Shown here in pieces: positions 1 through 46,836 of a DNA stretch of 46,836 nucleotides. The translations under genes were made by a program, and so were the position numbers. This DNA is from a virus: positions 1 through 46,836 of the IMG/VR virus record IMGVR_UViG_3300049830_000074; one strand, 5' to 3'. Numbering within the stretch: the first letter of the stretch is position 1; each line of letters starts with the position of its first letter. The notes below the pieces were generated by a model. The model ran no database searches and was not told the DNA's origin. It saw only the letters and a list, made by a program, of their open reading frames with translations.

Positions 1-55
1 CGCAGAATTTATAGAACTACCAATTCCCAACGAACCATTAACCCAAGGAGAATAA
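1..55 (+). CDS. 3' end of the NinB-like gene (same gene as 46339-46764)
   Basis: These bases encode the last 17 residues and the TAA stop (53-55) of the protein whose complete copy lies at 46339-46764. It appears truncated only because the circular genome was opened here. The stop is followed by an AAGGAG ribosome site used by the next gene at 60. Confidence 0.9.
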   Translation, partial: AEFIELPIPNEPLTQGE

Positions 56-127
56 TTTTATGAGATACAATTACAAAATCACTGACATTGATGCACTCGA
101 AGCCGCTTATCCTCACGCAATCATTCC
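1..127. repeat. Terminal direct repeat, left copy (circular contig overlap)
   Basis: Bases 1-127 are identical to 46710-46836. The repeat begins inside the coding region that ends at 46764 and continues into the next gene, so both genes are intact when the ends are joined. A 127-base overlap equals a k-mer size commonly used by short-read assemblers, so this is most simply an assembly overlap of a circular or circularly permuted genome rather than a physical terminal repeat. Confidence 0.95.
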
Positions 128-329
128 TGAGCGCGTGGTGATTGAGAAGAAACTGAATCGTGCAGAATTTGGCAAGATTTGGCGCGCGGCGCTTATTCTC
201 GGTCAACCCGTCCCCGGCGTGGAATTGGTGCAGGACGATGGCGCGGTGGAAAGTGCAACAAAAGCCGTCGATGACGCAAACGCCCTTGTTGATATTCCAT
301 CACACTTGCAAAAGACGGTGAAACTGTAA
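60..329 (+). CDS. Hypothetical phage protein, 89 aa
   Basis: The family is not recognised. ATG at 60 is preceded by AAGGAG at 45-50. The protein starts with a mixed alpha/beta segment (RYNYKITDIDALEAAYPHAI) and a charged stretch; the last 30 residues are rich in Asp, Ala and Val. No membrane segment or cysteine motif is seen. Its stop overlaps the start of the DUF3268 gene (TAATG), as is usual throughout this early operon, so it is probably co-translated with it. Its neighbours are a recombination-type gene upstream and zinc-binding/nuclease genes downstream. Confidence 0.8.
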   Translation: MRYNYKITDIDALEAAYPHAIIPERVVIEKKLNRAEFGKIWRAALILGQPVPGVELVQDDGAVESATKAVDDANALVDIPSHLQKTVKL

Positions 330-703
330 TGACGACTTGCCCATATTGTAAACTAACGGCGGAACTGGTTGACCTTGCCACGGTTGACGAACACCGCCGC
401 AAGGGTAACGCATGGGTTTGTCATCCGTGCAACGCATGGGTGGCGTGCCACCCTCGTTCGCAAAAACCAATGGGGCGGCTTGCCAATCCTGAATTACAGG
501 AAGCGAGGCACGCTGCGTTTGAAGCATTCAATACTTTATGGAAAACATGGGGAGCAAATAGAAAATCCGCTTACAAATGGCTGGCCGAACAACTGGGGAT
601 TGATGTTGCTTCGTGTGATTTTTATAAATTCGACATCGAACAATGCAACATGGCGGAAGATATATCCAACGATTTCACGCCTCAATTTTGGTATTTTGAA
701 TGA
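329..703 (+). CDS. DUF3268-family zinc-finger protein
   Basis: A 124-aa protein with an N-terminal zinc ribbon, CPYC (residues 4-7) paired with CHPC around residues 31-34, followed by the family hallmarks WVACH, a GRLAN segment and a helical C-terminal half containing KWLAEQLGI and a DIEQC motif. This pattern matches the phage zinc-finger-containing DUF3268 family; its biochemical role is unknown, with nucleic-acid binding likely from the ribbon. The stop overlaps the next start (ATGA at 700-703), and that next gene is a Ref-type nuclease, so a shared DNA-processing role is plausible but inferred. Confidence 0.88.
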   Translation: MTTCPYCKLTAELVDLATVDEHRRKGNAWVCHPCNAWVACHPRSQKPMGRLANPELQEARHAAFEAFNTLWKTWGANRKSAYKWLAEQLGIDVASCDFYKFDIEQCNMAEDISNDFTPQFWYFE

Positions 704-1014
704 CGAACGGCAAAACATGGATGACGTGGATTTCTCAATTCCCTTGCATGGTGCGCAATCATCAATGCGGCGGTGGGTTGGAGCGCCATCACCTCACACA
801 CGGCGGGCGACGCAAAGACGATTACAGAACTATTCCGCTATGCGTTTATCATCACCACTGGAACTCGCCTTTGCCCGTTGGTGATGCGTACCACAAAGGA
901 ACAAAAGCATGGGAACGCAAGCATGGCTCGCAGGAAAATATGCTGGAAAAATTGCGCGCGCGTTGGTTTGATTTGTTCGGAACGAAACCTTGGGAGAATG
1001 ACAATGCAGCTTGA
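700..1014 (+). CDS. Ref-family (phage P1 Ref-like) HNH nuclease
   Basis: A 104-aa protein with the Ref-family arrangement: an N-terminal Cys pair (CMVRNHQC), then ERHHLTHGGRR, then IPLCVYHHHW and a C-terminal helical segment. In phage P1, Ref is a RecA-dependent HNH nuclease that cuts at RecA-made displacement loops; the core catalytic region is kept here, but the basic N-terminal extension of P1 Ref is absent. It starts at ATG 700 overlapping the previous stop. It probably works with the annealing protein and YqaJ exonuclease encoded upstream in the same operon (44641-46028). Confidence 0.82.
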   Translation: MTNGKTWMTWISQFPCMVRNHQCGGGLERHHLTHGGRRKDDYRTIPLCVYHHHWNSPLPVGDAYHKGTKAWERKHGSQENMLEKLRARWFDLFGTKPWENDNAA

Positions 1015-1348
1015 TATGCTAAAAGAGCCGTCCGTCCTTGATGTTGCTTATGCAAATGCTGGGGATTTCGCCGTCGACTTTCTCGAATGGTTGCCGGATA
1101 ACCTTCACGTTTGGCGGGCGTTCGAGAGAGAAACTTTCAGCGTCATCAAGCGAGGGTTTAAGCATTATTCAAGCTATGCCATTATTGAATTTATCAGACA
1201 TCACACGATGATTCACGAAGCATTGCCACAATTCAAAATCAATAATAATCATCGGCCATACCTGCCACGCTTGTTTGATTTGCTGCATCCTGAATACATT
1301 GGGCTGTTTGAATATCGCACCACAACTAAGGAAAAGGGCAAAGCATGA
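1004..1348 (+). CDS. Conserved hypothetical phage protein, 114 aa
   Basis: The start is set at ATG 1004 because GGAG at 992-995 is correctly spaced for it; the frame is open further upstream but lies inside the Ref gene. The protein contains a helical segment ending in EFIRHHTMIHE and a C-terminal block KINNNHRPYLPRLFDLLHPE, a pattern I associate with small proteins found beside Ref/HNH genes in many prophages. No function is known. Its stop overlaps the ASCH gene start (ATGA). Confidence 0.8.
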   Translation: MQLDMLKEPSVLDVAYANAGDFAVDFLEWLPDNLHVWRAFERETFSVIKRGFKHYSSYAIIEFIRHHTMIHEALPQFKINNNHRPYLPRLFDLLHPEYIGLFEYRTTTKEKGKA

Positions 1349-1701
1349 TGGCTTTAAGCATACGACAGCCGTGGGCGCATTGCATAATGCTTGGCGCTAA
1401 GAAAATAGAAAACCGCACATGGGACACAAAATTTCGTGGTGATTTTCTAATTCACGCTGGCAAAAATTATGATTTCAACGGTCATCAATGGGTTGCCTAT
1501 CATTTCCCAGATTTACGATTGCCGCCCGCTATGTCGCTTCCTATGGGAGGAATCGTCGGTAAAGCAACGTTGGTGGATGTGGTGCGAGAACATGATTCGC
1601 CGTGGTTTTTCGGGCCGTATGGGTTTGTGATGCAAAATGTGGAACCGTCGCCATTTCGTGCGGTCAATGGTCAACTGTCATTTTTTGAGGTGCGCGCATG
1701 A
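1345..1701 (+). CDS. ASCH-domain protein
   Basis: A 118-aa protein with the ASCH signature: ALSIRQPWAHCI at the N-terminus, a KKIENRTW element, then GDFLIHAGK, and a central GGIVGKATLVDVV strand. ASCH domains have a PUA-like fold and are thought to bind RNA or modified nucleotides; phage members are often single-domain as here. It starts with two Met codons (1345, 1348). A second PUA/ASCH-superfamily gene (DUF3850, 3510-3791) lies in the same operon, which may indicate an RNA-targeted early function. Confidence 0.9.
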   Translation: MMALSIRQPWAHCIMLGAKKIENRTWDTKFRGDFLIHAGKNYDFNGHQWVAYHFPDLRLPPAMSLPMGGIVGKATLVDVVREHDSPWFFGPYGFVMQNVEPSPFRAVNGQLSFFEVRA

Positions 1702-1952
1702 TTTACCCCTGGAAAAATAAATCAATCGAACATTGCAGCCGTGAAGAATTGCTCGAAGCAATCACGTTCGTTTGTGATAAACACCTTTCGCTTGCGGAAA
1801 TATGCGAGGCGAATAAAGAAGCCGCTGCTGTTGTTTCACAAAATGAAGTGCGAGTTTTGAATCAAGGTGAACGACGTAAAGAATCCGGCAGATTATGGAC
1901 GAAAATGTATTATCTGCTTGGCGGAAAAGAAAGGCGTGAGGATAAACAATGA
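1698..1952 (+). CDS. Small hypothetical phage protein, 84 aa
   Basis: Not assigned to a named family. It is mostly helical and charged, with an HCSREELLEAI segment near residue 12 typical of small phage early proteins and a basic C-terminus (KERREDKQ). It overlaps the preceding and following genes by ATGA-type junctions, which supports it being a real gene in the operon. No membrane segment is present. Confidence 0.78.
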   Translation: MIYPWKNKSIEHCSREELLEAITFVCDKHLSLAEICEANKEAAAVVSQNEVRVLNQGERRKESGRLWTKMYYLLGGKERREDKQ

Positions 1953-2032
1953 CCACCGTTATTTACATACTTTTAGCCGTCAACGGCATAATGCTGACAA
2001 TTGGGATTATTAAATATTGGAGAGCGAAATGA
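1949..2032 (+). CDS. 27-aa predicted membrane peptide
   Basis: A very short frame from ATG 1949 to TGA 2032. It encodes one hydrophobic segment, roughly YILLAVNGIMLTIGII, ending in a positively charged KYWRAK tail, so it would sit in the inner membrane with the C-terminus inside. It overlaps its neighbours on both sides by four bases (ATGA), exactly as the other operon genes do; that packing is the main support for translation. Function unknown. Confidence 0.6.
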   Translation: MTTVIYILLAVNGIMLTIGIIKYWRAK

Positions 2033-2196
2033 ACAATGAATTAAATGATTTTGTAATTTTCGTGCTGTGTGCATCGATGATGCTGCTGTTTGTTTTATTC
2101 TTAATTTACGCAATGTCGTGGGGAACAAGTAATTGTCCTGCTGGTCACGCGATACACAACGACATGGGATTTGCCTTAAAGGAGTGCAGGAAATGA
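2029..2196 (+). CDS. 55-aa predicted single-span membrane protein
   Basis: Begins at ATG 2029, overlapping the previous stop, and ends at 2196. Residues about 8-29 form one hydrophobic span (VIFVLCASMMLLFVLFLIYA), followed by a polar tail with two cysteines (TSNC and KEC). The 3' end contains AAGGAG (2179-2184), which serves the next gene. It is encoded next to another tiny membrane peptide, so the two may act together in the envelope; this is inference only. Confidence 0.65.
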   Translation: MNNELNDFVIFVLCASMMLLFVLFLIYAMSWGTSNCPAGHAIHNDMGFALKECRK

Positions 2197-2591
2197 CAGA
2201 TAGATATAAAGATACTGGGTCGTGGATTGGCACAGGCGGAGGAGGTGCAGGAGTTATTGGTGCAGGAGGAAGTGTGAAGCCTGATAAAGACAGAGAAGCG
2301 TTTGATAAGTGGGCTGGCCTCGCAAATAGCGATATGCAGGGAGCAGCCCCAATTACACAGGCTACCATAGGCAATATGTGGGTGGCATGGCAAGCTGCCC
2401 TTAACTATGCCGACACCAGCGCCGTTGAGTTGGTGAGGGAGTTACGGGATTTAATAGAGGATGCGCTACCATATACAAAGTCGCGAACTCCATTCGGTAT
2501 GATGCCAAACAAGTTTAGTAACCTGATGGCAAAAACACTATTCAAAGCCGACGAGTTTCTAAAAGCCCATGCGGGTGAGGGGGAAGTATGA
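2193..2591 (+). CDS. Hypothetical phage protein, 132 aa
   Basis: The start at ATG 2193 has AAGGAG nine bases upstream and overlaps the preceding stop; the longer open frame from 2133 is not used because it would overlap the membrane gene without a ribosome site. The N-terminus has a glycine-rich stretch (residues 13-26), then DREAFDKWAGL and a NMWVAWQAAL segment characteristic of small phage proteins that resemble the Eaa-like/DUF551-associated helical repeats. A helical C-terminal half follows. No known function. Confidence 0.75.
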   Translation: MTDRYKDTGSWIGTGGGGAGVIGAGGSVKPDKDREAFDKWAGLANSDMQGAAPITQATIGNMWVAWQAALNYADTSAVELVRELRDLIEDALPYTKSRTPFGMMPNKFSNLMAKTLFKADEFLKAHAGEGEV

Positions 2592-2815
2592 GAAATTTTA
2601 AGTATTCAGAGTATAATGATTTTGGGGAGTCTATAGGTGAAAACGTTCTCGATTTGGCGATAGCATGGGTTCAAAAAAACTGCGTCCCAGAAGATATTTT
2701 CGACGAAAGTGACCTGAAGGGTTGGGCTGAGGATAGAAGCCCAGAGAGTATTTTTGATGAAGATAAATTGGCTGAATGGGCTGACGATAACGGCTTTGTA
2801 AAGGAGAAATCATGA
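2588..2815 (+). CDS. Small acidic hypothetical protein, 75 aa
   Basis: Strongly acidic, with two related segments, CVPEDIFDESDLKGWAED and SPESIFDEDKLAEWADDN, forming an internal repeat of about 18 residues (residues ~32-50 and ~51-69). No cysteine cluster or membrane span is seen. The density of Asp and Glu is reminiscent of DNA-mimic or anti-host-factor phage proteins, but there is no direct evidence for that. It overlaps both neighbours (ATGA). Confidence 0.72.
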   Translation: MRNFKYSEYNDFGESIGENVLDLAIAWVQKNCVPEDIFDESDLKGWAEDRSPESIFDEDKLAEWADDNGFVKEKS

Positions 2816-3513
2816 CACAACCAGATAACAACGATGTGGAGCGCGCTACGCAGGCTATTCGTGATTTGTATTACGATGGTACGTGTCTGACGATGCACAC
2901 TGATAACGATGCGGATTTTGAGATGATAGCTAAAGCAGCCATTGCCGCCCTACCCACGCCTAACGTGGCCCCACAACCCGACCTGATACGTAAGCAATTC
3001 GATGCAATCGGCAAGGTAAATATACCTACGCGCAAAGCGATGGGTTTGGATGACGTGGCCCCACAAGGAGGGGAACAGCTAGATACTAGCTTTGTATGCG
3101 GCGGGAAACCCTATGTTGGCAGTCGCGAAGAACATGACCGCAAGATGCAAGAAAGCGTCCGTAACGCATTAACTGCCCATCTCCCCACTGAAGCCGCCAA
3201 GGAAGTGAGCAATGAGAATGCAAGCCAGTTTGCCGCAGCCATTATTGACGCATTTAGCAACCATGAAAAAGATGTGCCTATATACGCGGCCTTTGTGTTG
3301 GCAAAAGCGTATCTCTCCCACTTCGACGCCAAGCCTGAAGCGTCAGTGGAGGGGCGGGAGAAGGAGTTGGAACTTCAGCTAGAAACTGAGCGCAAATTAT
3401 CGGCGCATTGGCGTAAGGTTGCTTACGATGGTGCCGGCGTAACTGAGGAACAAGTCGCGAAATACAATCGCACCCCCACTCCCGGTGAACTGTCTGGCGG
3501 GGAGGGGGAATGA
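2812..3513 (+). CDS. Hypothetical phage protein, 233 aa
   Basis: Begins MTQPDNNDVERATQAI and continues with helical segments containing DFEMIAKAAIAAL, a pattern seen in small uncharacterised phage proteins that often carry a variable middle. The region DPA-rich linkers and a C-terminal coiled segment (REKELELQLETERKL) suggest a modular protein. The DNA has a stop-overlap with the DUF3850 gene downstream. No catalytic motif is visible. Confidence 0.72.
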   Translation: MTQPDNNDVERATQAIRDLYYDGTCLTMHTDNDADFEMIAKAAIAALPTPNVAPQPDLIRKQFDAIGKVNIPTRKAMGLDDVAPQGGEQLDTSFVCGGKPYVGSREEHDRKMQESVRNALTAHLPTEAAKEVSNENASQFAAAIIDAFSNHEKDVPIYAAFVLAKAYLSHFDAKPEASVEGREKELELQLETERKLSAHWRKVAYDGAGVTEEQVAKYNRTPTPGELSGGEGE

Positions 3514-3791
3514 GCCAGACCCATCGCGTTAAGCTGAATACGAAGTTTTTTGACCGCGTCATTTCGGGGCAAAAGACATTTGAGATTCGCAAGAATGACC
3601 GAGACTATCAAGTGGGCGACAGGCTTTCGATGTACCCACATCACGAACCTAAAATCACCTTTACCTATCCCGGCATGGAACGACGCAACATTGAGGCAGA
3701 TATAACCTACATGAGCACTTTTGAGCAAAAAGAAGGCTACGTGGTGCTCGGAATTAAAGTCATCAGCGTAACCAGCGGAGAACAATCATGA
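3510..3791 (+). CDS. DUF3850 (ASCH/PUA-like) protein
   Basis: A 93-aa protein with the DUF3850 pattern: an N-terminal HRVKLNTKFFDRVISGQKTF strand-helix, then EIRKNDRDYQVGD, a beta-rich middle, and a C-terminal GYVVLGIKV strand. The family belongs to the PUA/ASCH fold and is predicted to bind RNA. It overlaps both neighbours. Together with the ASCH protein at 1345-1701 it is the second PUA-like protein in this operon. Confidence 0.9.
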   Translation: MSQTHRVKLNTKFFDRVISGQKTFEIRKNDRDYQVGDRLSMYPHHEPKITFTYPGMERRNIEADITYMSTFEQKEGYVVLGIKVISVTSGEQS

Positions 3792-4099
3792 CCCAACAAC
3801 CACCCAAAGACCTTGAGCCGTGTCCGTTTTGTGGCACTCGAATAATATCCAACAGATTTTGCGCTGGTAGATATTATATCGGGTGTAATAATGGGCAGTG
3901 CGATGTTCTCCCCACCACATCAAGCAGAATGGAAGCTGACGCTATATACCAATGGAACACTCGCGCCGCCCAATCCTCCTTGGATGTGAGGGAGGCGTTA
4001 CGTGAAGCGATTAGAGATATAAAGGCTTTCGGTGGTGATACTACACGCTACCACAAAGCCCTCTCATCGTCTGGGGCAAACACAAAGGAGGAGCAATGA
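3788..4099 (+). CDS. Lar-like restriction alleviation protein
   Basis: A 103-aa protein whose first 60 residues form a zinc ribbon of the Lar type: EPCPFCG, then a YIGCNNGQCD pair and the AIYQWNTRA block. In prophage Rac, Lar reduces host type I restriction by stimulating modification; many phage Lar-like proteins are assigned from this ribbon alone, so the function here is inferred from family membership. The helical C-terminal 40 residues are not part of the ribbon. It sits in the early operon, as expected for an anti-restriction gene. Confidence 0.8.
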   Translation: MTQQPPKDLEPCPFCGTRIISNRFCAGRYYIGCNNGQCDVLPTTSSRMEADAIYQWNTRAAQSSLDVREALREAIRDIKAFGGDTTRYHKALSSSGANTKEEQ

Positions 4100-4290
4100 T
4101 ATTTCTAATCCCGTCCCTTATTTTCTATGCCGTGTGGATGACGATAAAATTCCTGCAATGTTGGAATGACCTCGACACATCCTTGAGTTTGCTTGAATCG
4201 ACTCGCGATAAAATTTTGAACGGCGATGATGTTAAGATAAAAGACGAAGATATAAACAAATTCATAAAACGAATGCGCAAAGAATCGTAG
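4096..4290 (+). CDS. Small membrane-anchored protein, 64 aa
   Basis: An N-terminal hydrophobic segment (MIFLIPSLIFYAVWMTI) is followed by a soluble helical, lysine/aspartate-rich tail. The protein would be a single-span inner-membrane protein with a cytoplasmic tail. It overlaps the Lar-like gene by four bases. The family is not recognised. Confidence 0.7.
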   Translation: MIFLIPSLIFYAVWMTIKFLQCWNDLDTSLSLLESTRDKILNGDDVKIKDEDINKFIKRMRKES

Positions 4291-4349
4291 ACAAAAATTA
4301 AACGATGTGTTTTAGTGACGGCTTCAATCACAACCAAAGGAGTACCCCA

Positions 4350-4775
4350 ATGCCTAAAATCAATTTCAATGTTCCGCTGCTTTCTGAAACTGGCGAAACT
4401 GTCCAGCAAGTCAAAACCAACCCAAAAAAACAAAAACTGAACGCGCAGGGCGGCTTGCAGCCGGAAGTGGTTGTTGATGCCGAGGGCTTCGTTGTCCTCG
4501 AAGACGTGACCGTGAAAGATATTCTCCTGAAAGTCCTAGGAGCGCCTTATCAGGGTGACGAGGCCGTTCCGTTTGGCGAACGCGCAAAGCGTGGCAAGTT
4601 GGCGCGTAAAATTGCAACGTCCAACACTGCGAATTATCGCACCGAAGAACTCACCACCATTCAGGATTTGTCAGCCAAAGTCGGTTCGACACCGCTTCTT
4701 GCACAGTTGGATGATTTGATTAACGGCGTGGAAGAAGTCGTGGCCGAGCCTGAAATTGTAGCGGAGGCCGCATGA
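4350..4775 (+). CDS. Hypothetical phage protein, 141 aa
   Basis: ATG 4350 is chosen because AAAGGAG at 4337-4343 is well spaced; an upstream Met at 4305 lacks such a site. The N-terminal 50 residues are basic and loop-rich, the middle (DVTVKDILLKVLGAPY, GERAKRGKLARKIA) is a helical block, and the C-terminus is acidic. The pattern is common in uncharacterised proteins of small myoviruses. Its 60-base separation from the gene before is the largest gap in this part of the operon, so it may be regulated somewhat independently. Confidence 0.78.
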   Translation: MPKINFNVPLLSETGETVQQVKTNPKKQKLNAQGGLQPEVVVDAEGFVVLEDVTVKDILLKVLGAPYQGDEAVPFGERAKRGKLARKIATSNTANYRTEELTTIQDLSAKVGSTPLLAQLDDLINGVEEVVAEPEIVAEAA

Positions 4776-4966
4776 CGACGGAAGACACAGAAAATCAAGC
4801 TGGTGGGGCTGAACCCAACGATGGCACGCCCCAACCGGATGCTCCACCAACTCCGCAAGAAACTTTGCACGCAAATGCAGAAGCATTAATTATCGCTTCT
4901 CGTAGGCTTGGCATTGAGATTTTCGAATTGATAAAACAGAAAATCGCTGATATGGCTGACAAATAA
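4772..4966 (+). CDS. Small hypothetical protein, 64 aa
   Basis: The last gene of the rightward operon. The first 30 residues are Pro/Thr/Asp-rich and probably disordered; the last 30 (ANAEALIIASRRLGIEIFELIKQK) form an amphipathic helix. It overlaps the previous gene by ATGA and is followed 20 bases later by an intrinsic terminator. Function unknown. Confidence 0.72.
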   Translation: MTTEDTENQAGGAEPNDGTPQPDAPPTPQETLHANAEALIIASRRLGIEIFELIKQKIADMADK

Positions 4967-4985
4967 TCCTGCGAGCGACTTTATA

Positions 4986-5012
4986 GGGAGGTGGAAACGC
5001 CTCCCTTTTTTT
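4986..5012 (+). terminator. Intrinsic terminator ending the rightward operon
   Basis: An 8-bp stem, GGGAGGTG at 4986-4993 and CGCCTCCC at 4998-5005 (one G-T pair), with a GAAA tetraloop and seven T residues at 5006-5012. It lies just after the last + gene and immediately before the stop of the convergent lysis operon. The T-tract is on the + strand only, so it works best for rightward transcription. Confidence 0.92.
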
Positions 5013-5328
5013 ATGGCAAATAGCCCCATTTTTCCCACGCATCAATCCGCGCTTCCCTGTCCATCATCAAAGCACGAAGATTCTTCTCTCCGTCCACCGT
5101 GAGGGCGCTGGTGGCCCTTGGGTCGGTAGGAGCGACAAACAGCGGAAATGCAGCAGGAGGCCAAGGAACCCGTTTTAATTCGCTAGGAGGGGCCAAAGGC
5201 TGTCCAACGGGTATATCCACCTCCTTTGTGACGATTAGCGGCTCAGGGCGCTCCCTTGTGCATCCTGCGAGCACCAAAATCACCATTATCCAAAACACAG
5301 CTAAAATCATGATGCTGGTCGATTTCAT
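5011..5328 (-). CDS. Rz1-like outer-membrane spanin lipoprotein
   Basis: A 105-aa protein starting at ATG 5328, which overlaps the stop of the Rz-like gene (ATGA). It has a signal segment (MILAVFWIMVILV) ending in the lipobox LAGC, followed by a Pro-rich mature part (PLAPPSELKRVPWPPAAFP). A lipobox protein encoded just after an Rz-like gene is the standard spanin arrangement; the outer-membrane subunit joins the inner-membrane subunit to disrupt the outer membrane at lysis. The mature part is about 83 residues, longer than lambda Rz1, and ends in a helical acidic/basic segment. It is the last gene of the leftward transcript. Confidence 0.8.
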   Translation of the reverse strand: MKSTSIMILAVFWIMVILVLAGCTRERPEPLIVTKEVDIPVGQPLAPPSELKRVPWPPAAFPLFVAPTDPRATSALTVDGEKNLRALMMDREARIDAWEKWGYLP

Positions 5329-5693
5329 ATCCCACCCCCGTATTCGCGCCGAATCCATGCGTTCATAACTGCGAAACCTTCTCCTGTGGTGGCATCGGTC
5401 ACGGCCAGCGCCGCCTTTGCACGGTCGTCAGCGGCCTTCTGCGCCGCGATGCGCTGCGCCTTGAGCGCCTTGAGCGCCGCGTTTTGGTGGTCGAGGCTAC
5501 CAGATAGCGCCACTGTGTTGGCATGACACACCGCAAGGTCGGCTTTTGCGTCATCGAGCGTTTTTTGCAAATCAGCATAATCCGAGCGCCAGTTGTGGAT
5601 GCGCAATTCTTCAACTCCGCCAAGTGTTACCAACGCAAGAAACAGCCCGCCAATGGCATAAAGCGAAAATTGTGTGGTGAAAAAACTAGGCAA
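5325..5693 (-). CDS. Rz-like inner-membrane spanin
   Basis: A 122-aa protein with one N-terminal membrane span (YAIGGLFLALVTLGG) and then a long alpha-helical coiled-coil region rich in Ala, Asp and Lys (residues ~35-100). This is the shape of phage i-spanins. It overlaps the endolysin gene by eight bases upstream and the Rz1-like lipoprotein gene by four bases downstream, giving the usual endolysin-Rz-Rz1 order. Confidence 0.8.
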   Translation of the reverse strand: MPSFFTTQFSLYAIGGLFLALVTLGGVEELRIHNWRSDYADLQKTLDDAKADLAVCHANTVALSGSLDHQNAALKALKAQRIAAQKAADDRAKAALAVTDATTGEGFAVMNAWIRREYGGGI

Positions 5694-6132
5694 AATGCAA
5701 TCCTCCTAAATAAACGCCCTTCGTTGGCGAAGAAAGTGCTGACATCCTAGCACGATTCACGCGGAAAGATACATGAACCCAGCCCGCCGCGCCGTCGTCT
5801 TCTTTCAAACGCTCTGCAATCACTTGGTCGAACGTCAGGAAATTCTTGATGTACGTCCACAAATCAGCATTTTTAACACCGGGGATGTGAATGTCAGCCG
5901 CTTCGCCATTCAAATGCTGCGAATCAGCTGCACCGCCAGCAGCGTGGTTGACTTCTGGTGAACGAAAGCCCGATGTGATGATGACAGGCAAATCATAGTG
6001 GCTTCGTATCGGTTCGAGCACATTGTAGCACAAAGCCTTGAGCGCATCAATTTGTGCGGGGAATGGCATATTCGGAAAATGCGAAGTCGTCACCGTCAAT
6101 TCTGCGAGAGAAAAATGTTCGGTGAGTTGCAT
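5686..6132 (-). CDS. Endolysin, M15-family peptidase
   Basis: A 148-aa protein of the peptidase M15 (M15_3) type. The zinc site is visible as SQHLNGEAADIHIPG (His73, Asp80) and GWVHVSF (His120), with the substrate-side ITSGFRSPEVN segment at residues 52-62. The protein cleaves peptide cross-links of peptidoglycan. No signal peptide is seen, so a holin is needed for its release. The start ATG (6132) overlaps the stop of the upstream membrane-protein gene, and the end overlaps the Rz-like gene. Confidence 0.93.
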   Translation of the reverse strand: MQLTEHFSLAELTVTTSHFPNMPFPAQIDALKALCYNVLEPIRSHYDLPVIITSGFRSPEVNHAAGGAADSQHLNGEAADIHIPGVKNADLWTYIKNFLTFDQVIAERLKEDDGAAGWVHVSFRVNRARMSALSSPTKGVYLGGLHFA

Positions 6133-6419
6133 TATTTTTTACGCTTGGAAGATTCGTCTGCTTGGTTTTCGATTTGCGTACGGTTCGTTTTTTCGTCTTG
6201 CAGCTTGCCAATGCCATACACACCACCGCCAGCAAGCAAAAGTGCGCTATAACATTCAAAAAATACCGAAGGAGCGATTTTGCCGAGCAATGCGAGTGTG
6301 TCAAGAAGCAAACATCCGTTGGCGATGGTTAGGAAAATGGTGAGATTGCGCATCGAATAAACGCCCTTGACCTCGAAAAATTCTTTTCCTCGTCCGTCTA
6401 ATGGGCAAAAATCGAACAT
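6132..6419 (-). CDS. Two-span membrane protein, holin candidate
   Basis: A 95-aa protein with ATG at 6419 preceded by GAGGATGAT. Two hydrophobic segments are visible (LTIFLTIANGCLLLDTLALL and FFECYSALLLAGGGVYGIG), with a charged C-terminal tail ending in SSKRKK. Size, membrane topology and position immediately upstream of the endolysin make it the leading holin candidate; the exact family is not recognised. The neighbouring gene at 6427-6660 is a second candidate. Confidence 0.7.
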   Translation of the reverse strand: MFDFCPLDGRGKEFFEVKGVYSMRNLTIFLTIANGCLLLDTLALLGKIAPSVFFECYSALLLAGGGVYGIGKLQDEKTNRTQIENQADESSKRKK

Positions 6420-6426
6420 ATCATCC

Positions 6427-6660
6427 TCAAAATCTATAAAGGGCGACGTAAATCCCCACCAAGAATTCCATAGCAATCATCATTCCTATGCCGATGTGAA
6501 CATATTTCAATGACGTGTCCACTTTGTCGGTGGTTTTTTTCAATTCAGTATATCGCTGCGCGCAGATTATCTCGTGCGCGTTGATGAGGGTCAGGGCTTT
6601 TTCGGCTATGGAACGCACTTCTTGTATCTCCCGACGTTCCGCGAATTGATTCGTGCTCAT
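6427..6660 (-). CDS. Membrane protein with N-terminal coiled coil, XhlA-like
   Basis: A 77-aa protein with a charged helical N-terminal part (residues 1-50) and one C-terminal membrane span (GIGMMIAMEFLVGIYVALY). This layout is like XhlA-type lysis accessory proteins that assist holins. It is encoded between the fibre-linked membrane gene and the holin candidate. The family assignment rests on topology only. Confidence 0.65.
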   Translation of the reverse strand: MSTNQFAERREIQEVRSIAEKALTLINAHEIICAQRYTELKKTTDKVDTSLKYVHIGIGMMIAMEFLVGIYVALYRF

Positions 6661-6768
6661 TCGTAATTCTCCAATTTAATTGCGATAGGCACGAAGCCTC
6701 ACGGCTTAAATTAACACAATGATTTAGAATGTAACAACAAAAAACCAATAGAATAACTAACCGCTTAT
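6661..6768. other. Intergenic gap before the lysis genes, with a small hairpin
   Basis: A 108-base AT-rich gap, large for this compact genome. It contains a 5-bp hairpin (AAGCC 6694-6698, GGCTT 6703-6707) without a T tract on either strand in the right place. On the minus strand there are weak promoter-like hexamers (TTGTTA), so a separate lysis promoter is possible but not shown. Confidence 0.35.
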
Positions 6769-7197
6769 TTAATAAACTCCCGCTATCGAAACAAGATAAG
6801 CCCCGACAAGTAATTCAGCCAATTCTGTAGAATGACTTTTCCAAATTTTCCCCATTGCTAAATAAAACAACCCGCAAACCGGAAAAAACATAGCTATAAA
6901 AAAATGATAAGGCTTGCCGTCGATGGATGTTATTGCAGCACCATAAGGAAGCGCCAACCAACCGCGCAAAATAGCGCCTCTTATATTCTCTCCGCGCGAA
7001 GCTGCCAGCCAAGTCGGGCCAGTAGCAGGTGTGCGAAATAAAAATATCAGCGTATAAATAAGAGGAAACCAAAAAAGAAGTTCCTTGTTCGCAATAAATG
7101 CTGCGAGCGAAATCATAGCAACCGCAGTGAATCGAGAGCCTCCGTGCCGCCCCCATTCGCGGTTTCCTAACGCACCAACAAGCAAAGGAATAATCAT
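6769..7197 (-). CDS. Membrane protein downstream of the tail fibre gene
   Basis: A 142-aa protein starting at ATG 7197, overlapping the fibre stop by ATGA. It has three or four hydrophobic segments (residues ~25-37, ~42-55, ~93-110 and the C-terminal LLVGAYLVSIAGVY) separated by a conserved-looking GNREWGRHGGSRF loop near residue 11. Genes of this type, coupled to a tail fibre, occur in other phages; the role is unknown, with superinfection exclusion or host-surface alteration as possibilities that the sequence does not decide. Confidence 0.72.
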   Translation of the reverse strand: MIIPLLVGALGNREWGRHGGSRFTAVAMISLAAFIANKELLFWFPLIYTLIFLFRTPATGPTWLAASRGENIRGAILRGWLALPYGAAITSIDGKPYHFFIAMFFPVCGLFYLAMGKIWKSHSTELAELLVGAYLVSIAGVY

Positions 7198-9188
7198 GCG
7201 TAACAAACTCCCGTAATGCCTGAAATGGCCGCGCTGGAAATTCCTGACGCGCCGTACCAAGTTGTTGTGCCCGTTGCCACGCTTGCCTCAAGCGATTGCA
7301 AATAATTCACGCCAACAGGAAGAACGGCGTTGTAATAACCGAGTGCTGGCCCTATCGCGGTGCTTGTATTGAGCGCCTGAATGTTCTGAATGACGGTCGT
7401 GCTATTGATGCCCAACCCGCTATATCTTCCTATTCCAGCCGTGCCATTATTGCTCACCGCCGTTCCTGTCACCACGGCGGCATCTTCTGCAACGCCTGTC
7501 ATGATACCAACTCTGCCTTGTCCGTAGGTGGTGTTGTTGTTTGCGGCGCGGATGGTCAGAGTGGTGTAAGTCCACGATGCTGTGGGGTCAGTGGCATAAA
7601 GGCTGCGTGGTAGCCTATTATAATAATTGAATAGATAACGACGCGCCGCGCTGTCTTCTGTCGTCGTGGTGCTGGTAGTGCAGAAGGTTCCTAAATAACG
7701 CTGCGTCGCTGTGCCAGACTTAATAATAATTCCGTCTTGATACGCCAACGAAGTGGCGCGAGTGGTGCTGTTTGTCCATGCTAATTTTACAAGCTGCGGC
7801 GTGCCTGAATTATAGTCGAGAAACACATCGTATGGCAGTCCAGAAGTGACTGTCCCCAATGCTAATGTGAGTTCTGAAAATGTAAATACTTGCCATGCCG
7901 AGCCAGTATATAATCCAACTTTATTGCCTTCGTATGGAGTAAAATAAACGTTAGTGGCCCCTGTGACATCGGATGTAGTGACAGGGCTTCCCGATGTTAG
8001 AGTGAGCCTTCCTAAACATATTTGAACAGCGATTGCTGGGTTGGAATCTACATAAGATTTCGTAGCTGCATCCTGCGCGGATACAGGGTCAGTCACATTG
8101 TTTATTAAATGACTGCCCATGTTGAGGGCTTGGCTTTGTGTGCCAACACTCGTCAAGCTGGAAGCAGTCACGCCACTTGCCAACGTCGCGCCTGAGAGCG
8201 TGCCAGCCGCCGCCGTTACTGTGATGTTACTTGTCCCGTCAAAAGCAACGCCGTTTATATTTCGAGCAGTTTGAAGGGCCGTGGCGGTCGAAGCATTCCC
8301 TGTCAAGCTGCCAACAAATCCAGTGTTGGCCGTGATGGTAGTGCCTGTGATGGCAGCAGCAGTGGTCGCTCCGATAACGGTGTTATTTAAGCCCGTTGCA
8401 GTGAATGATGCCACCAGCGTCGAGTTTGCAGCGATGCCGACAGTGTTCGCCGCTGGCAAATAAATCCCATTGGTCGGGGCAGTGTTTCCAAGAACAGTGA
8501 ACCGATTGGCAAGCACGTTGCGGTATTGCAACGAAGTAGTGCCGAGGTCGTATGTAGCCGCAGTGGCGGGCGTGAGGTTCCCGCTGGAATCCCAACCACC
8601 TACCGAAGTACCGTCAGCAATAGATGCGCGCACTGCAAAAGTCGATGACGCGCCGAGGAAGCCTCTATCGACAGCATTATCTTGAAGGCGTATTTTGTTA
8701 CTCGTGCTGTCCGTGCTATTGACAACAAGCGGCGTACCAGCACACGCGATGGTTTGAATGGCAGTGAACGATTGCGCAAGCCCCAAAAATGCGGGGTCGC
8801 TTCTGACAAGCGTCCAATGTGCAGTATCAGTCGGGAGGTTCGTATTTGAATCAATCTTAGAAATGTATCGTTCTTGCGTCACCCCGTTGTCATAACGAAC
8901 TATCGCGTTTGCGGCATACGCATACGGCGAACCACCGTTGTCGGAAGTGGTGATAAACCAAGGCGTTCCGTATTGCTGGTACTGTTGAAGGTTCAAAGTA
9001 ATATCATAAAGCACTTGATTGAATTTTTGACGTTCAATCGTAAGCGCGGCTGGGTCAGTTGCGCGCGGCAAAGAATAATCCAGCCCATAACCATAATGAT
9101 AGCTGATTGGCCCCGCGCTTGTGTCAGTCGCAGGAACGGCTGTTCTATCGCCAGAAACGCCGAAAGGATAGATATAGTAGTGCGTCAT
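7194..9188 (-). CDS. Tail fibre protein, 664 aa
   Basis: A receptor-binding fibre located after the baseplate genes. The N-terminal 130 residues (SGDRTAVPATD, DPAALTIERQKFNQ, DNGGSPYAYA) match the N-terminus of the adjacent 411-aa fibre, indicating a common baseplate-attachment domain. The centre is a Gly/Thr/Ala-rich beta-structured shaft containing NMGSHLINNVTDPVSAQDAA, a module repeated in the 1446-aa fibre gene at 21846-26186. The C-terminal ~200 residues are unrelated and are probably the receptor-binding part. ATG 9188 has GAGGATG before it. Confidence 0.88.
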   Translation of the reverse strand: MTHYYIYPFGVSGDRTAVPATDTSAGPISYHYGYGLDYSLPRATDPAALTIERQKFNQVLYDITLNLQQYQQYGTPWFITTSDNGGSPYAYAANAIVRYDNGVTQERYISKIDSNTNLPTDTAHWTLVRSDPAFLGLAQSFTAIQTIACAGTPLVVNSTDSTSNKIRLQDNAVDRGFLGASSTFAVRASIADGTSVGGWDSSGNLTPATAATYDLGTTSLQYRNVLANRFTVLGNTAPTNGIYLPAANTVGIAANSTLVASFTATGLNNTVIGATTAAAITGTTITANTGFVGSLTGNASTATALQTARNINGVAFDGTSNITVTAAAGTLSGATLASGVTASSLTSVGTQSQALNMGSHLINNVTDPVSAQDAATKSYVDSNPAIAVQICLGRLTLTSGSPVTTSDVTGATNVYFTPYEGNKVGLYTGSAWQVFTFSELTLALGTVTSGLPYDVFLDYNSGTPQLVKLAWTNSTTRATSLAYQDGIIIKSGTATQRYLGTFCTTSTTTTEDSAARRYLFNYYNRLPRSLYATDPTASWTYTTLTIRAANNNTTYGQGRVGIMTGVAEDAAVVTGTAVSNNGTAGIGRYSGLGINSTTVIQNIQALNTSTAIGPALGYYNAVLPVGVNYLQSLEASVATGTTTWYGASGISSAAISGITGVCYA

Positions 9189-9195
9189 AACATCC

Positions 9196-10431
9196 TCACA
9201 ATTTCATAATGAATCCGCCACCAATCATCGCGGGCGGCATATTTTGATGGTCAGAACCAAGGCCGGAATTGCCCGTGGTGAAAGCGTGAGTGTGAGCACC
9301 AGCGGAATCAACGGTGATGTTGTGCGTATGTAACCCTGCGCTGTTGGTGCTGAGTGTGTGAGCATGATTGCCCGTCGCCACTAAAGTTGAATCGGTAGTA
9401 CTCGCAGCAAGTCCGTTTCCGATGTAATTGGTGGCATCCAAACCAAGCCCGCGCAATGCCAGATAATCCGCTTTCGAACCGCTTGAACCCGCATTGGCGA
9501 CGCTTTGCCCATAGAACGTCGCGTTCGCGTCAGCAGCCGAGGCTGTACCCGTATGCGTGTGCGTGCCAGCGGAATCGTTCGAAGCGGTGTGCGTGTGTGT
9601 GCCGTCGCTATTTGTCGTCCCGGTGTGCGCGTGCGTGCCGTTCTGATTGGCTGTGAGTTGCACCGTTTCAAGCCCGCCGCTTGCCCCCAGCGTCGTTCCG
9701 GCTATACCAGAAAGCGCATTGGTGACACGACCAGCGGCCGAAGCGCCGCCCATGTCGTCTTTCCCGAAGAACGAACGCCCGCGATAGTCAGGGGTTGGGA
9801 GGCGTTTGTGCGCAGCAAAGTCAGCCGCCGCGTTCGCACCGCGCGTTGATGCGGCTCCTGCGGAAGTTTGAATCGGAAGAACTGTGTTCGAATAATCAGC
9901 CCACAGCATTGCGAAGATAGTCGCCGTGTCAGCGTTCGCCCGTCCTGTTGCGCCAGATGAACCGTCACCGATGGTCGTGCCGTTCAGCCACACATAGCCG
10001 CTTTTTATGGTCGAGAAACCCCATAATTCAATCGAGCCGGGAGCAGTGGTCGATGAATAAATCACCTGCGCCCAGTTAGACGATGGGGGAACGTCGGTGT
10101 TGCCATTTATCAGTGAATAATAATTATTCCCATCAGTAGCCCGAACGGTGGAATTTATAGCATAAGCATAGGCTGAACCGCCATTATCCGCAGCAGTGAT
10201 GTGAAGCGGAAAACCTTTTTGCTGAATTTGTTGAATGGCAAACTGCGTGTCATATATGATTTCATTAAAACCCCTGCGCGGAACATTGAGCGCAGATGGG
10301 TCAGAACCGGGGTCAAGTTGATAATCAACCCCAAAGCCTTCGGTTTGACTTACAGAACCGTCAGGTTGTGCGTCATTGGGAATTGCCGTCTTATCACCAG
10401 AACTTGCAAAAGGTGTGCGAATGTATGCCAT
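9196..10431 (-). CDS. Second tail fibre/collar-domain protein with HxH motifs, 411 aa
   Basis: The N-terminal 130 residues are paralogous to the 664-aa fibre. Residues ~130-240 look like a phage tail collar (T4 gp12-type) domain: PGSIELWGFSTIKSGYVWLNG through LPTPDYRGRSFFGKDDMGG. The C-terminal part carries six His-x-His pairs (HAH, HTH, HTH, HAH, HTH, HTH), similar to the HxH motifs that hold iron in the T4 gp37 fibre tip, and ends in the collar-like PPAMIGGGFIMKL. It is probably a short fibre or the tip of the host-binding apparatus. GGAG at a correct distance supports ATG 10431. Confidence 0.9.
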   Translation of the reverse strand: MAYIRTPFASSGDKTAIPNDAQPDGSVSQTEGFGVDYQLDPGSDPSALNVPRRGFNEIIYDTQFAIQQIQQKGFPLHITAADNGGSAYAYAINSTVRATDGNNYYSLINGNTDVPPSSNWAQVIYSSTTAPGSIELWGFSTIKSGYVWLNGTTIGDGSSGATGRANADTATIFAMLWADYSNTVLPIQTSAGAASTRGANAAADFAAHKRLPTPDYRGRSFFGKDDMGGASAAGRVTNALSGIAGTTLGASGGLETVQLTANQNGTHAHTGTTNSDGTHTHTASNDSAGTHTHTGTASAADANATFYGQSVANAGSSGSKADYLALRGLGLDATNYIGNGLAASTTDSTLVATGNHAHTLSTNSAGLHTHNITVDSAGAHTHAFTTGNSGLGSDHQNMPPAMIGGGFIMKL

Positions 10432-10433
10432 AT

Positions 10434-11087
10434 CTAAAGCTCCGAAAAGTTGCCGTGGCCGAAGTTTTCATGATGGTCGTCAAAGCCCCATGATTCCGTT
10501 ACAAGAACATTATAATTGCTCGCCACGCCAGCAGGTCGCGGGAGAATGTCGAAATAATTGAAAAGAAAAATTAAATCCGACGAAAGCGGAAACGTGAAAA
10601 TATAGGTTTGCGTCATGTTGTGGTTGTCGAGCAAATAAGCCAAACCATAATCAGCAAAAACATCCGCCAAAGCACGATTGATTTCAGGAACCGTGCCGCT
10701 GCCTGTCAAATTGTAATAGCGCAAACGCAATAGAACCCGCGCCGTTTCTGTTTTTAATCGGTGCGAACTTCCGGTTTGGCTTGAAAAATTGCCGCGCTCA
10801 AAATTGACGTAATACGGGTCGAAGCCCCATGTTGGTTTGTCGTCGGGCCCACTATTTACAAATAACGGTTGGCCCAAGATAATCGACCACACAGCAAGTC
10901 CAAAATCATTGGCGGTTTGAAGGTCAAAAACGTCCCGATACCAATTCGACCAAAATTCAGATTGGTTGTTATCGTACCATGATTTTTTGTCTTCCAACAA
11001 TCCTTGCAGGTTCGTGGCTTCATTGTATTGCCACAGCAACGCTCTCAATAAATCCACGCTGTAATCGAACTGTTGAATCGTCGTCAT
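10434..11087 (-). CDS. DUF2612 baseplate/tail protein (P2 gpI-position)
   Basis: A 217-aa protein in the position of P2 gpI, after baseplate J and before the fibres. It has the DUF2612 pattern: an N-terminal LLRALLWQYNEA and NFWYRDVFDLQTA-like block, DFGLAVWSIILG, and the WGFD / YYNLTGSGTVPEINRAL region. DUF2612 proteins connect the baseplate wedge to fibres in small myoviruses. It overlaps the baseplate J stop (ATGA), indicating coupled translation. Confidence 0.9.
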   Translation of the reverse strand: MTTIQQFDYSVDLLRALLWQYNEATNLQGLLEDKKSWYDNNQSEFWSNWYRDVFDLQTANDFGLAVWSIILGQPLFVNSGPDDKPTWGFDPYYVNFERGNFSSQTGSSHRLKTETARVLLRLRYYNLTGSGTVPEINRALADVFADYGLAYLLDNHNMTQTYIFTFPLSSDLIFLFNYFDILPRPAGVASNYNVLVTESWGFDDHHENFGHGNFSEL

Positions 11088-12268
11088 GCTATGATAACCG
11101 TGATGTAACCTGAATTTGTCGTTGCAATTTCGTTGATGGCGATAGCAAGAACGTTCGTGGTGTAAGAAACAACCGAAGAATAACTGACTTCGACTTTGCT
11201 AATGAAAGTCGTTGGATATTGCGAGGTAATGGCTCCGGCCAATTCAAAAGGTGACACATCAGCGCCGACAACAAATCCAACAAACCCATTGAGCAACCCA
11301 GCGGCATAATCCAACAATGCTTGTTTGATGTTGGCAGAATCGCCGTTGGTGGTGGTAACTTTAATCAAAATGCCAATTTGAGAAGGGCGAGCAAATTTCA
11401 CGGTGTAAGTTTGCCCGCTGGAAGGCTCGACCACGTCTACGCTTGTCCCACCATTCCACGCCGCGCCGGAAGATTTGTTTTCAAGCAATGCAGCCGCAAC
11501 GTCTAAATTCGAACCCCCGTTGACGCATGCCCACACTGAATGAGCCACCATAGAAATGGTTTGAATCGTTTGAGTCGTAGCGGCGGTGTTTTCTAAAAAT
11601 GTGAGGCTGGTCACGCCCGGAACATGATAAAGCGCCGAAGTGATAGCTTCGACCATCGACACGGCCTGAAATGCGAGGATGTTGTTCCTATACGCGCGAG
11701 CCGCTTGGTCAGATTGGGTATTCACTCCTAAAACCCCTGCCGTGGGGTTGGTGACGGTTTCCCATCCCAAAACGTTCGTGACGATTTGCGTCAGCGTGTT
11801 AATCGCGCAGTTTATAGGGCCATATTGCACAGCAGCGAAGTCCACCGACACCGTGCCTCCCATGCCTATGACGACCGTGGAAAGCGAGGCAAATAAGTCC
11901 CCATCTGTCGTTTGGGCTTGTGTTCCCGCTGGTATGGTCGTGCCAGCCACGCCGCTGAGTGTTACGGCCGAAACCAGCGTTTGCGTCGCAGGGATGCGTT
12001 GCAAGCCAAGCAGCGCCATGATTGCATCGAGAAATACTCCACCAGCGACGTTCGGGTTGATTTGATTCGCCAAAGCAGCATTGTTGTTCACCACTTCCGC
12101 GCGCGCGAGGGCTTCCGCCGTTATCAAAACACCTTGCGGGGTACTTGGGTCAATGTCTAAATCTGCCCCAAAAACGGATTGATATTCCGCCTGAACCTCC
12201 GACAAAATGACAGAAGTATCCGGCACAATAACGCCCGTGGCCGTCAAATACTGATAATCGTCAGCCAT
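11084..12268 (-). CDS. Baseplate J-like wedge protein
   Basis: A 394-aa baseplate J/gp47-family protein. It begins with the family pattern GVIVPDTSVILSEVQAEYQS, followed by DIDPSTPQGVLITAEALARA, and includes the AGTTIPAGTQAQTTDGDLF beta domain and an SDQAARAYRNNIL motif. It forms the baseplate wedge with the gp25/W-like protein encoded just upstream. Eight-base overlap with that gene. Confidence 0.95.
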   Translation of the reverse strand: MADDYQYLTATGVIVPDTSVILSEVQAEYQSVFGADLDIDPSTPQGVLITAEALARAEVVNNNAALANQINPNVAGGVFLDAIMALLGLQRIPATQTLVSAVTLSGVAGTTIPAGTQAQTTDGDLFASLSTVVIGMGGTVSVDFAAVQYGPINCAINTLTQIVTNVLGWETVTNPTAGVLGVNTQSDQAARAYRNNILAFQAVSMVEAITSALYHVPGVTSLTFLENTAATTQTIQTISMVAHSVWACVNGGSNLDVAAALLENKSSGAAWNGGTSVDVVEPSSGQTYTVKFARPSQIGILIKVTTTNGDSANIKQALLDYAAGLLNGFVGFVVGADVSPFELAGAITSQYPTTFISKVEVSYSSVVSYTTNVLAIAINEIATTNSGYITVIIA

Positions 12269-12608
12269 TGGTTATCTCCGTAGTGCCGAATTGCGTTACG
12301 ATGGTCGCGGTGTATTTTAGCGTATTTCCTAGTTTTGTGATATTAATAGATTTCACCTCGGTCACTCCGGGGACTGAGAGCAGCGCGTTGCGCAGATAGG
12401 CTTGATAAAGTGGATAATTCGGTGCGCCAATCCACAGCGTTTCAAAATAAGGGATGCCGTTGTTAATATTCAACACCATTTCACCCAACCGCGCGCGCGT
12501 GGCATTACCGCACGCCGCCGCCACAGCTTCAATGCCAGATAACACGGCAAGGTTGCCGTTGCTGGCGATATAGATGTCATTCGCGGAATTTACACCAAAA
12601 CTTTTCAT
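12261..12608 (-). CDS. Baseplate wedge protein, gp25/W-like
   Basis: A 115-aa protein with the position and secondary-structure pattern of T4 gp25/P2 gpW: a beta hairpin, then a helix (EAVAAACGNATRARLGEM), the NNGIPYF segment, and PLYQAYLRNALLSVPGV before the C-terminal strands. The GIPYF...LRNALLSVPGV combination is characteristic of this baseplate family. It lies between the spike and baseplate J. Confidence 0.9.
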   Translation of the reverse strand: MKSFGVNSANDIYIASNGNLAVLSGIEAVAAACGNATRARLGEMVLNINNGIPYFETLWIGAPNYPLYQAYLRNALLSVPGVTEVKSINITKLGNTLKYTATIVTQFGTTEITNG

Positions 12609-12609
12609 A

Positions 12610-13320
12610 TTAACTCCATGTGCTTCCGTTATAACTCGAAACGCCGTGCGTCGTGGTGTTCCAAATCGTCATCCCTTCATGAGGACTAGGTATAGCATCA
12701 CGTTGCGTTTGTGTCATCAATGGGTAAGGAATACTCGCTTTTGTGGTACTCGCCACATGAAATATCGCGTTTGCATCGGGTGTAATTCCTATGCCCACAC
12801 GCGGGGCGATGATTTTTAAGAACGTACTCCACCATGAAATCTTCACGGTTCCCGCGAGATTTTGAATCACCAGATTGCCCACGTCCTCGCTGGCGATGGT
12901 CACGCCTTGCAGCATCACATCGGGTATGAAAAGCGCATCCTCGAAGCTGTGCTTGCGTTGAGTGTTGGGAGAAGCGTTTTTCAGCGTTTTCTTGAAGAAC
13001 GAAATATCTCTATCGTTGGCTTTTATCCAACCTAAATCCCCTGCGTTGATGGGGAAACTCGCCACAAATCCACCGCCTCCTAATTGCAACACAGGCACGC
13101 TTGCCACTGGCGCGCGCGTGATTTGGCGGTTGTCCGTCGTCACCATCGCAATCAAAGGCTGCACCTGCGCGCGGTTGGTAGTCCGGTCGTAGGATAAAAC
13201 CTTGGCAGGAAGCATATCATCCACGCCCTGCAAAAACTTTGTGAGGATAAGCCGCACCACGCCCACGGGGTCGTTCAAATCCGCAAGGTTCATCGAAGGA
13301 GGTGAAAACTGTTTTGTCAT
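12610..13320 (-). CDS. Gp138-family membrane-puncturing spike protein
   Basis: A 236-aa central spike. ATG 13320 overlaps the previous stop; an upstream in-frame Met is not used. The N-terminal OB-fold domain is recognisable by MLPAKVLSYDRTTNRAQVQP and FPINAGDLGWIKANDRDIS, typical of Gp138_N spike proteins of small myoviruses. The C-terminal region (from about residue 165) includes a DAIPSPHEGMTIWNTTTHG element, a pattern often seen in fibre and spike tips. The protein probably forms the trimeric tip that punctures the outer membrane. Confidence 0.92.
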   Translation of the reverse strand: MTKQFSPPSMNLADLNDPVGVVRLILTKFLQGVDDMLPAKVLSYDRTTNRAQVQPLIAMVTTDNRQITRAPVASVPVLQLGGGGFVASFPINAGDLGWIKANDRDISFFKKTLKNASPNTQRKHSFEDALFIPDVMLQGVTIASEDVGNLVIQNLAGTVKISWWSTFLKIIAPRVGIGITPDANAIFHVASTTKASIPYPLMTQTQRDAIPSPHEGMTIWNTTTHGVSSYNGSTWS

Positions 13321-14174
13321 TGCGTACCCCCAAACGACCACAAGGGCTTGCAATCCAACACGTACCAGAACGGCACGTCACGATTTGCCACTTCGAACGT
13401 CATGGCATAAACGAAATAATCCCCGTCGGCCGCAGGATTGATTTCGCTTTTTATGCGAATTTTGCTGCCGATATTGATTGAACTATTGATGAGGGTTCTC
13501 ACCGTCACGCCGCCCATGTTTACGAGGGGAATACCAACCATGCCGCCGATGGCATCAATCAAGATTGTGGCATCGTTTATGGGCGTGTTTGCATCCCTGA
13601 CAATCAGCGTCTTGTTTTGAAGTGTAACAGCAATACCGCCCATTTCAGAGAATTTCTTCAACTGCTTCGCCACGGCTCCGGTGTAGGAATAATTTTCAAT
13701 CATCTTATCGTTGGTGACTTTGAAATCGAGCGTTAGCCCGTTCAAATCCGCAATCTTTTGTGCGATGGTTTTCAGCGAAACTTGTGTGGAAAAGCTGGTC
13801 GCTTGGATGAAACCAAAGTCGATGTTGTTCGTCAGGCTTTCGAGAATAATTCCGATGTCCGGTGGTTGGGTTGCGCCCATCGCCCACGCTTGCCCTTCGA
13901 ACAGCCGAAAAGTGCCGTATGATTCGCGGCCAACGTCCAGAGTGATGTTGATGGGCGTGGGGCTTTGTCCCTGCGGTGCGAGAGGCGTGGCCTTCGTCAA
14001 AATGTAATTCTGATGGTCTTTGGTAAGGTTCGAAATCCTAATGCTGCATTGATTGTTGGTCGTAGCATAAAATTTCGTACCGCTGGCGCGAATGTCCAAC
14101 CCTTCGTAAAGCATGAGTTCGCCGTCGATTTCAATGCCGACTTGCACAATCCTGTTGTCAAACGCGCTCGTCAT
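13317..14174 (-). CDS. Baseplate hub protein (T4 gp27/Mu gp44-like)
   Basis: A 285-aa protein between the spike and the baseplate plug genes. Features include QCSIRISNLTKDHQNYI, an early beta domain, the LKTIAQKIADLNGLTLDF helix and a C-terminal GSKIRIKSEINP...YFVYAMTFEVANRD barrel, as in hub proteins that hold the spike. The hub role follows from both sequence pattern and position. It overlaps both neighbours by ATGA. Confidence 0.88.
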   Translation of the reverse strand: MTSAFDNRIVQVGIEIDGELMLYEGLDIRASGTKFYATTNNQCSIRISNLTKDHQNYILTKATPLAPQGQSPTPINITLDVGRESYGTFRLFEGQAWAMGATQPPDIGIILESLTNNIDFGFIQATSFSTQVSLKTIAQKIADLNGLTLDFKVTNDKMIENYSYTGAVAKQLKKFSEMGGIAVTLQNKTLIVRDANTPINDATILIDAIGGMVGIPLVNMGGVTVRTLINSSINIGSKIRIKSEINPAADGDYFVYAMTFEVANRDVPFWYVLDCKPLWSFGGTQ

Positions 14175-14566
14175 CCTAGCACATACCCTTTGGGTTCAAA
14201 GCGTAATGGTAAGGGAGCAATGGGGTCGAAATAATCAGCCGTGATAGGCGGAGCAGTAAGCGCGCGCACGGCGGTCAATTCGGCTTGCGTGAGGTAAATC
14301 AGCGTTTGCGAGATACCGAATTTTGTGTAATCGGGGACTTCTTGCGTTGGAATCACGAAAGCAAAATTCCCCGCTTCCTCATATTCGGCAGGAATAATCT
14401 TCATGTTTGCCACCGCGCGCAAGGCAGAAATCACATCTACACCGTTTTTGGCGAGGCTCACCGATATTGTGCCATTGGTGGATTTGATGACGAAATCCCA
14501 GCGGTTGTCATCCAACACGATGGAAAATGCTTGATTCGCTATGGCCTGAATAGGAACGATGTTCAT
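14171..14566 (-). CDS. Baseplate plug protein (Pam3 gp18-like)
   Basis: A 131-aa beta-rich protein with the plug family arrangement: VPIQAIANQAFSIVLDDNRW at the N-terminus, followed by two beta strands, the LRAVANMKIIP segment, a NFAFV strand and YFDPIAPLPLRFEP near the C-terminus. In cyanophage Pam3 the plug fills the baseplate hub channel. Position next to the hub supports the assignment. Confidence 0.82.
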   Translation of the reverse strand: MNIVPIQAIANQAFSIVLDDNRWDFVIKSTNGTISVSLAKNGVDVISALRAVANMKIIPAEYEEAGNFAFVIPTQEVPDYTKFGISQTLIYLTQAELTAVRALTAPPITADYFDPIAPLPLRFEPKGYVLG

Positions 14567-15186
14567 AATTTCACCCCAAACAATGAGGCCAGCCGGATAT
14601 AGGAAGAAGCCGAACTGACCGAATTTAGAAGCGTTTTTGCTAACTGGAAACCGCGCGGGATGGTATTGGCGTTCACCGCGTCCAGCGGGGCATAATTCGT
14701 GGGCTGTGTCGAAGATGACGGGATGACGAAAATCACCTCGCGCAAGCGCAATGCAACGGTGATTGCGTTGAACATATCCGGTTCTTCTTCATGAGGAACC
14801 TCGGCGATAATCATGTTGGAATAAACACCAGTGCGGGTTTGCACGGATAGTTTGGTGGCATTTATCCACGCCGAGCGCATTTGCTGATAGGCTTCTGAAT
14901 AAAATTCCGAATTGATAATGAACATCATTTCGATGGTCGTAGGGTTCAGAATATGATGGTCGGAAAGCGTCGCCCCGTTTTCAACAGGATAATCCATCAC
15001 CCGCGAGGTTTCACGAACGGTTGCCTTCACGGGCCGCGCGTTCTTAAAAACCTGCTTCAGCGATTCTTGGTCAAAAATTGCAACCGTATCAGCGTTAAAA
15101 ACATTGGTGAGCAGTTGCAACCCGTCGATTCCAAAACGAATGTCCGACAACAATGCAGCGGGTGTGAGATTATTGAAACTAGCCAT
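14563..15186 (-). CDS. Dit-like / tube-initiator baseplate protein
   Basis: A 207-aa protein encoded immediately after the tape measure gene. It has the Dit-like pattern of small myoviruses (ARPVKATVRETSRVMDYPVE, TLSDHHILNPTTIEMMFII and VALRLREVIFVIP). In related phages this protein joins the first tube ring to the hub. The C-terminal 45 residues are not conserved with the family as far as I can judge. Confidence 0.75.
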   Translation of the reverse strand: MASFNNLTPAALLSDIRFGIDGLQLLTNVFNADTVAIFDQESLKQVFKNARPVKATVRETSRVMDYPVENGATLSDHHILNPTTIEMMFIINSEFYSEAYQQMRSAWINATKLSVQTRTGVYSNMIIAEVPHEEEPDMFNAITVALRLREVIFVIPSSSTQPTNYAPLDAVNANTIPRGFQLAKTLLNSVSSASSYIRLASLFGVKL

Positions 15187-16838
15187 TATGAGTTTACTCC
15201 ATCATCGTTTTCCGCCACCACTCGTCGTATCACAGAAATCATCTGGTCGCCTATCCCTTTGGCAATACCCTGCGCGTCCGTCGCTTGAGTGTTCACTTCA
15301 ATTTTGTCAATCTTGACGCTGGTGGTTTTGCTTCCACCACCCATCGAATTAAATGGCGTGTCGTTCACTATATTGAGGGCGTTTTTAGCACGCTTCACCG
15401 CTTCTCCCATCGTATCAAGAGGTCGTTCAAAATTGGTGCTAAAATAAGACCCTTTCGCTCCTGCGCCTGATAGACTTTTGAAATGCGCATCATCAAATCC
15501 AATATCACCGTTTTTCATTTCCCAATCAGCCGCTTTTAATTGGTCGGCCAATCCTGCGGTTCTTACATCAATCCCTGTGTTCTTTAAGATGGCCAATACT
15601 CGTGGCAAATGCCATTGTGCGATACCATAAGCCTTACCGCCGTCCCCGCGCGTAAATGGGTTCATAGAACTTTCTTGCTGAAAATTCCCTATCATGGCGG
15701 CGGCTTCTTCTTTTGTGCGGCCCATGCCCATTAAAATTGACATCGCATCGCCACCGATGGGGCCGGACTTGCTGCCACTTCCAAATGGATTCAAACCATG
15801 ATTATCTAAGAAATCAGCAGTTTGTTGATGACGGAAAATACTTAATCCCGCAATGACGGCTCCTGTTATTAATCCACCTATTGTTAAGGCCCCTGCACCA
15901 GCCGCGCCAGCTATCGCACCGCCAGCCGTTCCGGTCACCACATCAAAACCAACCGCACCCGCTGCGGTAGATGCACCAGCGCCCGGAACGGCTGCTTTGG
16001 CAACACCGAATAATTTTTTCAGCGCCCACAATGCGCCAACACCTTCCACCACTCCACCAGCCTGACTTGTCAACGCGCCAGTGACACCCGGCCCCAAAAA
16101 AGTGCTTAGACGGGTGAAGAAACTGTCGATTATTTCTTTATAATGTGAAAGCGTTGATTCTGCTTCTCTAGCAGCGTCGGCATCGTTGTAATCGAACTTA
16201 ACATTTTTGTTTGATTGACCGATTTGCTTGTTCCATTCATTATCGTCAAGCAGCATATTGCGCGTGCCTGAATCGCTAACATAGCTGAATCGGTTGAGGT
16301 AATTTCTTTTATCATCTGCGGCGTTTGGCCCAGTGAATTGCTTTAATTGCGCGCGCACGCTTTCGAGATATTTGACATAGTCAGGATTGCGAATACCGCG
16401 CGAACGAGCATCCGTAGCAAACCGCCCCGCGTCGCCTAAATACCCTTCTTTCGTGCCGCCAGCGGCTTCTGCGGCCGAACTATACACTTTCAAATCACGC
16501 ACATTTTGTTGCAGCAATTTGCTTTGAACAGCCAAGTTCGAATTGAAACTATTTGCGTTCCCAATACCAGCACGCACCGCCGCAAAGCCCACCAAAGCAG
16601 CAGTGGCCGAGCCAATACTATCAACGAATTTTGCTGTTTCTTTTTGTGATTCAGCAACGGTTTGGGTGAGTTCTTTGTGCTGCGCGATGGCTTCTTTTAG
16701 GTCTTTTTTCTCTTGCTCCGAACGCTTTTTGCCCTTGTCCTTGAGCGCGTCGATTTGCTTTTCGAGTTTGGCAATTTCAGCCGTCGCTTGCGGCGCATCC
16801 GATTTGAACAGGAGATAAAATGTATCGAGAACCGTCAC
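15186..16838 (-). CDS. Tail tape measure protein with lysozyme-like domain
   Basis: A 550-aa tape measure starting at GTG 16838 with GGGGTG upstream; the start overlaps the TAG stop of the frameshifted chaperone extension. Residues ~15-75 form a coiled coil, ~255-335 are hydrophobic and Gly/Ala-rich, and ~365-460 match the phage tail-tip lysozyme domain (NFQQESSMNPF with Glu389, then YGIAQWH). It sets the tail length and probably locally opens peptidoglycan. Its short length predicts a short tail, roughly 80 nm at 0.15 nm per residue. Confidence 0.92.
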   Translation of the reverse strand: MTVLDTFYLLFKSDAPQATAEIAKLEKQIDALKDKGKKRSEQEKKDLKEAIAQHKELTQTVAESQKETAKFVDSIGSATAALVGFAAVRAGIGNANSFNSNLAVQSKLLQQNVRDLKVYSSAAEAAGGTKEGYLGDAGRFATDARSRGIRNPDYVKYLESVRAQLKQFTGPNAADDKRNYLNRFSYVSDSGTRNMLLDDNEWNKQIGQSNKNVKFDYNDADAAREAESTLSHYKEIIDSFFTRLSTFLGPGVTGALTSQAGGVVEGVGALWALKKLFGVAKAAVPGAGASTAAGAVGFDVVTGTAGGAIAGAAGAGALTIGGLITGAVIAGLSIFRHQQTADFLDNHGLNPFGSGSKSGPIGGDAMSILMGMGRTKEEAAAMIGNFQQESSMNPFTRGDGGKAYGIAQWHLPRVLAILKNTGIDVRTAGLADQLKAADWEMKNGDIGFDDAHFKSLSGAGAKGSYFSTNFERPLDTMGEAVKRAKNALNIVNDTPFNSMGGGSKTTSVKIDKIEVNTQATDAQGIAKGIGDQMISVIRRVVAENDDGVNS

Positions 16839-17086
16839 TATTCACCCCTTTTGCTTTTCGCATATTCCGCCGCCAGATAATCATTATAACGCGGGATTAC
16901 GATGGTTTCCCACAGCAAAAAAGCGTCCTCTAAGGTGTAAATGGTTCTGAGTTCGTGGAGAGTGGCTTTTCCGCTGGCGATGATGGTTCCGATGAGTTGG
17001 TCAACATTTCGGAAATCTTCGCTAGGACTATTTGAGCGACATCGTCGAAGAAATTCGAGAGTCGCCCGTCCCGAAAAAAACGGCAA
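16838..17086 (-). CDS. Tail assembly chaperone, frameshift extension (gpT-like part)
   Basis: This frame lies at -1 relative to the chaperone gene at 16930-17394 and overlaps its 3' half. It is most likely expressed only as the C-terminal part of a -1 frameshift product: after T TTT TTT (17080-17074) the ribosome continues as SGRATLEFLRRC. The fused protein would be about 185 aa (107 + 78). The extension contains the ATLHELRTIYTLEDAFLLWE helical segment and ends at TAG 16838-16840, overlapping the tape measure start. The apparent ATG at 17086 is probably not used. Confidence 0.85.
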   Translation of the reverse strand: MPFFSGRATLEFLRRCRSNSPSEDFRNVDQLIGTIIASGKATLHELRTIYTLEDAFLLWETIVIPRYNDYLAAEYAKSKRGE

Positions 17087-17394
17087 TTATATTTCATCAT
17101 CTCCTTTTCAATCGTGAAAAGGGTTTCCCAATCACCCACATGGTTGTTCACAAGTGCTTTGGTGGTGAGGCGAATCGGATTGCCGCCTTCAACAGGCACG
17201 GCCACATACGCCATCAACCGAAACATCGTTTCTTCATTCAGCTTGTAATCGCCTACCTTTGGCAAGCCGGACATGGGGTATTGAAACACAATCTCGCGGC
17301 CTTCGACCGCATCGAATTTGGATAGGATGAAGGTTCTTGTTTTGCCGTCTTCCCCTTCAACCACTAATTCTTTGGGTTGCAGCAATTCAGCCAT
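16930..17394 (-). CDS. Tail assembly chaperone (gpG-like)
   Basis: A 154-aa protein encoded between the tail tube and tape measure genes, the standard place for tail chaperones. It has FILSKFDAVEGREIVFQYP, RLMAYVAVPVEGG and a helical TLFTIEKEMMKYNCRFF segment, as in tail assembly chaperones of small myoviruses. Most ribosomes would finish this frame; a minority slip at codon 107 to give the longer product. Both proteins coat the tape measure during tail assembly and are absent from virions in known systems. Confidence 0.88.
   Translation of the reverse strand: MAELLQPKELVVEGEDGKTRTFILSKFDAVEGREIVFQYPMSGLPKVGDYKLNEETMFRLMAYVAVPVEGGNPIRLTTKALVNNHVGDWETLFTIEKEMMKYNCRFFRDGRLSNFFDDVAQIVLAKISEMLTNSSEPSSPAEKPLSTNSEPFTP
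17074..17080 (-). promoter_or_regulatory. -1 ribosomal frameshift site T TTT TTT
   Basis: On the minus strand the zero-frame codons are CGT TTT TTT CGG, which gives the heptamer T TTT TTT (17080 to 17074). Slipping back one base continues as TCG GGA CGG in the frame of 16838-17086. The arrangement (two overlapping frames between tube and tape measure genes) is the classic tail-chaperone frameshift. Confidence 0.88.
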
Positions 17395-17396
17395 GA

Positions 17397-17843
17397 CTAC
17401 GCCCCGATTTTGGTTTCAAACGAGAAGGCATAAGGTTTCGTCTTCAAACGGCCCGCGCTCGAAATGCTCTTGCTGAACATTGCGTCCGTGATGATGCCGC
17501 CCGTGTAAGTGGTGGTCGTACCATCAGGATAAACAACGGTGAGCGTGATGGAATCATAAGCCGAAACTTTGCCTTGCCCAACGCGGTTCGCGTCAGCGAG
17601 GATGCCAAGGTTCACGTCATCATCCGAACCGGGAACCACGTTCAACACGACGGGCAATGCCACCGCGCGCGCCCAGCGTAACAAATCGCCGTTCAACCCC
17701 ATTGCGGTGTCGGCAATTTTCACCGAACCGAAATCAACTGGGTCTGAATCATCCGCAAATTGCGTGATGGTAATGCCCACTGGAAAAGTGGTGCTTGCAA
17801 CCAAATTGACGACAACGCCAAATCCCGAAATATTTTGTGTCAT
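17397..17843 (-). CDS. Tail tube protein
   Basis: A 148-aa beta-rich protein directly downstream of the sheath gene. It contains a FPVGITITQFADDSDPVD motif near the N-terminus and a C-terminal VVYPDGTTTTYTGGIITD strand pair, as in tube proteins of Obolenskvirus/Pam3-like phages. It forms the hexameric inner tube. The RBS AGGAAGGA precedes ATG 17843. Confidence 0.9.
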   Translation of the reverse strand: MTQNISGFGVVVNLVASTTFPVGITITQFADDSDPVDFGSVKIADTAMGLNGDLLRWARAVALPVVLNVVPGSDDDVNLGILADANRVGQGKVSAYDSITLTVVYPDGTTTTYTGGIITDAMFSKSISSAGRLKTKPYAFSFETKIGA

Positions 17844-17857
17844 AAGTTAAATCCTTC

Positions 17858-19357
17858 CTAGATGAGAATGTCGCGACCTTCAACAAGACGAATCACATCG
17901 TCTTTCGAATAAACGAGGGTGTAGACGGCCTTGTATTTTGTCACGCTGTCTTCGGTGTAAGGAACAATCACCACGTCGAGCCAATAGCCGATGCTTTGCA
18001 CTTGATACCACGCTTTCGGGTCGCCCGTTTGTTCGGTGATGTAGAGCCGTTGCGTTTGGGTAAGTGGCTTACCGGGTGAAATCGTGCCGTTGAAAAGGGC
18101 TTGGTCAACTACGCCTTGCAGCACTGAGAGGATTTGCGCGCGGCCTTTCGAATTCGCCGGAAGCTGTGCAAGCGCCAACAGAATCGTCATGATGGCCGCG
18201 CCCGCAGCGTCCTTGAACCATTGCTCGTTCGCGTAGGTGTTCTGGTCAGCAGGGTCAACAGGCAAGCCCTGCATCACGCCCTTTTGATAGAATTGCAAAA
18301 GCTGCCCAGCGGTTTGTGTTTGGCCATAGAAGTTGATACGAAGCCCAACATAATGGTCGTAATCCGCGTCAGTCGTCACCGATGGGGTGAGGTTGAAGAT
18401 TTGGAATTCATAGTTTTGCACGCTGTTGCGCGCGGTGTAATCCGTGGCCGCGAGAATCATCATCGGGGCCATTTCGGGATATTCACCATCCGTCAGTGAA
18501 AGCGTGATGCTCACGCCGCCAATGTCTGCCAAAGCCGCTGCCAGCGTTTCATCCGTGGACGCATTACAAGTGACCGAATACATGAATTTGTTGTTCTGCG
18601 TCAGGTTCCACGTCGCTGCGGCAACGATTTGGGCTTGGTCGAGTGCTGGCATGAACAAGAAGCTGCCAAAATTGTCGCTCGCATCCGCCGATTGTGTCAG
18701 CACATCGCTAATGCTTTGTGCCAATGCACCATCGGAGAAAATCGCATTGCTTGCGAGCCAGCCGAGTTGCCCTGCAATATCATTGCCGCCTGTCCCCGCA
18801 GTGACCGAAATCGTAGCAATGCCGGTAACACCACCAACGAAATCAAAGCACGAACGCACCGAATCATAGGTAACGGTTGCCGCCGTCCACATTGCGCCGC
18901 TTTGCGTGCGGATTTTTGCTTGAATGATTGCCGCCACCGCCGCAAGGTTTGCTGCCGCAGTGAAATCCATCGCGGTCAATGAATGGCTGGTTCCGGCGAG
19001 TGCAAGGGTGAAAGCCCCTGCGCTGATAGCGTTCCATGTTGCAATGGATTGTGAACCGGGCGCACCGAAAATTTCAGGGGCAGAAGCCGCTTCATTCCAA
19101 CGTGCGAATGAAATCCCTTGCGGGCGCGTAATGTCTTTGCTCACCCAGCCAAAATAAAACGCCGCGCGCGCGTATTCTTCCGAAGAAGTCCCGAAATAAT
19201 CACCCACATCCGATGCGGAAGTGAATTCAAGGAAACTACCAGTTGGGAGCAATGCGTTCGTGGTAAACAAACGTGCGATGAGCGCGCGCGTCGATACCGA
19301 AGTCGCTGCACCCACACCGGACGTAATATTCACATATTTATTTTGCGAAATAGCCAT
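17858..19357 (-). CDS. Contractile tail sheath protein (DUF3383)
   Basis: A 499-aa protein of the DUF3383 sheath family. Markers include the N-terminal SRALIARLFTTNALLPTG, a VGDYFGTSSEEYARAAFYFG block and the C-terminal DVVIVPYTEDSVTKYKAVYT domain. It polymerises around the tube and contracts to drive the spike. Length is typical for this family. Confidence 0.95.
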   Translation of the reverse strand: MAISQNKYVNITSGVGAATSVSTRALIARLFTTNALLPTGSFLEFTSASDVGDYFGTSSEEYARAAFYFGWVSKDITRPQGISFARWNEAASAPEIFGAPGSQSIATWNAISAGAFTLALAGTSHSLTAMDFTAAANLAAVAAIIQAKIRTQSGAMWTAATVTYDSVRSCFDFVGGVTGIATISVTAGTGGNDIAGQLGWLASNAIFSDGALAQSISDVLTQSADASDNFGSFLFMPALDQAQIVAAATWNLTQNNKFMYSVTCNASTDETLAAALADIGGVSITLSLTDGEYPEMAPMMILAATDYTARNSVQNYEFQIFNLTPSVTTDADYDHYVGLRINFYGQTQTAGQLLQFYQKGVMQGLPVDPADQNTYANEQWFKDAAGAAIMTILLALAQLPANSKGRAQILSVLQGVVDQALFNGTISPGKPLTQTQRLYITEQTGDPKAWYQVQSIGYWLDVVIVPYTEDSVTKYKAVYTLVYSKDDVIRLVEGRDILI

Positions 19358-19366
19358 TCGATTCTC

Positions 19367-19906
19367 CTACACTTCAAAGATTTGGAATTCGGTTGATTGT
19401 AACACAGGAACTTCACTCGCTACAACTTGCTTGTGAGTGATGACGAAATCGAAGCTGGGCGAGGCTTCGAACCTATCTCGGTCGTCCTGAAAATAGGGGT
19501 TTCGAATATCCGTAACGCGCTCAATACCCCAACCCAAGTCACGCAAGGTAGCAATGCACGTATCGTTTTGCATGATATAGGCCGCATAATTTATTAAATC
19601 CCCAGCGGTGAGTTGGTCAGTAGCGGTGGGGTCTTGGGTGGCAAGTCCGGTGAGTTGGAAAGTCGATTCATATTGTTGCAACTCGGTATGACGCATCACG
19701 GCATCATCCACATCCCATTCGTCGCTTCGCTGTGGGCTTCCAAAACGATGATTTGTCACCAGCGCCATAAAAACAGTTTGTGTCGATGGAACGCCTTGCT
19801 GTGTTGGCTGGTTGGCTTGTTTCACGCCAATTTCAATATCGAGCGCAGCAAACCCCGCCAGCAAGATGCTACGGATTGTCCCGAATAACTCTTTTTCCGT
19901 TGCCAC
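19367..19906 (-). CDS. Neck/tail terminator protein (LIC_12616-like)
   Basis: A 179-aa protein starting at GTG 19906 (AGGATG upstream, no in-frame ATG nearby). It carries the neck-terminator pattern: FGTIRSILLAGF near the N-terminus, QTVFMALVTNHRFGSP, the YESTFQLTGLA strand and a C-terminal DRFEASPSFDFVITHKQV. Its position just before the sheath gene fits a protein that caps the tail and joins it to the head. Confidence 0.82.
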   Translation of the reverse strand: MATEKELFGTIRSILLAGFAALDIEIGVKQANQPTQQGVPSTQTVFMALVTNHRFGSPQRSDEWDVDDAVMRHTELQQYESTFQLTGLATQDPTATDQLTAGDLINYAAYIMQNDTCIATLRDLGWGIERVTDIRNPYFQDDRDRFEASPSFDFVITHKQVVASEVPVLQSTEFQIFEV

Positions 19907-19917
19907 TTCAATTCATC

Positions 19918-20157
19918 CTAACTGTTTAGCAAGTCGATTTGTTTCTGCTTATCTTGTTTGCGAGCCGTATTCACCGCAAGGTCAACTGTTAATTGTGGGA
20001 GCATTTTGGCTTTATAGGCTGCGATTTCTGCCCGTGCGAAAACGTCATCCGCGCCTACCGAATCAAGATAAGTGTCGGCATCATCAGCACTCAGGCCCGA
20101 TGTATTCGCCTTTGTAACCCTGCGAAGTTGTTTCTTTTCGATTGCTGTAAGTGCCAT
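19918..20157 (-). CDS. Small hypothetical protein, 79 aa
   Basis: Highly charged and helical, with EKKQLRRVTKAN near the N-terminus and ARKQDKQKQIDLL at the C-terminus. No family is recognised. It lies between a hairpin (20181-20204) after the virion-type gene 20210-20836 and the neck terminator, so a small structural or assembly role is possible. Confidence 0.65.
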   Translation of the reverse strand: MALTAIEKKQLRRVTKANTSGLSADDADTYLDSVGADDVFARAEIAAYKAKMLPQLTVDLAVNTARKQDKQKQIDLLNS

Positions 20158-20180
20158 ATATTTATGCTTTCATGATAGAA

Positions 20181-20204
20181 GGGAGGGGCTTTTATACCCC
20201 TCCC
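20181..20204 (-). terminator. GC-rich hairpin after gene 20210-20836, partial terminator
   Basis: An 8-bp perfect stem, GGGAGGGG (20181-20188) and CCCCTCCC (20197-20204), loop of eight bases. On the minus strand it is followed by TTCTATC, a weak U-rich tract. It could reduce readthrough from an abundantly transcribed structural gene into the neck/tail genes, or protect the upstream message from 3' decay. Confidence 0.55.
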
Positions 20205-20209
20205 GTTAA

Positions 20210-20836
20210 TTATACTGGTACTTCTTCCCAGATGAAGCTGGCGTTCACTGCCGCTGCAGCTGATGCCGCACCGAGAGCCGTCAAAGCAACATACCCCTGA
20301 GGAGGAATAATAAGCGAGCCCTCAAGGTCAATAACAAGCTGGTCGATACCCACTGTGTTGATTGCAGCAGTGTTGTGCGCGAGCAACAGCTGAGTCGCGG
20401 GAGCAACCGTGAAGGTTCCTGCGTTCATTGCGGTAGCCTGTGGGGCCGCACCACCAAGGAACAGCGAACCAACTTTAGTTGCTGCGGTTTGCGAGGTTGG
20501 CGCAGCCGATTGAGCAGTACCAGTGCCGAGCCCGATACCGGTCATCGTCGCAGAGGTGACAATAACCGCCAACGAGATTTTAGTAAGGACAAGGTTCACG
20601 GTGGTAGAACCATTCCAGAGCGCGAGGCCCGTCATAGCAGTACCAGCTGCTGCCAAGGTTTGTGCTGCAGCATAAGCTGAGAACAAGTTGCGGCGGTAGC
20701 ATTGCTCGTAGTAACGACCATGCAGTTCCGAAACGATGGTTTCACCGAGGTTACCACCACGAGCGATAACCTGTGCTGAGGGGGACAGCGAGGCAGTTGT
20801 TGCCTGTGGTCCGGTTTGAATTACGTTAGTAGCCAT
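20210..20836 (-). CDS. Putative virion protein, 208 aa
   Basis: A Gly/Ala/Thr-rich protein with little charge, typical of virion beta-structured proteins. Motifs: LHGRYYEQCYRRNLFSAYAA (residues ~38-57) and SLIIPPQGYVALTALGAASA in the C-terminal part, a pattern found in phage or virus surface proteins of marine and soil metagenomes. It has its own strong RBS (AAGGAG) and a 3' hairpin, suggesting high expression. The exact role (decoration, fibre base or whisker) is not visible. Confidence 0.68.
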   Translation of the reverse strand: MATNVIQTGPQATTASLSPSAQVIARGGNLGETIVSELHGRYYEQCYRRNLFSAYAAAQTLAAAGTAMTGLALWNGSTTVNLVLTKISLAVIVTSATMTGIGLGTGTAQSAAPTSQTAATKVGSLFLGGAAPQATAMNAGTFTVAPATQLLLAHNTAAINTVGIDQLVIDLEGSLIIPPQGYVALTALGAASAAAAVNASFIWEEVPV

Positions 20837-20853
20837 ATTAAAGTCTCCTTAGT

Positions 20854-21846
20854 TTAGTTGATGAGGGTTAGCGTCGGGTCGTCTCTTAGTTTGGTAGGGT
20901 CGTCCGACTGCTGACCTGTCCCAAAGTTAAACTCGTGTCGTTGATAGTTAGCGACTCTAGCTTCAATTAGTAGTTGTTGTAGTAATTCTATAACCAATGA
21001 ACCATCCAGTATTGTCTGGTCTTGGGTAGCTAGTGCTGCAATATTCTGCGGCGATTGCGCTGCACCTAAGTTACCAGCAGAAACAGAAGCGGAAACAGCG
21101 ACGCGGCCTGTTGTATCCGTCAGCACTCTGCGTGTTAGGCCGCCTGTGTCAATCCCTCCAACCAGCACAGGGTTCGCAGTAGGAGCCACACCAGCCGCGA
21201 TGTTGCCACCAACTGCAGGCATACCAGCAACGCCTGCTGTTACGACTGCTGTACCACCGTAAGAAACGAGGTTAAATCCTTGCTGGGTTTGATACGCACC
21301 ATCGAAAGCCTTGCTTCTCAGATAGAGCGTTGCTGTGCCTGCCGTGGTGATAGTGAATTTGAGATACCTACCAACGCACGGGGCTGTGTAGTTAGTGTTT
21401 GCTGCGAAGGCAGTGACAGGCGTACCAATCACCACAGGATAAATAGATAGCGCACTGAAGGTAATTAAATCGTTCGAGGCGAATACGTTCGCCACCATTG
21501 CTTGCGACGTTATGGTGAACGAGGAATATCCTTGCGTATCAACAATTAGCGTTTGGCTAGCACCCCCCGATAGCGTAATCACCTGTGGACAATCACTCGG
21601 AATAGCTGCGCCAAGAAGGTCGGCCTTAGGGCGGTTGATGACGTTTACGTTAAGATTAACACCAGAGGAAGGGTCGGCAGCAGCCTCAAGCAGATTAACC
21701 CCCGCGAAGTCACCAGTAGGGTCACCAGTTATAACCACGAAATCAGGTGCTTCACTAGTACTGAAAGGCGTCTGGTCACTGGCTATAGTTACTGGCGAGC
21801 TATTCGCCATTGTGGTTTGGCCTATTGTTGTAGGGTTGTAAGCCAT
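20854..21846 (-). CDS. Putative virion protein, 330 aa
   Basis: It begins with MANSSPVTIASDQTPF, an N-terminal signature seen in virion-associated proteins from many uncultured phages, followed by a beta-sandwich-like region (VDTQGYSSFTITSQAM, VGRYLKFTITTAGTATLYLR) resembling a carbohydrate-binding or decoration domain. The C-terminal 60 residues form a helix (DGSLVIELLQQLLIEARVANY). It overlaps the start of the large fibre gene by one base, so the two are probably parts of the same appendage. Confidence 0.68.
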   Translation of the reverse strand: MAYNPTTIGQTTMANSSPVTIASDQTPFSTSEAPDFVVITGDPTGDFAGVNLLEAAADPSSGVNLNVNVINRPKADLLGAAIPSDCPQVITLSGGASQTLIVDTQGYSSFTITSQAMVANVFASNDLITFSALSIYPVVIGTPVTAFAANTNYTAPCVGRYLKFTITTAGTATLYLRSKAFDGAYQTQQGFNLVSYGGTAVVTAGVAGMPAVGGNIAAGVAPTANPVLVGGIDTGGLTRRVLTDTTGRVAVSASVSAGNLGAAQSPQNIAALATQDQTILDGSLVIELLQQLLIEARVANYQRHEFNFGTGQQSDDPTKLRDDPTLTLIN

Positions 21847-24800
21847 TAGACTATCCTCCAGTTTGTTCCATCAGAGATAATATCGAGCGATGCGTTAGTA
21901 ACAGTTATCTTGGGATTCACAGTACCATCAACTGTGCCAACGATTGTTATAACCCCAGCTCCTGTGTTTTTCACAGTATAGCAATTAGTGTTAGCAACAG
22001 CACTAGGTAGTGTTAAATTCATAGTGCTTGAACAGAAATAGATATAGTCTGTTGTTGCTGCGCTTCCTGCTGTGGTATTGGCGGAAACAGAGTTGATACT
22101 GCGAGAGATACCACCTGAACCGGATACCGTCGTCCATGTAGGCGCAGCACCAGCACCAGCAGAAGTGAGTACCTGTCCGGATGTACCAGCACCCGTAGCA
22201 TTTAGGTCAATCGCCCCATCAATCCGTGCTGCGTAGTTTGTCGTAGCGCCCGTATTAGGTTTTGCCCATAGACCATAGCTGGTTGCTGTCCCTGTCCCAA
22301 CCGTGTTCGCGCCAAGGAATAGCGTCGTGGAGCGCGTTAGAGTAGCATTAGTTCCTGCGATGGGAGCACCATCAATGCGAAAGCCATAAGCATCGGTGAC
22401 AGTGCTCGCTGCTACATAGGCATGGGTGGAAGGACGGAAACGAATATCGGTTTGAGTGGTAACTGCGCCAGTATTGTGTGTTTTGACTTGAGCGAAGTTT
22501 GCATCAAAACTCATACAGTCGGTGGATGCATCTAGGTTACTGTCGGTAACGCCGTTGAAGGTGTAGGCTGTGTTAGATGTGAACCCACGGAAAGAATAAG
22601 TAAAGACAGCACCTGCACCCGTAACAAGTAGGGTTGTCCCTTGGATATACGTTCCAAAGCCATCCGTGTTATTCAATGCCAGAAAGCTGCCAGAGCCTTT
22701 ACTATTAATAACAAAATTTTCATTCGCGCCAGTGCTAATAGCGTTTATGAATACAGCACTACCCGCTGCCGCACTTTTGACCACAATACCAGTAGCTGAA
22801 GAAGCAATGCTTGCGTCCACCTGCAATGCTGAGTTCGTTGAGCCATTGGCACCAACTGCCAGAGCAGTTGCACTAGTCGAACTAATTATATGAATTTTAT
22901 TCGTTTTATCCCAAGTAAAGTTAGCATCTCCACCGAATGCACCACTATCATTATATTGTACGTTGGTGTTAGCACCTCCTGGAGTTCCGCCACCTCCTCC
23001 TGCAGCATTAAGTGTCGTTCCAGACATCGATAAGTTCGTGCCGAGCGTCAATTCAGTATATGCTACACCAGCACCAGTAGCACCCGAACCAAGAAGCTTA
23101 CTGTTCGCAGCAGCATTGGCAATCTTGGCGAGTGTAACAGCACTGTTTGCAATCGTTGCCGCGAATGAACCTGTGCCTGACCCCGTAACATCGCCCGTCA
23201 AAGTTATCGTTTGGTCACCTGTGTTTGTTCCCGAAATCGTTGCAGCACTTGAAACGGTGAGGTTCCCACTAAGTGATACCGTGCGAGCCGCATCATTCAA
23301 ATTCCATGTCAATGTGCGCCCAGCGGTCAGTGTGCCGTTGTGTGCTTGTGTCATATCGAAAGCACCCGTGCCAGCATTGCGGATAGCAAAACCCGTCAGA
23401 CCTGCAATCGTTCCACCTGTGATAGTCACTGAACTTGCGTTTTGGGTGGACATTGTGCCAAGGCCAGAAACATCCGTGTTTGCAATGGCGAGCAATGTTT
23501 TTGTCTGCGCGGCGGTGAGGTCAAGCGCATTGGCCGTGCCGCCCGTGTTGTTTCCTTTGATGGTGAGCGTCGCCATTTGTGCAAGCTGGCTGTTAGCCAC
23601 CTTGTTGGCACCAATGGTAGTAGCGAATGAGCCAGTTCCTGAGCCTGTCACGTCCCCAGTGAGGGTGATGGTTTGGTCACCCGTATTCGCGCCAGAAACC
23701 GAAACTGCACCTGCGCCGATAGTGAGCACCGAAGTATTGGCCGCATTGCCGGTGAGCGTTACCGTGCCAGTGTTGACCGTCAAAGCAGTGGTGAGCGTAG
23801 CGTTCGTTACGGTCGCAGCATTGCCAGTGATGGAAGCTGTGATGGCATTGGTGACGGTTAAATCGACAAACCAACCCTTAACGATTCTCGTCCCAGTGTT
23901 TCCAATTATCCCGCTTGAGTCCGTCGCAAGAAGCGACGCAGCAGCGCCCGGAGCCGATGAGGATGTAATAGCATGAGTGTGGGCAGTGGCATTGCTGTTG
24001 CTTGAAGATACCGTAAGAGTGCCGGGTGTAGCCAGCGTCGCAATGCCAGTGCTCGCCAGAGTAAACGCACCCGAAACTGAAACAGGCGCATAAGCTGTCC
24101 CACCAGCGTTGCCCACGAGAATTTGGCCCGCGCTTGGGGCGGTGTTTGGCACGATAGCCGCTTTTGTTTGTGCGTCGTTCGTTACGCTGCCAAGCCCGAC
24201 TTGCGATGCAGTGTAATCGCCAGATTGAGCAGTGACCGCGCCCGTGCGGCCGAACACACTGGAAACACCAGTGACAAGAGCAGCCGTGTTACCGTTTAAT
24301 TTCTGAATTGCTTGTAAAATGGTATCTGTCGCCGCAACTGTCCCTGCGCCAGAAACATAACCTGTAAGCACCTTGCCGATGACCGCCGAATTGGTGAGCG
24401 TCATCGCATTGCCGACGCTTGTGGCTTCACCTGTCATGTTGGCGTTGGTGGTGACGGTGGCCGCGTTGCCGCTGATATTGATGCCCGCTGTACCCGCGCT
24501 GATGTTCGCTGCCGTGATGTTTGTCAGGTTCGCACCCGATACTGCGCCGAACAATCCTGACCATGTGCCTGTCGTAATTGTGCCGAGCGTAGTGATGGAA
24601 GTTTGCCCGACATACGAGGACGAAATATCAATCTGCGGTGTCGAGCCGCCCGTCGAGGTGATGCGATTGGTCGTGCCAGTGACCGCGGTAACATACGAGC
24701 CTAAATCATGTGCAATCAAATTCCAATTCGCCGCTGTTTGTCCGGGCGTGTCTATCAATGCAATAATCAAATCTCCGGGCGTGACCGCAACGCCACCAAG

Positions 24801-26186
24801 CGTTCCACCTACTGAGCAAATCCAAAAATCACCTTTTAAGATTGCGCCAGCAATGCCAGAACCACCCGTTGCAGGGAATAAATTGGTCGAAGCATTATAA
24901 CTGCCGCGATAATCGAGCAACCCAATCACCGCCGCATCAACATAGGCTTTCGTGGCCGCATCTTGTGCTGAAACAGGGTCGAGAACGTTATTTATAAGGT
25001 GGTTCCCCATGTTCAACGCTTGGCCTTGCGTGCCTAGGCTTTGCAATGAAGATGCCGTGACTCCTGATGCCAAAGTGCCACCACTTAATGTCCCCGCAGG
25101 AGCGACAACTGCTGCCGTACTCATGGCAGTGATAAGCCCCTTGCCGTTTACCGTGACAACAGGAATGGCGGTGGATGAACCATAAGAACCCGTGTTGCTA
25201 TTCACCGTTGCGAGCGTACCTGCTGCTGTGACATTGCCTGAACCATCAAACGATGGGCTGGTGTAAGCCAAATCCCCAGTGATAGAAATGGTGCGGCCTG
25301 TCGTGAGGAAAGCCGCGCTGCCAGTGGTGTTTTGATTAAGCGTAGGAAAGCTGGTGAGCAATGCGGCAGAGCCAGTAGGCGTGAGGTAATCTGTTCCCGC
25401 TACCGCTGCGCTGATGGCCGTGCCGTTGCCCTTCAACAAACCAGAAATCGAGGTGGTGAGCGTGATGGCGGGTGTGGTCGTATTAGTAGCAACTGTCCCT
25501 GCAAAGCCATTGGCAGTGACAACTGAAACAATCGTGACAGTGCCGCCGCTGGCGGGGGGTGCAGCATACGTGCCATCCGCACGCAGGAAATTTGTGGTTC
25601 CCCCGCTTGTCGTGAGCGTCACTCCATTTATCACTTGTCCAGCCGGAAGCGTGACCGTTCCTGTAAATGTCGGCGAAGCGATAGGCGCATAAGTGCTTGC
25701 AGCGGTGGCGCTTGTCAAATACGGAGAAAGCGCAGCCGCAGTGATGTAGCTGGAAGGATTGCTCGCATCATATTTTGCATTGAGTGCATTTTGCAAATCT
25801 GTTTGATTCGACAATGTGCCTGTGATGCCGCCCCATACTGCGGATGCCGCGCTTCCGTTAATCACATAAGGGCTGAGCAATGTGCCGGAGCCTGTCAGCG
25901 TGATATTCGAACCCGCTTGGATATAATTCGTGATGTTAGAGAGTTTCGCGTTCCATGTCGCGGCCGAAGCGACATAAGAATCCGCAATTGCTGTGCCGTG
26001 CCACACACCGCTTGTTATTGTGCCGACTTGCGTGATGTTGGGTTGAAAATAATTGAGCAGGAGCGCGGGCGTGCCTTTCAAATAAACACCGGGGGTCGTG
26101 CCGCGTTGCAGCAGCAAAATATCCGTCCCGAACATTTCTGTCGCCGCCGGAAGATTCGACAAAATGATTGTGTTCGGCTGGCTCAT
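21846..26186 (-). CDS. Giant tail-fibre-like protein, 1446 aa
   Basis: The largest gene in the window. The N-terminus (TIILSNLPAATEMFGTDILL) is a probable attachment domain; the rest is a long Gly/Thr/Ala/Asn-rich beta shaft made of repeats such as TGDQTITLTGDVTGSGTGSF (two copies, DNA about 23165-23230 and 23633-23690) and an NMGNHLINNVLDPVSAQDAA module shared with the 664-aa fibre. It is encoded among neck/head genes, far from the baseplate fibres, so it may be a neck whisker/collar fibre rather than a baseplate fibre. A long antisense open frame inside it is a composition effect. Confidence 0.82.
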   Translation of the reverse strand: MSQPNTIILSNLPAATEMFGTDILLLQRGTTPGVYLKGTPALLLNYFQPNITQVGTITSGVWHGTAIADSYVASAATWNAKLSNITNYIQAGSNITLTGSGTLLSPYVINGSAASAVWGGITGTLSNQTDLQNALNAKYDASNPSSYITAAALSPYLTSATAASTYAPIASPTFTGTVTLPAGQVINGVTLTTSGGTTNFLRADGTYAAPPASGGTVTIVSVVTANGFAGTVATNTTTPAITLTTSISGLLKGNGTAISAAVAGTDYLTPTGSAALLTSFPTLNQNTTGSAAFLTTGRTISITGDLAYTSPSFDGSGNVTAAGTLATVNSNTGSYGSSTAIPVVTVNGKGLITAMSTAAVVAPAGTLSGGTLASGVTASSLQSLGTQGQALNMGNHLINNVLDPVSAQDAATKAYVDAAVIGLLDYRGSYNASTNLFPATGGSGIAGAILKGDFWICSVGGTLGGVAVTPGDLIIALIDTPGQTAANWNLIAHDLGSYVTAVTGTTNRITSTGGSTPQIDISSSYVGQTSITTLGTITTGTWSGLFGAVSGANLTNITAANISAGTAGINISGNAATVTTNANMTGEATSVGNAMTLTNSAVIGKVLTGYVSGAGTVAATDTILQAIQKLNGNTAALVTGVSSVFGRTGAVTAQSGDYTASQVGLGSVTNDAQTKAAIVPNTAPSAGQILVGNAGGTAYAPVSVSGAFTLASTGIATLATPGTLTVSSSNSNATAHTHAITSSSAPGAAASLLATDSSGIIGNTGTRIVKGWFVDLTVTNAITASITGNAATVTNATLTTALTVNTGTVTLTGNAANTSVLTIGAGAVSVSGANTGDQTITLTGDVTGSGTGSFATTIGANKVANSQLAQMATLTIKGNNTGGTANALDLTAAQTKTLLAIANTDVSGLGTMSTQNASSVTITGGTIAGLTGFAIRNAGTGAFDMTQAHNGTLTAGRTLTWNLNDAARTVSLSGNLTVSSAATISGTNTGDQTITLTGDVTGSGTGSFAATIANSAVTLAKIANAAANSKLLGSGATGAGVAYTELTLGTNLSMSGTTLNAAGGGGGTPGGANTNVQYNDSGAFGGDANFTWDKTNKIHIISSTSATALAVGANGSTNSALQVDASIASSATGIVVKSAAAGSAVFINAISTGANENFVINSKGSGSFLALNNTDGFGTYIQGTTLLVTGAGAVFTYSFRGFTSNTAYTFNGVTDSNLDASTDCMSFDANFAQVKTHNTGAVTTQTDIRFRPSTHAYVAASTVTDAYGFRIDGAPIAGTNATLTRSTTLFLGANTVGTGTATSYGLWAKPNTGATTNYAARIDGAIDLNATGAGTSGQVLTSAGAGAAPTWTTVSGSGGISRSINSVSANTTAGSAATTDYIYFCSSTMNLTLPSAVANTNCYTVKNTGAGVITIVGTVDGTVNPKITVTNASLDIISDGTNWRIV

Positions 26187-26611
26187 TGAGGCTCCACGAT
26201 AAACACAGTTCCCGGCGTGACAACGTAATTCGCTGGGTCAGGAACCGACGATTCTGTTTGCACCACAAGGGCTGCAACCCACCCGTCCATATTAAACCAA
26301 TCTGTCATTGATTCAATTTGAAACATTTTGTTCGCGTATAGAATCAAATCACCCGACACATCGCGCTGCAAATCCGTGAGGAATTTCGGGCAATAAAAGT
26401 TGAAATAATTCTTCTGCCAATCGAGGCCAAGGTTCACATAATGATTACGCGGGACGGCTTGCCAGCTTCCCTTCAAATTTATAGGCGGCGCATAGGTCGA
26501 AACATCAATGCCGATGCTGTTCGTCAAGCGGCCCGAAAATTGATAATAGTTCACGGTTTGCTGTGCGACCAACCCGAACGCCATTTTCAATAAATTGCTG
26601 CCCGGTATCAT
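26183..26611 (-). CDS. Phage collar/neck protein
   Basis: A 142-aa protein starting MIPGSNLL, with YYQFSGRLTNSIGIDVSTY, a VPRNHYVNLGLDWQKNYFNF block, and DVSGDLILYANKMFQIES near the C-terminus. This pattern is annotated as a collar protein in enterobacterial prophages and small myoviruses. Position between the gp10-like gene and the giant fibre supports a neck location, possibly as the anchor of that fibre. Confidence 0.78.
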   Translation of the reverse strand: MIPGSNLLKMAFGLVAQQTVNYYQFSGRLTNSIGIDVSTYAPPINLKGSWQAVPRNHYVNLGLDWQKNYFNFYCPKFLTDLQRDVSGDLILYANKMFQIESMTDWFNMDGWVAALVVQTESSVPDPANYVVTPGTVFIVEPQ

Positions 26612-27081
26612 ACGCTCTCCGTCTTGTGCGTGAGCGTGTCAACCATGAGCGTCGTATCGACCAACGGCTTCGTGCTGTTGTTCCCCCGCGCGCGACGTGC
26701 GCGCAGCGTCGAAGGTTTCAACGGCGGGGTGGTGATGGATTTAATCTTTTTCAGCACATCGCCCTCGGCTATACCGCCCAGCGTGTCCATTGCTTGTTGG
26801 GCTGTCATCTTTCCAGCGAGCACGCGCGCAGCAACGACTTTGGTTGCTTCGCTCCATGCGTTCTTTTGTTCAATCACGGTGGGCCGCATGAATGGGCGAG
26901 GAGGTATCTTCCCAGCAGGAAAACCCAATTCCTGAATCGCCGCAACGTAAGCAACGGGCGTGCCGTTCTCGTATTTTGAATCTTCAAACCAGCCCACCTT
27001 CGTCTGAAACGAAGCAAGTTCTTTCAAACGATTGGTGAGCGTTTCAAACGCCTTTGGGTTAGCACTTTTTATCTCGGCCAT
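26608..27081 (-). CDS. HK97 gp10-like head-tail joining protein
   Basis: A 157-aa protein from ATG 27081. The centre has the gp10-like signature of ELGFPAGKIPPRPFMRPTVI, and the C-terminal half is basic (PLKPSTLRARRARG) with a final PLVDTTLMVDTLTHK. This family forms part of the neck/tail-completion complex. An upstream in-frame Met lies inside the next gene and is rejected because the frame there is not protein-like. Confidence 0.85.
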   Translation of the reverse strand: MAEIKSANPKAFETLTNRLKELASFQTKVGWFEDSKYENGTPVAYVAAIQELGFPAGKIPPRPFMRPTVIEQKNAWSEATKVVAARVLAGKMTAQQAMDTLGGIAEGDVLKKIKSITTPPLKPSTLRARRARGNNSTKPLVDTTLMVDTLTHKTESV

Positions 27082-27083
27082 GA

Positions 27084-27509
27084 CTACCGCCGAAATGCAA
27101 TAGAGGTTGGGAATCCGCCATAATAAAATCCGCCAACACTCAGGACTTCGAGCAGCGAAAGGAGTTGTTGACCATACGGTGATAAATTGAGCCACCAGCG
27201 CCATTCATTATCGACAGGTGGGGGTGTGACCGACACGCTCACTTTGTCCACCGTGGCGCTTTGCATAAGCCCCGGTGTCTGCCCAGCGGCGATGAGGCCG
27301 TTCAGATAGGCAAGATGCGCCGTCATGTAATTGAGCGCCAGCGTTTGCTGGGCGAGTTTCATGGATGCTTGAAGGCAAGCGCCGTATTTGTCGGTGATGT
27401 AGGCCGTGGCCGTGTCCCAATAAAGCTGCAACACCTCATCAGTCGGTGCGTCAGCATACGCCGGGAATAGCGAACGGAAAGTCGCGGAGTTAAAAACGAT
27501 GGTGGCCAC
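27084..27509 (-). CDS. DUF4054 head-tail adaptor protein
   Basis: A 141-aa protein with start GTG 27509, supported by GGAGG six bases upstream. The N-terminal FRSLFPAYADAPTDEVLQLYWDTA part (shown as helix-helix), the ALNYMTAHLAYLNGL helix and the C-terminal PPVDNEWRWWLNLSPYGQQLL block are the DUF4054 pattern. It is the connector that follows the portal in small myoviruses. Confidence 0.9.
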   Translation of the reverse strand: MATIVFNSATFRSLFPAYADAPTDEVLQLYWDTATAYITDKYGACLQASMKLAQQTLALNYMTAHLAYLNGLIAAGQTPGLMQSATVDKVSVSVTPPPVDNEWRWWLNLSPYGQQLLSLLEVLSVGGFYYGGFPTSIAFRR

Positions 27510-27525
27510 CGCGACCTCCCATAGG

Positions 27526-27921
27526 TTACTCGATACGGTTTAACGTAATCGAGGAGTCTTTTGCTTCCGCGCCTTTTTTCGCCATATCTTCCGGCGTGAT
27601 TGGGGCGGATTTGTCTTTCGCGGTCATGTCCTCGACAACCTTTTCAACCTTCGTGGCCGAACGATGAATTTTCACAAAACCATTTTTCAAGTGGGTTTGG
27701 AAAACTTCGTCCTGTTCAAGGAAAGCCAAGTCGTCATCGCTTACGTGAGTTTGAATTCCCTCAGGCGTAAGGATGCCATCAGCAACCGCAAACTTTTTGT
27801 TAGCGACGTTCGCACCACCGCGAATCAAAACGTGACCCACAGGCGTATTCGAACCGCTGCTTTGCTGTTGATAACGGGTGTATTTCACATCCGCTGAAAG
27901 TGTCGAAGTAACGTAAGCCAT
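27526..27921 (-). CDS. Hypothetical structural-region protein, 131 aa
   Basis: It sits between the adaptor and the major capsid protein (separated from the latter by an HNH gene). The N-terminal half is beta-rich (GHVLIRGGANVANKK, ILTPEGIQTHVSDDDL, QTHLKNGFVKIHR); the C-terminal 45 residues are charged and probably disordered. The pattern is common in Obolenskvirus-like head modules, where the function is unknown. Confidence 0.72.
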   Translation of the reverse strand: MAYVTSTLSADVKYTRYQQQSSGSNTPVGHVLIRGGANVANKKFAVADGILTPEGIQTHVSDDDLAFLEQDEVFQTHLKNGFVKIHRSATKVEKVVEDMTAKDKSAPITPEDMAKKGAEAKDSSITLNRIE

Positions 27922-28007
27922 GCGGCCTCCTTAGAACCACGCAAGGTCGTTGATTTCACCTTACGCAGTTGTTATATTACACCTACAAATCATTATAGGC
28001 AAAACCA

Positions 28008-28700
28008 ATGTATATTAAAACATGCACTCTATGCAAGTCAGAAAAGTTATTAGATGAATTTAGCACAGCTACCAGAGAGAAAGATGGCAAACAGCCGCGT
28101 TGCAAATCGTGCAATTCCTCCGTTGCCGCTGCTTATCGAAATAAAAACCGCGAAAAAGAAAGAGTGCGGCACAAAATCTATATCGAAAATAATAGAGAAA
28201 AACGTCGAGAATACGAGAGAGAATACAACAAGAAAAATAGGGATAAGATTAGAGCAAAAGCGAAAAAGTCTTACAATAATCATTGTGAAAAATCACGCGC
28301 GAGAAGTAAAAAGAGTTACCAGAAAAATACCGAAGCAAGGAAAACGTATTCGAAGGAGTGGCGCGCGCGAAATCTTAAACACGCGAAACATTATGATGCA
28401 GAGTATTGCCGAAACAATAAAGCTAAATTTAACGCGAAGAACTCGAAACGGCGTGCAGCAATAATGCAAGCATTAGTGTTGTGGTCTGAAACTAGCGAAA
28501 TAATTAGATTGTACGCCGAGTGCACACGCAAAACAAAAGAAACTGGCATCATCCATCACGTTGACCACATCATCCCACTAAAGTCGAATTTGGTTTGCGG
28601 CCTTCATTGTTTGGCGAATCTTCGAATCGTTACACAAAAAGAAAACCTCGCCAAATGCAACCGTTTTATATCGGGTTCACTTGATGAGGTTTTTGCGTGA
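28008..28700 (+). CDS. HNH homing-type endonuclease
   Basis: A 230-aa protein on the strand opposite to all surrounding genes. An N-terminal zinc ribbon (CTLC at 6-9, CKSC at 32-35) is followed by a long Lys/Arg/Asn-rich helical linker (residues ~43-150) and a C-terminal HNH nuclease motif: HHVDHIIPL (182-190), GLHCLANL, and ENLAKCN. The base composition is more AT-rich than its neighbours. These are hallmarks of a free-standing homing endonuclease inserted between capsid-region genes. Its own promoter is not clear. Confidence 0.88.
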   Translation: MYIKTCTLCKSEKLLDEFSTATREKDGKQPRCKSCNSSVAAAYRNKNREKERVRHKIYIENNREKRREYEREYNKKNRDKIRAKAKKSYNNHCEKSRARSKKSYQKNTEARKTYSKEWRARNLKHAKHYDAEYCRNNKAKFNAKNSKRRAAIMQALVLWSETSEIIRLYAECTRKTKETGIIHHVDHIIPLKSNLVCGLHCLANLRIVTQKENLAKCNRFISGSLDEVFA

Positions 28701-28722
28701 AATATAAATATTTATTGAGTAA

Positions 28723-29847
28723 TCAAATGCCTGTCGAGCGCACGACTGCGTAAGGGCGTTTCACCATTACACCAGCCGTAGCATTGGAATAATCTTCTTC
28801 GTACCCTTTTGCAAGTTTTTGCACGCCGAGGACTTGGAATTTAGCAGGAACCACTTGAACAAAAGTGCTTTGGTCGTCACTCGACGAGTCATTCACTTTG
28901 TTTGAGTAGGTGTAGAATACGTTTGCCCCGCCATTCGCAGAATTCAACTGAGGAGCCGAAACCACCGTAACGTTCGGATAGAATTGCTTCAACCACGCAT
29001 AAACGCTGATGCCGAAATCCGAAGTTTTCGAGAGGTAATCAACGCAGTTCGTAGCCACCGCCAAAGTAATCGCGGTTTTGTTTGGCTCGATGGTATCAAG
29101 CGATTGCGTGCGCAGAGTTTGCAACGCCGTCAGAATATCCGCTTGAATCTCAAGGAACGTTTTCAGCGACCACAGTTTCGAACTCGTAACAGCGCCCGTT
29201 GCCACCGTGATATAGCTTGGGAGGTTCGGGTCGTTCAAGAAACCGTAGGTTAGGTTGTTGCCTGAGTTGTAGCCATAGAAACCAACAGCGTTACGCTGGA
29301 TTTCAAGCTGGATGCCGCAAGACTTACGCTTTTGCGCACCGGAAGCAACGCGCACGCGAGCAGCGCGGGCTTCTTCCATGATGCCAACACGCATACCGAG
29401 TTCGAAACGAACCACGCTGCGGGTCACAAAGTTCATGTTCCAATCCGACAGAGGAACAACCGTGGTGTCACCATAAGGCACAGGCGAACCCGTGTTCTCT
29501 ACAACTTCTTGCACGATTTGCTCGTCTTCCCACGAGCCGATGGTTCTGATGCCGACCAGTTCATCAATCTTGCGCGCGGCCGTCATGATTTCAACTTGAC
29601 CGGGCAGCCAGTTTTGCAGGAATTGCAGTGGCGCAGCAATCGAAGCCGTGGTCACTGGTTGCTGAATGGTATCCATCGCATAGCTTGCCATGCTGTCAAG
29701 CACGCCGGGATGAAACCCGATGCCGAGTTTCGGCAACAATTGCTCGACTTCATCCATGTCATAATCTTGACCGAGGACGAAGGGACGACAGTTTTTAGCA
29801 TCAAACGCCGAGTGGACTTCCGATGCGTATTGGTTGGCTTGCGACAT
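28723..29847 (-). CDS. Major capsid protein (DUF2184)
   Basis: A 374-aa protein with the DUF2184 capsid pattern: an N-terminal ALGIGFHPGVL-like region (LGIGFHPGVLDSMASYAMD), LVGIRTIGSWEDEQIVQEV, VEARAARVR-type helix and GFLNDPNLPSYIT in the A-domain. It has a strong RBS (AAGGAGAACGGGA-ATG). The family has the HK97 fold. Lies between the cement protein gene and the inserted HNH gene. Confidence 0.92.
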   Translation of the reverse strand: MSQANQYASEVHSAFDAKNCRPFVLGQDYDMDEVEQLLPKLGIGFHPGVLDSMASYAMDTIQQPVTTASIAAPLQFLQNWLPGQVEIMTAARKIDELVGIRTIGSWEDEQIVQEVVENTGSPVPYGDTTVVPLSDWNMNFVTRSVVRFELGMRVGIMEEARAARVRVASGAQKRKSCGIQLEIQRNAVGFYGYNSGNNLTYGFLNDPNLPSYITVATGAVTSSKLWSLKTFLEIQADILTALQTLRTQSLDTIEPNKTAITLAVATNCVDYLSKTSDFGISVYAWLKQFYPNVTVVSAPQLNSANGGANVFYTYSNKVNDSSSDDQSTFVQVVPAKFQVLGVQKLAKGYEEDYSNATAGVMVKRPYAVVRSTGI

Positions 29848-29858
29848 TCCCGTTCTCC

Positions 29859-30806
29859 TTAGTTGGTCAGTTTGATAACCGCTACGCCACCCGTGGCGTT
29901 CGCGTTGTAGCGTTCAACAACCGCATTAGGCACAAGCACGTTTGCTGGGCCTGTGAGCGTTGTCGAAGATACGGTTTGGCTTTGGCTTACGGTGTAAGTA
30001 CCCGTGCCGCCCACGCCCGAACCGAACGCGGTGATGACAGTGTTGGCAGATACGCCTGTGCCGAATACTTGGTCGCCGATACGCAATTGGCCCGAACCTA
30101 CCGCCGAAACGGTGAACGTCGTAGCAGCAATTGAACCCGTCACGCTGAAAGAAGCCGCCGGGGTATTGACCGCCGACATTGCTTCAGATGATACGGTTTG
30201 CGAATTGTTGATGGTGTAAGTCCCGGTGTAGCCGAGGCCGGTGCCAAGAGCCGTGATGTAAGTGCCGGGAGTGATGCCAGCGCCCGAAAGCAGTTGGCCC
30301 ACGCTCAATTGACCCGCGCTCACCGCCGAAACCGTCAGCGTAGTGGTCGAAATCGAACCAGTGAAAGTCGTGGTCGGAGCGATGCTGTTCAATGCACCCG
30401 TTGCTGGGTCGTAGGCCACAAGGTCGCCGACGTTCGCACCACCGGGGAGAGAAACGAATACGTAACCCATTTCCAGCAGTTCACCGATAGCATAATCAGG
30501 AAGCGTGAGGCTTGGAGCCAATGGGCCACCAGCGGTCGTGCCATAAGCAGGATATGCTTTCGGATTGACGAGAATACCAGCGAACTGACCAGTACCACCG
30601 ACTTGAGCAGTGCCGCCGTTTGGCGAACCGAGCGACGTGTCGGGGTTAGCTGCGGCTGTTTTGGTGAACGCATAACCCACGATGTTCGGCACACCCGCCG
30701 AATAAAGGTTATACGACGCAGCGCGCTTTGGGCCATCGAAGGCGAGGTCGCCGGGGATGCCGAGTGCGTTGTAGATATTGATGGTGGATTGAAATTGAGC
30801 AACCAT
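29859..30806 (-). CDS. Structural cement/decoration protein with tandem repeats
   Basis: A 315-aa protein upstream of the major capsid gene. The N-terminal ~135 residues look like a capsid cement protein ([35 protein letters not shown]). Residues ~147-285 hold two tandem copies of a ~65-residue beta domain: one with [20 protein letters not shown] and [18 protein letters not shown], the other with [20 protein letters not shown] and [18 protein letters not shown]. The repeated domain is probably displayed on the capsid surface. Confidence 0.83.
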
Positions 30807-30823
30807 GTTCGTTCTCCCTAAAT

Positions 30824-31960
30824 TTACGCTTGCGCGCCGTTAAGACGTTTCGCCAGCTTGCCTTCTGACTTGAGGGCTTTGGTATCCATTGCAAACCCAA
30901 CGCTCGATTTCTTGTGACCGAGCAGATAACCATTCAGCGTCGCACGTTCTTGACCTTTTGCAACGGTGAGGCCAATTTTCTTGACGGCATATTCTGCCAC
31001 TTCATCGGCGGTCATTTCTGCGTGGTCAAAGGTTCCAACCACGGGAGATATTTCGCGCACCAGAGCATCGCGCGCGGCAACATCTGCGAGAATCGCTTTA
31101 GTGCCACGTTTTTCCAATGCGTCAATCCGGCTGTTAATTTTTTCAGCGGCATCCATAGCTTCTTTCTCCTTTTCGCTATCTTCGTCTTTTGCGTCGTCCT
31201 TTTTCTCGTCTTTTTTGTCATCTTCTTTGCCCTCATCGAGGCCAGTTTCAAGGTCGTCGGTTTTCGCCGCGCCGAGAGTTGCCAGAGTTTCGTTGATTTT
31301 TGCAATCACCGGAACGATGGATTCAACAATGGCTGCTACTTCTGCAAGCGTTGGCTCTTTCTTTTCAGATTCGCCTTCTGCTTTTGTTTCTTCGTCTGCC
31401 ATTTGAAACTCCTCCGGTTGTAGCGCCAAATCGAAATGGTCTAGCGCAAAATGATGGTCTAACACCGCAACATCACATCTACCTTCGTTTACGAGCGCGA
31501 TGTGATTGCCGCGAATTTGTCGTTGGATATAATCATAAGGGATTCCATTAAACTCCCCAACACTTTTTTCATACACGCAACGATAGCCTAAAGATAAACC
31601 CTTCTTTCCTGACGCGATGAGGGCTTTTAGCCTTTCGCTAAAGATGCGCAAACTGGCGAACAAAGTGTTATCTTCGAACGTGATTGTTTCGCCCAAAGTC
31701 CCTTGCGGTTGTTTATCTTCCGGCGCTGTTGCATAGCCGGTTCCGACCATTTCGTGTTCATCGTAAAGCGGAAGCAGCTTCAAACTTTCGAGTGCTTCCG
31801 GCGATGCGAGTTCTTCCGCAGGACGATAAACGTTGTAAATTTGCGCAGGGTCAGCACCGGGCAACGAACGGCCTGAATACTGAAACACGCCCGCGCGCGA
31901 AATGGGATTGCGTTCGATGGTTACAAAACCGTTCTGGTCAATGTTTCTCGCAGAAATCAT
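30824..31960 (-). CDS. DUF2213 capsid maturation protease with scaffold region
   Basis: A 378-aa protein. The N-terminal ~165 residues match DUF2213 ([39 protein letters not shown] and [13 protein letters not shown]), a predicted prohead protease of the Mu-I/herpes-like type. The centre (~190-290) is extremely acidic/lysine-rich and helical, resembling scaffolding sequence, and the C-terminus is a small basic helical domain. A protease fused to its scaffold is typical of this head type. Confidence 0.88.
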
Positions 31961-32115
31961 AATGCTTTTACCGCCATTGTTTTTGCCACACGTTCGGCAT
32001 AATGCTCGATTTGAATATCGTTATAACAAGTCCCGCTTTGAATAAATATGTCGAGAATATCTATCATGATTTTTGTCAATTGCGTTGCTTTCATTTCAAT
32101 ATTTATCGAAGCCAT
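31957..32115 (-). CDS. Small hypothetical protein, 52 aa
   Basis: ATG 32115 has AAAGG at the right distance and the stop overlaps the protease gene start (ATGA), supporting translation. It is a helical protein ([29 protein letters not shown]) with no membrane segment or known motif. It might be a small partner of the protease/scaffold or of the minor head protein. Confidence 0.6.
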   Translation of the reverse strand: MASINIEMKATQLTKIMIDILDIFIQSGTCYNDIQIEHYAERVAKTMAVKAL

Positions 32116-32154
32116 AACAAACCTTTGTTTTGTGTATTGTACTCCACACATCTA

Positions 32155-33006
32155 TCAATCGTCAAATTCCAACACTGTCACCATGCGGCATCGGCAGTTG
32201 ATGGCTTGGCCGGGGATGCCGCGTTCGCCAGTGCGTTCGTCAATTACTGGCAAATTGTCGAAGCTGTAAATCTTGCCGCTCATAGCGACATGAAGTGGGC
32301 GCGGCTCATTTGTGCCGCCTGTGTGCAACCACTCGAATTTTCCAAGGCCCAGCTTTTGCATTCTGTCGCGGTTCATGCAGTTGAACGCCTTGCGCGTCTG
32401 GTCGCCAGCAATCATGCGCGCGCGGCGATGCGTGATGCCTTTGTGCTTTTGCAGGTATGGCACGAGGTCTTGCAACCCGTTACCTGTGGTGATGGAACGC
32501 ATCACGGCCCCTTGCACGCCTGTCAGGTATTGTTGGGCGATGGATTTTATCAGCCCGACGTTCTCTGTGACCGTAGCCGACAGGACGGCTTGCATATCCG
32601 CGTCAAGCACGCGCGTTCCTAAGGATAGCCCACCGGATAGCTTTTGGATGCTTGAGTGCAACGCGGCGCTGCTTGATTTGTTTGCCTCGTTTGCCACTTG
32701 CTCCGCGATGGCCTTTGCATTGGTCGCAAACATGGAGTTGAATTTCTTCATCAAGGCATTGGTGACGATGCGCGCTTGACTCGCGGTGTTCTCGTCCATA
32801 GCGAAAAACTCTTGCGCGTGTTCGGCATCGAATAGCTTGCGCAGGTCGCGTTCGACTTCATCGGCCATGCGATTGATGAGAGATTCGAGCCTTTCGTAAT
32901 AGCGCAGTTCAGCCGAGGCCGATGGGTTCAACGGGTCGCCGCGCACCACGTCAGGCTTTCGCTTCTCCACCCACGCTTGCTTCCTCGTTGTCAGGAGTTT
33001 TGTCAT
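32155..33006 (-). CDS. Minor head protein, Mu F / SPP1 gp7-like
   Basis: A 283-aa protein starting at ATG 33006 (AAGGA upstream), overlapping the portal gene by 56 bases. The C-terminal ~130 residues have the Mu F-like domain: [58 protein letters not shown] and [13 protein letters not shown]. The protein is ejected with or packed near the portal in related phages. The N-terminal half is helical. Confidence 0.9.
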
Positions 33007-34564
33007 TTTCGTCCTTCGGTACGTCAATCATCATTTGCTGCATTTCCTGTTCGTGCTCACGGTCGCCGGGACCACCCGGCACGACTTCCGGCATACCGTT
33101 ATAGCCTGAATCGGGGTCGTTCACCAGCCGTTGACGCGCATCGAAGCCGTCGATAGCACCAGAGTTGATAAGGATGGCATCGGTTTCGGCCTTGGTTTTG
33201 TTCAACGTCGCTTGTTCTTCCGCCGTTGGTGAATCGCAAGGTTTCCATGTGATTTCGGTGCTGAATGGCGCAACGCCCATTTTGGGGGCAATGATGCTGC
33301 GAATCACAAGCAGGTGATGACGTTCAATCAGCGGCGCGAGTTCGTTTTCCTGAATGGATTCGAGATACTCGTGATAGCTGGCTTCCTCGTATTCCCCCGT
33401 GGCATTGAAACCCTTGGGGGTTGTGCCGAGCAGTTTGGTGGCAGGAACGTCAGCAGCAGCCGCTACGAGTTGATATTGCGTCATGATGGTTTCATCCAGT
33501 GAAGCGAGCGTGGTGTCGAATTGCTGTAACTCCTCACCCTCCCCGATGACTTTAATCCCGAAGTTGTTCTGATAGCTGGCCCAAATCTCCATCTTCTGCG
33601 AGAATTCCACTGGGTTCGCCAGCGCCTTCGTCACATCGGTTTTGATGGAGGTCAGCCGCTTGCTCATCGCCAACATGGGGGCTTCGTTCGCCGTGCGCTC
33701 CGCCGCGTAGACGCGCTCGAATATCTTCTGCGGTGTCGGGATGCCGCCGTAAAGATACGATGGCTTGAGGATGTCCGTCACTTCATCCCCGTTGCGCATG
33801 ATGACGAAATGCGTTTTGTGGATGCGCTTGCCGTTCACCCGCCACCATGTCGGTTCGTAAAACTCACCCGATGCTGGATTTGCCGCCGCGTTGCCGTCGA
33901 GTTCGGGCGCAACCCAATAGGGGTCGATTTGCACGATGCCGCGATAACTACCGGGCTTCACACCATCGGGATTGAAGGGCAACTCGTAGTCGATACCGTC
34001 CACGATGAACAGCGCATGGCGGATGCCGAAGATACGCCCGTTCTTGATGAATTCGATACATTTCTTTTTCAGCTTGAAGCGTTTGTCCAGCTTGCGCATG
34101 GAGTCAAAAACCTTTGGGTCGAGGTCTTCACCATCATTCGAAGTGATTTCCCAACCGTGGCGAACAGCATCCCTACCGGGCATGGTGCACGCCTTGTCGA
34201 TGAGCCAGTTTTGGGCAAGGATGGCGCAGGTTTGCCAGCCGATGAAACCTTGCGCGGCGTACCATTCAAGCTGTGCGAGGGGGAGATAACCCCCAGTGTT
34301 TGCCACCATCTTCGCGGTGCTTAAATCGGGGTATGCTTCATCCATCGCGTGCGTGACACCGCCGATGGGCGCGCCAGTAGAATCAACAGCCTTGAAACTC
34401 TCGATGCCGCGTTGGAAGGATTTGCGCAGGGCGTTCTGCATACGAATTTGCTCGCTCATTTGCGACGGCGGTGTGATTTGAGTCGTGAAGAAGCCGGAAC
34501 GCACAGGCAATTCGGCTTTCTCGACTTGGGGCGCTTGCCCGAACAACCAATTTCTCAATCCCAT
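32951..34564 (-). CDS. Portal protein (DUF1073)
   Basis: A 537-aa portal from ATG 34564 (preceded by AGGGGG). It has the DUF1073 portal pattern: [52 protein letters not shown] and [26 protein letters not shown] followed by [16 protein letters not shown]. The C-terminal ~50 residues are charged and extend over the start of the minor head gene. The frame is open 44 codons upstream of the chosen start but there is no ribosome site there. Confidence 0.93.
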
Positions 34565-34613
34565 GTAGCCCCCTGAGTTATTAAAGTTAGCACACTTGAA
34601 TACTTTGAGCAAT

Positions 34614-35984
34614 CTAGCTGAAAAAGCCCTTCGGTTTCTGCTTGATGCGCTTGCCAAGAGCGTAACGAACGGCATCCCAACCGTGATTATCTGCATCCAC
34701 TGGAATAGGCAATATTTCTTGCGTGACCTTATCGAGTTTCCACGAATACAGCTTGGCTTCTTTCACCATGTTCGGGCAGTGTGTTGAATGAATGACGATG
34801 CGCTTGTAAGATTTGAGGAAGCCGATTCCGTCCTCGACGCTACCCGGCCATTTCTCCGCTGACACAATATCGAAGCCCTTGCGTTTGATGTGCGACACAG
34901 TTTCCGGCCTCGCGCTGTCAGCCTCAATGCGCCACTTGCGAGCCGTAGGGATGCTATCGAACAACGCGGGGATTTCGTCAAGTTCCACCCCGTAGCCAAA
35001 CGCCTCGCGGTCGATGAACAGTTCCTTGCCGTCGGGTGATTCAAAACACCGCACAAGCGCCGTGGGGTCGTTCGCATAGCCCCAATCGGCCCCGTGCATG
35101 AATTCTGCGGTCGCGGGCGTTTCAAACTCCTCGAAGTAACACCGCGCACCGAAGATGGATGTGATGGAGATTTTGCGCGGCATCCCCAACCATACGTTGT
35201 CATAATCCAATTGGGCTTGTTCGCGTTCCTCGTCGGTGCGGGCGCGCGCGATGACGGCCAGCGAATCCTGACGTTCTTCCTCCAACTCAGCAGGGAAGAA
35301 TGGGTTCTGGTCGTAGTTAATGTGGCGGATGATGCTGTTGCGCGGCGGGTTGACGGTGAATTTAACGTGCGTGGGCGCGTCTTCGGCATCGGGGTTATAA
35401 TCCACCCATATTTCTGATTTGCCCGCGCGAATGGTGGGCGTGAGGACGCGCCACGACTTCTTGCCCATCTTGTGTGCCTCGGCGCACCACACGATGGTCA
35501 CGCCTTCCATCGACTTCGCGTTATCCACCGTTTTGTCGTTCAAGCCACGAAAGAAGAACACGCTCCCGCTGACCTTCGACCGAATGTGTGTTTTGGTTAT
35601 GTCGTAAAAATCCGAATACCCAAGCACAGCGATTTGTTGCACCAGCAATTCGTAAACCGATTCCTCGATGGAATTCTGCACGTCACGAGTGCACATGATG
35701 CGATGGGTTTGAACGTGCGCGCGGTAAAGCAACACGCGGGCGAACGACCATGAAGCGCCTTTGCCTCGGCCTCCGTAAACTACTTTATAGCGAGATTGCT
35801 CATAGAGAAAATCATAAGCCTTCGGGATTATCGGCTTCTGTGCTTTCCCCATCTTGTCACGCAAAAGGTTCTTCGCTGCCTCCCGCCGTTGTATCTCCAT
35901 CCCCAAGTTGAGGCCAGCTTTCACCAGTTGCGAGGGACTCAATGGCGGCGGCGACTTGTTTGAATTGCTCAAATAACTCGCCAT
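34614..35984 (-). CDS. terL: Terminase large subunit (PBSX-like)
   Basis: A 456-aa ATPase/nuclease that packages DNA. ATPase: adenine/Walker-A region [11 protein letters not shown] (71-79) and Walker-B-like [10 protein letters not shown] (162-171). Nuclease: [10 protein letters not shown] (Asp300), EADSARPE (Asp356) and the C-terminal [15 protein letters not shown] (Asp432/Asp437). Both ATPase motifs are atypical: the Walker-A lysine is shifted and the usual EEA of Walker B is AEA. The start at 35984 has AGGAG seven bases upstream and overlaps the upstream gene by 128 bases; starts at 35900 or 35852 lack a good site. Confidence 0.93.
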
Positions 35985-36363
35985 CGCTCATCTCCTGAAT
36001 TGCTGCAATATCGGCGTTGATGTTTGTTTGCACCAGCATACCGTCAATTTGTTCGTTCACCATTCGATTTGCCTGAATGTCGCCGTTCAATGCCTTGGTG
36101 AACACCGCGAGCGCCGCGCCTTGGGCGAACGTTCGTTTGCGGGGCAGAACGCGCTTCACAGAATTCTTGTCGTCAGCATCATACGTTTGCGCTCCGATAT
36201 AGCGCATGGCGTTGCGATGCGACCACGGCTTCGATGCGCCTTCGATGTGCTGCGATTGTTTATTGCCCCCCGGTTGGCCGAACTGCGTGGGCTTCTCCGA
36301 TTTCGCCAGCGCGTCACGCTGCCGCTGTTGGGGTGTTCGTTCTTCTGTGGGTTCGTCGGTCAT
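35857..36363 (-). CDS. Probable terminase small subunit
   Basis: A 168-aa protein directly upstream of and overlapping terL. The N-terminal part (FGQPGGNKQ, SHRNAMRYIGAQTYD) and the helical RTFAQGAALAVFTKAL segment resemble DNA-binding small terminase or DUF5681-like proteins; the C-terminal half is acidic ([20 protein letters not shown]). Position is the strongest argument; the sequence itself is only suggestive. Confidence 0.72.
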   Translation of the reverse strand: MTDEPTEERTPQQRQRDALAKSEKPTQFGQPGGNKQSQHIEGASKPWSHRNAMRYIGAQTYDADDKNSVKRVLPRKRTFAQGAALAVFTKALNGDIQANRMVNEQIDGMLVQTNINADIAAIQEMSDGELFEQFKQVAAAIESLATGESWPQLGDGDTTAGGSEEPFA

Positions 36364-36752
36364 TTTAGTACCTTATGTTGTTCCGCCATCATTCTATTTG
36401 GCTTAGAACCTTGGCGCAATGGTAAAGGTTCTGAGCCGCTACACGGGAAAAACACCTCATTTATTAACAAGCACCCGCAATCATACTCTTTATTTTTTAG
36501 TTTTTTCTTTAACTTTTTAATTCTTTTGGCAGAATGATGAGGATTGCGCGTCATGCGTTTCTTGCCATTATGCAGCATCATGTGGTCAGCACCCCAAATA
36601 AGCACAAGATTGAACGGGTCGTTATTCCCGTGGTCGCCGTCAAGATGATGTATATCGAACCCGCGCTTCAAAAGCGTCATCAATTCGAATACATCCATGC
36701 TTGAATTATCCGATAACCAAGCGTAATGATAAGGCTCTAGCTTACGTGACAT
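36360..36752 (-). CDS. HNH endonuclease next to the terminase genes
   Basis: A 130-aa protein with an HNH core at residues 33-62: DIHHLDGDHGNNDPFNL and IWGADHMMLHNG. A basic Lys-rich stretch follows (KRIKKLKKKLKNKEYDC) and then a Cys-Gly-Cys element. HNH proteins beside terminases assist specific DNA cleavage during packaging (e.g. HK97 gp74). It overlaps the small terminase start by ATGA and the GNAT gene end by 16 bases, so it is co-transcribed. A homing role cannot be ruled out. Confidence 0.85.
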   Translation of the reverse strand: MSRKLEPYHYAWLSDNSSMDVFELMTLLKRGFDIHHLDGDHGNNDPFNLVLIWGADHMMLHNGKKRMTRNPHHSAKRIKKLKKKLKNKEYDCGCLLINEVFFPCSGSEPLPLRQGSKPNRMMAEQHKVLK

Positions 36753-37153
36753 TGTGATTCCTCAGGTTGATAACGGTAAGAAAACGTTTTCACCTTTTTG
36801 CGAAAGCCTGTGTCGCGTGTCATGTTACCGCCACCTGATGCTGTATCATACGCGATTTTCTCAAGTTTCCAATTTTTATCATTTGCGCGTGATTTTACCA
36901 TGACCAAATTACTTAATTTGGCAAACAATTCATGGCCTTCGCAAAGAATTTCTGCTGTTTTATTTACCAATTTCATGCCAAGCCCGAAGCCGCAAAAGTC
37001 AGGATGGATGACGGTGCGATTGCTGTGCAGCTTGCGCGGTTCGTTTTTGTCGCGCCACGGCGTGTATTCCGCCCAGCATTGAAAACCGACTTGTTCTTGC
37101 CCAACAAATAAACCATAAGTTTTGATGTAACCACCGGGCAAATTCTCGTTCAA
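36737..37153 (-). CDS. GNAT acetyltransferase-like domain, probably 3' part of an ATPase-GNAT fusion
   Basis: Taken alone this frame can only start at TTG 37153, overlapping the ATPase stop (TTGA), with no ribosome site. It contains the GNAT motif-A region SNRTVIHPDFCGFGLGMKLV (acyl-CoA loop FGLG). The same frame stays open upstream to about 37255 and there encodes IRECDKRTWRYFSKYHYLNE, which fits the missing start of the GNAT domain as found in COG2401 proteins. So the true product is probably ATPase-GNAT made by a -1 frame change at the T9 tract 37238-37246. The substrate is unknown; the GNAT-fold Mom protein of phage Mu modifies adenine, which is suggestive only. Confidence 0.8.
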   Translation of the reverse strand: MNENLPGGYIKTYGLFVGQEQVGFQCWAEYTPWRDKNEPRKLHSNRTVIHPDFCGFGLGMKLVNKTAEILCEGHELFAKLSNLVMVKSRANDKNWKLEKIAYDTASGGGNMTRDTGFRKKVKTFSYRYQPEESQCHVS

Positions 37154-37863
37154 ATAGTGATACTTGCTAAAATAGCGCCAAGTGCGCTTGTCGCATTCTC
37201 GAATGTCGAATTGGATTCGCTCGGTTCGTTTGAAGTCAAAAAAAAAGCACGTCGGTCAATGTACTCGGCTTTGTTGCAATCAATTATCCAACACGGGTTA
37301 AGCCATTCTATTACATCGTAATGACACGAAAGCAACACCACTTTCTTGCCGCTGCGACGCGCAATCTTTTGCACGGTGTGCGCCATTGCCTTCGCCACGG
37401 TGCGGTCGACCACCGAAGTAAATTCATCAATCACGATTGTTTCGTCATTCGATGCGAGGCGCAAAGCTATTTCAGCGCGTGCTTGTTGCCCGTTGCTCAA
37501 TGTGGCGGCGGGCCTTATCCAGCACGTCACGCTCGACAACCCCGCGCCGCCTAACGCCGCCGCGCAATCGTCAAACGTCATGCTTTGCGGGAATTGCTCA
37601 ATCACAGGCAGGGCCTTATCCAGCACGTCACGGAAGCAATCACCGAATATCTGGCGCGCAAGCGTCGTCTTGCCTGAGCCTGATGCGCCCACTATCAGCC
37701 CGACGTTGTAGGGCGTGTTTAAATCGGCTTCAATATGCAGCGCGTGCGTCAGCTTTTTCGCCACATCAAGGTCGGTGCTGTTCGCGGCTTTGATGCAACG
37801 GAAGCTGTTCGAAGGCTGCGCGCTCAACAAAACGTCATAGGATTTCAGGACAGAAGTTTGCAT
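37150..37863 (-). CDS. ABC-type ATPase (COG2401-like), associated with ParB and GNAT
   Basis: A 237-aa ATPase from ATG 37863 (GGGAG upstream). All ABC motifs are present: Walker A GASGSGKTT (59-67), signature LSNGQQAR (122-129), Walker B TIVIDE (142-147), D-loop and H-switch SCHYD (His181). No membrane domain is encoded nearby, so it is not a transporter. It overlaps the ParB-like gene by 19 bases and the GNAT frame downstream. Its last ~29 residues (after the T9 tract) are low in structure and are probably a by-product of reading the wrong frame; in the COG2401 family the ATPase is fused to an acetyltransferase. Confidence 0.85.
   Translation of the reverse strand: MQTSVLKSYDVLLSAQPSNSFRCIKAANSTDLDVAKKLTHALHIEADLNTPYNVGLIVGASGSGKTTLARQIFGDCFRDVLDKALPVIEQFPQSMTFDDCAAALGGAGLSSVTCWIRPAATLSNGQQARAEIALRLASNDETIVIDEFTSVVDRTVAKAMAHTVQKIARRSGKKVVLLSCHYDVIEWLNPCWIIDCNKAEYIDRRAFFLTSNEPSESNSTFENATSALGAILASITI
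37238..37246 (-). other. T9 tract at the ATPase/GNAT frame junction
   Basis: On the minus strand the ATPase codons read GCT TTT TTT TTG ACT, containing T TTT TTT. A -1 shift anywhere in the tract joins the ATPase at Phe208 to FDFKRTERIQFDIRECDKRT and on into the GNAT domain, giving about 375 aa. It could be programmed ribosomal frameshifting, polymerase slippage, a real inactivating indel, or a one-base sequencing/assembly error in a homopolymer (T10 would give one open frame). Confidence 0.75.
37510..37632. repeat. 22-bp direct repeat inside the ATPase gene
   Basis: The 22-base sequence beginning GGGCCTTATCCAGCACGTCA occurs at 37510-37531 and again at 37611-37632. The spacing of 101 bp is not a multiple of three, so the two copies are read in different frames: one as part of VTCWIRP just before the ABC signature, the other as RDVLDKAL. 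Recombination between copies would delete 101 bp and frameshift the gene. Confidence 0.9.
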
Positions 37864-38411
37864 GGCAACTCCCGCGTTTGCATTTCTTCGAAAAACGATT
37901 GTTGCTGTTCTTCGTCCGGCAATTCCACCAAACACACAAATCCGTCGGTGTCTGTAATGGCTGGGTTTTCTTGTCGATTTGACTTGGGCAACACATCCAT
38001 CCCGTATTCTTCAAGTTCAACGCCGACATAATCCTGTTCCACGATTTCAATATCCCACTCACCGAAATGCGTGTTGTCGGTTATCATGATTTCTTTGAAC
38101 TCGGCCTCGGTGAGCGCACGGTCGGGGATGCTGACATAAACCTCGTCGATTCCTAATTCTTTCAACGCGCGGATTCTTACGTGGCCCCCGATAATTCGAC
38201 CATCAAGCGTGGCGGTGATGGGCTTGTGAAACCCCACACGGGCAATCGAGCGTTTCAGTTTCTCGAAATCCTCTGGCGTTATTTTGCGCGGGTTGCGCTC
38301 GTACGGGATGAGGCTATCGACGCGGGATTTGACCACAGCCCATTGTATTTGCTTAGAAACGCCTGACTCGTTTTCTAAACGGATTGTTTTGTCTGTGGTT
38401 TTGTTTTCCAT
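37845..38411 (-). CDS. ParB/Srx-domain protein
   Basis: A 188-aa protein with the ParB N-terminal domain: SLIPYERNPRKITPEDFEKL, then SIARVGFHKPITATLDGRII and the conserved GGHVRIRALKELG (75-87; phosphate/CTP-binding-type motif in the family). No helix-turn-helix DNA-binding domain follows, so it is not a chromosome-partition ParB; phage members of this type are predicted nucleases or DNA-associated adaptor proteins. The C-terminal FVCLVELPDEEQQQSFFEEM segment is typical of these phage ParB-like proteins. Overlap with the ATPase gene suggests one functional unit. Confidence 0.88.
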   Translation of the reverse strand: MENKTTDKTIRLENESGVSKQIQWAVVKSRVDSLIPYERNPRKITPEDFEKLKRSIARVGFHKPITATLDGRIIGGHVRIRALKELGIDEVYVSIPDRALTEAEFKEIMITDNTHFGEWDIEIVEQDYVGVELEEYGMDVLPKSNRQENPAITDTDGFVCLVELPDEEQQQSFFEEMQTRELPCKLLS

Positions 38412-38419
38412 TCCTTAAC

Positions 38420-38448
38420 CTTTAACATACCTTGGGTTGGGGTGTCAA
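38420..38448 (-). promoter_or_regulatory. Possible promoter before the ParB-like gene
   Basis: On the minus strand a perfect -35 hexamer TTGACA (38448-38443) is followed 17 bases later by TTAAAG, a weak -10. It lies in one of the few intergenic gaps (38412-38517) and would give a very short leader ahead of ATG 38411. The weak -10 makes this tentative. Confidence 0.3.
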
Positions 38449-38517
38449 TGTTGGTGCACGGTGATGATATTTGGGAAGAATAACTCTAGTCCCCGTTTCC
38501 CACTTCGCTTTCGCATA

Positions 38518-38790
38518 TCACCTGTCTAGCGGAGCCGTGCCTCCCCTTGAGCCATACGGGGTATTTCGGTATTTCGCTTGCCACAGGCGTTCGTTCATTT
38601 CGTTGTGCATGAGCATGAGGGCGATGCGGGTTTCCTCAAGGTGGTGCTTGCCAGTAGCCTCCGTCATGTCCTCAAAAACGGCGATGCGCTCGTGGAGTTC
38701 CTCGTCGGTGCAGAGTTTGAACAGCGCCGACATTTTGCGTTTGCCGTCGATGGCCTTGAGGGTTTCGAGTTCTTCGCTGGTTAGCTGCAT
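38518..38790 (-). CDS. Hypothetical protein, 90 aa
   Basis: A charged helical protein (LTSEELETLKAIDGKRKM, CTDEELHERIAVFEDMTE) ending in a basic, probably flexible tail. No family is recognised. The start overlaps the end of the replication-region gene upstream by ten bases. It is the last gene before the gap that precedes the ParB/ATPase/GNAT cassette. Confidence 0.72.
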   Translation of the reverse strand: MQLTSEELETLKAIDGKRKMSALFKLCTDEELHERIAVFEDMTEATGKHHLEETRIALMLMHNEMNERLWQAKYRNTPYGSRGGTAPLDR

Positions 38791-39407
38791 GGCAACATCT
38801 TCGTTTCTAGGGTTTCAATCTCTCGCATCGCCGTTTGGCGTTCTTCGTAATCGCACAGCTTGCCAGAAACGTAATTCTCGCAGAAGCGAAGATATTCACG
38901 CTGATTTCCAGTGATGAATTGATTCTCTCGAATCTTTTGGCGGATGCCGATGTAAGCGGGCCAATCGGGTTTCGGTGGCGGTGGGTCGATGATATTCACA
39001 ATGTCAGCAGGGGTTGGAAACTCGTTCGAACGTTTGATGTGTTCCCGAATACCACGCTCGATTTCGGTTATTTCGTAACGGCTTAGAGCGATGTGATGCA
39101 GCTTGATTGCGTTTTCCAATTGTTCCGGCTCCTTGCCGTAAACTCGTAGGCCATCGTAAAGCACCCGCAGGATGTTGGTGAGTTTTTTTTGCCCTTCGTC
39201 ATCCCGTGCCAGCGGCTTAACCGTTGAAATCACCCGCGATTGATTCATGGGCGCGACGGGCAGCGGCATCGGCTCGTTCTGATTTGGTTGGGATACCAGC
39301 GGCGAATATCCTTTGACCTCCAACCCCTGTTTGATTCGGTCGAGAACCGCCGTTAGCGAAGCGTTCCCAGTCGAAGGAGTTTCGATAGGCTGCGATGAAG
39401 TCGTCAT
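38781..39407 (-). CDS. Putative replication accessory (helicase-loader-like) protein, 208 aa
   Basis: It follows the DUF1376 replication gene and overlaps it by 191 bases. The middle is helical (KKLTNILRVLYDGLRVYG, LHHIALSRYEITEIERGIRE) and contains NEFPTPADIVNIIDPP, a Pro-rich element often seen in phage replication proteins that act with helicase. ATG 39407 has AAAGG eight bases upstream; internal starts at 39269 or 39248 would reduce the overlap but lack such a site. Function is inferred from position and the FPTPADI element. Confidence 0.65.
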   Translation of the reverse strand: MTTSSQPIETPSTGNASLTAVLDRIKQGLEVKGYSPLVSQPNQNEPMPLPVAPMNQSRVISTVKPLARDDEGQKKLTNILRVLYDGLRVYGKEPEQLENAIKLHHIALSRYEITEIERGIREHIKRSNEFPTPADIVNIIDPPPPKPDWPAYIGIRQKIRENQFITGNQREYLRFCENYVSGKLCDYEERQTAMREIETLETKMLPCS

Positions 39408-40032
39408 ATTTTTTACCTTTCGATTTGCAATAATCTTTGAATTTTTCCAAAATGAACGTTTCGTCGTGATTGAGATAATACCCCTCGGCTCGTTTTTTTG
39501 CTAACCAATCAGAAATGTGGTCGACCGTCAAATCATCCAAGGCAACTCGCGCCCGCGTTTTATTCTCTTTCTTCTCTTTCTTATGTTCTGTTCTGTTATG
39601 TTCAGCTTTCTGTTGGGTTATGAAATCAAAAGCGACAGGTTTATTTGTTTGTTCATTCAATGCGTTATCATTTTCGAGATTTGTTTTTGGCCTTCCTCCT
39701 TTGCGCCCGTTCTCGATCGCTTTCGTGATTCTAGCGTCGTGCAAACCCAATTCTGCATCGCAAAAATCATGACGTAAAAAACCCAGTGGGTTATCGCTGG
39801 GTTTGAAGTAGGTTTTGATTTGGTTTTTTATCGCGTCCCATTCTTCACGCCCCACGCCCACGATACGAGCGAGCGCCGCGTCATTGTCGGGCAATGGCTG
39901 TTTCGTTGTCATGTAATGGTCGATTAAGCGCCTGTAAGCGCCATCTTCGGCAAGCGTCAAGTGCTGCGTGGCTCCCGCGTAAAGCGAAGGAAACCATGAA
40001 TAATAAAAATGGCCAGCTTTGGATTTTGGCAT
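39217..40032 (-). CDS. DUF1376 replication initiation (O-like) protein
   Basis: A 271-aa protein from ATG 40032, with GAGG seven bases before it. The DUF1376 domain spans residues ~8-115 (FYYSWFPSLYAGATQHLTLA, GAYRRLIDHYM, GFLRHDFCD, then AIENGRKGGRPK). A Lys/Glu-rich linker and a C-terminal DnaT/helicase-interaction-like part (TFILEKFKDYCKSKGKKYDD, FIAAYRNSFDWERF) follow. It probably binds the origin and recruits host helicase. The ribosome site lies inside a long inverted repeat (see 40039-40097), implying translational control. Confidence 0.85.
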   Translation of the reverse strand: MPKSKAGHFYYSWFPSLYAGATQHLTLAEDGAYRRLIDHYMTTKQPLPDNDAALARIVGVGREEWDAIKNQIKTYFKPSDNPLGFLRHDFCDAELGLHDARITKAIENGRKGGRPKTNLENDNALNEQTNKPVAFDFITQQKAEHNRTEHKKEKKENKTRARVALDDLTVDHISDWLAKKRAEGYYLNHDETFILEKFKDYCKSKGKKYDDFIAAYRNSFDWERFANGGSRPNQTGVGGQRIFAAGIPTKSERADAAARRAHESIAGDFNG

Positions 40033-40038
40033 AATGAA

Positions 40039-40097
40039 CCTCGCAAGATGGTTAAGGGGTAGGAATACGCCACCTTGCGAGTCCCGCAACCTACCCC
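40039..40097 (-). promoter_or_regulatory. Structured leader (interleaved inverted repeats) of the replication gene
   Basis: On the minus strand, GGGGTAGG (40097-40090) is complementary to CCTACCCC (40063-40056), and CTCGCAAGGTGG (40081-40070) is complementary to CCATCTTGCGAG (40051-40040; one G-T). The arms are interleaved, as in an H-type pseudoknot, and the last arm contains the GAGG ribosome site of ATG 40032. A third short pairing (TTGCG with CGCAA around GGACT) competes for the same arm, so a switch between open and closed forms is possible. Confidence 0.7.
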
Positions 40098-40125
40098 ACG
40101 GTTTTTACGCCGCCCGTATGTCATA

Positions 40126-40155
40126 ATTGAACCGTCGTTGGTGCGCAAGTTGCAA
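40126..40155 (-). promoter_or_regulatory. Possible promoter for the replication genes
   Basis: Minus-strand hexamers TTGCAA (40155-40150) and TTCAAT (40131-40126) are 18 bases apart and would start an RNA near 40118, placing the interleaved repeats in its leader. Each hexamer matches the sigma-70 consensus at four of six positions, so this is weak evidence. Confidence 0.3.
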
Positions 40156-40231
40156 AAATGCAATGTAGACAAGTCTGTGAAAACCGCAGCCGTTTGCGGG
40201 TGGCCGGGTGGTATGTTGCAAATATGATGCG

Positions 40232-40615
40232 TTATGTGATGTGAACTTTTACGCTATAAATCGCTTCAAAAATGGCGATGCGCAGCGCAGAGGTGATGTC
40301 CATGTGTCCTTTTTTGTCCTCGATAACCAGTTGCCACTCGCCATTCGTCAACCGACGATAAACGAAATCTGGTGTGTAAACCGCAATCCTGCCCGTGGGC
40401 GTGAGCACCGCGCGCTCCTCGTCAATCCTAAGAGGAAATCGCACCTGCCTTTGCAAATCTTTGACGTGACCGCGTTCCTGTAACGATAAAAGTTCGCACC
40501 AGCGCCGCATTTCGGCTGCCGAGTGGTGTTGGATGCCGTCAGGGCTAGTTCGCTGCTCCTTGGGCTTTATTGTGCGCTGTGCGTGCCATGCTTGACCTTT
40601 GCGAGCGTGGAACAT
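40232..40615 (-). CDS. DUF1064 predicted nuclease
   Basis: A 127-aa protein matching DUF1064, a restriction-endonuclease-like phage family: an N-terminal basic segment (KPKEQRTSPDGIQHHSAAEM), HVKDLQRQVRFPL, then YTPDFVYRRL and LVIEDKKGHMDI. The acidic and lysine residues of PDFVY and IEDKKG form the PD-(D/E)xK core. It could act as a Holliday-junction or flap nuclease in replication/recombination; the substrate is not known. The start overlaps the previous stop (TAATG). Confidence 0.87.
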   Translation of the reverse strand: MFHARKGQAWHAQRTIKPKEQRTSPDGIQHHSAAEMRRWCELLSLQERGHVKDLQRQVRFPLRIDEERAVLTPTGRIAVYTPDFVYRRLTNGEWQLVIEDKKGHMDITSALRIAIFEAIYSVKVHIT

Positions 40616-40920
40616 TATTTCGATTTCTTTTTGCTTTTAGGTTTTTCTTTCGCTTCACGGACTTTTGCCCAATGTTCTTTCATTTTTTGGCTTTGCAATT
40701 TTCGTTGTTCGGGGGTTCGACCGCCGTGCCAACCATTTTTTGGGGCGGATTTTGAAGGAGTATTGGAGGATTTTTCTTTTTCGAGGATATAAAGCCGCCG
40801 AATGTCAGCAATTTCTCCTTGCAAGATTTCAAGAGAACGCACCACTTCAATCGGCGCGGCAACGGTTTTCAAACAACCAAAGACCATACCAAAATGGATG
40901 TTTATTGTTTCAGGTGTCAT
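40615..40920 (-). CDS. Hypothetical basic protein, 101 aa
   Basis: The N-terminal half (INIHFGMVFGCLKTVAAPIE, then a helical ILQGEIADIRRLY) may be structured. The C-terminal half is strongly basic with RTPEQRKLQSQKMKEHWAKV, a segment resembling the NUMOD3-type DNA-binding motif seen in phage endonucleases. It might bind DNA near the replication region. A good RBS (AGGGA) precedes ATG 40920. Confidence 0.7.
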   Translation of the reverse strand: MTPETINIHFGMVFGCLKTVAAPIEVVRSLEILQGEIADIRRLYILEKEKSSNTPSKSAPKNGWHGGRTPEQRKLQSQKMKEHWAKVREAKEKPKSKKKSK

Positions 40921-40955
40921 AAAATCCCTAGTTATCTTGCCGATTCTAGGTGTTG

Positions 40956-40979
40956 CCCCCGCCGAAGCGGGGGTTTTTT
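40956..40979 (+). terminator. Strong rho-independent-type terminator on the + strand
   Basis: A perfect 7-bp GC stem, CCCCCGC (40956-40962) and GCGGGGG (40967-40973), with loop CGAA and six T residues at 40974-40979. In the direction of its T tract no gene precedes it. On the minus strand the loop reads TTCG closed by C-G, an exceptionally stable hairpin without a U tract, located after the gene at 40981-41172. Confidence 0.85.
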
Positions 40980-40980
40980 G

Positions 40981-41172
40981 TTAAGCTGCAGGTGTTTCGC
41001 CAGTAATGGCTTCGCTGATTTCTTCCACAATATCGGAAGCCAAATGTTCAACTGCTTCAACCACAGCTTCTGCGTCTTGCGTCAAATTTGGTTCCGCAGG
41101 TGCTTCGGTTGGGGTTTCAATAACAGCATCCGGTGTTGGCGTTTCAACAGGTGCTTCTGGTTCGTCCGTCAT
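40981..41172 (-). CDS. Small acidic protein, 63 aa
   Basis: ATG 41172 is preceded by a near-perfect AAGGAGG ribosome site, so strong translation is expected. The first 30 residues are Pro/Glu/Thr repeats (EAPVETPTPDAVIETPTEAP); the rest is an acidic helix (DAEAVVEAVEHLASDIVEEI). It has no basic residues to speak of. Early, highly translated, very acidic phage proteins are often DNA mimics or host-protein inhibitors, but this is inference. Confidence 0.72.
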   Translation of the reverse strand: MTDEPEAPVETPTPDAVIETPTEAPAEPNLTQDAEAVVEAVEHLASDIVEEISEAITGETPAA

Positions 41173-41244
41173 AAAATCCTCCTTGGTTAGTGTTTGAAGT
41201 GGCCTAATAATAGCGGAAAAAAATTCATCGTTCCAATTCAAAGT

Positions 41245-41667
41245 TTAGTGACGCTCGACCAGCGGCGGCACGACTTCTGGGATATTGAACAACGTGGCTT
41301 CGCCGCGACGCTCTTGCAGGATGTTCACGTTCGCTTTGAAATCTTCATCGAGTTTGCCCATTTTCTCGATGATGAATTTTAACGCAGCAACAGGCACGCC
41401 CATTTTTTCAGCGTTGTTATAGGCAGCACGAGTTGCGCCTTTGGCTTGGTCGTGTTCTTCTTTTTTAATCGCCTGAGCGTTGAGGGCTTTGATGATGTCG
41501 GCCTCGGCTTTTTTCAACTGCGCATCGCTGAAAAGTGCCACCGCCGCTTCGTGTTCTTCTTCCGTGTCGTCATTCGCTGCGGCCATTTTCGATGATTTTT
41601 TCACTTTCTGATTTTTCAGAATATCCTCGACCGCGGCATCGGTTTTCTTTTGGGCTTCGCTTCGCAT
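41245..41667 (-). CDS. Hypothetical helical early protein, 140 aa
   Basis: Mostly alpha-helical and charged. The region DIIKALNAQAIKKEEHDQAK and GVPVAALKFIIEKMGKLDED resembles, in spacing of residues, DUF2312/GapR-like AT-rich-DNA-binding coiled coils, but the match is loose. AAGGAG precedes ATG 41667. It is the second gene of the leftward early block after the Cro-like regulator. Confidence 0.72.
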   Translation of the reverse strand: MRSEAQKKTDAAVEDILKNQKVKKSSKMAAANDDTEEEHEAAVALFSDAQLKKAEADIIKALNAQAIKKEEHDQAKGATRAAYNNAEKMGVPVAALKFIIEKMGKLDEDFKANVNILQERRGEATLFNIPEVVPPLVERH

Positions 41668-41682
41668 AGTGCTTCTCCTTGG

Positions 41683-41883
41683 TTAAATGAAATCGTTTGC
41701 TGTGATGTGTTTGTTAGTGAGCGTGATGATTTGGCTGCGGTATGGCTTGGCGGGTTCGCTTTTATCATTGCGCCATTTCCACACGCACGCGCCCGTCAAT
41801 GGCGGCACAAGCAACGCCCCGAATTTGCCATCGGAAATCTGCTGTTTTGCAAGATAATTCGTTAATTTTTCGCCAAATGTCAT
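41683..41883 (-). CDS. Cro-like transcriptional regulator, 66 aa
   Basis: A short helix-turn-helix protein: MTFGEKLTNYLAKQQISDGK (helices 1-2), then TGACVWKWRNDK as the recognition-helix region and an AKPYRSQIITLTNKHITAND C-terminus, which is the Cro/YdaS-type arrangement. It is encoded at the head of the leftward unit, divergent from the DUF932 operon. There is no ribosome site before ATG 41883, so it may be translated from a near-leaderless message or coupled in another way. The palindromes at 41926-41942 and 41991-42007 are its likely operators. Confidence 0.82.
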   Translation of the reverse strand: MTFGEKLTNYLAKQQISDGKFGALLVPPLTGACVWKWRNDKSEPAKPYRSQIITLTNKHITANDFI

Positions 41884-41924
41884 CGCGTATTGATGGCAGA
41901 AGCGCAGAAAGCCGTCAAGCCCAA

Positions 41925-41954
41925 AATAAACGTGTCGTTTATGTCACTACTCAA
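41925..41954 (-). promoter_or_regulatory. Possible leftward promoter for the regulator
   Basis: On the minus strand TTGAGT (41954-41949) and TTTATT (41930-41925) are separated by 18 bases. The palindrome 41926-41942 covers the -10 and part of the spacer, as expected for autoregulation. A second -35-like TTGACG at 41918-41913 would give an almost leaderless RNA. Confidence 0.4.
41926..41942. promoter_or_regulatory. Operator-like palindrome O1
   Basis: A perfect inverted repeat ATAAACG-TGT-CGTTTAT (7-3-7) in the divergent region between the Cro-like gene and the DUF932 gene. Size and symmetry suit a small Cro-type dimer. Confidence 0.65.
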
Positions 41955-41982
41955 TAATTGTGAAAAAAGATGGTTTTTGCGC

Positions 41983-42010
41983 TTGCATCGTTCAACGCTT
42001 CGTTTATAAA
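41983..42010 (+). promoter_or_regulatory. Rightward early promoter
   Basis: TTGCAT (41983-41988) and TATAAA (42005-42010) are separated by 16 bases. The -10 is good (5 of 6) and the -35 weak (3 of 6), giving a leader of about 55 bases before ATG 42071. The O2 site covers the spacer and the start of the -10. Confidence 0.5.
41991..42007. promoter_or_regulatory. Operator-like site O2
   Basis: TTCAACG-CTT-CGTTTAT has one half-site identical to O1 and the other matching at five of seven positions, with the same three-base spacer. It overlaps the rightward -10. Its centre is 65 bp from that of O1. Confidence 0.55.
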
Positions 42011-42070
42011 AGAATGGCGAACACGAATTGTTCGATTTTTGAAACCGCCTTTATTCATGAGGAAACGACA

Positions 42071-42940
42071 ATGAACATACAACACACACAATCCACACGC
42101 ATTGCTCGCTTTGGTTCAGGTGCTTCGGTGCTTCGCAGCGCAACGCCTTTGACCGACGAGCAAATTCAACACGCAACCCCGTCAGTGTTTGCAATCGGCA
42201 AGCATGATTCTCGCAGCGAACGCTACACGCACATACCGACAAGCGAAGTGCTGCGCGGCCTTCGCAACGAAGGTTTCATGCCATACGAAGTGCGACAAGG
42301 CGGTTCACGCATCGAAGAAAAACGCGGCTTCACGAAACACCTGATTCGCTTGCGCAAGCAAACGGACGTGCAAGTGGGCGACAGCGTGCGCGAATTGGTG
42401 TTGGTGAATAGCCACGATGGCACATCCTCCTATCAACTTATGAATGGGATGTTTCGCCTCGTGTGCAGCAACGGCCTTGTCGTCGCTGACGGGCAAGCCA
42501 GCATGATTCGTATTCCGCACAAGGGCGATATTGTGGGGCAAGTCATCGAAGGCGCTTATTCCATCATAAAAGAAGGCGAGGCGATTGACGAATCTGTGCA
42601 AGTGATGCGCTCAATCGAAATGGCTGAATCTGAAAAGGTTGTTTTTGCCAGCGCCGCGCTAACGTTGAAATATGACGAAGAAACTCCGCCTATCGAACCT
42701 CGCCAGCTTTTGACCATGCGACGCGACGCTGACCACGGCAACGATTTGTGGACAACGTTTAATCGTGTGCAAGAAAACATGATGCGCGGTGGGTTGCACT
42801 ATGACCAACGCGACGCGAACGGACGCATCGTGGCACGTCGCCACACGCGGCCTGTCAATTCGATTGATGGCAATGTGAATCTCAATCGCGCTTTGTGGCA
42901 ACTCGCTGCATCAATGGAACAACTGAAAGCCGCTGCTTAA
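42071..42940 (+). CDS. DUF932 phage/plasmid-like protein
   Basis: A 289-aa protein from ATG 42071 (GAGG upstream; an earlier Met at 41960 overlaps the promoter region and is rejected). DUF932 features: FGSGASVLRSATPLTDEQIQ, SRSERYTHIPTSEVLRGLRN, KHLIRLR, LVLVNSHDGTSSYQLMNGMF and RLVCSNGLVV, and a C-terminal NDLWTTFNRVQENMMRGGL. These proteins are abundant early products of many phages and plasmids; the function is unknown. It is the first gene of the rightward operon, followed by a hairpin without T tract that may protect its mRNA. Confidence 0.92.
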   Translation: MNIQHTQSTRIARFGSGASVLRSATPLTDEQIQHATPSVFAIGKHDSRSERYTHIPTSEVLRGLRNEGFMPYEVRQGGSRIEEKRGFTKHLIRLRKQTDVQVGDSVRELVLVNSHDGTSSYQLMNGMFRLVCSNGLVVADGQASMIRIPHKGDIVGQVIEGAYSIIKEGEAIDESVQVMRSIEMAESEKVVFASAALTLKYDEETPPIEPRQLLTMRRDADHGNDLWTTFNRVQENMMRGGLHYDQRDANGRIVARRHTRPVNSIDGNVNLNRALWQLAASMEQLKAAA

Positions 42941-42945
42941 CCAAT

Positions 42946-42969
42946 GTGGGGGGTGGAAACATCCCCCAC
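42946..42969 (+). other. mRNA hairpin after the DUF932 gene
   Basis: A 10-bp stem GTGGGGGGTG (42946-42955) / CATCCCCCAC (42960-42969) with GAAA loop, six bases after the stop. There is no T tract, and AGGAGA for the next gene follows immediately, so it is more likely a stabilising or processing hairpin than a terminator. Its GGTGGAAAC core resembles that of the operon terminator at 4986. Confidence 0.65.
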
Positions 42970-42984
42970 TAACAGGAGAACGTT

Positions 42985-43077
42985 ATGAATATTTGGATAA
43001 TCGAATCAGCAAAATTTGTCGCATTGTTTGGCTTATTGGCCGCGATGATTTTAACCGCCGTAGGAATGGGAGCGTAG
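42985..43077 (+). CDS. 30-aa predicted membrane peptide
   Basis: ATG 42985 has AGGAGA six bases upstream; the stop is TAG 43075-43077, one base before the next gene. Residues ~11-27 form one hydrophobic span (FVALFGLLAAMILTAVG). It is too short to assign to a family. Confidence 0.6.
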   Translation: MNIWIIESAKFVALFGLLAAMILTAVGMGA

Positions 43078-43078
43078 C

Positions 43079-43369
43079 ATGACACAGACACACACCGAAG
43101 GGCCGTGGCATATAGGTGGCAACCCTGACAGCAGCAAAACGGTTTATTGCGACACTCACGCAATAGCGGATTGTTATGGCATTTATAGCCTACAGAACGC
43201 CCGCCTAATTGCCGCCGCGCCGGAGTTGTTGGAGGCACTACAGATGGTGGAGGGCTGGCTCGTTGATTATGTGCAAACAAAACCACACTTGGATAATTAC
43301 CAAGAAGGCAGCCAGCCAACCTTGCGCGAAGTTAGCGCAGCAATCGCTAAAACACGCGGGGAGGCATAA
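43079..43369 (+). CDS. Conserved phage protein, NARLIAAAPELL family
   Basis: A 96-aa protein with the widespread phage pattern: an N-terminal HTEGPWHIGG, the central IADCYG segment and then NARLIAAAPELLEALQMVE. Members are found in many temperate and lytic phages but no biochemical function is known. The protein at 46025-46342 has the same layout (TPTPW at the start, then an ACN...ELVAL helix), so the operon carries two related copies. Confidence 0.85.
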   Translation: MTQTHTEGPWHIGGNPDSSKTVYCDTHAIADCYGIYSLQNARLIAAAPELLEALQMVEGWLVDYVQTKPHLDNYQEGSQPTLREVSAAIAKTRGEA

Positions 43370-43371
43370 TC

Positions 43372-43566
43372 ATGAAAAGCAGCAAAGCAGAATATCGCAT
43401 CGTGACCGCGCCGGATGGCAAATTCATGGCACAGCGCAACGTTGGAATTGGGTGGGCTAATTCGCATTTTGTGCCAAGCACGCTTGAGGAAGAAAAAGAA
43501 ACAATCATGCGCATGATTGCTGCCGATGACTTTATCCCAACCGTAGTTGATGTGGAGGCGTTATGA
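43372..43566 (+). CDS. Small hypothetical protein, 64 aa
   Basis: Begins KSSKAEYRIVTAPDGKFMAQ, a short beta-hairpin-like element, with a helical end (EEEKETIMRMIAADDF). It has no recognised family and is packed between neighbouring early genes. Confidence 0.7.
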   Translation: MKSSKAEYRIVTAPDGKFMAQRNVGIGWANSHFVPSTLEEEKETIMRMIAADDFIPTVVDVEAL

Positions 43567-43712
43567 GAATCGAAGAAATAGTGTGGAACCAATACCGAGA
43601 ATTCGGAATCGAATTTGCCGATTTGATTGATGATTGTGACGATTTGCCGGATTTCATCGACCTTGAACATACCGAAGAATGGGAAAGGAGCGTGAGTCAT
43701 GTTGCAAACTAA
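43563..43712 (+). CDS. 49-aa acidic hypothetical protein
   Basis: From ATG 43563 (overlapping the previous stop) to TAA 43712. It is very acidic (FADLIDDCDDLPDFIDLEHT) and helical, with GAAAGGAG near its 3' end serving the next gene. Overlap on both sides supports translation; no function can be assigned. Confidence 0.6.
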   Translation: MRIEEIVWNQYREFGIEFADLIDDCDDLPDFIDLEHTEEWERSVSHVAN

Positions 43713-43890
43713 AGATTGGTATTGCGATGGATGCCTTTGCAATCACGGTGGGCGCGTCAAAAAGCACGGCGCGTTAGGCGATGCAACCTACTGCGAACAA
43801 ACTTACTACCATGCCGCCAAAGCGTATGATGCGGTGGTGGATAAATTCAACCTAGCACAGAAATACAGAGGGCAAAATGGAACTAGATGA
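43699..43890 (+). CDS. Small cysteine-containing protein, 63 aa
   Basis: It has a CDGCLCNHGG motif at residues 9-18 and one more Cys near residue 32, which may bind a metal. The C-terminal half is helical (YYHAAKAYDAVVDKFNLAQK). Family unknown. GAAAGGAG precedes ATG 43699. Confidence 0.7.
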   Translation: MLQTKDWYCDGCLCNHGGRVKKHGALGDATYCEQTYYHAAKAYDAVVDKFNLAQKYRGQNGTR

Positions 43891-44170
43891 TTTTCGAGAT
43901 GCGCTGATTCGCAAAACTGTGAATGAAGCGGAAGCGTTTTTGGAACACGGGAAGTTGGGCCTCGAATTGAACGAAGCCATCGACCGCTTCGTGGAAAACG
44001 AAGGCGTGTTGCGCATCGTTTCAATGATGTTGCGTGGGGATGAAGCAAAAGCAATTCGTCATGCTCTCGATGAAGAAATGTTCTCCGAGCGATATTGCGA
44101 GCGAGAACTTGAACGCGAACGTTCGCTCGCAGAAGAATCTCGCGCCGATTCCAAACGAATGGGGGAGTGA
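43877..44170 (+). CDS. Hypothetical helical protein, 97 aa
   Basis: An all-helical, charged protein (LNEAIDRFVENEGVLRIVSM; EEMFSERYCERELERERSLA) without known domains. It overlaps the preceding gene by 14 bases and the next by TGATG. Confidence 0.7.
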   Translation: MELDDFRDALIRKTVNEAEAFLEHGKLGLELNEAIDRFVENEGVLRIVSMMLRGDEAKAIRHALDEEMFSERYCERELERERSLAEESRADSKRMGE

Positions 44171-44364
44171 TGAACGATAAACCCTTTTTTCTTGCCAAGG
44201 AAGCCGTTGAAGCCGCCTTCGTGACGATTGAAACCGATTTAACTGAGCGTTTGGGATTCCCCTTCGCGCTATCGAACCGAAGCAAGAAATCCTTGCGCTA
44301 CGTGCTTTCAAGCGCACTGGCAGCAAACATTTTACAAGCACGAAAGGAACGCGAAAATGAATAA
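44170..44364 (+). CDS. Small hypothetical protein, 64 aa
   Basis: ATG 44170 overlaps the previous stop; a GTG three bases earlier is an alternative start. The protein is helical (FLAKEAVEAAFVTIETDLTE; SLRYVLSSALAANILQARKE). No family recognised. Confidence 0.68.
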   Translation: MNDKPFFLAKEAVEAAFVTIETDLTERLGFPFALSNRSKKSLRYVLSSALAANILQARKERENE

Positions 44365-44638
44365 CGTCATCAACTTGAAAGGACAGCCAGTGGAACCGCC
44401 AGCCGAAGGAGAATCGCCCATTGCGCCGCAAGCAGACATTTTGCTCGCAGCGTTCTTGCAAGCCGTGATTTCGATGCACCAAGCATCGTTGAACGTTGAT
44501 TTCTCGCGTGTAGCATTGCGCGATGAACAAGGGCGTATTTGGAGCGCGCCAGCCGTCATGCGAATGATTGACAGACACATGGAATTTATACGCCTGAAAA
44601 TGGGCAAAGATTTCAAACCAGCCAACCCAAGGAGATAA
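44357..44638 (+). CDS. Hypothetical protein, 93 aa
   Basis: It has a Pro/Glu-rich N-terminal region and a helical core (DILLAAFLQAVISMHQ and MRMIDRHMEFIRLKMGKDF). It directly precedes the annealing-protein gene and shares its message, so it may act with it. No known family. Confidence 0.7.
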   Translation: MNNVINLKGQPVEPPAEGESPIAPQADILLAAFLQAVISMHQASLNVDFSRVALRDEQGRIWSAPAVMRMIDRHMEFIRLKMGKDFKPANPRR

Positions 44639-44640
44639 TA

Positions 44641-45414
44641 ATGACTCAAATAGCAGTAATTCCAGTTTCGGAAATAGAAAAAATGGCAATCGCAATCGCG
44701 GGAAGCAAACTTTTCGGCATTTCTTCGGTAGAACAAGCGATGGCTCTTATGCTTATCGCACAAGCAGAAGGCACGCATCCTGCACTTGCCGCGCGGGATT
44801 ATCACATCATTTCCAACAAACCCGCGCTCAAAGCCGATGCGATGCTCGCGCGCTTTCAATCGGCTGGTGGAAAAGTTGATTGGCAAGAATTGACCGATAC
44901 TAGAGTTTCGGCGGTGTTTTCTCACCCATCAGGAGGTTCGGCATTGATTGATTGGGACATGAAACGCGCAGAAAAAGCCCAGCTTGGAGCCAATGGTATG
45001 TGGAAGAAATACCCCCGCCAAATGCTTCGCGCTCGCGTTATCAGCGAAGGAATCAGAACGGTATTCCCCGGCGTTGTGATTGGCGTTTACACGCCAGAAG
45101 AAGTGCAAGATTTTGATAATGAAAAACCCGCGATGAAAGATGTGACTCCAGCGACGGAAACCCCAGCGATTGAATACATCACACAAGAACAAGCCATTCA
45201 AATTGATTTGGATTTGGAAGAAGCAGGAATTGACCGCATCCAATTTCTTGAATGGGCGAAAGCCTATACGTTTGATTCGCAAGTCGATGATGACAACAAT
45301 TTGGTTGAAACAAAAGCGCATGACACACGCTTAATTCTGGCTAAAAACTTGAAAAAAATTGAACAAGTAATTCGTGAACGTAAAGCCGAAAACAAAAAAG
45401 GAGTCGCAGCATGA
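44641..45414 (+). CDS. Putative single-strand annealing recombinase (RecT-like)
   Basis: A 257-aa protein with the pattern found in phage RecT-like proteins that pair with exonucleases: ALMLIAQAEGTHPALAARDY, then NKPALKADAMLARFQSAGG, IDWDMKRAEKAQL and MWKKYPRQMLRARVISEGI. The next gene is a YqaJ exonuclease, overlapping by ATGA, which is the classic exo/annealing pair. The C-terminal third is acidic and helical. The fold assignment rests on pattern and context, not on a computed alignment. Confidence 0.82.
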   Translation: MTQIAVIPVSEIEKMAIAIAGSKLFGISSVEQAMALMLIAQAEGTHPALAARDYHIISNKPALKADAMLARFQSAGGKVDWQELTDTRVSAVFSHPSGGSALIDWDMKRAEKAQLGANGMWKKYPRQMLRARVISEGIRTVFPGVVIGVYTPEEVQDFDNEKPAMKDVTPATETPAIEYITQEQAIQIDLDLEEAGIDRIQFLEWAKAYTFDSQVDDDNNLVETKAHDTRLILAKNLKKIEQVIRERKAENKKGVAA

Positions 45415-46028
45415 AAATTCATGATGTTCAACAAAACACACCAGAATGGTTAGCACTCAGAATCGGAATACCGACCGCCAGCGCGTTCGATAAAATCCTC
45501 ACGCCCACTGGCAAGCCATCAACGCAAGCCGAAGCCTACGCTGATTTGTTGCTTGCCGAAATCATGGTGGGCGGGCCTGTTGAAGTGTGGCAAGGCAATC
45601 AATGGACTGAGCGTGGTCACGAACTCGAACAAGAAGCGGCAGATTATTACGCCATGACAAAAGGCGTGACGCTCAAAAAAGTGGGGTTCATCACCGACGA
45701 TGAAATGACAATGGGGTGCAGCCCTGACCGCGTAATCGAAGGCGGTGGGTTGCTTGAAATCAAATGCCCCGCGCCGCATACGCACGTCAAATATTTGTTA
45801 AAACAAGAAATCGACCAAGGCTATCGCTCGCAGCTTATGGGGCAATTACTTATCAGCGGCGAGCCGTTTGTGGACATAATTAGCTATTACCCCGCCATGC
45901 CTTCGGTGATTATGCGCGTCGAGCGTGACGGGATTTATCTGGCGAACATGAGGAAGGCGCTGAACGATTTTAACAAAATGGTGGCCGAAAAAAAAGCGCG
46001 AATGATTGAATTGGGGTATTTGTCATGA
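45411..46028 (+). CDS. YqaJ-family (lambda Exo-like) exonuclease
   Basis: A 205-aa PD-(D/E)xK exonuclease. Visible elements: QQNTPEWLALRIGIPTASAF at the N-terminus, ERGHELEQEA (Glu71/Glu73), MGCSPDRVI (Asp106) and LLEIKCPAP (Glu116, Lys118), then the downstream helix with QLMGQLLISG. It degrades one strand of DNA ends to give single strands for the annealing protein. It is coupled to that gene by overlap. Confidence 0.93.
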   Translation: MKIHDVQQNTPEWLALRIGIPTASAFDKILTPTGKPSTQAEAYADLLLAEIMVGGPVEVWQGNQWTERGHELEQEAADYYAMTKGVTLKKVGFITDDEMTMGCSPDRVIEGGGLLEIKCPAPHTHVKYLLKQEIDQGYRSQLMGQLLISGEPFVDIISYYPAMPSVIMRVERDGIYLANMRKALNDFNKMVAEKKARMIELGYLS

Positions 46029-46342
46029 GCCATACACCAACACCTTGGGTTTTTAAGAATAACCACGATGACCCCACGAGTAATGCACCTAGTTATAGCG
46101 TCGAATATGGGAATGGCATCACGATTTTTGATGACACCGCATATTATCCGCAAGCACCACAAAAAGACGACGCAGCTTTCATCGTCCTCGCCTGCAATGT
46201 GCATGATGAGTTGGTGGCGCTTATTTCAGATTTATTGGAGTGGGATGGCGCGCAAACTATCAACAAATATCAGTTAAATTTACAGCAACCAGTGAGAGAA
46301 CGGGCAATCGCAGCCCTCGCAGCAGCGGGAGGGGAGAAATGA
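46025..46342 (+). CDS. Conserved small phage protein (TPTPW family)
   Basis: A 105-aa protein starting MSHTPTPW, then a beta-rich stretch (APSYSVEYGNGITIFDD) and AAFIVLACNVHDELVALISD, the conserved helix of this phage family. It is related in layout to the protein at 43079-43369. Function unknown. It overlaps the exonuclease stop by ATGA. Confidence 0.82.
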   Translation: MSHTPTPWVFKNNHDDPTSNAPSYSVEYGNGITIFDDTAYYPQAPQKDDAAFIVLACNVHDELVALISDLLEWDGAQTINKYQLNLQQPVRERAIAALAAAGGEK

Positions 46343-46764
46343 AGCACGTCATCACATCAATGGTGCTCGAAGGGAAACTTGAGCCGTGGAAGGGCAAAGC
46401 CTTAGTCGCTGTGCTGCAAAAGTTCGAGGGCGCTCACATCGAAATCACTGTGCAGAAATATTATCCCAAAATCAGCGATAAGCAAAATCGCTTTTTGCAT
46501 GGGGTATTTTTGCCAGCATTGCTTGAAGGACGACGCGCTGGTGGCGAACAAGTGACGAAAGAAGATGTGCGGCAGGAATTCAAAGAACGTTTCGGCCCCA
46601 ACGAGCCAAGCCGCGATGAATTGGGCCGCTGGACGTGCGAACCAAAATCCATCGCTGAATGGACGACAAAAGAAACCGAGGACGCAATGGAAGCGTGTCG
46701 AGGTCACTACGCAGAATTTATAGAACTACCAATTCCCAACGAACCATTAACCCAAGGAGAATAA
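46339..46764 (+). CDS. NinB/Orf-like recombination-associated protein (tentative)
   Basis: A 141-aa protein; ATG 46339 is preceded by GGGGAGAA. The central KISDKQNRFLHGVFLPALLE resembles the SxxQNR-FHG-type core of NinB/Orf recombination mediators and related DUF1367-like proteins; the second half (DVRQEFKERFGPNEPSRDEL, EDAMEACRGHYAEFIELPIP) has the helices expected of these families. Context beside exonuclease and annealing genes supports a role in recombination. The gene continues across the contig end as 1-55. Confidence 0.68.
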   Translation: MKHVITSMVLEGKLEPWKGKALVAVLQKFEGAHIEITVQKYYPKISDKQNRFLHGVFLPALLEGRRAGGEQVTKEDVRQEFKERFGPNEPSRDELGRWTCEPKSIAEWTTKETEDAMEACRGHYAEFIELPIPNEPLTQGE

Positions 46765-46836
46765 TTTTATGAGATACAATTACAAAATCACTGACATTGA
46801 TGCACTCGAAGCCGCTTATCCTCACGCAATCATTCC
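46710..46836. repeat. Terminal direct repeat, right copy
   Basis: Identical to bases 1-127. It contains the last 55 bases of the NinB-like gene and the first 68 bases of the gene whose full copy is at 60-329. Confidence 0.95.
46769..46836 (+). CDS. 5' fragment of the gene at 60-329 (contig-end duplicate)
   Basis: The first 22 codons of the 89-aa hypothetical protein are repeated here because the contig ends overlap. It is not a separate gene. Confidence 0.9.
   Translation, partial: MRYNYKITDIDALEAAYPHAII

Follow-up and report, generated by a model that had tools for sequence, protein, structure and literature searches.

The window, by which we mean the whole 46,836-nt (46.8-kb) stretch of viral DNA analysed, carries a cassette of three overlapping ORFs on its minus strand. 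The first (37845..38411) encodes a 188-aa protein with a ParB/Srx N-terminal domain; PHROG matches reaching 1e-25 (phrog_620, E=1.7e-25) place its ParB_N domain in the ParB/Srx superfamily, and the ParB_N-like Pfam match is sub-threshold (E=6.5e-4). The 3' end of this gene overlaps by 19 nt the start of a 237-aa ABC ATPase ORF (37150..37863, ATG at 37863; PF00005, E=3.5e-8), in which the Walker A (GASGSGKT), signature (LSNGQ), Walker B (VIDE) and D-loop (SVVDR) motifs are all present. Read in its own frame, the ATPase ORF ends in a non-homologous tail (...LASITI*) whose final SITI is followed by TGA at 37150-37152. The third is a GNAT-like ORF opening with TTG (36737..37153), with a weak Pfam match (E=0.03) and a match to the acetyltransferase family phrog_7693 (E=4e-7). 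As the earlier sequence-only reading had proposed, the cassette lies directly before HNH and terminase genes: on the same strand follow an HNH endonuclease-like gene (36360..36752; PF13392, E=7e-5; phrog_15471, E=1e-7), an ORF in the usual small-terminase position with no profile match in Pfam or PHROG (35857..36363), the terminase large subunit (34614..35984; Terminase_3, E=3.8e-24) and the portal protein (32951..34696; PF06381, E=2e-87). Upstream is a replication region encoding a DUF1376 primosomal-like protein (39217-40089) and a DUF1064 Holliday-junction-resolvase-like protein (40232-40615).

The ATPase and GNAT ORFs had been suspected to be parts of one fusion, and their membership of one fusion family is supported. 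The ATPase ORF matches the first half of a single 357-aa family, phrog_11143 (E=2e-56 over profile positions 21-193), and the GNAT ORF its second half (E=2e-8 over positions 258-355). In nearly all homologs the fusion is a single ORF of ~370 aa; in the window it lies in two frames. All three ORFs of the sequence-only reading are found where it placed them, but two of them, for the ATPase and GNAT, are not ordinary separate genes: they appear to be one recoded gene, whose recoding site that reading overlooked. Its remark that the cassette has no transporter context holds, as neither a membrane partner nor a transmembrane domain was seen among the annotated neighbours in the cassette loci inspected. 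Identity as an ABC transporter was dropped for the same lack of a membrane partner.

The cassette in other phages and its putative substrate

Relatives were collected by scanning IMG/VR, GTDB genomes and phage records, giving about 250 loci (L numbers below). ParB is adjacent upstream in 206/237 homologous loci with enough sequence, far above chance, and ParB, ABC ATPase and GNAT form a recurrent cassette. Phages that carry it include Pasteurella Pmp13, Leptospira LE3/LE4, Lactococcus P335, Streptococcus Javan phages, Oenococcus Vinitor and Gordonia Jace, and several of those named have terminase genes directly downstream. The four GTDB loci that we checked (L154, L163, L134 and L107, from Planctomycetes and Endozoicomonas) sit directly upstream of terminase/portal genes and are therefore prophages; a chromosomal function for the GTDB loci was dismissed on this basis. 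In SSU5-like and nickie-like phages, among them SSU5 (L253 2336-3639) and phiK7B1 (L257 2312-3639), ParB and the ATPase are kept with no recognisable GNAT and with another small gene after them, and the ATPase may have partners other than GNAT.

In records from Streptococcus, Lactococcus and Oenococcus (L085, L087 and L089) the ATPase is annotated as 'ABC iron siderophore' or another ABC transporter, and in some of them ParB is labelled 'DNA modification methylase'; these are probable mis-annotations. If our reading is true, the cassette is widespread and usually mis-annotated under such labels ('ABC iron siderophore transporter', 'DNA modification methylase') or as hypothetical. A known defence system was also considered and rejected. 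PADLOC gives only ABC-core matches to mad3 and mad8; the match to mad3 of the MADS defence system covers only the ABC signature/Walker B region (residues 113-173), and the loci are phage late regions.

Among the roles put forward earlier, base modification is, as far as comparative evidence can indicate, the best functional reading. Acyl base modification was predicted for the ABC ATPase-GNAT family by the Aravind group, who name phage pT24 and cite Iyer et al. 2013 (PMC7824862), and pT24 is a member of the present family by sequence (35% identity, with 85% of the query covered). The cassette had been called uncharacterised, which is correct experimentally, but the system was already known and predicted by that group; no paper was found in the literature under COG2401, the name used for such fusions in the sequence-only reading. 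Exchange with Mom strengthens the prediction. Between flanks that are 87% identical, phages of Porphyromonas gingivalis hold in one slot either the ATPase-GNAT gene together with a gene annotated 'phosphoribosylglycinamide formyltransferase' (L093 3706-5642) or, in phage012a, a Mom-like gene (L291 5363-6175). The formyltransferase annotation is only suggestive as a hint of acyl chemistry. Furthermore, ParB is directly followed by Mom in Microbacterium phage Appa, and the ParB domain of the window matches phrog_498 'DNA methyltransferase' at 5e-26. Because of the earlier family prediction, the Porphyromonas exchange and the pairing of ParB with Mom and with methyltransferases, DNA base acylation is our best guess at the function, and DNA is somewhat favoured as the substrate of the GNAT domain. 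Packaging-linked DNA marking, also suggested earlier, was not upheld, gene order alone being behind it.

The GNAT domain is not, by profile, a clear member of the Mom family. Only 4/23 GNAT domains match the Mom profile (PF25680; best E=0.0046) vs 22/23 for general GNAT, and HYL occupies the aligned position of the invariant HYS of Mom. The parallel with Mom drawn in the sequence-only reading found little backing in a direct profile comparison (hhalign, E=0.003, probability 10%), which makes the GNAT domain a remote relative at best. Aeromonas phage PX29 has a gene for a Mom-like protein (L294 532-1416) as well as one for an ATPase-GNAT fusion (L092 3836-5014).

GNATs most often acylate the amines of proteins and small molecules, the Pfam matches here are better for general acetyltransferases than for Mom, and the Foldseek matches of the GNAT domain include the protein acetyltransferases NatE and HP0935. 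The recoding described below could therefore be real and the enzyme nevertheless acylate a protein (terminase, a nucleoid protein or a defence protein) or serve counter-defence, rather than act on DNA bases. We consider this rather unlikely, since Mom swaps into the same position, ParB is common to Mom and the methyltransferases, and base modification has been predicted in print (PMC7824862).

A T9 run at the ATPase/GNAT junction

The GNAT frame of the window does not begin at its TTG. It extends upstream through a conserved 28-residue linker, DFKRTERIQFDIRECDKRTWRYFSKYHYL, as far as a T9 run that lies within the ATPase ORF (37238..37246, minus strand; A9 on the plus strand), a candidate slippery recoding site and the only A/T run of at least 9 in the 46.8-kb window. 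The linker and GNAT domain together occupy 36737..37246 (minus strand) in the -1 frame, the TTG ORF (36737-37153) being the 3' part. The stretch at 37150..37237 on the same strand is dual-coded, specifying the ATPase-frame tail and, in the -1 frame, the linker and the first part of the GNAT fold. The junction reads CGA CGT GCT TTT TTT TTG; it has no prfB-type AGG/GGG-NNN-CTT/GTT motif, the T9 run being there instead. A -1 shift at gcT TTT TTT TTg restores the linker and GNAT domain and gives a 375-aa ATPase-GNAT fusion that aligns end to end with intact-fusion homologs (48-59% identity); the shifted product would contain DFKRTERIQFDIR joined to the ATPase. AlphaFold models an ATPase-GNAT fusion confidently (mean pLDDT 89), and the window's ATPase-only product as a folded ATPase with a disordered tail (residues 210-237, pLDDT below 50). 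The junction is very likely a recoding site.

Similar junctions are found in other members of the family. In each of the 14 split members that we inspected (the window, L002, L006, L049, L053, L059, L062, L085, L087-L089, L207, L210 and L212), GNAT lies in the -1 frame relative to the ATPase, most of them at T/A runs or A_AAA_AAG. Split examples among phages are Javan141, P335, MismyG and Vinitor-27, and Enterococcus phage 9184 (A_AAA_AAG) and phage TR-TP2 are further cases with GNAT in the -1 frame. The run is T9 in the window, L207 and L212, A10 in L002, L006, L210, L049 and L062, and A9 in L053; among relatives of the window in the fused phase, the run is T10 (L193, L195, L198 and L201) or A10 (L237 and L245). 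As runs in split and in fused phase stand at the same place, both products should be reachable in either phase. The ATPase ORF of the split members uses the +1 frame of the fused relatives and ends at the same stop in all but L006, and an alignment of eight natural ATPase-only ORFs extends over the tail, with Gly, Leu, Ile and Ile as invariant residues. L002 and L006 are closely similar contigs with a C/T difference just before the A10 run (at about 6560 and about 8600, respectively); in L006 a TAA at that point ends the ATPase frame ahead of the tail. In phage pT24 (L254 3418-4065) the GNAT part contains an in-frame TGA (VPV*INV), for which read-through, reassignment or an error may account, and the fusion is annotated as two CDS.

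An assembly error, with T10 read as T9, would explain the split in the window, for T10 would put the gene in frame as it is in L193-L201; a decayed gene is the other possibility of this kind. Both are unlikely. The T9 runs of L207 and L212 occupy the same place and are independent, their flanks being different; the tail of the window retains the family's ...SITI* end, and the -1 frame retains the linker and all GNAT motifs. Should the run be T10, the window gene would be grouped with the T10 members, its slippery site unmoved and its phase changed, and the family-level recoding claim would be unaffected.

Still less probable is that the cassette consists of three separate overlapping genes, with termination-reinitiation at the TTGA overlap starting GNAT from the TTG at 37153. 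The TTG and the ATPase TGA do share 4 nt, and P335 and similar phages are annotated with separate overlapping ATPase and GNAT genes, but no Shine-Dalgarno sequence precedes the TTG, and a start there would drop the HY of the conserved HYL motif. Above the TTG, the GNAT frame has no ATG, GTG or TTG start and codes for the conserved linker and the first strand and helix of the domain (strand 216-220 and helix 223-228 in the AlphaFold model of L014).

Constraint on the +1 frame of fused relatives

Recoding of the fused relatives is indicated by a second frame within the single ORF. The +1 frame before HYL is open in 202/202 distinct fused homologs and stops at the same place in 200; 171/202 carry AGG/GGG-NNN-CTT/GTT. 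De-duplication to below 70% identity left a set of 120 relatives, every one of which has an open +1 frame (120/120, vs a background of 39% elsewhere in the same genes); the -1 frame is open in 31/120, vs a background of 45%. The +1 stop falls at one fixed codon in 119/120 of this set, the codon that also ends the ATPase-frame tail of the window, inside the HYL motif that starts the GNAT domain. Among 103 motif-bearing relatives, +1 stops were found at 0/2266 codon positions after CTT vs 166/4120 before it. The resulting tails of 25-31 codons end in ITI, III or FTI, always in Ile, and the window's own tail ends in ITI.

Codon choice follows the second frame. The Ser after HYL is AGY in 80/80 vs 35% AGY elsewhere, because the +1 stop needs it and TCN would abolish that stop, and the Tyr of HYL is TAT in 120/120, a codon that gives the +1 tail its terminal Ile. 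The junction codons are nearly invariant in DNA while the amino acids vary (CGG AGG TCA CTT TGG CGA, with AGG/GGG-NNN-CTT/GTT variants). In the codon alignment the strongest synonymous constraint of the gene is at the junction (AGG 23/23 and CTT 18/18 of the residues scored), a signal also found in the 120-sequence set, and the 14 columns of highest synonymous constraint all lie between the motif, with the codons just upstream, and the stop. A +1-frame Gly nine residues from the end was dismissed as a conserved residue, as it is imposed by an invariant Trp TGG codon. The alternative (+1) frame is under selection, as would be expected of programmed recoding. By its sequence, the gene appears built for two products, an ATPase with a short tail ending in I-T/I-I and an ATPase-GNAT. 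That the +1 frame is instead a small overlapping gene in its own right, started independently, is barely credible and was rejected for lack of conserved start codons: an ATG occurs somewhere in the +1 ORF in 59/119, but 15/119 have no ATG, GTG or TTG at all, the constraint starts at the AGG-AGG-N-CTT site, and in split members the same tail is the natural ATPase C-terminus.

The A site that follows CUU holds a sense codon (UGG, CGA, CGG or CAA) and not a stop. A stop codon in the A site drives the prfB shift, and with a sense codon there the efficiency of shifting could be low; where GUU takes the place of CUU, its pairing once the ribosome has slipped by +1 is poor. In one clade (L021, L026, L032 and L192) AGG-AGG or AGG-AGT is followed by ATG/GTG instead of CTT, with the +1 frame still open to the same stop, and the prfB-like shift model fits this AUG/GUG clade less well. 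The distant jumbo/T4-like members pT24 and PX29 lack the +1 tail, from which it follows that the fusion can work without it. Three junctions folded no better than their shuffles (z about 0.3), giving no sign of a stimulatory RNA structure, and the window has no Rfam matches. The domains and the predicted function were already known; the recoding appears to be new. Among openly accessible papers we found no published account of it in the ATPase-GNAT family.

Proposed mechanism and comparison with known systems

The sequences show two conserved overlapping frames, recoding motifs, a conserved cassette and an exchange with Mom; that both proteins are made, their ratio, their complex and its substrate are what we infer from these. 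In the window, slippage on the T9 run, by ribosomes or by RNA polymerase, would produce two proteins from one gene: normal decoding would give the ATPase with its short tail, and a -1 shift, or the gain of one U, the ATPase-GNAT. In most relatives normal decoding gives the fusion instead, and some ribosomes would be diverted to the ATPase-only frame at a prfB-like +1 site (Shine-Dalgarno AGGAGG or AGGGGG, 3 nt, then CUU/GUU). ABC ATPases work as dimers, and mixed complexes of ATPase and ATPase-GNAT may therefore form. ParB would load such complexes on DNA, or select them for it, and late in infection GNAT would transfer an acyl group to a base of the phage DNA, which would hide that DNA from restriction. 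The explanation as a whole, with one recoded gene, two products and ParB-guided base acylation, seems to us fairly likely. A more specific version is tentative and, in our judgement, a little more apt to fail than to hold: a modification machine whose stoichiometry would be set by family-wide recoding, prfB-like (with a sense codon in the A site) or homopolymeric, comprising the ATPase with a dual-coded tail ending in Ile, the acyltransferase fusion and ParB, and producing a new acylated base.

The two-product signal is conserved in >100 diverged phages and prophages. If the interpretation is true, few programmed-frameshift sites other than those of prfB, dnaX, tail-chaperone and IS genes are conserved as widely as this one, and lineages switch between ribosomal and homopolymer recoding with the same two products kept. 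The old prediction of an unknown base modification would also be testable in the culturable Lactococcus P335, Leptospira LE4 and Pasteurella Pmp13.

The closest known system is the set of ABC ATPase-GNAT candidates of the Aravind group (PHROG 11143), which is the same family, with ATPase then GNAT and a predicted acyl base modification. The published treatment (PMC7824862) mentions neither recoding nor ParB in connection with this family, and its example, pT24, is without the +1 tail. As for the recoding site, prfB (release factor 2) has the same internal Shine-Dalgarno, 3-nt spacer and CUU shift codon in the same register, 3 nt being the Shine-Dalgarno spacing given for +1 shifts in a review (PMC5009743). 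The two differ in that prfB has UGA in the A site, whereas the cassette family has a sense codon and the long product as default frame; the site in the cassette family probably sets the ratio of two proteins, unlike the RF2 sensing of prfB. In its products the gene resembles dnaX, where tau and gamma are likewise an ATPase with and without a C-terminal domain from one gene, and where, depending on the bacterium, two products arise by -1 shifting, transcriptional slippage or reversed phase (PMC5009743). The ATPase and C-terminal domain of dnaX are unrelated to those of the cassette, however, and the short product of the cassette has a conserved-frame tail of 25-31 codons. Mu Mom and Mom-like proteins share the GNAT fold, an HY motif after the first helix, the Porphyromonas slot and the ParB partner in Appa, but have no ABC ATPase and an invariant HYS, and the sequence link is marginal. 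Finally, the phage ParB-methyltransferases (phrog_498) have a homologous ParB domain and often lie upstream of terminase, with a methyltransferase in place of the ATPase-GNAT.

Follow-up and report, generated by a model that had tools for sequence, protein, structure and literature searches.

A phage ABC ATPase-GNAT gene with a conserved second reading frame, very likely expressed by programmed recoding

The locus and its reading frames

The window, that is, the whole 46,836 bp stretch of DNA analysed here, is a virus record that carries phage genes for terminase, portal and tail proteins. Its minus strand encodes an ABC-type ATPase and, in another register, a GNAT acyltransferase (Table 1); both frames were checked directly against the sequence. 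The joint between the two domains reads ...GAC CGA CGT GCT TTT TTT TTG ACT... and holds the sole run of nine in the window. Reading one extra T here gives a single ATPase-GNAT protein of 375 aa.

Table 1. Coordinates of the features at and around the ATPase-GNAT locus.
Feature	Position	Strand	Details
ABC-type ATPase frame	37150..37863	-	237 aa; ATG at 37863, TGA at 37152-37150; P-loop ATPase domain and 29-aa tail (...LASITI), counted from the last codon of the T9 run to the stop; tail overlaps GNAT frame
GNAT acyltransferase frame	36737..37255	-	-1 relative to ATPase; stop at 36739-36737
T9 run at domain joint, predicted slippage site	37238..37246	-	GCT TTT TTT TTG, with U_UUU_UUU inside; A9 on the plus strand
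Dual-coded overlap	37150..37237	-	read as both tail frame and GNAT N-terminus
TTG, GNAT's only standalone start	37151..37153	-	overlaps the ATPase TGA
ParB-like N-terminal domain protein	37845..38411	-	immediately 5' of ATPase, overlapping its start
HNH endonuclease-like small ORF	36360..36752	-	HHLDGDHGNN..N; between GNAT and terminase genes; overlaps the GNAT stop
39-nt direct repeat	37493-37531 / 37594-37632		within the ATPase gene

A preliminary description, made from sequence alone, had claimed that the GNAT frame stays open about 100 bases 5' of its only standalone start, that this upstream stretch fits the beginning of a GNAT domain, and that a -1 shift at the T run restores one 375-aa protein. 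All three claims held: the frame is open from 37255, the stretch contains the conserved W..F..YHYL motif, and the ATPase and GNAT parts match consecutive portions of one protein profile. No ATG, GTG or TTG lies 5' of the conserved N-terminal motif in the GNAT frame, and the TTG was judged unused because its product would lack W..F..YHYL.

The ParB-like neighbour also adjoins the ATPase gene in several phages. The two copies of the direct repeat are 82% identical, with the last 22 nucleotides exact, and are read in different frames; the repeat has the appearance of a recent local copy.

Family and predicted function

The window ATPase scores above the cutoff for Pfam ABC_tran and matches PHROG 11143 with an E value of 2e-56; the ATPase and GNAT cover profile positions 21-193 and 199-355 of 357. 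The locus belongs to the PHROG 11143 / ABC ATPase-GNAT fusion family, which is common in phages and prophages. A DNA-base-modifying role for ABC ATPase and GNAT was predicted by Iyer et al. (2013) and restated later (PMC7824862), where QAX98348.1 is described as pairing a GNAT with an ABC ATPase and predicted to carry out acyl modification of DNA bases (Iyer et al., 2021). That protein has the same two domains, falls in PHROG 11143 and is a member of our homologue set (L133); frameshifting of it is not mentioned in PMC7824862. Following Iyer et al., the function is probably acyl modification of DNA bases; this is inferred, and activity was untested here.

Structural evidence agrees on the folds. 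The AlphaFold model (pLDDT 90.9) of L003, a relative with both domains in frame, has an ABC fold and a GNAT fold, and single-sequence structure prediction was uninformative (pLDDT 32). In a Foldseek/VIA fold comparison the nearest structures were numerous ABC and GNAT proteins whose Z scores are tied and which therefore give no information on the substrate; Mom was not compared. PADLOC gave only weak partial matches, all on the ATPase. An annotated phosphoribosylglycinamide formyltransferase gene lies 3' of the ATPase-GNAT in two relatives from Porphyromonas and Pseudomonas phages (L129, 2592-3065; L131, 2577-3194) and is a possible pathway partner.

Homologues and out-of-frame joints

Searching phages with the locus at the DNA level gave one weak match, and protein searches were therefore used. 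Sampling relied on conserved ATPase motifs and yielded more than 200 loci from viral contigs, phage records and genome contigs; in the genome contigs alone, 432 homologues matched and 80 were kept. Representatives less than 70% identical (n = 127) are drawn from phages and some ten bacterial phyla.

Most homologues carry ATPase and GNAT in one frame, others have GNAT in the -1 frame as in the window, and in a few it is in the +1 frame. The out-of-frame joints hold T runs (T9 in the window, L042 and L076; T7 in L117), A runs (A9 in L060, L119 and L139; A10 in L043, L078, L093 and Flavobacteriia; A11 in L122/L124; A7 in L098), A_AAG_GGC in Oenococcus, or GTTTTTCAATTCCCCCAC in Streptococcus/Lactococcus, where the signal is unresolved. 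Near-alike joints can differ in frame, such as A10 in frame (L104) versus A11 out of frame (L122/L124). In-frame homologues with a T10/A10 tract include L010, L015, L017 and L047-L053.

Several relatives have peculiarities of their own. In L132 / L110 (Streptococcus phage Javan420) the GNAT seems further disrupted past the joint, where its profile match begins in another frame, at position 53. In L155 (Nonomuraea turkmeniaca) the frame changes well inside the GNAT domain, after YHYL and unlike the family joint, perhaps through sequencing error or in a decaying copy. The ATPase-GNAT region is unannotated in L130 (Pseudoalteromonas phage SL25), and an ORF overlapping GNAT is labelled DNA polymerase in L128 (Enterococcus phage 9184).

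A rival possibility is two translationally coupled genes, in which ribosomes stop at the TGA and restart at the overlapping TTG. A TTGA overlap does occur in the window, in Oenococcus phages and in P335. However, the restart product would lack the conserved W..F..YHYL start of GNAT, Streptococcus relatives end there in TAA and offer no TTG, and most homologues are single-frame fusions, so that coupling is very unlikely. No homologue was found to carry a separate GNAT gene with its own start, the result named beforehand as evidence against a fusion; most out-of-frame members have no GNAT-frame start codon 5' of the conserved motif.

A conserved second frame and tail

Every representative (127/127) has a second open frame, GNAT +1, which runs without a stop for 25 codons or more until the YHYL motif and has an identical end codon in 126 of the 127; the other frame is open in 25 representatives. 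Under a synonymous-shuffle null over 22 codons, 70.1 open second frames were expected against the 127 observed, and the control frame showed no excess (26 observed, 31.2 expected). The corresponding log10 P of -43.6 holds if representatives are independent and is overstated, because the 127 share ancestry. An earlier, smaller set (<70% identity) gave 63/63 open against 27.9 expected over 26 codons.

In the in-frame genes the second frame stops where YHYL is encoded (TAT CAY TAT YTR R, read as ...ATT TGA/TAA/TAG), as the window tail does. The stop itself follows from the YHYL protein motif; it is the absence of earlier stops that needs selection. The preliminary description had called the 29-aa tail non-conserved, which held in part: its body is variable, but its frame, end point and last residues are conserved. 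Across the family the tail ends L..I[TI]I, as in the window's LASITI. The last Ile requires that the invariant Tyr of the GNAT frame be encoded by TAT and not TAC, and TAT is found in 124/127 representatives versus a background of 59.5%; at loci above 60% GC it is found in 33/35 versus 21%. Four-fold degenerate sites in the overlap are also more conserved (0.49) than those in flanking coding sequence (0.37 and 0.35). Conservation of the frame and selection on the last residue are thus shown, and the TAT preference and four-fold-site conservation together indicate that the tail peptide itself appears selected, beyond mere truncation.

A broken gene, in which an indel inactivated the GNAT half, would fit a GNAT that is out of frame and without a start. 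This is very unlikely, given that GNAT pairs from out-of-frame genes have dN well below dS, which shows purifying selection, that the conserved residues of the window GNAT are intact and that the tail frame is kept family-wide.

A sequencing or assembly error would make the real run T10 and the gene an ordinary in-frame fusion. In its favour, the T9 rests on a single contig without reads, T10 in-frame homologues exist, and no other copy of this phage's joint was found in the viral contigs, so T9 is unconfirmed by a second copy. Against it, out-of-frame joints with T9, A9 or A10 turn up repeatedly and independently, both in isolates and across many contigs (e.g., Gilliamella, Flavobacterium, Chryseobacterium). 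Furthermore, the second frame is open as well in relatives with T10 in frame, and T10 would therefore not make the window gene ordinary; it would move it to the in-frame-tract class with the same second frame. An error in this one contig is unlikely but not excluded without reads. Of the options first put forward for the locus, the homologue comparison favours programmed frameshifting or transcriptional slippage with two products.

Signals at the joint

The commonest signal resembles that of RF2. The cassette xGG[A/G]GG-NNN-[CG][TA]T is present in frame in 71/127 representatives, and of the 102 in-frame genes 70 carry its [CG]TT form in frame at the joint, against 0 matches at 34,352 positions elsewhere. 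AGG is the second codon in 63 of the 71 cassettes, compared with 7.8% among background Arg codons. The P-site codon is CTT (53) or GTT (17), the A-site codon is CGG, CAA, TGG, AGG or TGT, with no UGA stop, and the base that follows is C in almost all cases, a feature RF2 shares. A +1 shift at this cassette enters the conserved tail frame. Internal initiation from the SD was rejected: no ATG or GTG lies 4-11 nt downstream, and TTG occurs only in the third frame (27 in 111 members).

A or T runs of at least 9 lie at the joint in another 25/127 representatives, mostly of length 9-10, with GNAT in or out of frame. No signal was recognised by pattern in 27 (19 in-frame, 8 out of frame), several of which are near-variants. 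Homologues with a continuous frame carry T10/A10 or the RF2-like +1 cassette, and their second frame is open without exception. By phylum, A runs occur in 13/15 Bacteroidota with no SD (0), and SD occurs in 30/32 Pseudomonadota; SD is generally only weakly used in Bacteroidota, which fits their A runs without SD. The ATPase tree shows 21 changes of mechanism and 13 of frame, with many weak branches. In it the window groups with an SD-class member (support 93), apart from the T10 clade; it is inferred from this grouping that the window's T run probably replaced an SD site.

Run length and frame vary among relatives (e.g., A10 versus A11), as would be expected of phase variation, in which changes of run length in the DNA would switch GNAT on or off between phage individuals. 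Such switching accounts neither for the RF2-like class, in which runs are absent, nor for selection on the tail throughout the family, and is very unlikely.

A model for recoding in the window

More than 100 diverse relatives keep both readings open with differing signals, and two products are therefore very probably made on purpose. We consider it very likely (probability about 0.88) that the window holds one gene whose programmed recoding yields an ATPase with a short tail and an ATPase-GNAT. Both frames are shown, whereas the production of both proteins and their ratio are inferred, as there are no transcript, ribosome or protein data.

In this model, default reading would give the ABC-type ATPase with the 29-residue tail ending LASITI, and addition of a U by RNA polymerase on T9 would join the GNAT frame to give the 375-aa protein. 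Slippage at nine A/T is efficient in vivo in bacteria (PMC5009743), and the window T9 meets the run criterion for programmed transcriptional slippage genes (at least about nine A/T at a frame junction, conserved in relatives). Neither an SD nor a downstream RNA structure above chance level (z -0.23) is present at the window joint, which leaves a -1 stimulatory structure unsupported and the T9 run alone to support slippage there.

The ribosome might instead slip -1 on U_UUU_UUU/U_UUU_UUG and reach the same GNAT frame, a variant of the main reading that does not exclude polymerase slippage. The slippery heptamer lies in frame, the E. coli shift motifs listed in PMC4066793 include U_UU.U_UU.U, and some relatives possess only short heptamers (e.g., Oenococcus A_AAG_GGC and the A7 of L098). 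However, the window lacks an SD or downstream structure, and the run length and frame direction vary in run-bearing relatives, which fits RNA slippage. The type of slippage is thus inferred without RNA data, with polymerase slippage modestly preferred and ribosomal frameshifting the weaker candidate.

ABC ATPases work as dimers, and mixed dimers with and without GNAT are therefore a plausible purpose of making both forms, by analogy with dnaX tau and gamma.

A bolder reading, which we regard as likely, is that this recoded phage gene is ancient and spans phyla, and that its two products (the ATPase with a selected short tail, and ATPase-GNAT) have been conserved while its recoding signal was repeatedly exchanged among runs for polymerase slippage, -1 sites and an RF2-type cassette working on a sense codon. 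The conserved joint signals themselves are shown.

Comparison with known recoding systems

The relatives' cassette resembles that of prfB (RF2) in its SD (AGGGGG/GGAGG), 3-nt spacer, CUU and C after the next codon; RF2 too has GG_AGG, and there UGA is followed by C (PMC5009743). An example is the Rhizobium joint, GGGAGGTATCTTCGAC, beside AGGGGGTATCTTTGAC of prfB. In contrast to prfB, the relatives have a sense codon (CGG, TGG, CAA, AGG) in the A site, not UGA, and it is the shorter product that arises by the +1 shift. The window itself has no RF2-type cassette (CGA CGT GCT TTT TTT TTG does not place an SD 3 nt before CUU).

As in dnaX (slippage in Thermus thermophilus, -1 in E. coli), one gene would give a long and a short ATPase, and Thermus dnaX slips on a run of nine (PMC5009743). 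The protein is unrelated, however, the alternative tail is long and conserved, and one family holds several signal types. The +1 site of yeast Ty1 is the heptamer CUU AGG C. The family shares with it the order of CUU, a slow codon and C, and CTT AGG C itself is present in L046, L072 and L087, but this family is bacterial and has an SD stimulator.

No report of the ATPase-GNAT family as a recoded gene was found in the open-access literature searched, and neither GNAT nor ParB was found in the searched part of Atkins et al. (2016). The domain pair and the base-modification prediction were already known (Iyer et al.); recoding was not described in what we searched.

Significance

If the main reading is true, a large and testable family would be added to the few recoded genes of bacteria and phages, and one recoding mechanism would have been replaced by another within a single gene during evolution. 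The RF2-type cassette would apparently work without a stop codon. Genome annotation misses such recoding, with some relatives split into two genes or left unannotated. Finally, two isoforms and a selected C-terminal tail would be a fresh lead on the mechanism of this predicted DNA-modification enzyme.
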